Notes under the pieces: generated by a model
Seen by the model: only the letters and a program-made list of their open reading frames with translations
Told to the model about the DNA's origin: nothing
Database searches by the model: none
Origin: Clostridia bacterium
Lineage (GTDB): Bacteria; Bacillota; Clostridia; Oscillospirales; Acutalibacteraceae
Direction: 5' to 3'
DNA: 34,171 nt
NCBI GenBank assembly: GCA_017512465.1
Contig: JAFWGH010000046.1
Coordinates: 1 to 34,171 of the forward strand
Translations under genes and position numbers: made by a program
Shown here: positions 1 through 34,171 of the stretch, piece by piece
Layout: every line of letters begins with the position of its first letter
Position numbering within the stretch: the stretch's first letter is position 1

Positions 1-60
1 CCGAACCTTAATAGGTTTTGTTGCCTCTTTTACCCTACAGTAATGAGAAAAGTTAGCATA

Positions 61-90
61 AAGAAAACAGGCGGAAAACTCCGCCTTTGA
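61..90 (-). terminator. Terminator after secG
   Basis: Six-base-pair stem (70-75 with 80-85, loop AAAC). On the minus strand it is followed by TGTTTTCTT. It lies 9 bases past the secG stop codon. Confidence 0.65.
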
Positions 91-98
91 TTATCTTA

Positions 99-350
99 TT
101 AGGAAATAAATAACAAAATAATAAATGCCGCCAAAACAACGATAAAGAAAATAATGGCTAAAATAGTTGTTAATTTCTTTAACTTGGACTGCATGGTGTG
201 GCCCTTGTTCTTACCGAAAAATGTATCGGCACCGCCGGCGATAGCACCGGATAAGCCCTGGGTGTTACTCTCTTGAAGAAGAACTAATATAATAATCAAA
301 ACGGATGCAACGATCAGGATTGAACCGATCAGGTAACCGTACCAAGCCAT
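99..350 (-). CDS. secG: Preprotein translocase subunit SecG
   Basis: An 83-residue protein with the SecG layout: an N-terminal membrane helix (about residues 5-25), a polar middle that includes the conserved LLQESNTQGLSGAIAGGADT region, and a second helix (about 60-82). SecG is the small accessory subunit of the SecYEG channel in the cytoplasmic membrane and assists SecA-driven export. The length is normal for the family. The ATG at 350 has GGAGG ten bases upstream. The gene has its own sigma-A-type promoter and a following terminator, so it may be transcribed alone; in many Firmicutes rnr and smpB follow, but the window ends before they could be seen. Confidence 0.95.
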   Translation of the reverse strand: MAWYGYLIGSILIVASVLIIILVLLQESNTQGLSGAIAGGADTFFGKNKGHTMQSKLKKLTTILAIIFFIVVLAAFIILLFIS

Positions 351-386
351 AATGCTTTTACCTCCATAACATTTTATAACTTTGAT

Positions 387-415
387 ATCATATCATAATA
401 AAACACGAATTTCAA
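387..415 (-). promoter_or_regulatory. Sigma-A-type promoter of secG
   Basis: Read on the minus strand: -35 TTGAAA (410-415), 17-base spacer, -10 TATGAT (387-392). The start codon is 37 bases further on. Confidence 0.75.
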
Positions 416-492
416 GTATTTTTTATAATATTTTATTAAAAAGCGTTTTTTTATGATGAATAATCCGAAAAAAGCTGCACATTCTATATTTA

Positions 493-624
493 GCGGTAAA
501 AAACGAAGCGTTTGTGTTTTTTGCCGCAAGGTTCGGCGGTGTGATAAAACCGCTTGAACAGTATAGGTCTTGATATTTCAATATGGGGGCAATCGGAGTT
601 CATCCCTCATAGAGAAATATCAAG
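493..624. other. Highly structured intergenic stretch (three hairpins)
   Basis: Part of the 331-base gap between secG and the YhgE-like gene. No ORF is credible here. Hairpin 1 is 493-527 (12-bp stem GCGGTAAAAAAC with one G-U pair, 11-base loop). Hairpin 2 is 536-553 (GCGGT/ACCGC). Hairpin 3 is 569-624: an 11-bp outer stem CTTGATATTTC, a 3x3 internal loop, then a 7-bp inner stem ATGGGGG/CCCTCAT with one G-U pair. It could be a small RNA, a repeat remnant or a regulatory structure; the sequence alone does not decide. Confidence 0.45.
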
Positions 625-633
625 GCTTTTGAA

Positions 634-679
634 AAATAAGGATTTGCGAGCCCGCAAGGGGCTCCGCAAATCCTTATTT
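634..679. repeat. 46-base palindromic repeat, copy 1 (also acts as terminator)
   Basis: Near-perfect palindrome with long arms AAATAAGGATTTGCG/CGCAAATCCTTATTT and a GC-rich centre. It differs from the copy at 17758-17803 at only two adjacent bases. It starts just past the YhgE-like stop, and on the minus strand the arm runs into TTATTTTTC, so it probably serves as that operon's terminator. Confidence 0.8.
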
Positions 680-681
680 GT

Positions 682-2814
682 TTAGAACAGTTCCGTTTGC
701 TTGATTTTCTTTTCGAAGAAACGAACAGGGTTTTTAATCAGTCGTTTTACGCCGAGCCCGATAATCAACCCGATTGCAATATAGGCTGTCAGTTTGAGCA
801 AATCCATCCAATAGTCGCCGGCATAGGTGCCGCATACACACTCTCTCATCGCTTCGATGACGAAGGTAAACGGCAAATACGGATTAATGACGCGGAAGAA
901 GGCAGGCGTTACATCAATCGGGAATGTACCGCCGGAACCGCCGATTTGCACGACAAGGAAAATAATGCCTATGGCTTTACCGATGTCACCGAAAGCCGCG
1001 GTAATCGAATAGATGAACACCGTAAAGGCGATTGCCGCGAGTACTCCCGCCAAGATAAATTTAAACGGATGGTAACACTGGACTTTTAAGAAGAATAAAT
1101 CGCCCAGACAGATAATCAGTGACTGCGTAACCGAGAAGAGCAGGAATGTAAGCATTCTGCCGAAATAACTTTGATGCATTTTGACATTACCGATTTGATT
1201 TTGATGCTTCACACCTGTTTTCATCACGGCTATCAAAATCATTGCGCCAACCCAAAGTGCCAAAGTGCTGTAAAACGGTGCCATTGCCGAACCGTAGTTT
1301 TCAATACCGTAAATCTTTTGTGTGTCCACTTTTACGGGGCAGGCAATAAATTCACCGAGTTGTTCGGAGTTCTTTGCGGAAATATTCTGTATGGTATTGA
1401 TGATTTCATTATCTTTCAATCCGTCAATGCGTTTGGATAGGCTGCTTAACTGCTTTTTGGTGTTGCCCAAAACTTTATCCAGAGCCTTAACCAAATCGGC
1501 TCCGCTCTCCACGGAAGTATCCAAACTCTTGGCAAGTTCTTTTAACGCGGGATAATCCGCATTCAGGTCCGTCACCATACTTCCCGTTACGGAAAGCATG
1601 TCAATTAAAGCCGTAAGGTTTTTATTGACAACCGGCTCAATATCGTTTTCATACTGTGAAGAAAAACCGGTTAAATCTTGCGCAAGCGCCGTCACTTCGG
1701 AAGTAATTTGATTGACCTTGCTCTGTGCGGCGCCGCCGGCAATATCACTTAAAACGGAAATAATTATATCCATTCTTGTACATGCGCCGTCTAATTTTTC
1801 AATGAGTGTATCGAGTGCATCCGATTGCAAGGAAAGTGATTGCCGAATATTCTCCAACATGTTCTCAACCGTGGCAATTGCCGCTCTAAACTGCGTCATT
1901 TTCGACAATGCTTTTGCCGCTGTATCAGCAGCTTTTGCGGCACTTTGCGAACCGATATCGCCGATGAGCGCCGCCGTATCGTTTAACTCCCCTGCCGTTT
2001 TACTCAAAGCGCTGTCGGCAGAAGCACTCAGGGTTTCAATCCCGTTTTCCAACAACTTTGCCATATCGGAGCCGCTTTTGATAAGCGCATCGGAATTATC
2101 AAGCGCTTTTTTCAGTTTGTCTCCATTAATCACATTACCGAGAGATTGAGAAACTTTCATTACACTCTCAAAACTGTCTACGGTTTTTTGAATATTATCA
2201 ACAGAGGTAACGGCGCTCTCTAATTTGCTTTGCAAATCGGCAAGCATATTTCCCGCGTCGTCTTTCGTTGCTTGCGTAATCGCACCCAACATGCTGCTCA
2301 CAACATTAATCACCGTGGTGACAAAGGATTCATTCACTTCCAGTTGTACGGTTTGCACCACTTTATCCGTTATTTTTGTGGCAATGGCATTTTTCTTTTC
2401 ATTGGCATAGTAGGTAATCTGCGGCTGCACAAAATCGGAAGTAACGATACTCGTCAAAGATTGCGAAAAACCTTTCGGTATCTCAATACCCGCATAATAT
2501 TTACCGGATTCAATTCCTTCCATCGCCTCTTCTTTGGGAAGAAACTGCCAGTCTATCGCATCATTCGCCGCCAGATTAGATTGAATTCTTTCACCGACAT
2601 TGATATCAATGCCGCGGTAGCGGTATCCTTCATCTTCAATGATAACAGCCACTTGCATATTTCCCGTAGAACCGTACGGGTCCCAGTTGGCAAAAATATT
2701 AAACCATGCATACAAAGACGGCAGCAGCGCAATACCGACCGCCAAAATGATTGCCATGGAATTGGTGAAAATATTTTTTAAATCCCTTTTAAATATCTGT
2801 AATATATTTTTCAT
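682..2814 (-). CDS. YhgE/Pip family membrane protein
   Basis: A 710-residue protein. The N-terminal membrane helix (about residues 16-40) is followed by an extracellular region carrying the YhgE/Pip-type opening (PSLYAWFNIFANWDPYG). A long Ser/Ala/Leu-rich, probably coiled-coil stalk runs from about 180 to 500. The C-terminal part (about 530-700) has five or six membrane helices resembling ABC-2-type permeases. Known relatives include the phage-infection protein Pip of Lactococcus and YhgE of Bacillus; family members also include type VII secretion-related EsaA-like proteins, but no ESX genes are nearby. The start has a strong GAGGAGG site and overlaps the upstream small membrane gene by 4 bases (ATGA), so the two are probably co-translated. 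Substrate and role are unknown. Confidence 0.85.
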   Translation of the reverse strand: MKNILQIFKRDLKNIFTNSMAIILAVGIALLPSLYAWFNIFANWDPYGSTGNMQVAVIIEDEGYRYRGIDINVGERIQSNLAANDAIDWQFLPKEEAMEGIESGKYYAGIEIPKGFSQSLTSIVTSDFVQPQITYYANEKKNAIATKITDKVVQTVQLEVNESFVTTVINVVSSMLGAITQATKDDAGNMLADLQSKLESAVTSVDNIQKTVDSFESVMKVSQSLGNVINGDKLKKALDNSDALIKSGSDMAKLLENGIETLSASADSALSKTAGELNDTAALIGDIGSQSAAKAADTAAKALSKMTQFRAAIATVENMLENIRQSLSLQSDALDTLIEKLDGACTRMDIIISVLSDIAGGAAQSKVNQITSEVTALAQDLTGFSSQYENDIEPVVNKNLTALIDMLSVTGSMVTDLNADYPALKELAKSLDTSVESGADLVKALDKVLGNTKKQLSSLSKRIDGLKDNEIINTIQNISAKNSEQLGEFIACPVKVDTQKIYGIENYGSAMAPFYSTLALWVGAMILIAVMKTGVKHQNQIGNVKMHQSYFGRMLTFLLFSVTQSLIICLGDLFFLKVQCYHPFKFILAGVLAAIAFTVFIYSITAAFGDIGKAIGIIFLVVQIGGSGGTFPIDVTPAFFRVINPYLPFTFVIEAMRECVCGTYAGDYWMDLLKLTAYIAIGLIIGLGVKRLIKNPVRFFEKKIKQTELF

Positions 2815-3212
2815 GCTTCATCCTCCTCTTCCACGTCATCATCCTCTTCATCCTCACGGAAAATATCATATTCGCCAAATTCGATTTGCGTATCATCTTC
2901 CAAATACGGTATCACTTTCGCCTCTATGAGATATTTTGCATATTCCGCCGGAACAAAAACGAAGATATTGACAAAAATCAGTATAATCCAAGCACTTAAC
3001 CAGCCTAATTGCGTTCCTTCACGCGCGCCGCAAATCACGGCAATCAATATGAAAAACAAAAACAATACGGCGGCACAGATTTTAGAAATTCTCAATATCT
3101 TGACGCCTTTTTGGTAGTTTACGGCTATTTTATCTTTTATAAAGATGTATTTTTGCACAAGCCTTTCTTCAGGCACGGTTTCGCTATGATGTGCGTTTTT
3201 TGGTTGTGCCAT
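2811..3212 (-). CDS. Small membrane protein of unknown function, partner of the YhgE-like gene
   Basis: A 133-residue protein not recognised as a named family. It has a charged N-terminal 45 residues, two predicted membrane helices (about 46-68 and 75-97), and a very acidic C-terminus (about 20 Asp/Glu in the last 30 residues). The start at 3212 follows AGAGGTG. The stop overlaps the YhgE-like start by 4 bases, suggesting coupled translation and a joint function at the membrane. A hairpin (3252-3283) lies between parC and this gene, so whether it shares the parE-parC transcript is unclear. Confidence 0.75.
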   Translation of the reverse strand: MAQPKNAHHSETVPEERLVQKYIFIKDKIAVNYQKGVKILRISKICAAVLFLFFILIAVICGAREGTQLGWLSAWIILIFVNIFVFVPAEYAKYLIEAKVIPYLEDDTQIEFGEYDIFREDEEDDDVEEEDEA

Positions 3213-3251
3213 TTCCCATCACCTCTTAATACTGTTATTCACAATGCAGTA

Positions 3252-3283
3252 CCTCTGACAACTCCTTTGGGAATCGTCAGAGG
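3252..3283. other. Inverted repeat between parC and the small membrane gene
   Basis: Perfect 8-bp arms CCTCTGAC/GTCAGAGG around a 16-base loop. Neither strand has a T-run after it, so it is a poor intrinsic terminator. It could be an attenuator, an mRNA-processing site or an operator. Confidence 0.4.
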
Positions 3284-3309
3284 CAACATTCGTTTTGATT
3301 CAAATTTGA

Positions 3310-5553
3310 TTATGTCAATTCCATCTGCTCACCGATATCTTCCTCGCTCGGAAAAGCGCCGAGTGCGGGGAGATTTTTTGTTTTATAGCGATACGGCTTA
3401 TCAAACTCACCTTCAACATATAAGCGAATTGAGCTGACAGCCTGATTTTTCTTTTGGCGCATCACGGCGACACCTTGTGTATCCTTAGTGGTTTTCGGTG
3501 CTATCATTGCCGTGTCAAGCAAAAGCATTCTTGTGGAGGAGGAAGTGAGCACAATCTGTGTATCTTCCTCAATATACATCAAATCCGCAAGTGCAAACTT
3601 ACCGCAATAAGCTTTTATTAGTTTTTTGCGGTTGGATTTGGTTTCATAAGCACTCATATCCACTTTTGCCAATTTGCCGTTTTCAAATGCAAAGAGCATA
3701 TATCCCTTATACTGCTCCAAAACAACCATATAGCGGGTTTTCTCATCGCTATCCATTTCCAATGCACTCGGAATATAGTCACCAAGCACAGATGCCTTGG
3801 AATCGGCAAAATCGGAAATACGCGCTTTATAGACCTGACACTTATCGGTAAAGAACAAAACTTCTTTTGCATTGGTTGTCTCCAGCGTTTGCAGCATCTC
3901 ATCGCCTTCTTTAAGCTTTTGGTCGGATGCCATGCGCAGTGAAAGCGGCGTAATCTTCTTGAAATAACCCTCTTTAGTAAAGAAAACAGTAACCGCGTAA
4001 TCGGGTATTTCTTCGACCACCTCTTCTTCGGCAATATCATCCAAATACAGCAATTTAGTTTTGCGCTCCTGACCGTAATTGTCCATCACGAGCTTAAGCT
4101 CTTTAATGATAATGGTTTTAATGCGCGAGCGGCTTTCCAAAATCGCTTCCAGGGAAGCAATTTCATCTCGGATTTTTTCAATATCCTTTGTTCTCTTTAA
4201 AATAAACTCGCGGTTTAAGTGGCGCAATTTTATTTCGGCAACATATTCTGCTTGAATTTTATCAATGCCGAAGCCAATCATCAAGTTCGGCACAACATCC
4301 ACTTCTTCATCCGTTTCACGAATAATTTTAATGGCTTTATCAATATCCAATAAAATCTTTTGCAAGCCTTCGAGCAAGTGCAGTTGCTTTGCCCGCTTAT
4401 CACGCGTATAGGCAGTTCTGCGGCGCACACATTCAATTCGAAAGCGCGCCCATTGCTCAATGATTTCCCTTACACCCATTACTCGCGGTGTGCCATCCAC
4501 CAAAATATTGAAATTACAGGGGAAGGAATCTTCAAGCTGGGTTTGCTTGAACAGCTTATTCATTAACTTATCGGGGTCAGTGCCGCGCTTTAAATCAATG
4601 GTTAAGCGCAGTCCCTGCATGCCGGTTTCATCACGAATATCCGATACTTCTTTAACGGTTCCCGCCTTTGCCAAATCGACAATCTTATCAATAATCGCTT
4701 CCACCGTTGCAGTCGGTGGTATTTCGGTAATATCAATACAATTATTCTTTTTATCATACTCATATTTTGCGCGCACCTTTAAGCCGCCGCGCCCGGTTTC
4801 ATATACCTTATCGAGCGCTTCCCTATCATAGATAAAATAGCCGCCGCCGGGGAAATCCGGACCCATGAGCGTATCGCTAATCACATGGTCTTTATTGCGC
4901 AACACTTCAATCGTGGTTTCGCACAGCTCCTTTAAATTAAACGAGCATATGGAGCTCGCCATACCGACTGCAATACCGGTTGTGACATTGGCAAGCACAG
5001 TCGGGAACGTGACCGGCAACAATGTCGGCTCACTCATGGTGTTATCATAGTTCGGGACAAAATCCACCGTATCCTTGCCGATATCGCCGAACAGCTCACG
5101 GCAAATGGGGGCAAGCTTTGCCTCGGTATATCTCGAAGCGGCATACGCCATATCGCGTGAATATGCTTTACCGAAGTTACCCTTAGAATCCACATAGGGA
5201 TTAAGCAGCGCTTCATGCCCTTTGGCAAGGCGCACCATGGTTTCATAAATCGCGGAATCGCCATGCGGGTTAAGCTTCATGACATCGCCCACGATTTTGG
5301 CACTTTTTGCACGCTTACCCTCTAAGAGCTTGTCCAAATACATGGAATACAGCAGCTTGCGGTGCGAAGGCTTAAAGCCGTCTATCTCCGGGATGGCACG
5401 GCTTAAAATAACACTCATAGCGTACGGCATATAATTTTTGGCAAGCGTTTGGGTTATCGGCTGCTCCACCAATGTGCCGGCGCCTTCAATATGAATATCG
5501 TCACTAAGTTCTACAATATGTGTGGTTTCTTTGCTTTTTTTCTTTTTAGCCAT
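3310..5553 (-). CDS. parC: DNA topoisomerase IV-like subunit A (ParC/GyrA family)
   Basis: A 747-residue type IIA topoisomerase breakage-reunion subunit. Its catalytic tyrosine lies in AASRYTEAKL (about residue 143), and the quinolone-contact helix reads NPHGDSAIYETMVRLAKG (about 95-112). The C-terminal DNA-wrapping region is short and lacks the QRRGGKG GyrA box, which fits topoisomerase IV better than gyrase. With ParE it passes one duplex through another, mainly to decatenate chromosomes. The start follows AAGGAG. It lies 29 bases after parE and is surely in the same operon. The Lys-rich start (MAKKKKSKE) echoes the start of the ParE here. Subunit naming (ParC rather than a second GyrA) is inferred from the missing box. 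Confidence 0.9.
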   Translation of the reverse strand: MAKKKKSKETTHIVELSDDIHIEGAGTLVEQPITQTLAKNYMPYAMSVILSRAIPEIDGFKPSHRKLLYSMYLDKLLEGKRAKSAKIVGDVMKLNPHGDSAIYETMVRLAKGHEALLNPYVDSKGNFGKAYSRDMAYAASRYTEAKLAPICRELFGDIGKDTVDFVPNYDNTMSEPTLLPVTFPTVLANVTTGIAVGMASSICSFNLKELCETTIEVLRNKDHVISDTLMGPDFPGGGYFIYDREALDKVYETGRGGLKVRAKYEYDKKNNCIDITEIPPTATVEAIIDKIVDLAKAGTVKEVSDIRDETGMQGLRLTIDLKRGTDPDKLMNKLFKQTQLEDSFPCNFNILVDGTPRVMGVREIIEQWARFRIECVRRRTAYTRDKRAKQLHLLEGLQKILLDIDKAIKIIRETDEEVDVVPNLMIGFGIDKIQAEYVAEIKLRHLNREFILKRTKDIEKIRDEIASLEAILESRSRIKTIIIKELKLVMDNYGQERKTKLLYLDDIAEEEVVEEIPDYAVTVFFTKEGYFKKITPLSLRMASDQKLKEGDEMLQTLETTNAKEVLFFTDKCQVYKARISDFADSKASVLGDYIPSALEMDSDEKTRYMVVLEQYKGYMLFAFENGKLAKVDMSAYETKSNRKKLIKAYCGKFALADLMYIEEDTQIVLTSSSTRMLLLDTAMIAPKTTKDTQGVAVMRQKKNQAVSSIRLYVEGEFDKPYRYKTKNLPALGAFPSEEDIGEQMELT

Positions 5554-5582
5554 GAATACTCCTTAATCTATCAAAAGCCATG

Positions 5583-7589
5583 TTACATCAAATCGGCATC
5601 ATCCAAATACAAGTGTCCGTTTTCGGTAATATACTCTTTTCTGCCCTGCAAATTGTCTCCCAACAGCAAATCAAACATGGCGGCGGTATTCTCTACCGCT
5701 TCCGCTTCCACCTTGATAAGCCTTCTGGTTTTGGGATTCATGGTGGTCATATTCATCATTTCAGGGTCATTTTCACCCAAACCTTTTGAGCGCTGAATAA
5801 CAATCTTCTTGGCATTTTCTTCACCGATTTCTTCGAGCACCTTTGCCTTTTCCGCTTCGGAATAGGCAAAATAGGTTTGGTTTTTATAGCTGATTTCAAA
5901 CAGAGGTGACTCGGCGATAAACACCTTGCCCTGCTCAATCAATGTCGGCATTAAGCGGTAAATCATGGTTAAAATCAAAGTTCTGATTTGAAAACCATCC
6001 ACATCCGCATCGGTACAAATGATGATTTTATTCCAGCGCAGCGCTTGAATGTCAAAATGATTGATATCTTTATTCTTCCCCTTGCTTTCAACCTCTACAC
6101 CGCAGCCGAGCACACGGATTAAATCGGTGATAATTGGACTCTTAAATATCTTGGAATAATCGCTCTTTAAACAATTAAGAATTTTACCTCTTACCGGCAT
6201 GACCGCTTGAAATTCGGGGAATCTTCCCTGCACAACCGAGCCCTTAGCGGAATCACCCTCTACGATATACAGCTCTCGTTCTTCAACGATTTTAGAGCGG
6301 CAATCCACAAACTTTTCCACACGGTTAATCATATCCGTGGAGTTTTTCAGTTTGGTTTTAATTGCCACGCGCGATGCCTCTGCGCGCACTCTTGAGCGCA
6401 TATTAATAAGCACCTGGTTGGTGATTTTATCCGCCTCGTCTTTATTCTCAATAAAGTATATTTCCAGCTTATGCTTAAGCATCTCAGTGAGCGCTTCTTG
6501 AATAAACTTATTGGTAATTGCCTTCTTTGTCTGATTCTCATAAGAGGTTTGTGTTGAGAAAGACGATACGACCAAAATCAGGCAATCATCAATATCTTGA
6601 ATGGTGATTTTACCATCACTCTTAACATACTTACCGTTTGCCTTCAAATAGTTGTCAATTTGATTGATAAATGCGGTTTTAACCGCCTTATCGGGAGAAC
6701 CGCCATGCTCCAAATAAGAGGAATTGTGATAATATTCCTTACACTGCACTTTATTTGAGAAGCATAGCGCCGCCGTCATTTTCACTTTATACGCATCTAA
6801 ATCAGCTCTGTCTCTGCCTTCATCCTCCCCTTCCCAATACTGTACAGTGGAAAAAGCGGTGCCGGCAGCAAGCTCTTCAACATAATCCGTGATACCATGC
6901 TCATAATAAAACTCGGTGGTTTCAAACTTGCTTGTGGTGCCGATTTGCTTTTTAAAGATAAAATGCACACCGGCATTTACCACCGACTGGCGCTTAATGG
7001 TTTCCAATAAATGCTCAGTCGGAATATCAATATCGGTAAAAACCTGCAAATCCGGTTTCCAGTGAATTTTGGTGCCGGTCTGCTTGCCGGAAAACGGCTC
7101 TTTTTGCATACCGCCGATATTAAAACCTTTTTCGAAGCGAAAGCTATACTTGAAGCCTCCGGTAATGATTTCGGCATCCATGTACTCACTTGCAAACTGT
7201 GTTGCGCAAAGACCCAAACCGTTTAAACCGAGCGAATAGGTGTAGGAGCTGCCGGCTTCATTGGTATTGTATTTACCGCCGGCATACAATTCACAGAATA
7301 CAAGCTCCCAGTTATAGCGGTTTTCCTTTTTGTTGAACTCAACAGGAATACCTCTACCGAAATCCTGTACCTCCAAAGAAAGGTCGCTAAACTGTGTAAT
7401 GACAATTTTTTTGCCGTGACCTTCGCGCGCTTCGTCAATAGAATTGGATAATATTTCAAAGAAGGAATGTTCGCAACCCTCTATACCGTCCGAACCGAAA
7501 ATAACTGCCGGACGCATTCTGACCTGATCCGGTCCTTTTAAGTGGACTATGTCCTCATTCCCATAAGTGCCTTTTGATTTTTTTGCCAT
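5583..7589 (-). CDS. parE: DNA topoisomerase IV-like subunit B (ParE/GyrB family)
   Basis: A 668-residue ATPase subunit. The GHKL ATP site has N-box ILSNSIDEA (about residue 47), DFGRGIP (about 76) and the lid motif SLGLNGLG, where most GyrB/ParE have GLHGVG. The TOPRIM half carries EGDSAKG and DADVDG, plus the conserved QRSKGLGEND block near the C-terminus. It binds and hydrolyses ATP to drive strand passage by the ParC subunit encoded next. The ATG at 7589 follows AGGAG, and a good promoter lies upstream. The H-to-N lid change and the ENDPEMM end of the KGLGE block place it in a divergent branch of the family. Confidence 0.9.
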   Translation of the reverse strand: MAKKSKGTYGNEDIVHLKGPDQVRMRPAVIFGSDGIEGCEHSFFEILSNSIDEAREGHGKKIVITQFSDLSLEVQDFGRGIPVEFNKKENRYNWELVFCELYAGGKYNTNEAGSSYTYSLGLNGLGLCATQFASEYMDAEIITGGFKYSFRFEKGFNIGGMQKEPFSGKQTGTKIHWKPDLQVFTDIDIPTEHLLETIKRQSVVNAGVHFIFKKQIGTTSKFETTEFYYEHGITDYVEELAAGTAFSTVQYWEGEDEGRDRADLDAYKVKMTAALCFSNKVQCKEYYHNSSYLEHGGSPDKAVKTAFINQIDNYLKANGKYVKSDGKITIQDIDDCLILVVSSFSTQTSYENQTKKAITNKFIQEALTEMLKHKLEIYFIENKDEADKITNQVLINMRSRVRAEASRVAIKTKLKNSTDMINRVEKFVDCRSKIVEERELYIVEGDSAKGSVVQGRFPEFQAVMPVRGKILNCLKSDYSKIFKSPIITDLIRVLGCGVEVESKGKNKDINHFDIQALRWNKIIICTDADVDGFQIRTLILTMIYRLMPTLIEQGKVFIAESPLFEISYKNQTYFAYSEAEKAKVLEEIGEENAKKIVIQRSKGLGENDPEMMNMTTMNPKTRRLIKVEAEAVENTAAMFDLLLGDNLQGRKEYITENGHLYLDDADLM

Positions 7590-7646
7590 TATAACTCCTA
7601 TTAATACTTAATTATTAATTACTTTATAAAAATACGCATACACTTT

Positions 7647-7676
7647 ATTTTACACAATATATAGTAGTTTTGTCAA
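7647..7676 (-). promoter_or_regulatory. Sigma-A-type promoter of parE-parC
   Basis: Read on the minus strand: -35 TTGACA (7671-7676), 18-base spacer, -10 TAAAAT (7647-7652). About 57 bases separate it from the parE start. Confidence 0.75.
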
Positions 7677-7713
7677 GAAGTATTCCCGAAATCATGGGCT
7701 TTTCAGGAAATCA

Positions 7714-7898
7714 ATTTTGAATGTTGAATATTGAATTTTGATTTGCGGTAGCAAATATATCACTTCGGCGGAGCCGAAATATCACATTTTGCTTTGCAAA
7801 ATATATCACTCGTGCAACGCACGAATATCACTCAGCGGCAAAGCTGCTGCTGTCCCGCCCACTCGCTAACTGCTAACCGCTGACTGCTGACTGCTCAA
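7714..7898. repeat. Composite intergenic element: heptamers, five micro-hairpins, heptamers
   Basis: Lies in the 398-base gap between parE and ftsH. Four tandem heptamers of type AT(T/G/A)TTGA fill 7714-7741. Five short hairpins follow at 7741-7756, 7764-7778, 7786-7802, 7810-7824 and 7833-7849. The stems differ (ATTTGC, TTCGGC, ATTTTGC, TCGTGC, CAGCGGC) but each is separated by ATATCAC(T/A). Then comes TGTCCCGCCCACTCGCTAA (7851-7869, shared with 17708-17726) and five heptamers of type (C/T)GCT(A/G)AC at 7864-7898. No ORF. Confidence 0.8.
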
Positions 7899-7908
7899 TA
7901 ATAATAGC

Positions 7909-7942
7909 AAAAGATATGCACCGATTAAAGTGCATATCTTTT
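7909..7942. terminator. Bidirectional-looking hairpin downstream of ftsH
   Basis: Perfect 13-bp stem AAAAGATATGCAC/GTGCATATCTTTT with an 8-base loop. Either strand ends in TTTTG, so it can end transcription both ways; on the minus strand it backs up the hairpin next to the ftsH stop. Confidence 0.6.
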
Positions 7943-7950
7943 GTTATGAA

Positions 7951-7980
7951 TATGGGCTGTCTCCTTTAAGACAGCCCATA
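7951..7980 (-). terminator. Hairpin directly after ftsH
   Basis: Perfect stem of at least 11 bp (TATGGGCTGTC/GACAGCCCATA) starting 7 bases past the ftsH stop. The following T-run is weak. It may act as a terminator together with the next hairpin or as a 3'-end stabiliser. Confidence 0.5.
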
Positions 7981-7987
7981 TATACGA

Positions 7988-10039
7988 TTATTCTTTTGTT
8001 TTGTTTGTATCGCTTGGTGCCGGTGCTGTTTCGCCTCCTTCATCGTCAACGGGAGTTTCTTGCACAGGAGCTTCTTGTGCAGGTACTTCCGGCACAGGAG
8101 CTTCTTGCGGCACCTCGGCACTTTGCTCAGCCTGCTCCTGCTCGGCTTCCTCGGGAAGCTTGCCGGTTTCAAGCAAGGTCTTAAACTCATCGCCCTCAAG
8201 TTTTTCTTTTTCGAGCAATGCATTTGCAACCAACTCGAGCGAATCCATATGCTCATTTAATATCTGCTCGGTGCGCTGATATTGTACGGTAATGATGTTG
8301 TTAACCTCTTTATCAATTTCCGCAGCAATTTCCTCACTGTAATTTCTAACATGGGAATACTGCATGCCGAGGAATACCTCATCATTATCATCGCCAAAGC
8401 TAATCGGTCCTAATTTTTCACTCATGCCGTAGCGCGTTACCATATTGCGCGCAATCTCCGTGGCGCGTTTAATATCGTTGCTCGCACCGGTAGAAATATC
8501 GCCGAACACAAGCGCTTCCGCCACACGGCCGCCAAGAAGAACCACAATATCATCGAGCATTTCATTTTTCGAGTGATAACTCTTATCCTCTGTGGGCAAG
8601 CTCATGGTAAAGCCGCTGGCTCTGCCTCTTGGGATGATGGAAACCTGATGCACAGGGTCCTGACCCTCCAGATAATAGGTTGCAATCGCGTGACCGCCTT
8701 CGTGGAAGGCTGTGAGTCTCTTTTCCTTATCGCTCATTTTGCGCGATTTCTTTTCGGGTCCGACGACAACCTTAATTGCCGCTTCTTCAATCTGCTCCAT
8801 GGTGATAGCTTTCAAATCATTGCGCGCCGCAAGCAAAGCCGCTTCATTAAGCAGATTTTCCAAATCGGCACCGGTAAAGCCTGCCGTGGTTTTTGCAACG
8901 GTTTTCAAATTCACATCAGGCGCTAAAGGCTTATTCTTAGCGTGCACCTTTAAGATTTCTTCTCTGCCTTTCAAATCGGGATAGCCGACTGTGACCTGTC
9001 TGTCAAATCTGCCCGGTCTTAACAATGCCGGGTCGAGGATATCCGGTCTATTGGTTGCCGCAATAATTATAATGCCTTCATTTACGCCGAAACCATCCAT
9101 TTCAACGAGTAATTGGTTGAGGGTTTGCTCTCTTTCGTCATGACCGCCGCCCATGCCGGCACCTCTGTGTCTGCCGACAGCGTCAATCTCATCAATAAAG
9201 ATAATGGCAGGCGCCTGCTTCTTAGCCTGTTCAAACAAATCTCTCACACGCGAAGCACCGACACCGACATACAGTTCCACAAAGTTGGAACCGGAAATAG
9301 ATAAGAACGGTGCATCCGCTTCGCCTGCAACTGCCTTGGCAAGCAAAGTTTTACCGGTTCCCGGAGGTCCTACAAGCAATACGCCCTTAGGGATTCTTGC
9401 GCCGAGGTCATTAAACTTTTGCGGATTTTTAAGAAATCGCACGATTTCGGAAAGCTCTTCCTTTTCCTCATCGGCACCCGCAACATCCGCAAAGGTCTTT
9501 TTATCCTTTTGGTCGGAACCGTTGCGCACCTTAGCGCGTGAGAAGTTCATCGCATTTTTGTGGTCACTGCCCATTGCGCTTCCCATCTTTCTGATTAAGA
9601 AGAAATAAGCGAGAACCACAATACCGATTAAGACAACAGTGGGAAGAAGGCTGATCCAAATAGAGCCGTCGCTCCCCTTTTCGTAGTCCGCTTTAATCGG
9701 CTTATCGGGATTTTTAGTATTATGCGCAATCACGCTCTCGTGAATATCATTAATAAACATATTCACATTCGGCACGGTGTATTCTCTTGCTTGCTCTTCT
9801 TCCGCAAGCTTATACACCAGCTTTCCGTTGGAAAGATTCAAGGAATATTCCTCAACCTCTCCCTGCTCAAAATACTGAACCACTTCATAATAGGCGGATT
9901 TGTCGCTATCGCTTCTGCGTGAACCGATAAAGGCAATACCGCCTATGAACACGGCAAGCATAACGGCATACAAAATAATGGTTTTGACTTTGGAATTGCC
10001 GCCATCCTTTTTATCCGGTCTTTTTAAATTACTATCCAT
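7988..10039 (-). CDS. ftsH: ATP-dependent zinc metalloprotease FtsH
   Basis: A membrane-anchored AAA+ protease of about 683 residues. It has two N-terminal membrane helices (about 21-40 and 125-145) flanking an extracellular domain, Walker A GPPGTGKT, Walker [12 protein letters not shown], the arginine-finger region [21 protein letters not shown], and the zinc site AFHEGGHA (HEXXH; most relatives have HEAGH). It degrades misfolded membrane proteins and regulatory proteins. The last 50 residues are an acidic, Pro-rich linker with repeats such as [17 protein letters not shown]. The ATG at 10039 is chosen; a TTG at 10045 sits at better spacing (5 bases) from AAGGAG and is a real alternative. It lies 30 bases after hpt in the same operon, the usual Firmicute order tilS-hpt-ftsH. 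Confidence 0.95.
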
Positions 10040-10069
10040 GTGCAATATATCTCCTTAATGAGTTTGTAT

Positions 10070-10615
10070 TTAATCGGAATATACTTCGGGCTTCAACACG
10101 CCGATATAGGGTAAATTCCTGTATTTTTCATCATAATCCAAGCCGTAGCCCACAACAAATTCATCGGGTATTACTTTACCGACATAATCCGCTGTAATAT
10201 CGGCTTGGCGCCTGTCGGGTTTATCTAAGAGTGTGCAGATTTTGATGCTTGCGGGTTTTCTCGCCTTCAATAGCTCAATCGTGTAGGACAAAGATTTACC
10301 GCTGTCTAAAATATCTTCCACAATCAGTACGTCCATGCCCGCAATATCCACACCAAGGTCCTTAATCAGTCTGACAGCACCGGGGGTTGTGCCGCTGCCG
10401 TAAGAGGAAATTGCCATAAAATCAATGGCGCAGGGAATGGTGATGTGCCTGAAAACATCGGCACAAAAAACAAACGCGCCCTTTAAAACAGAGACGATAA
10501 TCACATTTTTATCCTTGTAGTCCTCGGATATTTTTGTGCCTAACTGTTCACAGATTTCTTCTATTTCTGCTTCATTTGCCAAAACATAAGCAATATCATT
10601 TTTCATATCTGCCAT
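10070..10615 (-). CDS. hpt: Hypoxanthine phosphoribosyltransferase
   Basis: A 181-residue protein starting at MADMKNDIAY. It makes IMP/GMP from hypoxanthine/guanine and PRPP in purine salvage. The PRPP-binding loop VLIVEDILDSGKSLSYT and the family pattern VSVLKGAFVFCADVFRH are present. The frame stays open upstream to 10774, but that extension overlaps tilS and shows no family similarity; the ATG at 10615 follows GGAGG and starts four bases after the tilS stop. In many Firmicutes Hpt and TilS are adjacent and reported to act together on ftsH expression (known from Bacillus; not shown here). Confidence 0.93.
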   Translation of the reverse strand: MADMKNDIAYVLANEAEIEEICEQLGTKISEDYKDKNVIIVSVLKGAFVFCADVFRHITIPCAIDFMAISSYGSGTTPGAVRLIKDLGVDIAGMDVLIVEDILDSGKSLSYTIELLKARKPASIKICTLLDKPDRRQADITADYVGKVIPDEFVVGYGLDYDEKYRNLPYIGVLKPEVYSD

Positions 10616-10619
10616 ACTG

Positions 10620-11933
10620 TTATTGTTCCTCCAAATACAAATATAAAACCTTTTTTGTGTCACCATCAACAGCCATATCTTTTTGCGGTGTGCTGCCGAG
10701 TGTGCCGATAACGGTTTGACCCATACAAAAAACGGGAAAAGCGCTTCTTTTTTCGGGTTCAAAGCCGATTTCATTCAAATATTTTTTCATGCTTTTCGAT
10801 ACACCGCGCTTTGCATCATAAAACGCATCGCCTGTGCGCTTATTACGACATATCGGATAGGCATTAATTTTATCATAATCAAGCGTAAATGAAAACCGAT
10901 GATACGCTAAATTTTCAAATTGTTTACAATTAAGTAATTGTATGTGCAAAATACCGATGGGAAGGTGATATTTTCCCTCTTTTGCTTCAAAGGAATATGC
11001 TTCTTTTTTCTCCTCGCCGGGGAATTCCAACATACCTCTGCGCACGCGTACCACAGCGCCCGAATTGATTTGCACACTGCCGCCGCTTTGCAGGATATCA
11101 CAAATTGCCGCCATATGAGAATATTCCGGCACGGTACCGATTTCCTCACGGCAAATATAGCGTATCACTTCATGACGAAGTGCCGGCTCCAATGCGACAA
11201 TTTTTGCGGCATCATAACCGTTTTTTTTACAAAAGCGCGCCGCGAAGTTTTCAAAATACGCGGTTTGCTCTTTAAAAACCTCCATTGTTTTAGCAGCATT
11301 TGTTTCAAATGAAGGATTGATATCTTTTAAACGCGGGATGACATTTAAGCGCAAAGCATTGCGGCTGTAAGAAACATCATCATTTGTGCTGTCCGTCATA
11401 TATTCGAGCGCATTTTCTTTGAGATATGCCAAAACATCTTCACCCGAGCAGGCAATCAGCGGCCGAATGATATTCTCTCTTTTCGGAGGAATACCGCACA
11501 TTCCGCGGCTGCCGCTACCGCGCACAAGATGAAAAAGCATTGTTTCCACGCTGTCGGATAAAGTGTGAGCTGTTGCGATTTTATCCGCTTTTATACTCTC
11601 GAACGCTGCATACCGTAACTCTCGCCCGCAGGTTTCCTCACTGATTTTGCGCTCTTTGGCAAGCTGCGGCACGTCATAGTGAAAGCAGCTGCACTCTATG
11701 CCGTATTTTTCGCAAAACGCTTTAACAAAGCGCTCATCCCGATCCGCCTCTTCTGCGCGAATACCGTGATGCACATGAACTGCATGTAGCGAGAAGGCAT
11801 ATTCCTCATGCAGTGTGTATAATACGTGCAGCAGCGCTATCGAGTCTTTGCCGCCGGATACACCGACAGCAATTGTATCTCCCAGTGCAATCATGGCATA
11901 TTGTTTGATTGTTTCGATTACTTTTTCTCTCAT
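10620..11933 (-). CDS. tilS: tRNA(Ile)-lysidine synthase
   Basis: A 437-residue N-type ATP pyrophosphatase. The PP-loop SGGKDS is at about residues 25-30, followed by HVHHGIRAEEADRD and TAHTLSDSVETMLFHLVRGSG, all typical of TilS. It changes C34 of the AUA-reading tRNA-Ile to lysidine, which switches charging and decoding from Met to Ile, and is normally essential. The central and C-terminal TilS domains follow, including a GDAF block. The start overlaps the dnaB stop by 4 bases (ATGA), so translation is probably coupled. hpt follows after four bases. Confidence 0.93.
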   Translation of the reverse strand: MREKVIETIKQYAMIALGDTIAVGVSGGKDSIALLHVLYTLHEEYAFSLHAVHVHHGIRAEEADRDERFVKAFCEKYGIECSCFHYDVPQLAKERKISEETCGRELRYAAFESIKADKIATAHTLSDSVETMLFHLVRGSGSRGMCGIPPKRENIIRPLIACSGEDVLAYLKENALEYMTDSTNDDVSYSRNALRLNVIPRLKDINPSFETNAAKTMEVFKEQTAYFENFAARFCKKNGYDAAKIVALEPALRHEVIRYICREEIGTVPEYSHMAAICDILQSGGSVQINSGAVVRVRRGMLEFPGEEKKEAYSFEAKEGKYHLPIGILHIQLLNCKQFENLAYHRFSFTLDYDKINAYPICRNKRTGDAFYDAKRGVSKSMKKYLNEIGFEPEKRSAFPVFCMGQTVIGTLGSTPQKDMAVDGDTKKVLYLYLEEQ

Positions 11934-13306
11934 TGAGCAAAGTCTGAATCCTTAATATATTGAATCGCAGTGAATTTTGCGTGCTCGCCGTCAAAATGCA
12001 ATTTGATATTATCTAAGCTGCCGTGACGGTTTTTGGCAATAATCAGCTCCGCGGCTGTCGGGTCAACGTCCTGCGCCTCTTCATCCGGTTCACTGCCGGG
12101 TGTTGTATAGTAATAATCTCTGTGCAAGAACAGCACGACATCGGCATCCTGCTCAATGGAGCCGGATTCACGCAAATCCGTTAACACAGGGCGCCTGGCT
12201 CTGCCTTCTGCCGAGCCTCTGTTTAACTGGGCGCAAACGACAACGGGAATACCAAGGTCTTTTGCCATAATCTTAAGCTCTCTTGTGATGGAAGAAATTT
12301 CCTGCACACGGTTTTCTTTTTTGCTTGAAGAACTTAAAAGTCCCAAATAGTCAATAAAGACAATATCTACTCCGGGCACTCTGCGCACACGGCTTTTTAG
12401 AGAAGGAACGGTCATATCCGAAGAATCATCAATATATAAATTGGTCATGGAATATCTTCCGATGGACTCACCGAGCGCTGTCCAATCCTCTTTGGTTAAC
12501 TCGCCCGAACGGAATTTACTGTTTTCAATACCCGAATCCATCGCCAATAATCTCTCCGCAATCTCTTCCTTGCTCATTTCCAAAGAAAATACAATGGCGG
12601 TTTTGCCTTTTAACATGGTCACATTGCGCGCAAAATTCAGCGCTATGTTGGTTTTACCCATCGCCGGGCGCGCACCGATAACAATTAAATTACCTTTGTT
12701 AAAGCCGCTCAAGGTCTTATCGAGTACCTTATATCCCGATTCAATGCCCTTATCGTCCTCCTCACCCTGGGAGAGGCGCTCAACACGCGGCATCAATTCA
12801 TTAATTAATATTTCACCGATTTTTTTCGGTTCATTTTTGATGGAACGGCCGGAACGAATGTCATAGATGCGCTTTTCCGCCGCATCAATAACCGTGTTGG
12901 CATCGTCACCCGCCGCGTTTGCTTCATCAATCGTTTCTTTTGAAGCATTAATAATCACACGCAAATAATATTTTTCGCGCACAATATTGGCATATTGCAC
13001 CACATTGGCGGTACTCGGTACACTTGCGGCTAGCTCTAAAAGATATTTTCTGCCGTTTTGCTCGCCCCAATCACCGTTTTCCTTCATCTTATCATTAATG
13101 ATAACGGGGTCAATCTTTTTGGAGAAGGTATCGAGATTGAGCATGATTTCAAAAATTTTGCCGTTTAAATCCACATAAAATTCATCCGCTTTTACCTTAT
13201 CGGCAATATCTTTAAAACAATCCGGTTGCTTTAAAATGCAACCCAACAAAGCCTGCTCCGCCTCAACGGAACAAGGTAAATTCTCAAAATTAAATAAATC
13301 AGCCAT
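11930..13306 (-). CDS. dnaB: Replicative DNA helicase DnaB
   Basis: About 458 residues starting at MADLFNFENLPCSVEAEQ. The N-terminal DnaB domain (to about 130) is followed by the RecA-like helicase core with Walker A GARPAMGKT, Walker B VDIVFIDYLGLL, and the C-terminal block ADVVLFLHRDYYY. It is the hexameric helicase that unwinds the replication fork. The frame is open upstream to 13381, but the ATG at 13306 has GGGGG five bases before it and matches the family start. No intein is present. The rplI-dnaB order is common in Firmicutes. tilS overlaps its stop by 4 bases. Confidence 0.95.
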   Translation of the reverse strand: MADLFNFENLPCSVEAEQALLGCILKQPDCFKDIADKVKADEFYVDLNGKIFEIMLNLDTFSKKIDPVIINDKMKENGDWGEQNGRKYLLELAASVPSTANVVQYANIVREKYYLRVIINASKETIDEANAAGDDANTVIDAAEKRIYDIRSGRSIKNEPKKIGEILINELMPRVERLSQGEEDDKGIESGYKVLDKTLSGFNKGNLIVIGARPAMGKTNIALNFARNVTMLKGKTAIVFSLEMSKEEIAERLLAMDSGIENSKFRSGELTKEDWTALGESIGRYSMTNLYIDDSSDMTVPSLKSRVRRVPGVDIVFIDYLGLLSSSSKKENRVQEISSITRELKIMAKDLGIPVVVCAQLNRGSAEGRARRPVLTDLRESGSIEQDADVVLFLHRDYYYTTPGSEPDEEAQDVDPTAAELIIAKNRHGSLDNIKLHFDGEHAKFTAIQYIKDSDFAQ

Positions 13307-13386
13307 ACATACCCCCACAAAATAACGAGAATGTGTGAAAACTTGCGTGCGTATCCTCGCCGCACAGGCATGGATGTACACGCCGA

Positions 13387-13404
13387 TGTGATTGTAAAAT
13401 CACA
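13387..13404. other. Small hairpin in the rplI-dnaB spacer
   Basis: Perfect 7-bp stem TGTGATT/AATCACA with a 4-base loop in the 112-base spacer. No T-run follows, so it is unlikely to be a full terminator; it may be a processing or stabilising element. Confidence 0.35.
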
Positions 13405-13418
13405 ACAATATAGCGCAT

Positions 13419-13865
13419 TTACGCTTCGCTCACCTGCACATACAGCTTTGCGCTCACGCCCTGCGGCAGTTTCACTTCCGCACCGAAAGTACCGAAGGTT
13501 TTAATATCTGCTTCCAAGCTTACTTTCTTTTTATCGATATTGCAATCATACTGCTCATTAATCGCCGCGGCAACCTCTTTATTGGTAATAGAGCCGAACA
13601 GCTTGCCCGCAGAACCCGCCTTGGCTTTGACCTTTATGGTTTGCGCATTGAGTCTGCTCGCCAGCTGTTGTGCCGCCTCAAGCTCCTGCGCCTTATGGAA
13701 ATCGGCAGCTGCCTGCTTGGTTTTCACCTCATTCATTGCCTTGGCATCTGCTTCAACCGCCAAACCCTTTGCAAGTAAAAAGTTTCTTGCATAACCGGTA
13801 GCGGCATTGACCACATCGCCTTTTTTGCCTAAGCTTTTAACATCCTGCAACAGTACTACTTTCAT
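13419..13865 (-). CDS. rplI: 50S ribosomal protein L9
   Basis: 148 residues starting [19 protein letters not shown], the L9 N-terminal domain with the signature around [13 protein letters not shown] long connecting helix (about 45-75) and a C-terminal domain (about 80-148) follow, normal for the family. L9 sits at the base of the L1 stalk and helps maintain reading frame. The frame extends upstream to 13916, but the ATG at 13865 has GGAAGGGG six bases before it and is the canonical start. It lies between rnj and dnaB in one direction. Confidence 0.96.
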
Positions 13866-13966
13866 AATGTACCCCTTCCGTAAAATCCAGATATATGCTC
13901 CTTGAAAGCCAAACACATTTCAAAAAGCCTTGTTTCTTATCGCTTAATCATGTATGTGCTTATGCA

Positions 13967-15871
13967 CTATACCTCCATAATGACAGGCAGTATCATGGGA
14001 TTGCGCTTGGTTTGCCTGTAGATGAGGTTGGATATTTCTCTTGCCAGCTTATTGCGCAAAGCGGAAACATCATAATTCTTGCTCCGCAGAAAATCCTCAA
14101 TCACTTCTTCACTGCGGCGCTCGATAGAGGCAATGAGTTCTTCATTCTCTTTCATATACACAAAGCCTCTGGAAGTGACCTCGGGACCTGCGAGCAAAAA
14201 TCTTGAATGAATATCTACCGCTGCCGCCACGCTAATCATGCCTGCGGAGGACAAACGGCTTCTGTCATGCAAGACAATGGATTCTACATCGCCAAAACCC
14301 GATGAATCAATAAAGGTGACGCCGGCAGGGATTTTTTCGGCTGCCTCTACAGCACCTTTTGCATTAATGGTATAGCGCATACCGTTTTCGGGAATGAGGA
14401 TTTGTTTGTTTTGATATCCCATTTTTTGCGCGAGAGCTGCATGCTTCTTTAAATGCTTCTGCTCGCCGTGCACCGGAATAAACAGCTTTGGCTGCACAAG
14501 GCTAATCATCATTTTTAACTCTTCGGCACAGGCGTGACCGGAGACATGTGTGCGGTACATGTTTTCATAAATAACTTCCGCACCATGCTGAATTAAGCCG
14601 TTAATCACATTGCCGACACCGCGCTCATTACCCGGAATTGGTCTTGAAGAAATAATAACATAATCATTCGGCGTGATTTCCACCTGCCGGTGCTCACTCA
14701 AAGCCATTTTGGAAAGTGCCGCCATCGGCTCACCCTGAGAGCCGGTACAAATGAGCACAAGTTTATTATCGGGATAATTTTTTATATCCTCTTTGGTAAT
14801 TAACAGTCCCTTCGGCACCTTGAGATAGCCGAGCTCCTCGCCGAGAGCGACAACATTGCTCATGCTTCTGCCCATTACGGCAACCTTGCGCTTAAGCACC
14901 TTTGCCACATCCATAATCTGTTGAATGCGGTGCACATTAGAGGCAAAGGTAGCCACAATAATGCGGCGCCTGCCCGCCTCTCGGAACAGTGCTTCGAAGG
15001 TGCCGCCGACCATGCTTTCAGACAGCGTATATCCATCCTTTTCGGCATTGGTACTGTCTTGCATCATTGCCAGCACACCCGCTTTGCCAAGCTGCGCAAA
15101 GCGCGGTAAATCTATCACTTCGCCATCAATAGGCGTTGTGTCTATTTTAAAGTCGCCTGTTTGCACAATCACACCGGCACCGGTTTTAATGGCAAAACCG
15201 ACCGCATCCGGTATGGAGTGGTTGACATGGATACATTCCACTTCAAATTTGCCGATTTTTAAAACATCACCGGCTTGGAAGCGCTTTAAGGTGCAGGTAT
15301 TTAAAATACCATGCTCTTTTAATTTGATTTCGATTAAACCGAGTGTCAGCGCCGTGCCGTAAACCGGGGCATTGATTTCTTTAAGAAGATATGCCAAAGA
15401 GCCGATATGGTCCTCATGACCATGGGTGATTAGAATAGCTTTTATCTTATCGGCATTATCTTTAATGTAAGAAAAATCGGGAATGACGGCATCCACACCA
15501 TGCATGGTGCCATCGGGAAATGCCAAGCCGCAATCGACAATAATCATTTCCCCATCATACTCATAAACCGTAATATTTTTGCCGATTTCACCCAGACCGC
15601 CCAAAAATGAAATATGAATCTTTTTCGGAGTTTTGAGTTTCTTTAACGGTTGTGTTTTTACTTGCTTATTGGTTTTCTTTACCGCATTTTTATTGCGTGT
15701 TGTCTTTGCTTGCGCCTTCTTGGGTGATTTTGCATTCACGCGTGCACTTCCGGTGCCGCTTTTTTTCTTAACGCTTTTTTTGCTACCGGTTTCCGACAGT
15801 TTTACTTTTTTACTCACACGCCGCTTTTTCTGCTCACCGGCAGACTGTTTTTGTTTTTCTTTAGCAGCCAT
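13967..15871 (-). CDS. rnj: Ribonuclease J with Lys-rich N-terminal extension
   Basis: A 634-residue metallo-beta-lactamase/beta-CASP RNase. The zinc motif THGHEDHIGSL lies near residue 150, followed by HVNHSIPDAVGF, TGDFKID, QDSTNAE, and the beta-CASP blocks TGSQGEPMAAL, SSRPIPGNE and HVSGHA, then the PVHGE block. RNase J combines endo- and 5'-to-3' exonuclease activity in mRNA decay and rRNA processing. The first 84 or so residues are a Lys/Ser/Thr-rich, low-complexity extension not needed for the fold; it could bind RNA or ribosomes (inference). The start follows AAGGAAA and a good promoter. The gene heads the rnj-rplI-dnaB-tilS-hpt-ftsH run. Confidence 0.93.
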   Translation of the reverse strand: MAAKEKQKQSAGEQKKRRVSKKVKLSETGSKKSVKKKSGTGSARVNAKSPKKAQAKTTRNKNAVKKTNKQVKTQPLKKLKTPKKIHISFLGGLGEIGKNITVYEYDGEMIIVDCGLAFPDGTMHGVDAVIPDFSYIKDNADKIKAILITHGHEDHIGSLAYLLKEINAPVYGTALTLGLIEIKLKEHGILNTCTLKRFQAGDVLKIGKFEVECIHVNHSIPDAVGFAIKTGAGVIVQTGDFKIDTTPIDGEVIDLPRFAQLGKAGVLAMMQDSTNAEKDGYTLSESMVGGTFEALFREAGRRRIIVATFASNVHRIQQIMDVAKVLKRKVAVMGRSMSNVVALGEELGYLKVPKGLLITKEDIKNYPDNKLVLICTGSQGEPMAALSKMALSEHRQVEITPNDYVIISSRPIPGNERGVGNVINGLIQHGAEVIYENMYRTHVSGHACAEELKMMISLVQPKLFIPVHGEQKHLKKHAALAQKMGYQNKQILIPENGMRYTINAKGAVEAAEKIPAGVTFIDSSGFGDVESIVLHDRSRLSSAGMISVAAAVDIHSRFLLAGPEVTSRGFVYMKENEELIASIERRSEEVIEDFLRSKNYDVSALRNKLAREISNLIYRQTKRNPMILPVIMEV

Positions 15872-15928
15872 TAAATATTTCCTTTCAATTAACTATATAT
15901 ATAAATTATTATTAAATACATACAGTAT

Positions 15929-15957
15929 ATTTTACAAGTATTATCGTCCAAAGTCAA
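15929..15957 (-). promoter_or_regulatory. Sigma-A-type promoter of rnj
   Basis: Read on the minus strand: -35 TTGACT (15952-15957), 17-base spacer, -10 TAAAAT (15929-15934). It is divergent from the rnhA promoter, with only 15 bases between the two -35 boxes. Confidence 0.75.
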
Positions 15958-15972
15958 GGAATATTTCCCCAC

Positions 15973-16001
15973 TTGATAAAAAAAACGGTGTTTGCTATAA
16001 T
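15973..16001 (+). promoter_or_regulatory. Sigma-A-type promoter of rnhA
   Basis: -35 TTGATA (15973-15978), 17-base spacer, perfect -10 TATAAT (15996-16001), 31 bases before the start codon. Confidence 0.8.
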
Positions 16002-16032
16002 TGTTTTAACACTTAGTGATTAAGGATTTATT

Positions 16033-16470
16033 ATGAAAACAGTACAACTTTATACCGATGGTGCCTGCTCCGGCAATCCCGGTGCCGGCGGATGGGGTGC
16101 CATTTTGGTGTATAACGGAAAAGAAAAAGAGCTTTCGGGCTATGCGCCCGAAACCACCAACAACCGCATGGAGTTGACCGCTGTCATTGAAGGCTTGCGC
16201 GCACTCAATCAACCCTGCATGGTCGAATTGACAACCGATTCTAAATATGTTGCCGATGCGCTGCTGCTCGGTTGGGCAAAATCCTGGCAGCAAAACGGTT
16301 GGAAAAAGAAAGATAAAAAGCCGGCGCTCAATCCCGATTTGTGGGAAGAATTGCTGGCACTGAGTGAAAAACACAAAGTGGATATCACGTGGGTAAAAGG
16401 TCATGCAGGACATCCGTATAACGAGCGCTGCGACGCCTTGGCAACCGGAGAAATTGAAAAGCACAGATAA
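16033..16470 (+). CDS. rnhA: Ribonuclease HI
   Basis: 145 residues with all RNase HI active-site elements: [16 protein letters not shown] (first Asp near residue 9), [12 protein letters not shown] (Glu), TTDSKYV (Asp), and [17 protein letters not shown] with the last His and Asp. It cuts the RNA strand of RNA-DNA hybrids, for example Okazaki primers and R-loops. The basic handle region ([18 protein letters not shown]) is present. The length is close to E. coli RNase HI. It is an isolated plus-strand gene with its own promoter and a shared downstream terminator. Confidence 0.95.
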
Positions 16471-16583
16471 TTTTTTTACGGCATTATCCCCTGTAGCTCA
16501 CTCAATTTTAAGATAAAATTTTACTACAATTTTATTTTTTAGAAATATTTATCGATTTTTAGCGCATAATCCATGATAAAGAC

Positions 16584-16617
16584 AAAAATCCCGAAGTGTG
16601 CAAACTTCGGGATTTTT
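16584..16617. terminator. Bidirectional terminator between rnhA and the Cys-rich gene
   Basis: Perfect 14-bp stem AAAAATCCCGAAGT/ACTTCGGGATTTTT with a 6-base loop. A-rich and T-rich arms give a U-tract on both strands, so it serves both convergent genes. Confidence 0.85.
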
Positions 16618-16635
16618 GTTTTAAGAATCAGTATC

Positions 16636-17481
16636 TCAGCGCCTGTTCGGTCTGTCGTTACGGCGCATATTATCGGGACACTCGCCATCGTAATCCATCG
16701 GCTTGTCACAGCCGCAGGCATTGCATGCCGGTCCGTTTCCGGGAAAGAACTCTTCAAGCGGAAAGTCAAAGCTTCTGAATACTTCACACGGACTGTCATT
16801 ATCCGCGTTACATTCTTTTTCGGGTACCGCAAATTCATATGCCGGCAAGGTCACCTGCACATCACGGCTCAGTTGCATAATGGAGAATAAGCCGAGAGTT
16901 ACCACAATCTTTTGGTCGCCTGTGTTTTGCGCAATTGTTCCGCCCATGGCTTGATTGACCGCTTCGGGGATTTGCACACATTCCGGAACGGTATTATTGA
17001 CAATATCACTGCCAAGCACCATCGGCTCCATTGCCTGCACTTTGGCTACAGGTGCCGTAACGGAAGCCGGCAATTCAGCCGTATCTGCACTGCTAAAGGT
17101 ATTTACCGCACCTGTTGCGCCGTATAACATACTGCGTTTGGTAAACGTACATACGCCCTGTACGGATTCGGGAGTGCTGCTGCCGGCTTGATAGACATTA
17201 AAATCAACCGTGAAGTAATAGCTGCACTCAACCGCATAACAGCCTCTGTTATACGATACCTCGTCCATATCCACATATGCGGTTAAAATATCACAATCTA
17301 CCGCCTTCACGGAACAGGCAGACTCGATAAGCGCCGCATCCGCTTCGGGAAACACGACTTCCAAATTTTCCAAACAGTCTCTATCAGCACATGAGTCATA
17401 GATTCTTGTAATATCTGCACTCAGTGCGTTATTCGGAGCAGAGCAACAACCTTTTGTTCCCCTGCTGTTTACATTTGGCAT
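16636..17481 (-). CDS. Cys-rich protein, probably sporulation-related
   Basis: 281 residues, no signal peptide, 16 cysteines, including a C-terminal ACNACGC cluster, and a basic end (MRRNDRPNRR). The N-terminal half contains NALSADITRIYDSCADRDCLENL and FNRGCY-like aromatic/Cys motifs, which I recognise as common in uncharacterised proteins of Clostridia; no named domain is assigned. The start follows a strong AAGGAGG site. The promoter matches sigma-E (see 17529-17557), so expression in the mother cell during sporulation is the best reading, and a spore coat or coat-assembly role with disulfide cross-linking is a reasonable guess. It is monocistronic, with a strong terminator. Function is unproven. 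Confidence 0.75.
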   Translation of the reverse strand: MPNVNSRGTKGCCSAPNNALSADITRIYDSCADRDCLENLEVVFPEADAALIESACSVKAVDCDILTAYVDMDEVSYNRGCYAVECSYYFTVDFNVYQAGSSTPESVQGVCTFTKRSMLYGATGAVNTFSSADTAELPASVTAPVAKVQAMEPMVLGSDIVNNTVPECVQIPEAVNQAMGGTIAQNTGDQKIVVTLGLFSIMQLSRDVQVTLPAYEFAVPEKECNADNDSPCEVFRSFDFPLEEFFPGNGPACNACGCDKPMDYDGECPDNMRRNDRPNRR

Positions 17482-17528
17482 TTCATTTCCTCCTTTATTA
17501 TTTCAAGCAAATAGCTTGCTTTCATTCC

Positions 17529-17557
17529 ATTGTATGAAACAAAGAAAAGAAATGTGA
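17529..17557 (-). promoter_or_regulatory. Candidate sigma-E (mother-cell) promoter
   Basis: Read on the minus strand: -35 TCACATT (17551-17557), 14-base spacer, -10 CATACAAT (17529-17536). Against the Bacillus sigma-E consensus (KMATATT, 13-15 bases, CATACAMT) this is 6 of 7 and 8 of 8. It lies about 48 bases before the Cys-rich gene. There is no convincing sigma-A promoter in the same spacer. Confidence 0.65.
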
Positions 17558-17558
17558 C

Positions 17559-17602
17559 AAATAAGGATTTGTCGGGCTCTTTCGAGCCCGCAAACCTTAT
17601 TT
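17559..17602. repeat. 46-base palindrome family, degenerate copy 3
   Basis: Hairpin with arms AAATAAGGATTTG and CAAACCTTATTT around a GGGCTC/GAGCCC core. It is clearly related to the copies at 634-679 and 17758-17803, with changes in the centre. It directly abuts the -35 box of the candidate sigma-E promoter. Confidence 0.65.
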
Positions 17603-17757
17603 GTCAGCGGTTAGCGGTTAGCAAATTAGCCGTTAGCGAAAGGAAGGGCTCCGCCCTTATCCATTATAAGCCGCAAGCAGCGTAGGTACACTATAATCGG
17701 GTGCGGGTGTCCCGCCCGCTCGCTAATATGCTAATAGGCTAACTGCTAATAGGCTTC
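17603..17757. repeat. GCTAA-type heptamer/octamer repeats and hairpins
   Basis: Part of the 380-base gap between the Cys-rich gene and rpmA; no ORF. In 17603-17637, (G/T)TTAGC units recur every 7-8 bases; in 17722-17757, GCTAA units recur every 7-8 bases in the opposite orientation. Between them are a small hairpin (AAGGGC/GCCCTT, about 17643-17657) and TGTCCCGCCCGCTCGCTAA (17708-17726), which matches 7851-7869 at 18 of 19 bases. Confidence 0.65.
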
Positions 17758-17803
17758 AAATAAGGATTTAGGAGCCCGCAAGGGGCTCCGCAAATCCTTA
17801 TTT
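17758..17803. repeat. 46-base palindromic repeat, copy 2
   Basis: Same palindrome as 634-679 except for two adjacent bases in the left arm. Here it is not next to a stop codon, so it behaves as a dispersed element rather than only a terminator. Confidence 0.75.
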
Positions 17804-17819
17804 ATCTCGCCGAAGGCGC

Positions 17820-17846
17820 AAAAAAAGAAGTTGCATCGCAACTTCC
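17820..17846 (-). terminator. Terminator of the rplU-prp-rpmA operon
   Basis: Perfect 8-bp stem GAAGTTGC/GCAACTTC with a 3-base loop, followed on the minus strand by TTTTTTT. It starts 16 bases past the rpmA stop. Confidence 0.85.
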
Positions 17847-17861
17847 CTTTTTATAACTATC

Positions 17862-18146
17862 TTATTGCTCTACAGCATAGACAGAAACCATACGGCGGTT
17901 TTTGTCATATCTCTCATACTTCACTTTACCGTCAATCTTAGCATACAGTGTATCGTCACTGCCGATGCCAACGTTATTGCCGGGATGAATATGTGTTCCT
18001 CTTTGTTTGTAGAGAATGTTGCCGGCAAGTACAAACTGACCGTCAGCCTTCTTGGCGCCAAGGCGCTTGGATTCGCTGTCTCTACCGTTTTTTGTAGAAC
18101 CCATACCTTTTTTATGAGCAAATAATTGGATATTTAATCTAATCAT
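17862..18146 (-). CDS. rpmA: 50S ribosomal protein L27 with cleavable N-terminal extension
   Basis: 94 residues. The first ten, [10 protein letters not shown], match the Firmicute-type L27 prepeptide; cleavage after LFA/before HKKGMG would expose the conserved N-terminus that reaches the peptidyl-transferase centre. The rest ([40 protein letters not shown]-like block) is standard L27. The start has AGGAGG eight bases upstream. The protease for the extension is encoded by the gene just upstream, in the usual order rplU-prp-rpmA. Confidence 0.96.
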
Positions 18147-18162
18147 CTTGTTAACCTCCTGT

Positions 18163-18462
18163 TTAAGATAGAGTTATGTGTGCGGGATATTGCTCGACCA
18201 ACTGCTCCATGTGCAGCTTAAATCCGCTCAGTACCCCTTGAGCTGCTTGTGATTTCACTCCTTTTAAAAGCAGATACCCCTCTTTGGTCTCGACCGAAGC
18301 CGTCTCGCCAAACACTTCCGTAACGGTATTTGCCGCCATTATGGCAGCCGAACTGACCGCTGCGCACACGATATCGGTGCCGTGTTCGGAAAAGAGTGCA
18401 TGCCCCTTGATTTCAAAACCGGTCGGTGTATTGCCGCTTTCAAAGAATCGAACTGTAATCAT
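18163..18462 (-). CDS. prp: Ribosomal-processing cysteine protease Prp
   Basis: A 99-residue protein of the YsxB/Prp family. The catalytic pair is visible as His in [10 protein letters not shown] (about residue 20) and Cys in [11 protein letters not shown] (about residue 33). In Staphylococcus, Prp removes the N-terminal extension of L27; the L27 encoded next has that extension, so the substrate is clear from context. The start codon overlaps the rplU stop by one base, which implies coupled translation. Confidence 0.94.
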
Positions 18463-18770
18463 CAGCCGACAATTTCGGTAATCTCAACCTTGGTGTAGGG
18501 TTGACGATGACCTAACTTGCGCTTTTCATTCTTCTTGGGCTTGTAGGTCATAACAACGATTTTCTTGGCTTTGCCGTTTTTGAGAACCTTTGCTTCTACC
18601 TTCGCACCATCTACATACGGTGTGCCGACTTTAATTTCATCAGCACCGACAGCAATTACTTTATCAAAAGTAACGGTTGATTCTTCTTCTACAGCGAGTT
18701 TCTCGATATAAATCACATCGCCCTTTTCAACCTTGTACTGCTTACCGCCTGTTTCGATAACAGCGTACAT
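18462..18770 (-). CDS. rplU: 50S ribosomal protein L21
   Basis: 102 residues, standard L21 length. It starts [18 protein letters not shown] and contains [20 protein letters not shown] and [11 protein letters not shown], the family signature. It binds 23S rRNA in the large subunit. It is first in rplU-prp-rpmA, with its own promoter and a likely L21-type mRNA leader. The ribosome site is the AAGGAAGG stretch before the ATG at 18770. Confidence 0.96.
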
Positions 18771-18861
18771 TTCATTTACCTTCCTTTATTAGTCTCGCTA
18801 CGCTGAGGCACCTGAACGGTTTGTGTGCCATGTGGACATGGTACGCCCTTGGTATGCGGCA
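18771..18861 (-). ncRNA. Candidate ribosomal protein L21 leader
   Basis: About 90 bases of structured 5' UTR between the predicted start of transcription and rplU. It contains a perfect CCATGT-CC-ACATGG hairpin and a CAG(G)TGCCTCAGCG stretch downstream. Position, length and host group fit the known L21 leader of Firmicutes; I could not check it against a covariance model. Confidence 0.55.
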
Positions 18862-18867
18862 GTTGGT

Positions 18868-18896
18868 ATTCTAACACAAATCAAATACTTTGTCAA
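18868..18896 (-). promoter_or_regulatory. Sigma-A-type promoter of rplU
   Basis: Read on the minus strand: perfect -35 TTGACA (18891-18896), 17-base spacer, -10 TAGAAT (18868-18873). The -35 box overlaps the stop codon of folD. Confidence 0.85.
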
Positions 18897-19735
18897 TCAA
18901 TTTTTTTATTATTTTTATACGCCTTTAATGTATTTTGCATCAAAACCGCAATCGTCATCGGTCCGACACCGCCCGGAACCGGTGTAATATAAGAAGCTTT
19001 TTCCTTCACGGCTTCATAATCCACATCGCCCTGCAGCTTGCCTTCACTGTTGCGGTTGATGCCGACATCAATCACCACGGCGCCATCGCGCACCATATCG
19101 GCGCTCACGGCACCGATTCTGCCCACGGCGCTCACAATAATGTCCGCACGGCGGCAAATATCTTTTAAATCAGCGGTTTTGGAGTGGCACAGCGTTACGG
19201 TGGCATCTGCATGCAGTAATAACATTGCCATGGGTTTGCCGACAATATTGCTTCTGCCGATGACAACGGCATTTTTTCCGCTCACATCTATGTGATAGTA
19301 CTTGAGCAATTCCATCACGCCTGCCGGAGTGCACGGAGAGAAGGTATAATTGCCTATCATCACTTTGCCGACATCTGCCTCACAAAAAGCATCTACATCC
19401 TTTGCAGGTGCAATCGCTTCAATGACTGCCTTTTCATCAATGTGGCGCGGTAAAGGTAATTGACAGAGTATGCCGTCAATATTCTCATCTTGATTTAAAC
19501 GCTCGATTAATGCGATAAGTTCGCTTTGTGTAGTGTTTTCTGCTAATGCATACTCCTCACTGTGAAAACCGCAGTAAGCACAAGCCTTCTTTTTGTTGTT
19601 CACATACACTCTCGAAGCGGGGTCATCGCCCACAATAATTACCGCAAGACCGGGTGTATAGCCGTTTTCTTTCACTTCAGCGGCAATGTCATCTTTGAGC
19701 TTTTGGGATACCTCTTTTCCGTTAATGATTGTCAT
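18893..19735 (-). CDS. folD: Bifunctional methylene-THF dehydrogenase/methenyl-THF cyclohydrolase
   Basis: 280 residues, normal for FolD. It has DDPASRVYVNNKKKAC (with the catalytic Lys), the GILCQLPLPRHID signature, CTPAGVMELL, the nucleotide-binding GRSNIVGKPMAMLL and the C-terminal PVPGGVGPMTIAVLMQNT. It interconverts 5,10-methylene-, methenyl- and 10-formyl-THF for one-carbon supply. The start overlaps the lgt end by 14 bases and follows GGAGAAGG. It is last in the M16-M16-lgt-folD operon; no terminator is visible before the rplU promoter, so read-through is possible. Confidence 0.95.
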   Translation of the reverse strand: MTIINGKEVSQKLKDDIAAEVKENGYTPGLAVIIVGDDPASRVYVNNKKKACAYCGFHSEEYALAENTTQSELIALIERLNQDENIDGILCQLPLPRHIDEKAVIEAIAPAKDVDAFCEADVGKVMIGNYTFSPCTPAGVMELLKYYHIDVSGKNAVVIGRSNIVGKPMAMLLLHADATVTLCHSKTADLKDICRRADIIVSAVGRIGAVSADMVRDGAVVIDVGINRNSEGKLQGDVDYEAVKEKASYITPVPGGVGPMTIAVLMQNTLKAYKNNKKID

Positions 19736-20900
19736 TTTCCTTCTCCGTTTCCTGTGTTATTTCGGTTGTTTCAATCTCTTTTTCGGTAGTATTTTCCGCT
19801 ACCGTAGCGTTTTCTTCTGTCTTTTCCTCTTTTTCTGTTTTTTTCGTTTCTTTCTCTTTTTCCTCCGCTTCCGGCTCTTCATCTTTCGCTTTTGCTTTGC
19901 CGGCACGCGCTACCTTACCGCTGTAGGCGGGGTCAATATACCCCTCTCTCACCCACTTGCCGTTTTTATCAAAACCGGGTTCGTGCGGCGCGGTATTTTT
20001 CCAGTCAATCTTTTCGCCTTTTTTAATCTTATGGCGAATTTCCTGATGCAAGGGATGCTTTTTCGCATAAATAAAGCCGAGAATCAGCCAAACGATACCG
20101 CCTACCACCATTACAAGCGATACCACCTGTGAAACACGGATATTGGTATGTCCTATGTACAGGCTGTCGGTGCGCATACCTTCAATAATGAAGCGCACTG
20201 CGCCGTACCACACCAAGTAGAAAGCGAATATTTCGCCCCTGAATTTGCGGTATTTATTGCAAATAATGCGGCAAATGAAAAAGCCGACTATACATAATAC
20301 ACTTTCATATAAGAAGGTCGGATGCACCGGCTGGTCGGGGTAAACAGTAACGCCCTTTGCAGCTAGTTCATCCTGCACGGAAAGCAAATAATCTCTTGTT
20401 TTTTCGCTGTACATTCTGAAAAGAGCAGTGGTGGTATTGGTACCGAACGCCTCTTGATTAAAGAAATTGCCCCATCTGCCGATACCCTGCGCAAGCAAAA
20501 AGCTCATGCCGCATAAATCCAGCAAATTGGTTATACTCAGTTTGGTCACAAGACATACAATCAGCGCGGCAATTAAAGCGGCTATAATACCGCCGTAAAT
20601 AGCAAGACCGCCTTGCCAGATTTTAAAAATGTCTCCGATATGGTCTTTATAGTAATCCCACAGGCTGAACACATAATAAAGCCTTGCGCCGATGATACCC
20701 GCTATGGTACCCCAAATAGCGATGTCGAGCATATGGTCAATGCTCATTCTCCACTTATAGGCGCGCATACCGCCCATAACCACGGCTATAGCGTAGCCGA
20801 CAGCGATAATTAAACCGTATTTCATCACACTTCCGAAGGCAACGGGTGAGATGTTAAAACTCAAGCCCAAGCCTTCAAAAAATACTTGTATTTTATCCAT
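19722..20900 (-). CDS. lgt: Prolipoprotein diacylglyceryl transferase with long charged C-terminus
   Basis: A 392-residue polytopic membrane enzyme. The Lgt signature is clear: GGLAIYGG, the essential GIGRWGNFFNQEAFG and HPTFLYES. It attaches diacylglycerol from phosphatidylglycerol to the lipobox Cys of prolipoproteins. The core ends near residue 290. The last 100 or so residues are a hydrophilic tail, ending in a Glu/Lys/Thr-rich stretch that is unusual for Lgt and probably cytoplasmic. The ATG at 20900 overlaps the upstream peptidase gene by 8 bases. Confidence 0.94.
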   Translation of the reverse strand: MDKIQVFFEGLGLSFNISPVAFGSVMKYGLIIAVGYAIAVVMGGMRAYKWRMSIDHMLDIAIWGTIAGIIGARLYYVFSLWDYYKDHIGDIFKIWQGGLAIYGGIIAALIAALIVCLVTKLSITNLLDLCGMSFLLAQGIGRWGNFFNQEAFGTNTTTALFRMYSEKTRDYLLSVQDELAAKGVTVYPDQPVHPTFLYESVLCIVGFFICRIICNKYRKFRGEIFAFYLVWYGAVRFIIEGMRTDSLYIGHTNIRVSQVVSLVMVVGGIVWLILGFIYAKKHPLHQEIRHKIKKGEKIDWKNTAPHEPGFDKNGKWVREGYIDPAYSGKVARAGKAKAKDEEPEAEEKEKETKKTEKEEKTEENATVAENTTEKEIETTEITQETEKENDNH

Positions 20901-22179
20901 TCAGCTTCCTTTCTGCATCCGGCACAATCAGCGATAATGCCGCGCGCGAAACATCATATTTTGTCAATAAGCTTTTTTCGATATCCTCCACGGTAATGCT
21001 GCGGTACAGCTCGAGTTCTTCAAAATAGCGATAGCCGTTCATAAAGCTATCCAGCATATCGGTGGCAATATCCTCCACGGAATTAAAGCCTTTAACTATT
21101 GTACCATACATATCCTTAATAACGCAATCAAATAATTCCGGGTCGATACCCTCTTTACGCAGGCGTTCAACTTCCGCTTCAAACCTTTCTTTTACCGCGG
21201 CACCGTTTTCACTGCAGCCTGTAAAGAGTACGGCGGAATACTGTCTGCCGGAAAAATACTCGCTGCTGAAATCCTCTCCGATAAGCCCTTCTTCCATTAA
21301 ATCATCATACAGCGGCGACATGGGGCCGATAATAATTTGATTGAGTATTACCGTTTCCAAGCGCTCTTTAAGTGTTTTTAAGCCATCATGTTCCTCTTTA
21401 TAGCCGAAGGCAAACAGCGGCATGGCTACCGGCATTTTTTTGGTAACAAGCGTTTGCTTAGGCTCTGCCGGTTCCGATACGGAAATACCTTGTGCAAGCG
21501 CTTGTAGAGAAGGTTTAACATATTTATCACACAAGCGCACAATCTGCTCCGCCTCTACATTGCCGCAAATACTCAATATCATGTTTTGCGGTTGATAAAA
21601 GCCGTTATAAGCGCTATAAAGCAAATCCGGTGTAATGCGGGCAATCGACTCTACACTGCCCGCAATATCGGTATTAACCGCGCAATTTTGATACAGTGCT
21701 GCCAAAAGCCCCATGGTTGCCTGCCACTCGGGACTGTCGCGGTACATTTTAATTTCCTGCCCGATAATTCCCTGTTCCTTCGCCACGGTTTGCTCCGTGA
21801 AATACGCATCGAACACAAATTCCAGCAAAGATGCCAAGTTTTGCTCAAAGTTTTCCGAGCAGGAGAAAAGATAACAGGTGCGGTCAAACGAGGTATAAGC
21901 GTTTGCCCGCGCACCGGTTGCGGCAAATTTTTCGAAAGCATCCTTTTCTTCACTTTCAAAGAGTTTATGTTCCAAAAAATGCGCCGTGCCGTCCGGCAGG
22001 GTAACACGATTCCCATCGGCATCGATAAAGCGGTTATCCGCCGAGCCGAACGGTACACCAAGCAGTGCGTAAGAGGTTTGATAAGCAGGCTTCGGGAACA
22101 CCAAAATCTTCATGCCTGAAGCATGATTGATTTCATAATATTTTTCATCTAACAACTCATTTTTTATCTCTTGAATCAT
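20893..22179 (-). CDS. M16 family zinc peptidase (YmfH-like)
   Basis: 428 residues. It carries the inverted zinc motif HFLEH (HXXEH) near residue 87 and the downstream Glu in EQGIIGQEIKMYRD. These are the hallmarks of an active M16 peptidase, followed by the inactive-half fold (FCGNVE-like ICGNVEAEQIV). Family members form two-subunit clamshells; the partner encoded just upstream lacks the zinc motif. Bacillus YmfF/YmfH is the closest known pairing. The start overlaps the upstream stop by 4 bases (ATGA). Substrate unknown. Confidence 0.88.
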   Translation of the reverse strand: MIQEIKNELLDEKYYEINHASGMKILVFPKPAYQTSYALLGVPFGSADNRFIDADGNRVTLPDGTAHFLEHKLFESEEKDAFEKFAATGARANAYTSFDRTCYLFSCSENFEQNLASLLEFVFDAYFTEQTVAKEQGIIGQEIKMYRDSPEWQATMGLLAALYQNCAVNTDIAGSVESIARITPDLLYSAYNGFYQPQNMILSICGNVEAEQIVRLCDKYVKPSLQALAQGISVSEPAEPKQTLVTKKMPVAMPLFAFGYKEEHDGLKTLKERLETVILNQIIIGPMSPLYDDLMEEGLIGEDFSSEYFSGRQYSAVLFTGCSENGAAVKERFEAEVERLRKEGIDPELFDCVIKDMYGTIVKGFNSVEDIATDMLDSFMNGYRYFEELELYRSITVEDIEKSLLTKYDVSRAALSLIVPDAERKLNG

Positions 22180-23438
22180 GCGTTATCCCCCAAGGTATAA
22201 ATACAATCGAGTTTTACCGTTTTCGCGCAATCGATAATGCGCTGCCTGTCCACCCGCATGATGTTTTCAATGCTCTCATGCACACTCTTTGCGGTATCCT
22301 CTGTGAGCATCTGCGGCAAGTACCATCCGGCAATGTCCGCCGGTGAATCCATACTCGATAAATAGGCATCTTTCAGTTTACGCTTCGCGATTTCCGTTTC
22401 CTCATCACTAAAATCGCCTGCTTGTATCGCTTTTAATTGCTCCATAACCGCCTCCACGGTTTTTTGCCGATTTCCCGGCTCAATCCCGCTGTAGACAATG
22501 ATTATTTGCTTTTTCGGTCCGTAGGAAGAAGAGCAATAGTAACAAAGTCCCATTTTTTCACGCACCACTTTTGACAGCCGCGACATTTCGCTTCTGCCGA
22601 ATATCATATTCATGACTTTAAAAGCATCTTCATCCGCACCGCTCAGTGAAAAGCCCATATTGAGCTTGCACTGCTCCAAAGTCTCGCTCTCATGCACCTC
22701 TTTTAGCGCTTTAAAAGCGGGGTGCGGTTGAATTGTCTCTTTTTTCCACATGCGCTGTATCGGTTTAAAGCGCTCTCTAATGCTCCTTGCAAGTGCTTTG
22801 GCATCCCAATCGCCGACCGCACAGACCAAAACCTCGGCACTTTGTAACATTCTTTTCCATGCTGCGCTGACTGCTGCAGGTTCCAAGCTTTCCACTTGCT
22901 CGACAGTACCGGAGCTTAAAACGGCAGCGCGCTCGCCTTCGTAGAATACCTCATTAAATCGATTCAGGCTGTACTGCATTTTATCCCCGAAAGCGGTTTT
23001 AATATCCTCCATCATCAGCCGCTTTTCGCGTACCAGATTTTCGCTTTTAAACAAGCCGTTTTCATCTAAATCAGGTTCAAAAATGCACTCGCTGATAAAC
23101 CTCAATCCCGCTTCGCTGACGGCATCGCCCTGAAAAGCAAATCTATCCGCAATTGTACTAAGTGTGAAGGAAAGAATTTGCATATCGCCTGCTTTCCCGG
23201 CAACCGCAGAAAAGCCCGCTCCGTAAAGGGATGCAAGCTTACGCTCCATTTGCAGTGTTGCGGGATAATGCCTGCTTGTATAGCGAATTAAACCCGGCAG
23301 TGCAGCATAGGCACTGACCGTATCCGCATCCAGCGGCAAGACAAAGCGAAAAGTGATTCTTGAGGTCATAAAACGGCCGGTTTGCACACACAGCAGTTTA
23401 CCGCCCTCAAACAGTTTTATTTGCTCTATATTATCCAA
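22176..23438 (-). CDS. M16 family peptidase-like protein without zinc site (YmfF-like)
   Basis: 420 residues with the M16 fold (VGDWDAKALARSIRERF, FGRSEMSRLSKVVREKMGLCY and SSYGPKKQIIIVYSGIEPG), but where HXXEH should be it reads YTSRHYPATLQMERKLA, so it is probably the non-catalytic half of a heterodimer with the next gene product. The start codon is TTG at 23438: an AAGGAG site lies eight bases before it, and the next in-frame Met is 23 residues in, inside the conserved domain. It heads the four-gene operon with lgt and folD. Confidence 0.85.
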   Translation of the reverse strand: MDNIEQIKLFEGGKLLCVQTGRFMTSRITFRFVLPLDADTVSAYAALPGLIRYTSRHYPATLQMERKLASLYGAGFSAVAGKAGDMQILSFTLSTIADRFAFQGDAVSEAGLRFISECIFEPDLDENGLFKSENLVREKRLMMEDIKTAFGDKMQYSLNRFNEVFYEGERAAVLSSGTVEQVESLEPAAVSAAWKRMLQSAEVLVCAVGDWDAKALARSIRERFKPIQRMWKKETIQPHPAFKALKEVHESETLEQCKLNMGFSLSGADEDAFKVMNMIFGRSEMSRLSKVVREKMGLCYYCSSSYGPKKQIIIVYSGIEPGNRQKTVEAVMEQLKAIQAGDFSDEETEIAKRKLKDAYLSSMDSPADIAGWYLPQMLTEDTAKSVHESIENIMRVDRQRIIDCAKTVKLDCIYTLGDNA

Positions 23439-23468
23439 ATCAAAAACTCCTTACATAAATTACTAAAC

Positions 23469-23497
23469 ATCTTAACACAAACACCCGCTTTTTTCAA
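23469..23497 (-). promoter_or_regulatory. Sigma-A-type promoter of the M16-M16-lgt-folD operon
   Basis: Read on the minus strand: -35 TTGAAA (23492-23497), 17-base spacer, -10 TAAGAT (23469-23474). Confidence 0.75.
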
Positions 23498-23589
23498 CTG
23501 AATTCAAGTTAGCCGTTTCTCACTGCGTTTGTAAAATAGAAAAGCACACAAAACTGCCAAACAGCGCACAGAGCTTAGACGACTTGCTG

Positions 23590-23635
23590 TTTCACATGCC
23601 AAAATTCTGCGTTTTTCACAAAAAAGACTGTGAAA
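23590..23635. promoter_or_regulatory. TTTCACA/TGTGAAA inverted repeats between divergent promoters
   Basis: TTTCACA occurs at 23590-23596 and 23614-23620, and its complement TGTGAAA at 23629-23635. It could be an operator or an mRNA hairpin. The rest of the 23498-23679 spacer shows nothing recognisable. Confidence 0.3.
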
Positions 23636-23679
23636 TATTGTTAAAAATATTATAAAAAAATTTACCTGTTTGAAAGAAC

Positions 23680-23708
23680 TTGATTTTTTCTAATCCTTAA
23701 ACTATAAT
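23680..23708 (+). promoter_or_regulatory. Sigma-A-type promoter of the DUF5058 operon
   Basis: -35 TTGATT (23680-23685), 17-base spacer, perfect -10 TATAAT (23703-23708). The start codon is 53 bases downstream. Confidence 0.75.
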
Positions 23709-23760
23709 ATATTTTATATATTGGGATTTTATATAACTTTCATATTTTGGGGGATACAAT

Positions 23761-24537
23761 ATGGACTTTAAATCTTCACCGTTTATGTATGCGGTGGGAG
23801 GTATCATTGTCATTTTTGTACTCGTTCAATCCATCTTCTTTTTAGTGCGCGCGGTCCGGCGCGGTAAAGAATTAGGCATCAGCAGCGAGAAAATGAAAAA
23901 CACGGCTTTGCAATCCGCATTGTTTTCGATTGCACCGGCACTGTCCATTGTTGCCACCGTTATTGTTCTCTCCGGCGCATTAGGTGTGGTACTGCCGTGG
24001 ATTCGTTTAACCGTTATCGGCGCCATTCAGTATGAAACCTCTTCGGCGCAATCGGCATTAAATGCCATGGGTAATTCCGCCGGCATTGCAAGCGCCGTGA
24101 CAGACCCTGAGCAATTTACCACTGTTGCATGGGTCATGACAGTCGGCTCTGTGATGCCGCTCGTCATTCTTCCCTTTGTGCTCAAAAAACTGCAAAAGCG
24201 CATCGGAAAAGCCCTCGGTAAAAACAAGGTTTGGGCAGATGTGATGAGTGCCGCAGCGTTTATCGGTATTATTATTGCCTTTGTCGGCAGAGCTATTCTG
24301 GGCACGGGCGATAATGAAGCAAACATTATCGGAGACGGTGCGGGTGTGCTTTCCATCACCGGACTTATCGGCTCCGTAGCATTTATGCTTCTATTCAGCT
24401 ACATTATCAAAAAGGTGCCGAAGTTACAAAAACTCGAAAGCTTCGCTATGCCTTTGTCCATGTTTTTGGGAATGGGAATGGTCTTATTGGTCAATTACTT
24501 ACTCCCTGCCGCTTATATCATTGAGTGGCGATATTAG
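23761..24537 (+). CDS. DUF5058-type integral membrane protein
   Basis: 258 residues with about six membrane helices, no signal peptide and short loops. The sequence (SPFMYAVGG near the start, GNSAGIASAVTDPEQFTTVAWVMTVGS in the middle) matches what I know as the DUF5058 family of uncharacterised clostridial membrane proteins. The conserved GNSAGIA loop resembles a helix break in a transporter. The start has GGGGGA six bases upstream. It is followed 35 bases later by another small membrane protein and then a CLC-family gene, so the set may be one transport system. Substrate unknown. Confidence 0.75.
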   Translation: MDFKSSPFMYAVGGIIVIFVLVQSIFFLVRAVRRGKELGISSEKMKNTALQSALFSIAPALSIVATVIVLSGALGVVLPWIRLTVIGAIQYETSSAQSALNAMGNSAGIASAVTDPEQFTTVAWVMTVGSVMPLVILPFVLKKLQKRIGKALGKNKVWADVMSAAAFIGIIIAFVGRAILGTGDNEANIIGDGAGVLSITGLIGSVAFMLLFSYIIKKVPKLQKLESFAMPLSMFLGMGMVLLVNYLLPAAYIIEWRY

Positions 24538-24572
24538 TTTGAAGATATTTTCCGTTTTTGGTTTAGAGATAT

Positions 24573-25262
24573 ATGAAAAGTTATTTTGATAAAACACATA
24601 CCTGGGGCAGAATATGGACGGTAGCGGCTCTCATTATCTTTTTAATGATGCCGGTTGCCTTCAGCATCCATCTGAATGCTTGGCCGAAAGCCGAATACTT
24701 TTTCAAAGGGCTCGCTTCGGTCGCCATCATATTTTATCCCACCGGCATTATTGAAGTTATCTCTTATGCGCCGCTGCTGGGCGCGGCAGGCACTTATTTG
24801 AGCTTTGTTACGGGCAATATTGCCAATCTGAAGCTCCCCTGCACCATGAGCGCCCTCGAAACCTCAGGCTATTCGGTTTCGAGTGAAGAGGGTGAAGTAA
24901 TTTCCACCATTGCCGTGGCGGTATCCTCTATTGTAACTACCGTGATTATTGCCGTGGGCGTGCTGTTGATGTCCGTGACCGGTTTTGTAGAGCGCTTAAC
25001 AAGCCCTTCTTCCCCGATATATCCTGCGTTTCAGCAGATTTTACCGTGCTTATTCGGTGCTATCGGTGCTACATATTTCTATAAGCACTGGAAAATATCC
25101 ATCGCGCCTTTTGTGGTGGTAATCATAGTATTGGCTTTCAGCGGCGGCACACAGGTCGGTGTGCTGATTCCCGTCAGTGTAGTAGTTGCATTGATTGCAA
25201 CGCATGTAATGTACAAAAAAGGCGTGTTTGACAAGGAGCAGCAGCGTTTGGAAAATGGATAA
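24573..25262 (+). CDS. Integral membrane protein, partner of the DUF5058 protein
   Basis: 229 residues with about six predicted membrane helices. The loop GTYLSFVTGNIANLKLPC is reminiscent of the GN-S/I-A break in the upstream protein, suggesting two related halves of a heterodimeric transporter (inference). I do not recognise a named family. The ribosome site is weak (TTTAGAGAT), so translation may depend on the upstream gene. The end overlaps the CLC gene by 8 bases. Confidence 0.7.
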   Translation: MKSYFDKTHTWGRIWTVAALIIFLMMPVAFSIHLNAWPKAEYFFKGLASVAIIFYPTGIIEVISYAPLLGAAGTYLSFVTGNIANLKLPCTMSALETSGYSVSSEEGEVISTIAVAVSSIVTTVIIAVGVLLMSVTGFVERLTSPSSPIYPAFQQILPCLFGAIGATYFYKHWKISIAPFVVVIIVLAFSGGTQVGVLIPVSVVVALIATHVMYKKGVFDKEQQRLENG

Positions 25263-26532
25263 TGTAAAAGAGTTTTTTAAGCACAAATTATTTTCCGCCG
25301 CGAATTATGTTCTTGTCTTTATCAAATGGATTTTTATAGCCGGCATTGTCGGATTGATTTGCGGGCTTGTCGGCACAGCGTTTGATATCAGCGTGGATAA
25401 AGCAAGCGAAGTGTTTCAAACGCATTCCTGGATGATTTTTTTGCTGCTGCCTGCCGGTCTTATCATTATCGGACTGTATAAGCTGTTTAAAGTGCAGCCG
25501 CATGTTGGAACCAATGATATCATCAGCTCCATTCGCACAAGCGAAAAGGTGCCTACCCTGCTTGTACCGCTGGTGTTTGTCGGAACTGTTCTCACCCACT
25601 TGGGCGGCGGCTCTGCCGGCAGAGAGGGCGCCGCACTGCAAATCGGCGGCGGCATCGGACAGCAAATGGGAAGACTGTTGCATTTGGATGAAAAGGATAT
25701 GCACCTGATCACCCTTTGCGGCATGAGCGGATTGTTTGCAGCTTTATTCGGCACACCGCTGACAGCGACCATCTTTGCAATTGAGGTTATCAGTATCGGC
25801 GTAGTATATTATTCGGCGCTGATTCCCTGTTTATCCGCCTCTCTTGCTGCGTTTGCCGTGACTCGGCTGTTTCAAGTACAGGCAGTGAAATTCGAACTTG
25901 CAAGTATTCCGGAGCTCGATGCACTCATGATTGCAAAAGTCGTTATTGCATCCGGTATTTTGGCAGCTATCAGTATTTTGTTTTGTGCGGCGATGCACGG
26001 CTCGCACTATCTTTTCAAAAAATACATAAAAAATGATTTCTTGCGCATCGCTATAGGCGCCATCGCGGTCATCGGGCTGACACTGATTTTCAGCGACAGA
26101 CGCTACAACGGCACCGGTATGCCGATTATAAAGGCGGCAATTGAGCAAGGCGAAGCGCTTCCGTATGATTTTGTTTTAAAAATCCTTTTTACCGCTATTA
26201 CAATCGGCGTAGGCTTTCGTGGCGGTGAAATGGTACCCACCTTCTTTATCGGTGCCACACTCGGTTGCACCATCGGTTCCTTTATCGGTATTGACCCCGG
26301 TTTTGCGGCAGCTATCGGCTTTATTGCCATGTTTTGTGCCGTAATGAACTGCCCCATTGCTTCCATTATTTTAAGTATTGAAGTGTTCGGTGCAGGCGGC
26401 ATTATCTATTTTGCCGTTGCCGCAGCGGTCAGTTACCTGCTTTCGGGTTACTACGGTTTGTACTCGAGCCAAAAAATAGTGTATTCCAAACTCAAAGCAG
26501 AGTTTGTCAATATGGATACAAAGTCTATGTAG
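25255..26532 (+). CDS. CLC family anion channel/antiporter
   Basis: About 425 residues, the membrane core of a CLC without C-terminal CBS domains. The selectivity motifs are GGGSAGREGAALQIGG (with the gating Glu), PLTATIFAIEV (one Glu kept, the adjacent proton-pathway Glu of the E. coli protein replaced by Val), and GGEMVPTFFIGATLG, where chloride CLCs usually have GGxFxP. A Glu at that place recalls the fluoride/proton branch of CLCs, from memory only. The ATG at 25255 is chosen over a TTG at 25228; it overlaps the previous gene, and its AAGGAG site is 16 bases away, so translational coupling is likely. Confidence 0.85.
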   Translation: MDNVKEFFKHKLFSAANYVLVFIKWIFIAGIVGLICGLVGTAFDISVDKASEVFQTHSWMIFLLLPAGLIIIGLYKLFKVQPHVGTNDIISSIRTSEKVPTLLVPLVFVGTVLTHLGGGSAGREGAALQIGGGIGQQMGRLLHLDEKDMHLITLCGMSGLFAALFGTPLTATIFAIEVISIGVVYYSALIPCLSASLAAFAVTRLFQVQAVKFELASIPELDALMIAKVVIASGILAAISILFCAAMHGSHYLFKKYIKNDFLRIAIGAIAVIGLTLIFSDRRYNGTGMPIIKAAIEQGEALPYDFVLKILFTAITIGVGFRGGEMVPTFFIGATLGCTIGSFIGIDPGFAAAIGFIAMFCAVMNCPIASIILSIEVFGAGGIIYFAVAAAVSYLLSGYYGLYSSQKIVYSKLKAEFVNMDTKSM

Positions 26533-26574
26533 GCTTAATTGAAATCTCATGCTAGTTTAACGGAGGAAATTGAG

Positions 26575-28494
26575 ATGAAAAAGATTTTCAAAAAAGGTTT
26601 TTGCGTTATCTTGGCGATTGCCATGATTGCCTGCGGTGTTATCCCCGCTTTTGCGGTGGATCAAACACCGGTTGTACTTGTACCGGGCGTAATCAATGTC
26701 CCCATTTATGACGCATCCGGAAATCAAGTGCTTATGCCCGATTTTAAAAACAAGCTGGATCTTGAAAGCACGATTGATGCTCTCAAAGAGGTACTGCACC
26801 TTCAAGACACCGGCGCTTATGACCAGGCAATTGATAAATTGATTGGGGTTGCAAAAGATCTGTTTGATGATGCAAGATGTGATGAAAACGGTGATTCCGT
26901 GCTCAACACGCACTACGCTTTCCCGAACGGTTCCATTGCGCAGGATCCGGAAAGTGCACACTATTCGGATGAAAGCGCTATTGCCCGCATGCTCGGTCAA
27001 AAAATCGGCAATAAAAATGTGTACATTTTTACCTATGACTGGCGTATGGATGTTGTCGGTATCGTGGATAATTCCCTGGCTCCTCTGATTGATAGAGTTA
27101 AGAAGGAAACCGGTTCCGATAAGGTGACCATTTGTGCCGCTTCCATGGGCAGTGCCATCACCAACACTTACCTTTCCAAATACGGCAACAGAGATGATGT
27201 TAAGAAGGTTATCTTTATTTCCGGTGCAGGTCAAGGTGTGCAATTTGTACAGGATATTTATTTGACAAGACCGGTTTGTGTGAACCGTAAAGCAATGGGA
27301 CCTTATTTCAAGACTGTTCTGGGTGCACTTGGCGGCATCGGCATTTCCGCAGTAAGCCGTTATGCATGTGAGATTGCGCAAAAGCTAATGGATTCGCAAT
27401 ATGAAAAGCTATGGACGCAATTTGTTGAGAAAGACTTGTTATGCTGGCCCTCCATGTGGGAGCTTGCCGGTCATACCAAGGATATGGAAGCGCTTTTGAA
27501 GAGCACCAAAAACGAAACCTTCCAAAAGAAGGTTATGGAATATTACGGCTATCAGGATAATCTGAAAAATACCATGGATGCGCTCAAAGAAAAAGGCGTG
27601 GAGATATGCTATACTTCCAACTATAATCTCACCGGTGTTCCCGCAACACCCAAGGCCGATGTTGTAAATACCGACTATTTGATTGATACCTACCACACCT
27701 CCTTTGGTGCAACCGTTGCCGACCTCGGCAAAACCTTAGGCGATGACTATACTCAAAAGAATGATGATGGTCATAATCACCTTTCGGAAGATGGTGTGAT
27801 TGATGCTTCCACCTGTTATTCTCCGGAAACCACATGGTTTATCAAGGACCTGCTGCATGTCAGCTTCCAAGATAAAGCTCCGCAAACCGCATTTATTTGC
27901 TGGCTTGTGCTGACCGATAATGTCACGATTGAATCCAATCCTGAAAAATATCCGCAGTTTATGCAGTTTACAACAGAAAAGGATGAAAAAGACAAAGAGG
28001 TCAAATCATTAGTTTCGGTTAAAAAAGTTGAGATTGAAACACCTTCCGAAGAGGGTGAAAAAGGTCCCGGCAGTTATGTTTCCTCCGCAGTTACAGTATA
28101 TACCTATACACAAATTACAGGTTTCGGTTGGGCACTCATTATAGCCCTTGTCGCTCTGCTCATTATCCTTATTGCTAAGCGCAGAAACAAAGGACCGATT
28201 GAGGGCGTTTTGACAAAGGCTGAAATTAAAGCACTGCCGAAGAGCGAGCGTAAGGCCGCCAAGAAGCAAAACAAGGCGCGCATTAAAGAGTGGAAAAAGC
28301 AGCAAAAGGCAAATAAGAAAGCGCGTAAAGCAGAGCTCAAAGCAATGCCGCGCAAAGAGCGCAAAGCTGCCAAGAAGGCTGATAAGAAGGCTGCTAAAGC
28401 TGCAAGAAAGCAAGCGAAGGCAGATGCTAAGGCTGCAAAGAAGCAGGCAAAGCTCGATAAAAAAGCTGCCAAAGCTGCAAAGAAAAACAAATAA
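26575..28494 (+). CDS. Secreted LCAT-like hydrolase A with membrane anchor and basic tail
   Basis: 639 residues from the ATG after CGGAGG (an upstream TTG would add 12 non-signal residues). Signal peptide 1-27 (cleavage near AFA/VD). The alpha/beta-hydrolase domain has VVLVPGVINVP (oxyanion side), YDWR at 154-157 as in LCAT/PDAT lipases, and the nucleophile elbow AASMGSA with Ser190; a likely acid and base lie in DASTCYSP and WFIKDLLH. A short stalk (IETPSEEGEK) leads to one helix (about 518-535) and a 104-residue Lys/Ala-rich tail that should be cytoplasmic. It starts 42 bases after the CLC gene with no visible promoter, so it probably belongs to that operon. Substrate unknown; ester or phospholipid hydrolysis is likely. 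Confidence 0.82.
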   Translation: MKKIFKKGFCVILAIAMIACGVIPAFAVDQTPVVLVPGVINVPIYDASGNQVLMPDFKNKLDLESTIDALKEVLHLQDTGAYDQAIDKLIGVAKDLFDDARCDENGDSVLNTHYAFPNGSIAQDPESAHYSDESAIARMLGQKIGNKNVYIFTYDWRMDVVGIVDNSLAPLIDRVKKETGSDKVTICAASMGSAITNTYLSKYGNRDDVKKVIFISGAGQGVQFVQDIYLTRPVCVNRKAMGPYFKTVLGALGGIGISAVSRYACEIAQKLMDSQYEKLWTQFVEKDLLCWPSMWELAGHTKDMEALLKSTKNETFQKKVMEYYGYQDNLKNTMDALKEKGVEICYTSNYNLTGVPATPKADVVNTDYLIDTYHTSFGATVADLGKTLGDDYTQKNDDGHNHLSEDGVIDASTCYSPETTWFIKDLLHVSFQDKAPQTAFICWLVLTDNVTIESNPEKYPQFMQFTTEKDEKDKEVKSLVSVKKVEIETPSEEGEKGPGSYVSSAVTVYTYTQITGFGWALIIALVALLIILIAKRRNKGPIEGVLTKAEIKALPKSERKAAKKQNKARIKEWKKQQKANKKARKAELKAMPRKERKAAKKADKKAAKAARKQAKADAKAAKKQAKLDKKAAKAAKKNK

Positions 28495-28506
28495 TTTTTA
28501 ACAAAG

Positions 28507-28543
28507 AATAAGCATCCTGCTTTTGCGGGATGCTTATTTTTTA
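28507..28543 (+). terminator. Terminator after hydrolase A
   Basis: Stem AATAAGCATCCTGC/GCGGGATGCTTATT (14 bp with one G-U) and TTTTTT. It is nearly the same as the one after hydrolase B, showing that the duplicated unit includes the terminator. Confidence 0.88.
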
Positions 28544-28595
28544 TGTTCTCTTCTTTTAACGATTTTTAACAATATATAACTTATATAAATATATA

Positions 28596-28624
28596 TTGAC
28601 ATTATAAACATAATAAGGTACAAT
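28596..28624 (+). promoter_or_regulatory. Strong sigma-A-type promoter of hydrolase B
   Basis: Perfect -35 TTGACA (28596-28601), 17-base spacer, -10 TACAAT (28619-28624). Confidence 0.88.
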
Positions 28625-28626
28625 AT

Positions 28627-28657
28627 ATAGTGAAAATTTGTGTATAGTATTCACTAT
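28627..28657. promoter_or_regulatory. Inverted repeat at the transcription start of hydrolase B
   Basis: Perfect 8-bp arms ATAGTGAA (28627-28634) and TTCACTAT (28650-28657) with a 15-base spacer. It covers the predicted start of transcription and ends just before the GGAGGG ribosome site, so it could be an operator or a 5' UTR hairpin. Confidence 0.5.
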
Positions 28658-28677
28658 GCACCTGGAGGGAGACATAA

Positions 28678-30594
28678 ATGAATAAACTGGTTAAAAAAAG
28701 TATGGCAGTTTTGTTGGCAGTTTTAATGTTGGTAACCATTGCCGTGCCCGCATTTGCTGCAAAAGCCGATAAAACTCCGGTGGTTGTGATTCCCGGTGTG
28801 TTAAATACACCTATCATTCGCGATGATACCGGCGAGCAGGTACTGCTTCCTGATTTGAGCAAACTTTCGGATGAAGAGATTGAGGAAGCAATTGCCACAC
28901 TAAAATACATTTTAAAGTTGCAGGATAATAATGACCATGCCGGTGCAACCAAAAAGCTGATTGAATTGCTTTACACCGTTTTGGATGGCGCTGCCTGCAA
29001 TCCCGACGGCAGTTCGAAATACCCGACACATGTAATTAAGAATTATGAAAATTACAACACAGAGTCGGATGCCAACGAAGCCATCGGCAGAGAGATTTCC
29101 AAAACAATCGGTAAAGAAAATGTTTATGTTTTCACCTATGACTGGAGAGGCGAAATTATCGATATCGTAGATAATGAATTGGCTCCCTTTATTGAAAAAA
29201 TCAAGAAGGATACCGGTTCCGATAAAGTTAAAATTGCCTGTGTTTCCATGGGTGGTGCGGTAACAAGCGCTTACTTGAACCGCTACGGTGACAGAAACGA
29301 TGTTAAAAAAGTTGTGTTTGTATCAAGTGCGGCAAAAGGTGTTGAGTTTGTCAACAGTCTTTTAGATAAAGATATCACGGTTGTACGTGAAGCAATCGGT
29401 CCCTACTTCAAGGCATTCACCGAAGGCGCTATTCCGATTGCCGCAACCGCAATCAGCGGCTATCTTGAGCAAATCGTAGGCGGTATGCTTGACTCACAGC
29501 TCGAACAATTATGGAATAATTTTCTGCAACCCTACTGCTTAAACTTCCCCGCTGTTTGGGAATTGGCAGAGCACACCAAAAATATTGATAAAGAGCTGGA
29601 TGAATATAATGTTCACCCTGACTTAAAGAAAAGAGTCAAAGAATATTACGCCATTCAAGACAGTTATAATGATACTTTAGACAAGTTACAGGAAAAGGGC
29701 GTGGAAATCTGCTTTATCTCCAACTATAATTTAGTCGGTGTCCCCTTCACTTCCAAAGCAATGGTTTCCAACTCCGATTTCTTAATTACAACCCGCCAAA
29801 CTTCCAACGGCGCTACCGTAGCGGATTTATTTACAACTCTCGGCGATGATTATGAGCAAAAGGTTCCTTCCGACAAGAACTATATTTCGGAAGACAACAT
29901 CATTGATGCTTCCACTTGCTATAGTCCGGATAAAACATGGTTTATTAAAAACCTTGTTCATGCGATTATCACCGATGGCGACCAGCACTCAAAAATTATT
30001 GCATGGTTAACTATCAATAATGATACAACGATTGAAACAAGTGAAAAGTATCCGCAGTTCTTAGATTTTGTTAAAACTAAGGATGATAAGGGCAAAGAAG
30101 TCTTCCAGCTGGCGCCTGTAGAAAAAGTGGTAATTGAAACACCATCCGAAGAAGGCGAAAAAGAGGCCGGCGGATATGTCTCCTCTGCTGTTACGGTATA
30201 TACTTATACACAGATCACCGGTCTCGGTTGGGCACTCATTATAGCCCTTGTCGCTCTGCTCATTATCCTCATTGCAAAGCGCAGAAATAAAGGACCGATT
30301 GAGGGCGTTTTGACCAAGGCGGAAATTAAAGCGCTGCCGAAGAGCGAGCGCAAAGCCGCCAAGAAGCAAAATAAGGCGCGCATTAAAGAGTGGAAGAAAG
30401 AGCAAAAGGCAAATAAGAAAGCACGCAAGGCAGAGCTCAAAGCAATGCCACGCAAAGAGCGTAAAGCTGCTAAGAAAGCTGATAAGAAGGCTGCTAAAGC
30501 TGCAAGAAAGCAAGCAAAGGCAGATGCTAAGGCTGCAAAGAAGCAGGCAAAGCTCGACAAAAAAGCTGCTAAAGCTGCTAAGAAAAACAAATAA
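28678..30594 (+). CDS. Secreted LCAT-like hydrolase B with membrane anchor and basic tail
   Basis: 638 residues, paralogue of hydrolase A. Signal peptide 1-27 (AVPAFA/AK), VVVIPGVLNTP, YDWR at 154-157, and nucleophile elbow ACVSMGGA with Ser190, at exactly the same residue as in copy A. The candidate acid/base pair is in DASTCYSP and WFIKNLVH. The stalk, helix (GWALIIALVALLIILIAK) and Lys/Ala tail are almost identical to copy A in protein: the tail differs by one Gln-to-Glu. It has its own strong promoter, GGAGGG site and terminator. It probably acts on lipids or esters at the outer face of the membrane; substrate unknown. Confidence 0.82.
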   Translation: MNKLVKKSMAVLLAVLMLVTIAVPAFAAKADKTPVVVIPGVLNTPIIRDDTGEQVLLPDLSKLSDEEIEEAIATLKYILKLQDNNDHAGATKKLIELLYTVLDGAACNPDGSSKYPTHVIKNYENYNTESDANEAIGREISKTIGKENVYVFTYDWRGEIIDIVDNELAPFIEKIKKDTGSDKVKIACVSMGGAVTSAYLNRYGDRNDVKKVVFVSSAAKGVEFVNSLLDKDITVVREAIGPYFKAFTEGAIPIAATAISGYLEQIVGGMLDSQLEQLWNNFLQPYCLNFPAVWELAEHTKNIDKELDEYNVHPDLKKRVKEYYAIQDSYNDTLDKLQEKGVEICFISNYNLVGVPFTSKAMVSNSDFLITTRQTSNGATVADLFTTLGDDYEQKVPSDKNYISEDNIIDASTCYSPDKTWFIKNLVHAIITDGDQHSKIIAWLTINNDTTIETSEKYPQFLDFVKTKDDKGKEVFQLAPVEKVVIETPSEEGEKEAGGYVSSAVTVYTYTQITGLGWALIIALVALLIILIAKRRNKGPIEGVLTKAEIKALPKSERKAAKKQNKARIKEWKKEQKANKKARKAELKAMPRKERKAAKKADKKAAKAARKQAKADAKAAKKQAKLDKKAAKAAKKNK

Positions 30595-30606
30595 TTTATA
30601 ATTAAG

Positions 30607-30642
30607 AATAAGCATCCTGTAGCGGGATGCTTATTCTTTTTT
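30607..30642 (+). terminator. Terminator after hydrolase B
   Basis: Stem AATAAGCATCC/GGGATGCTTATT followed by CTTTTTT. Confidence 0.88.
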
Positions 30643-30657
30643 GTGCTTTTTTGAATA

Positions 30658-30686
30658 TTGACATTGTTTTGTTATTATATTAAAAT
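30658..30686 (+). promoter_or_regulatory. Sigma-A-type promoter of hydrolase C
   Basis: Perfect -35 TTGACA (30658-30663), 17-base spacer, -10 TAAAAT (30681-30686). A TATAAT also lies at 30686-30691, at a less good spacing of 22. Confidence 0.75.
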
Positions 30687-30723
30687 ATAATTTAGAGTAT
30701 TGTGTCCATAGGAGGCAAAAAAC

Positions 30724-32655
30724 ATGAAACGATTTTTCAAAAAAACGCTTTGCATTTGTTTAGTTGTTTTGATGCTTGTGAGCATTCCGCTCTCGGCAAA
30801 TGCAAAGGCTGTGAACAAAACCCCGATAATTTTTATCGCAGGTATCAACAGTTCTTCCTTATACCTCAACAAAGGCACCGAGAATGAACAAAGAGTTTGG
30901 CTGCCGACAGTTGATGATTGGACGCCGGTTATCGATTTCTTTAAGAGCTTAACGCATCTTGAGGACAACGGCTATAATTACGATAGCTTCATGACTCAAA
31001 AGTTTGTACCTGTTCTTCAAAATGCGATTGGTCCGATTCGCTGCGACAGCAATGGTAATTCTATGCAGGATGTATCGATTGACTTTACCATGCAGTCCTA
31101 TGCCGAAAATGAAATTGCCCGCGCAAAAGGCGGTATTCAAAGTGATTTGCTTGAAATTGCCGCTGATACCATTGGCGGTGACCGTGTATTCAGATACAGT
31201 TATGATTTTCGCATCAGCGTAATGGACCATATACACATTTTGCGCGATATGGTGGAAAATGTTAAAAATGTTACCAACAGCAAAAAAGTCAGAATTATCG
31301 GTGTGAGCATGGGTGGTGCCGTATTAAATGCGTATTTAAATACATACGGTCATGATGATTTGGAATCTGTCACCTTCCTTTCCTCCGCTGCTGAAGGCAC
31401 CAACTTCCCCGCTTTGATGTTCTCGGGCACAATTCAATTAAACCGCGATACCATTGCCGCCTGCTTGAATCGCTTAATCGGTTTGGTACCCTCCGCATTG
31501 ATTGCCTCCTTAGAAAATTCCATTAATCAGATTAATGAGCTATGGAGCGGAGACAGAATTACCTATTTCTACAACGAATGGGTTAAAGACTATCTCGGTA
31601 AATGGTGCGGACTTTGGAACCTTGTGCCGAGCGATAAAGTAGACAGTTGTATTGACTTTATGCTCGACAAGCAAAAGGATGCAGGATTGATTGCCAAAAT
31701 TAAACAGTATCAAGCTTGTCAGGATAATTTACATGATGTTCTCAATCAGTGTAAAAAGGATGGCGTGAAAGTGTATGTGCTTTCCTCCTACAATATCAAT
31801 GCAATTCCTTTTAAAGGAAATGACCACCAAAATGATATTTTGATTGATACGGAGTATTGTACACTCGGCGCTACAGCAGCCACCTTCCCTGAAAAGACAC
31901 TCGGTGATGATTACACCCAAAAGGTGGATGACGGTAAAGAGCGCGTTTCGTGTGATAATATTGTGGATGCCTCTACATGTTGGTTCCCCGACCAAACATG
32001 GATTATCAAAAACATGGTCCACTGTATGTTTGTTAAAAAGACAAAGGATAATGAACCGGACCAAACCGGTGAATTCTTTAAGTGGTTCATCTCGCAAACC
32101 GATGAAATCAGTGTGGAAAGTAATGAGAAATATCCGCAATTTTTGGATTACACCAAAAGTGCCGGTTCACTTGTAGCACTTGAACCGGTGGTAATTGAAA
32201 CTCCGACAGAAGAAGGCGAAAAAGGTTCCGGCGCGTATATCTCCTCCGCCGTTACGGTATATACCTATACACAGATTACCGGTCTCGGTTGGGCACTCAT
32301 TATCGCGCTTGTCGCTCTGATCATTATCCTTATTGCCAAGCGCAGAAACAAAGGACCGATTGAGGGCGTTTTGACCAAGGCAGAGATTAAAGCACTTCCC
32401 AAGAGCGAACGCAAAGCCGCCAAGAAGCAAAACAAGGCGCGCATTAAAGAGTGGAAAAAGCAGCAAAAGGCAAATAAGAAAGCGCGTAAAGCAGAGCTCA
32501 AAGCTATGCCGCGCAAAGAGCGCAAGGCTGCTAAGAAGGCAGACAAGAAGGCTGCTAAAGCCGCAAGAAAGCAAGCAAAGGCAGATGCTAAGGCGGCGAA
32601 GAAGCAAGCAAAGCTCGATAAGAAAGCAGCCAAAGCTGCAAAGAAAGCAAAATAA
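30724..32655 (+). CDS. Secreted LCAT-like hydrolase C with membrane anchor and basic tail
   Basis: 643 residues, the most divergent of the three. Signal peptide 1-27 (LSANA/KA), PIIFIAGINSSSLY at the oxyanion side, YDFR (160-163) instead of YDWR, and a canonical elbow IGVSMGGA with Ser195. The acid/base region is DASTCWFP and WIIKNMVH. The catalytic domain aligns only loosely with A and B, with different insertions around residues 45-150, but the stalk, membrane helix and 104-residue basic tail are again nearly identical (last residues KAK instead of KNK). It has its own promoter, an AGGAGG site and a terminator. Probably a different substrate from A and B; this is inference. Confidence 0.8.
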   Translation: MKRFFKKTLCICLVVLMLVSIPLSANAKAVNKTPIIFIAGINSSSLYLNKGTENEQRVWLPTVDDWTPVIDFFKSLTHLEDNGYNYDSFMTQKFVPVLQNAIGPIRCDSNGNSMQDVSIDFTMQSYAENEIARAKGGIQSDLLEIAADTIGGDRVFRYSYDFRISVMDHIHILRDMVENVKNVTNSKKVRIIGVSMGGAVLNAYLNTYGHDDLESVTFLSSAAEGTNFPALMFSGTIQLNRDTIAACLNRLIGLVPSALIASLENSINQINELWSGDRITYFYNEWVKDYLGKWCGLWNLVPSDKVDSCIDFMLDKQKDAGLIAKIKQYQACQDNLHDVLNQCKKDGVKVYVLSSYNINAIPFKGNDHQNDILIDTEYCTLGATAATFPEKTLGDDYTQKVDDGKERVSCDNIVDASTCWFPDQTWIIKNMVHCMFVKKTKDNEPDQTGEFFKWFISQTDEISVESNEKYPQFLDYTKSAGSLVALEPVVIETPTEEGEKGSGAYISSAVTVYTYTQITGLGWALIIALVALIIILIAKRRNKGPIEGVLTKAEIKALPKSERKAAKKQNKARIKEWKKQQKANKKARKAELKAMPRKERKAAKKADKKAAKAARKQAKADAKAAKKQAKLDKKAAKAAKKAK

Positions 32656-32659
32656 TCAC

Positions 32660-32692
32660 AAAAAAGGATTTGGCGATGCCAAATCCTTTTTT
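32660..32692 (+). terminator. Terminator after hydrolase C
   Basis: Perfect 14-bp stem AAAAAGGATTTGGC/GCCAAATCCTTTTT with a 3-base loop and T-run. It is unrelated in sequence to the terminators of copies A and B. Confidence 0.88.
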
Positions 32693-32695
32693 ATC

Positions 32696-32724
32696 TTGAA
32701 TAAAAATGTAAATAATAATATAAT
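32696..32724 (+). promoter_or_regulatory. Promoter giving a probable leaderless fthC transcript
   Basis: -35 TTGAAT (32696-32701), 17-base spacer, perfect -10 TATAAT (32719-32724). The ATG is at 32732, so transcription would start at or within a base or two of the start codon. No Shine-Dalgarno sequence is present. Confidence 0.65.
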
Positions 32725-32731
32725 AACAATT

Positions 32732-33265
32732 ATGAACAAAAAAGATTTAAGACAGTATTATAAAGCCCTGCGCCGCGAAATCGCGCACAAAGCGCAAAAG
32801 AGTGATTCTATTTTGCATTCTCTTTTAAATCGCACACAGTGGCGCACAGCGCACACTGTAGCACTCTACGCTTCCCTGCCGGACGAAGTGGATACCGCTG
32901 CTATGATAACATCTGCTTTGGACAGTGGAAAATGTGTTTGCCTGCCGAAGGTACATGGCGGTGAAATGCAGTTTTATGCTATACACGCCGATACCGCATT
33001 TCACTACGGCGCTTACGGTATTCGCGAGCCTGAAGGCACATCAGCGGTACCGAAAGAGGAAATTGAGCTTATCATTGTACCCTTGCTGGCAGCAGACAAA
33101 GACAATTACCGCCTCGGCTTCGGCGGCGGATATTATGATAAATATTTAAAGGACTTTACCGGTGTGAGCATCGGCGTGTGTTTTCAAGAGCAGCTGTCCC
33201 CTTTTCCTCTGCCGCATGAAGCACATGATATTGCTCTCGATGATATTATTTATGATACAGCCTAA
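32732..33265 (+). CDS. fthC: 5-formyltetrahydrofolate cyclo-ligase
   Basis: 177 residues from MNKKDLRQYYKALRREIA. It has the family pattern VALYASLPDEVDT, the ATP/substrate block IIVPLLAADKDNYRLGFGGGYYDKYL and LPHEAHDIALDDII at the end. It returns 5-formyl-THF to 5,10-methenyl-THF using ATP, feeding the pool used by FolD. An open frame reaches back to 32585 but runs through the hydrolase C tail in another frame and the terminator, so the ATG at 32732 is the true start. There is no Shine-Dalgarno site, and the -10 box lies 7 bases before the start codon. Confidence 0.92.
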   Translation: MNKKDLRQYYKALRREIAHKAQKSDSILHSLLNRTQWRTAHTVALYASLPDEVDTAAMITSALDSGKCVCLPKVHGGEMQFYAIHADTAFHYGAYGIREPEGTSAVPKEEIELIIVPLLAADKDNYRLGFGGGYYDKYLKDFTGVSIGVCFQEQLSPFPLPHEAHDIALDDIIYDTA

Positions 33266-33292
33266 AATGCATAAACCGTTTTATTTAATATT

Positions 33293-33335
33293 AAAAAGCC
33301 TCGCTTGGGGTGCATGTCTTAAAGCAGGGCTTTTT
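33293..33335. terminator. Bidirectional terminator between fthC and the deformylase gene
   Basis: AAAAAGCC/GGCTTTTT arms with further imperfect pairing inside. The A-rich and T-rich ends serve both converging genes. Confidence 0.75.
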
Positions 33336-33355
33336 GTGAAATCTTTTTGATATAC

Positions 33356-33769
33356 CTATATCAACACACCGTTGCAGTGGTCAATTTCATGTTGAATGAT
33401 TTGTGCACTCCATCCCTCAAAGGTTTGGGTACGCGTTTGGAGCTTTTCATTGAGCCATTGCAGTTTGATTTTTTTGTACCGCTTGCATGCGCGCGGCTCA
33501 CCCGCCAGTGAAAGGCAGCCCTCTTTTGTTTCAAAGGGTTCGGATTGTTTGAGAATATGCGGGTTTAACATTACTTTAAAATTGCCGCCGTCATTAATAG
33601 CGATAATGCACTTTTGCACGCCTATCATATTTGCTGCCATACCGGCGCATATTTCTTTATTGGCTTTTAAAGTATCTAACAAATCCGCCGCGGTCGGCAA
33701 GTCCTCTTTGCCGGCAGGTGCGGATTTTAAAGACAGCATAAACGGGTCATGAATAATCTCTTTAACCAT
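33356..33769 (-). CDS. Short peptide deformylase homologue with altered motif 1
   Basis: About 137 residues from MVKEIIHDP. The deformylase motifs are recognisable: motif 1 as AGMAANMIGV (usual GxGLAAxQ, with the Gln replaced by Met), motif 2 EGCLS with the metal-binding Cys, and motif 3 QHEIDH with both His and the catalytic Glu. Metal binding is therefore kept, but the Gln that stabilises the transition state in known enzymes is missing. It is shorter than the E. coli enzyme (about 169). The ATG at 33769 has AGGGGAG five bases upstream, better than the in-frame codon at 33787. It may remove formyl groups from nascent proteins or have shifted specificity; another def gene may exist elsewhere. 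Confidence 0.82.
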   Translation of the reverse strand: MVKEIIHDPFMLSLKSAPAGKEDLPTAADLLDTLKANKEICAGMAANMIGVQKCIIAINDGGNFKVMLNPHILKQSEPFETKEGCLSLAGEPRACKRYKKIKLQWLNEKLQTRTQTFEGWSAQIIQHEIDHCNGVLI

Positions 33770-33798
33770 ACTGACTCCCCTTTTCATTCTATTTCTCT

Positions 33799-33827
33799 AT
33801 CATACAGGATTTTCAGTTTAGAAACAA
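33799..33827 (-). promoter_or_regulatory. Sigma-A-type promoter of the deformylase homologue
   Basis: Read on the minus strand: -35 TTGTTT (33822-33827), 17-base spacer, -10 TATGAT (33799-33804). Confidence 0.65.
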
Positions 33828-33841
33828 GTATATTATATAAT

Positions 33842-33867
33842 AAAGGCAGGCAAAAATCCCTGCCTTT
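33842..33867 (-). terminator. Terminator-like hairpin upstream of the deformylase promoter
   Basis: Perfect 9-bp stem AAAGGCAGG/CCTGCCTTT with an 8-base loop, followed on the minus strand by TATTATAT. It would stop transcripts arriving from the right. Confidence 0.55.
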
Positions 33868-33997
33868 CAGAGTGTCGAAAAAGTGGCTGAAACCACACGA
33901 AAATTATTGAATTATTGATTTATTACAATTTAAAAATAATAGCTACAATAGCGGTGAAGTTAATTCCGCATTTTATCTTTCAAAACCGGAACAGTAA

Positions 33998-34023
33998 AAA
34001 TCGCCGTACCTACGGCGATTTTG
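33998..34023. terminator. Terminator-like hairpin near the right edge
   Basis: Perfect 12-bp inverted repeat AAAATCGCCGTA/TACGGCGATTTT. On the minus strand the arm is followed by a further T (GATTTTTAC). Apart from hairpins, 33868-34106 holds no recognised gene. Confidence 0.65.
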
Positions 34024-34106
34024 TGTTTTTGCCAACTCGAGCTTGGAGTACATAGGGATAAGAATAATCAAGGCTGATGTGCCTGCAAACAGCTCTTTGC
34101 ACACCT

Positions 34107-34171
34107 TTATTCCGCTTTTTTCGTTGCAATACCGCGTATTCCTGCCATAAAAAGCGAAAGAAATGCATACA
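34107..34171 (-). CDS. Possible C-terminal end of a minus-strand gene
   Basis: Cut by the window edge. The frame ending at the TAA at 34107-34109 reads YAFLSLFMAGIRGIATKKAE, a hydrophobic stretch followed by a charged end, plausible for a membrane protein C-terminus. A terminator-like hairpin lies 84 bases further on. Only 20 codons are visible, so this is weak. Confidence 0.25.
   Translation of the reverse strand, partial: YAFLSLFMAGIRGIATKKAE

Follow-up and report, generated by a model that had tools for sequence, protein, structure and literature searches.

Concerted evolution of a polybasic C-terminal anchor shared by three tandem, putatively surface-tethered hydrolases in a gut Clostridia bacterium

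The 34,171-nucleotide stretch of Clostridia bacterium DNA analysed here (the window) contains three tandem genes, A, B and C (Table 1), encoding hydrolases that share one C-terminal anchor. Within a genome their basic tails are 96-100% identical, compared with 67-89% across most genomes, while the enzyme domains show the reverse. The array is a clear bacterial case of concerted evolution restricted to the anchor end of the genes, and thus the enzyme domains can diverge while the anchor stays common. We give an even chance to the proposal that these proteins are surface-tethered lipid esterases with a shared membrane anchor, the tail of which engages an internal partner, anionic or specific. 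The host is a gut bacterium, and its nearest named relatives are ruminant-gut genomes. As the initial annotation had described, all three ORFs begin with a signal peptide, followed by a Ser-hydrolase domain and the stalk IETP(S/T)EEGEK, and close with a single hydrophobic helix and a tail rich in K, R and A.

Table 1. Features of the hydrolase array and its borders (positions in the window)
Feature	Position	Strand	Remarks
ClC-type channel/transporter (PF00654)	25228..26532	+	upstream neighbour of gene A, conserved in genus
Gene A	26575..28494	+	signal peptide, LCAT-fold hydrolase (predicted; candidates S190, D406, H428), stalk, TM, basic tail; 639 aa
Gene A homogenised module (stalk, TM, tail)	28033..28491	+	predicted cytoplasmic tail from 28177; distal helix from 28348
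Terminator-like hairpin 3' of gene A	28503..28542	+	resembles hairpin after gene B
Promoter-like TTGACA-17-TACAAT, gene B	28596..28624	+	consensus match only
Gene B	28678..30594	+	same parts as A; S190, D406, H428; 638 aa
Gene B homogenised module (stalk, TM, tail)	30133..30591	+	tail from 30277; distal helix from 30448
Terminator-like hairpin 3' of gene B	30604..30638	+	
Promoter-like TTGACA-17-TAAAAT, gene C	30658..30686	+	consensus match only
Gene C	30724..32655	+	same parts as A, B; S195, D411, H433; 643 aa
Gene C homogenised module (stalk, TM, tail)	32194..32652	+	tail from 32338; distal helix from 32509
5-formyltetrahydrofolate cyclo-ligase ORF (PF01812)	32585..33265	+	downstream border of array, conserved

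Information about the enzyme domain was obtained from an AF2 model of the gene B product (mean pLDDT 84.8). VIA-align, run over model residues 30-481, gave Z-scores of 20.9 with lysosomal PLA2 (4x97), 20.1 with LCAT (5txf) and 17.9 with PlaB over residues ~31-454, the 4x97 alignment comprising 299 residues at rmsd 4.2. In Foldseek alignments of the whole model TM-scores were low, which inclusion of the long tail helices probably explains. The LCAT-like fold proposed in the initial annotation is thus borne out by the predicted structure. Lysosomal PLA2 and LCAT, which are secreted or lumenal enzymes, share with A-C the alpha/beta-hydrolase fold (~290-300 aligned residues, Z ~20-21) and the Ser-Asp-His order; they differ in being only 11-14% identical and in having neither membrane anchor nor basic tail. 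The candidate catalytic residues (in gene B S190, D406 or D410, and H428) are invariant across 60 homologues and are intact, in order, in all three genes. Pfam LCAT (PF02450) scores 14.7 bits in gene C against a cut-off of 21 and is not listed for A or B, and Lipase_2 passes its cut-off just barely, in gene C alone. The hydrolases thus appear LCAT-like, yet would not be classed as Pfam LCAT, and since the family matches are weak, a lipid substrate is a guess from the predicted fold. NCBIfam and PDB sequence matches (PhaZ7, Bacillus lipase A) were set aside, as they cover the nucleophile elbow only.

The three enzymes belong to a large Oscillospirales hydrolase family. They had been regarded as different catalytic domains carrying one tail; instead of unrelated enzymes they are paralogues, 48% identical between A and B and 33-34% between either and C, the most diverged. 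Six further genomes of this genus carry an orthologue of gene A; between genomes, enzyme orthologues are 70-96% identical.

The tail, counted from KRRNKG, has 105 residues, of which 36 are K and 8 are R (42% K+R, net charge +34 or +35) and 25% are A, close to the roughly 104 residues and 40% Lys+Arg first estimated. We compared the last 100 residues of 180 non-overlapping ORFs from 241 kb of this genome, a sample that contains the window: K+R averages 11.6% (sd 5.3), and only genes A, B and C reach at least 25%. Two related units of about 37 residues, also proposed before, are confirmed: compared with itself, the whole tail matches best at a lag of 37 residues, with 42% identity. The tail is composed of two parts, a membrane-near part of 59 residues and a distal helix that has a period of 11 residues and one face made up of lysines only. 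The distal helix is proline-free and amphipathic at 99-100 degrees in every genome (z 2.1-4.3); K/R autocorrelation reaches about +0.5 to +0.85 at lags 7, 11 and 18. Its continuous lysine face spans ~46 residues, and alanines form a regular stripe. With Lys/Ala-rich sequence, AF2 is prone to modelling long helices.

The proteins have one membrane helix, preceded by an acidic stalk, IETP(S/T)EEGEK...YTYTQITG. Basic residues mark the cytoplasmic side of a membrane helix (the positive-inside rule), which predicts, in agreement with the initial annotation, that the tail is cytoplasmic. We propose that A, B and C are separately transcribed acyl-ester hydrolases of the LCAT/lysosomal-PLA2 fold, exported by their signal peptides and retained on the cell by this common anchor, with the stalk outside, the single helix in the membrane and the long basic tail inside.

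The tails of A, B and C are alike because of gene conversion or recombination within each genome. In the tail tree, sequences group by genome and orthologue clades are rejected (AU p 7.6e-5 or lower); enzymes group by orthologue. Tails within a genome show dS of 0.11-0.56 and dN of 0-0.025, and enzyme dS is at least 1.6 or saturated. The boundary is sharp: at the stalk, identity rises in one step from ~60% to 93%. Duplication introduced by assembly was ruled out, as copies on the window's one contig show synonymous differences of 0.4-0.6. Such sameness could be without functional meaning, a conversion favoured by repetitive DNA and merely tolerated, as the low-complexity DNA and a conversion boundary lying just where the functional enzyme domain ends would allow. 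This would cover identity within genomes and not conservation between them: at mostly saturated synonymous distance the near part is still 95% and 91% conserved, so we hold tolerated conversion to be very improbable.

Between genomes the membrane helix is 78% and the distal part 76% conserved, the latter being maintained as a pattern. The near part is thus better conserved than the helix that precedes it and than most enzyme orthologue pairs, and, together with the low dN/dS within genomes, this indicates that the tail is under strong constraint. Since the tail is homogenised in each genome, and since species differ less in its first part than in the enzymes, it probably does a definite job. 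These data also bear on the idea that the tail is an over-long topogenic stop-transfer signal, fixing the orientation of the helix by positive charge alone. The positive-inside rule and the short KKR/RKRK ends found at the tail's place in TM-anchored relatives speak for it. However, a handful of charges is enough in those relatives, and neither the conservation of 59 residues nor the low dN/dS would be expected if only charge mattered; this explanation seems unlikely to us.

We favour the docking anchor, in which the two parts of the tail would have separate roles. A specific intracellular contact is the best explanation for the constrained sequence of the near part. The distal part would be a straight amphipathic helix whose lysine face rests against a negatively charged surface, the inner leaflet being the likeliest; its alanine face is only weakly hydrophobic, and therefore membrane binding would rest on charge. 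Both parts together would keep the enzymes in place and perhaps bring them into clusters, and cleavage products of extracellular lipids would thereby be made at the cell surface. More tentatively, the near 59 residues may be a new cytoplasmic docking domain for one specific, conserved partner, which might be the ribosome, polyphosphate, the nucleoid or some protein scaffold, coupling surface lipid hydrolysis to an internal place or process, with gene conversion keeping all the enzymes compatible with that partner.

Binding of the tail to nucleic acid, whereby nucleoid DNA, mRNA or ribosomes would hold the enzymes or patches of membrane in place, is rather unlikely. The charge of the tail, its long lysine face and a sequence-constrained near part suggestive of a specific partner are all consistent with it. 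H1 tails typically carry Pro-rich repeats, which the distal helix does not have, and an ecto-lipase has no known reason to hold DNA. The tail had been called histone-like, a description that holds for its Lys/Ala-rich composition and fails for its distal half, a proline-free lysine-face helix; against Pfam it matches no significant family, linker-histone, nucleoid or other nucleic-acid-binding (best E 1.5, unrelated families). Precedents exist: the basic tails of YidC/Oxa1/Alb3 insertases contact ribosomes (Alb3: PMC8733628), and the H1-like AlgP acts on nucleoid or polyphosphate granules (PMC9239181). These proteins share with A-C a Lys/Ala-rich or strongly basic cytoplasmic tail; the tail of A-C differs in being placed on a single-pass ecto-enzyme, in having no sequence match to them and in its 11-residue-periodic, proline-free distal helix.

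It has also to be considered that the tail is a homo- or hetero-oligomerisation helix, whose alanine stripes would pack and unite the three enzymes in one complex. All three carry the same tail, homogenised in each genome, and therefore oligomerisation partners would always match; the regular alanine stripe would suit such packing. High like charge disfavours it without a polyanion, and the separate promoter-like and terminator-like elements give no sign of stoichiometric expression. We consider this quite improbable.

The tailed form is present in seven of seven genomes of one genus, and no significant tail matches were found beyond it among 398 sampled genomes of the family, 394 of the order and 381 of the class. 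Tailed proteins form one clade of the hydrolase family (support 93, not starred, in a quick tree). On this sampling the tail is no free module joined to unrelated domains. The idea of a shared targeting module with an independent distribution is not supported; searching for the module on other N-terminal domains yielded no unrelated fusion partner, a result that the initial annotation had itself named as evidence against its view. We propose that the tail arose once, in this genus's clade, its copies being homogenised by gene conversion as the enzyme domains diverge. Weak family-level matches outside the genus to Lgt, MFS and ATP synthase b subunits reflect charge likeness only, and further weak matches occur at order level (E 0.001-0.01). 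The GtrA tail in L009/L153 (LSNKQIRQLPQEQRAQAKEDNKRIFAEYK) lines up with the near unit just after the helix, the sole such match among the family hits read; as the best match outside the genus, its E of 7.6e-4 per genome is at chance level for the number of genomes sampled, and overall the match lacks significance.

The untailed Oscillospirales paralogues (L076-L146) share with A-C the enzyme family (~25-35% identity) and the same invariant residues, and differ in the C-terminus. At the tail's place they have nothing, a dockerin (e.g. L077, L078), a sortase-like end (PxTG-like motif and TM helix, with a short basic end) or a short amphipathic helix, which indicates that this position is used for attachment. 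Dockerin repeats are absent from the A, B and C proteins. Sortase (LPXTG) surface anchors resemble those of A-C in stalk, TM helix and positive C-terminus; their tails have a few residues rather than 105, and no LPXTG-like motif precedes the TM helix of A-C. This bacterial surface enzyme family thus exchanges C-terminal attachment devices between genera, the polybasic, presumably cytoplasmic tail among them. Literature searches on basic tails of bacterial ecto-enzymes gave nothing on point, and a long, structured, polybasic cytoplasmic tail used for attachment appears to be undescribed in the sources searched.

Regarding gene limits, ATG at 26575 is the likely start of gene A because a ribosome-binding site (ACGGAGGAAATTGAG) lies just upstream; the ORF caller's longer form, from TTG at 26539, is less likely. 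As no A run is longer than 6, transcription slippage on such runs is unlikely. The listed start of the cyclo-ligase ORF falls inside gene C, and its true start is probably near 32733.

Hydrolase genes A, B and C lie in tandem. The product of each begins with a signal peptide, which is followed by an enzyme domain (about 460 residues), a stalk containing IETP(S/T)EEGEK, a single hydrophobic helix (at about 518-536 of the B protein) and a basic tail. The ATG chosen as the start of gene A is immediately preceded by a good ribosome-binding site. Terminator-like hairpins 3' of A and B, together with promoter-like sites 5' of B and C, suggest that the genes are probably separate transcription units.

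Coordinates of the hydrolase genes and of other features in the window
Feature	Position	Strand	Description
Gene A	26575-28494	+	ORF, 639 aa counted from ATG
Gene B	28678-30594	+	ORF, 638 aa
Gene C	30724-32655	+	ORF, 643 aa
lgt	19722-20900	-	prolipoprotein diacylglyceryl transferase (PF01790)
M16-type peptidase genes	20893-23438	-	two side by side, adjoining lgt
Antisense ORFs over tails	28104-28490, 30204-30590, 32265-32633	-	long, Leu/Phe/Ala-rich

Pfam matches of the enzyme domains were to alpha/beta-hydrolases, and weak. An AlphaFold2 model of the B protein, built on 60 homologues (mean pLDDT 84.8), aligned most closely with lysosomal phospholipase A2 (Z 20.9) and LCAT (Z 20.1), followed by PlaB, Tle4 and bacterial lipases. 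Candidate catalytic residues Ser190, Asp406 (or Asp410) and His428 are unchanged in 60/60 homologues and are found in A, B and C alike. Because of this fold match and these invariant residues, the predicted activity is likely extracellular lipid ester hydrolysis or acyl transfer, the substrate presumably being a lipid.

Within the window's bacterial family the enzyme family is expanded, with matches in 46 of 200 genomes and a maximum of 11 in any one genome; its named relatives are Oscillospiraceae/Clostridia genomes, many of ruminant-gut origin. Some members stop after the enzyme domain, and others go on to a dockerin, to a PxTG-like signal with a transmembrane helix and short basic terminus, or to a short amphipathic helix. 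As dockerins or sortase signals occupy the same place in relatives, analogy argues that the whole C-terminal ending is an attachment device. The initial annotation suggested a shared targeting module. An independent distribution of such a module is not supported, and the outcome is one that the annotation itself had named as refuting, since the tail occurs in 7/7 genomes of the genus only on this hydrolase family, tailed proteins form one clade (quick tree, SH-aLRT 93), and no tail was found outside the genus in partly overlapping samples of 398 (family), 394 (order) and 381 (class) genomes. The tail is thus a lineage-specific ending, probably gained a single time.

Enzyme domains cluster by orthologue (70-96% identity across genomes versus 33-49% within a genome), while tails reverse this pattern (96-100% within a genome versus 67-89% across most genomes, and up to 95% for the close pair G073/G200). 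Within genomes, tail dS is 0.11-0.56 and dN 0-0.025, whereas enzyme dS is saturated or at least 1.6. For tails of different genomes, dS is at least 1.4 and mostly near saturation, the close pair G073/G200 being the exception. Nucleotide identity steps from ~60% to ~93% at the stalk, every genome forms its own group in the tail-DNA tree, and topologies placing orthologues together are rejected for tail DNA (AU p 4e-82, 8e-5, 1e-5). These comparisons indicate that tails were homogenised after the species split by gene conversion or equivalent recombination; as a rival view of their sameness, such conversion would be neutral. An assembly artefact is excluded by distinct synonymous differences inside one contig. 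Gene order is A-B-C in the window and, as fitted from contig pieces, appears to be A-C-B in G073 and G200; order differences between genomes (L067, L070, window) are as expected if near-identical tails recombine and reshuffle the array. A ClC channel gene lies upstream of A in other genomes of the genus (L069, L070, L072-L074), and the far border, where the contig reaches it (L068, L052), is a 5-FTHF cyclo-ligase gene. Contigs of several relatives break off inside tails.

The tail (105 residues, beginning KRRNKG) holds 36 Lys, 8 Arg and 9-10 Asp/Glu; among 180 ORFs from a 241-kb sample of this genome, only A, B and C have so basic a C-terminal end. Its self-similarity confirmed the two units of about 37 residues reported in the initial annotation. 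The membrane-near 59 residues comprise LTKAEIKALPKSERKAAKKQNKARIKEWKKEQ plus the second unit as far as KADK, with mean identities between genomes of 95% and 91%, compared with 78% for the TM-containing stretch, 59% for the linker and 76% for the distal part. In the distal tail it is a pattern rather than the sequence that is conserved: the autocorrelation of K/R has maxima at lags of 7, 11 and 18, all genomes have their largest helical moment at 99-100 degrees (z 2.1-4.3), and a helical wheel places a lysine-only face opposite an alanine stripe. AlphaFold2 predicts helices 555-589 and 592-637 in B, which, given a sequence of this kind, is weak evidence when taken alone. As a rival reading, the tail might be an oligomerisation helix.

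We propose that the signal peptide would export the enzyme, which would remain at the outer membrane face, and that the basic tail would stay in the cytoplasm according to the positive-inside rule. The distal helix could lie on an anionic surface, the nearest being the inner leaflet; a tether to nucleic acid or ribosomes is a rival reading of the same tail. The tail could also be a bare topogenic signal; charge alone needs no fixed sequence, yet the near part is constrained, which suggests that it makes a specific contact. A docking partner would then be expected, and the enzymes may cluster. The fold, the single-pass anchor and the basic tail each have known precedents; a limited search of the open literature turned up no case that combines them, with such a structured tail and with concerted evolution confined to the anchor.

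Lgt in the window has a long charged Lys/Glu-rich C-terminal tail, and the Lgt proteins of relatives L006 and L007 likewise have long charged tails. Membrane proteins with long, charged tails in the cytoplasm may be widespread in this group. A GtrA-like protein of another genus (L009/L153) carries after its last helix a similarly placed tail (LSNKQIRQLPQEQRAQAKEDNKRIFAEYK) resembling the near unit, a resemblance not significant across all genomes searched. A capsule-type chain-length/tyrosine-kinase-like protein (L063, G000:C4:19989-20087) has a Lys/Ala/Pro-rich C-terminal end. The antisense ORFs over the tails are most likely not genes but a side effect of the Lys/Ala codons opposite them.
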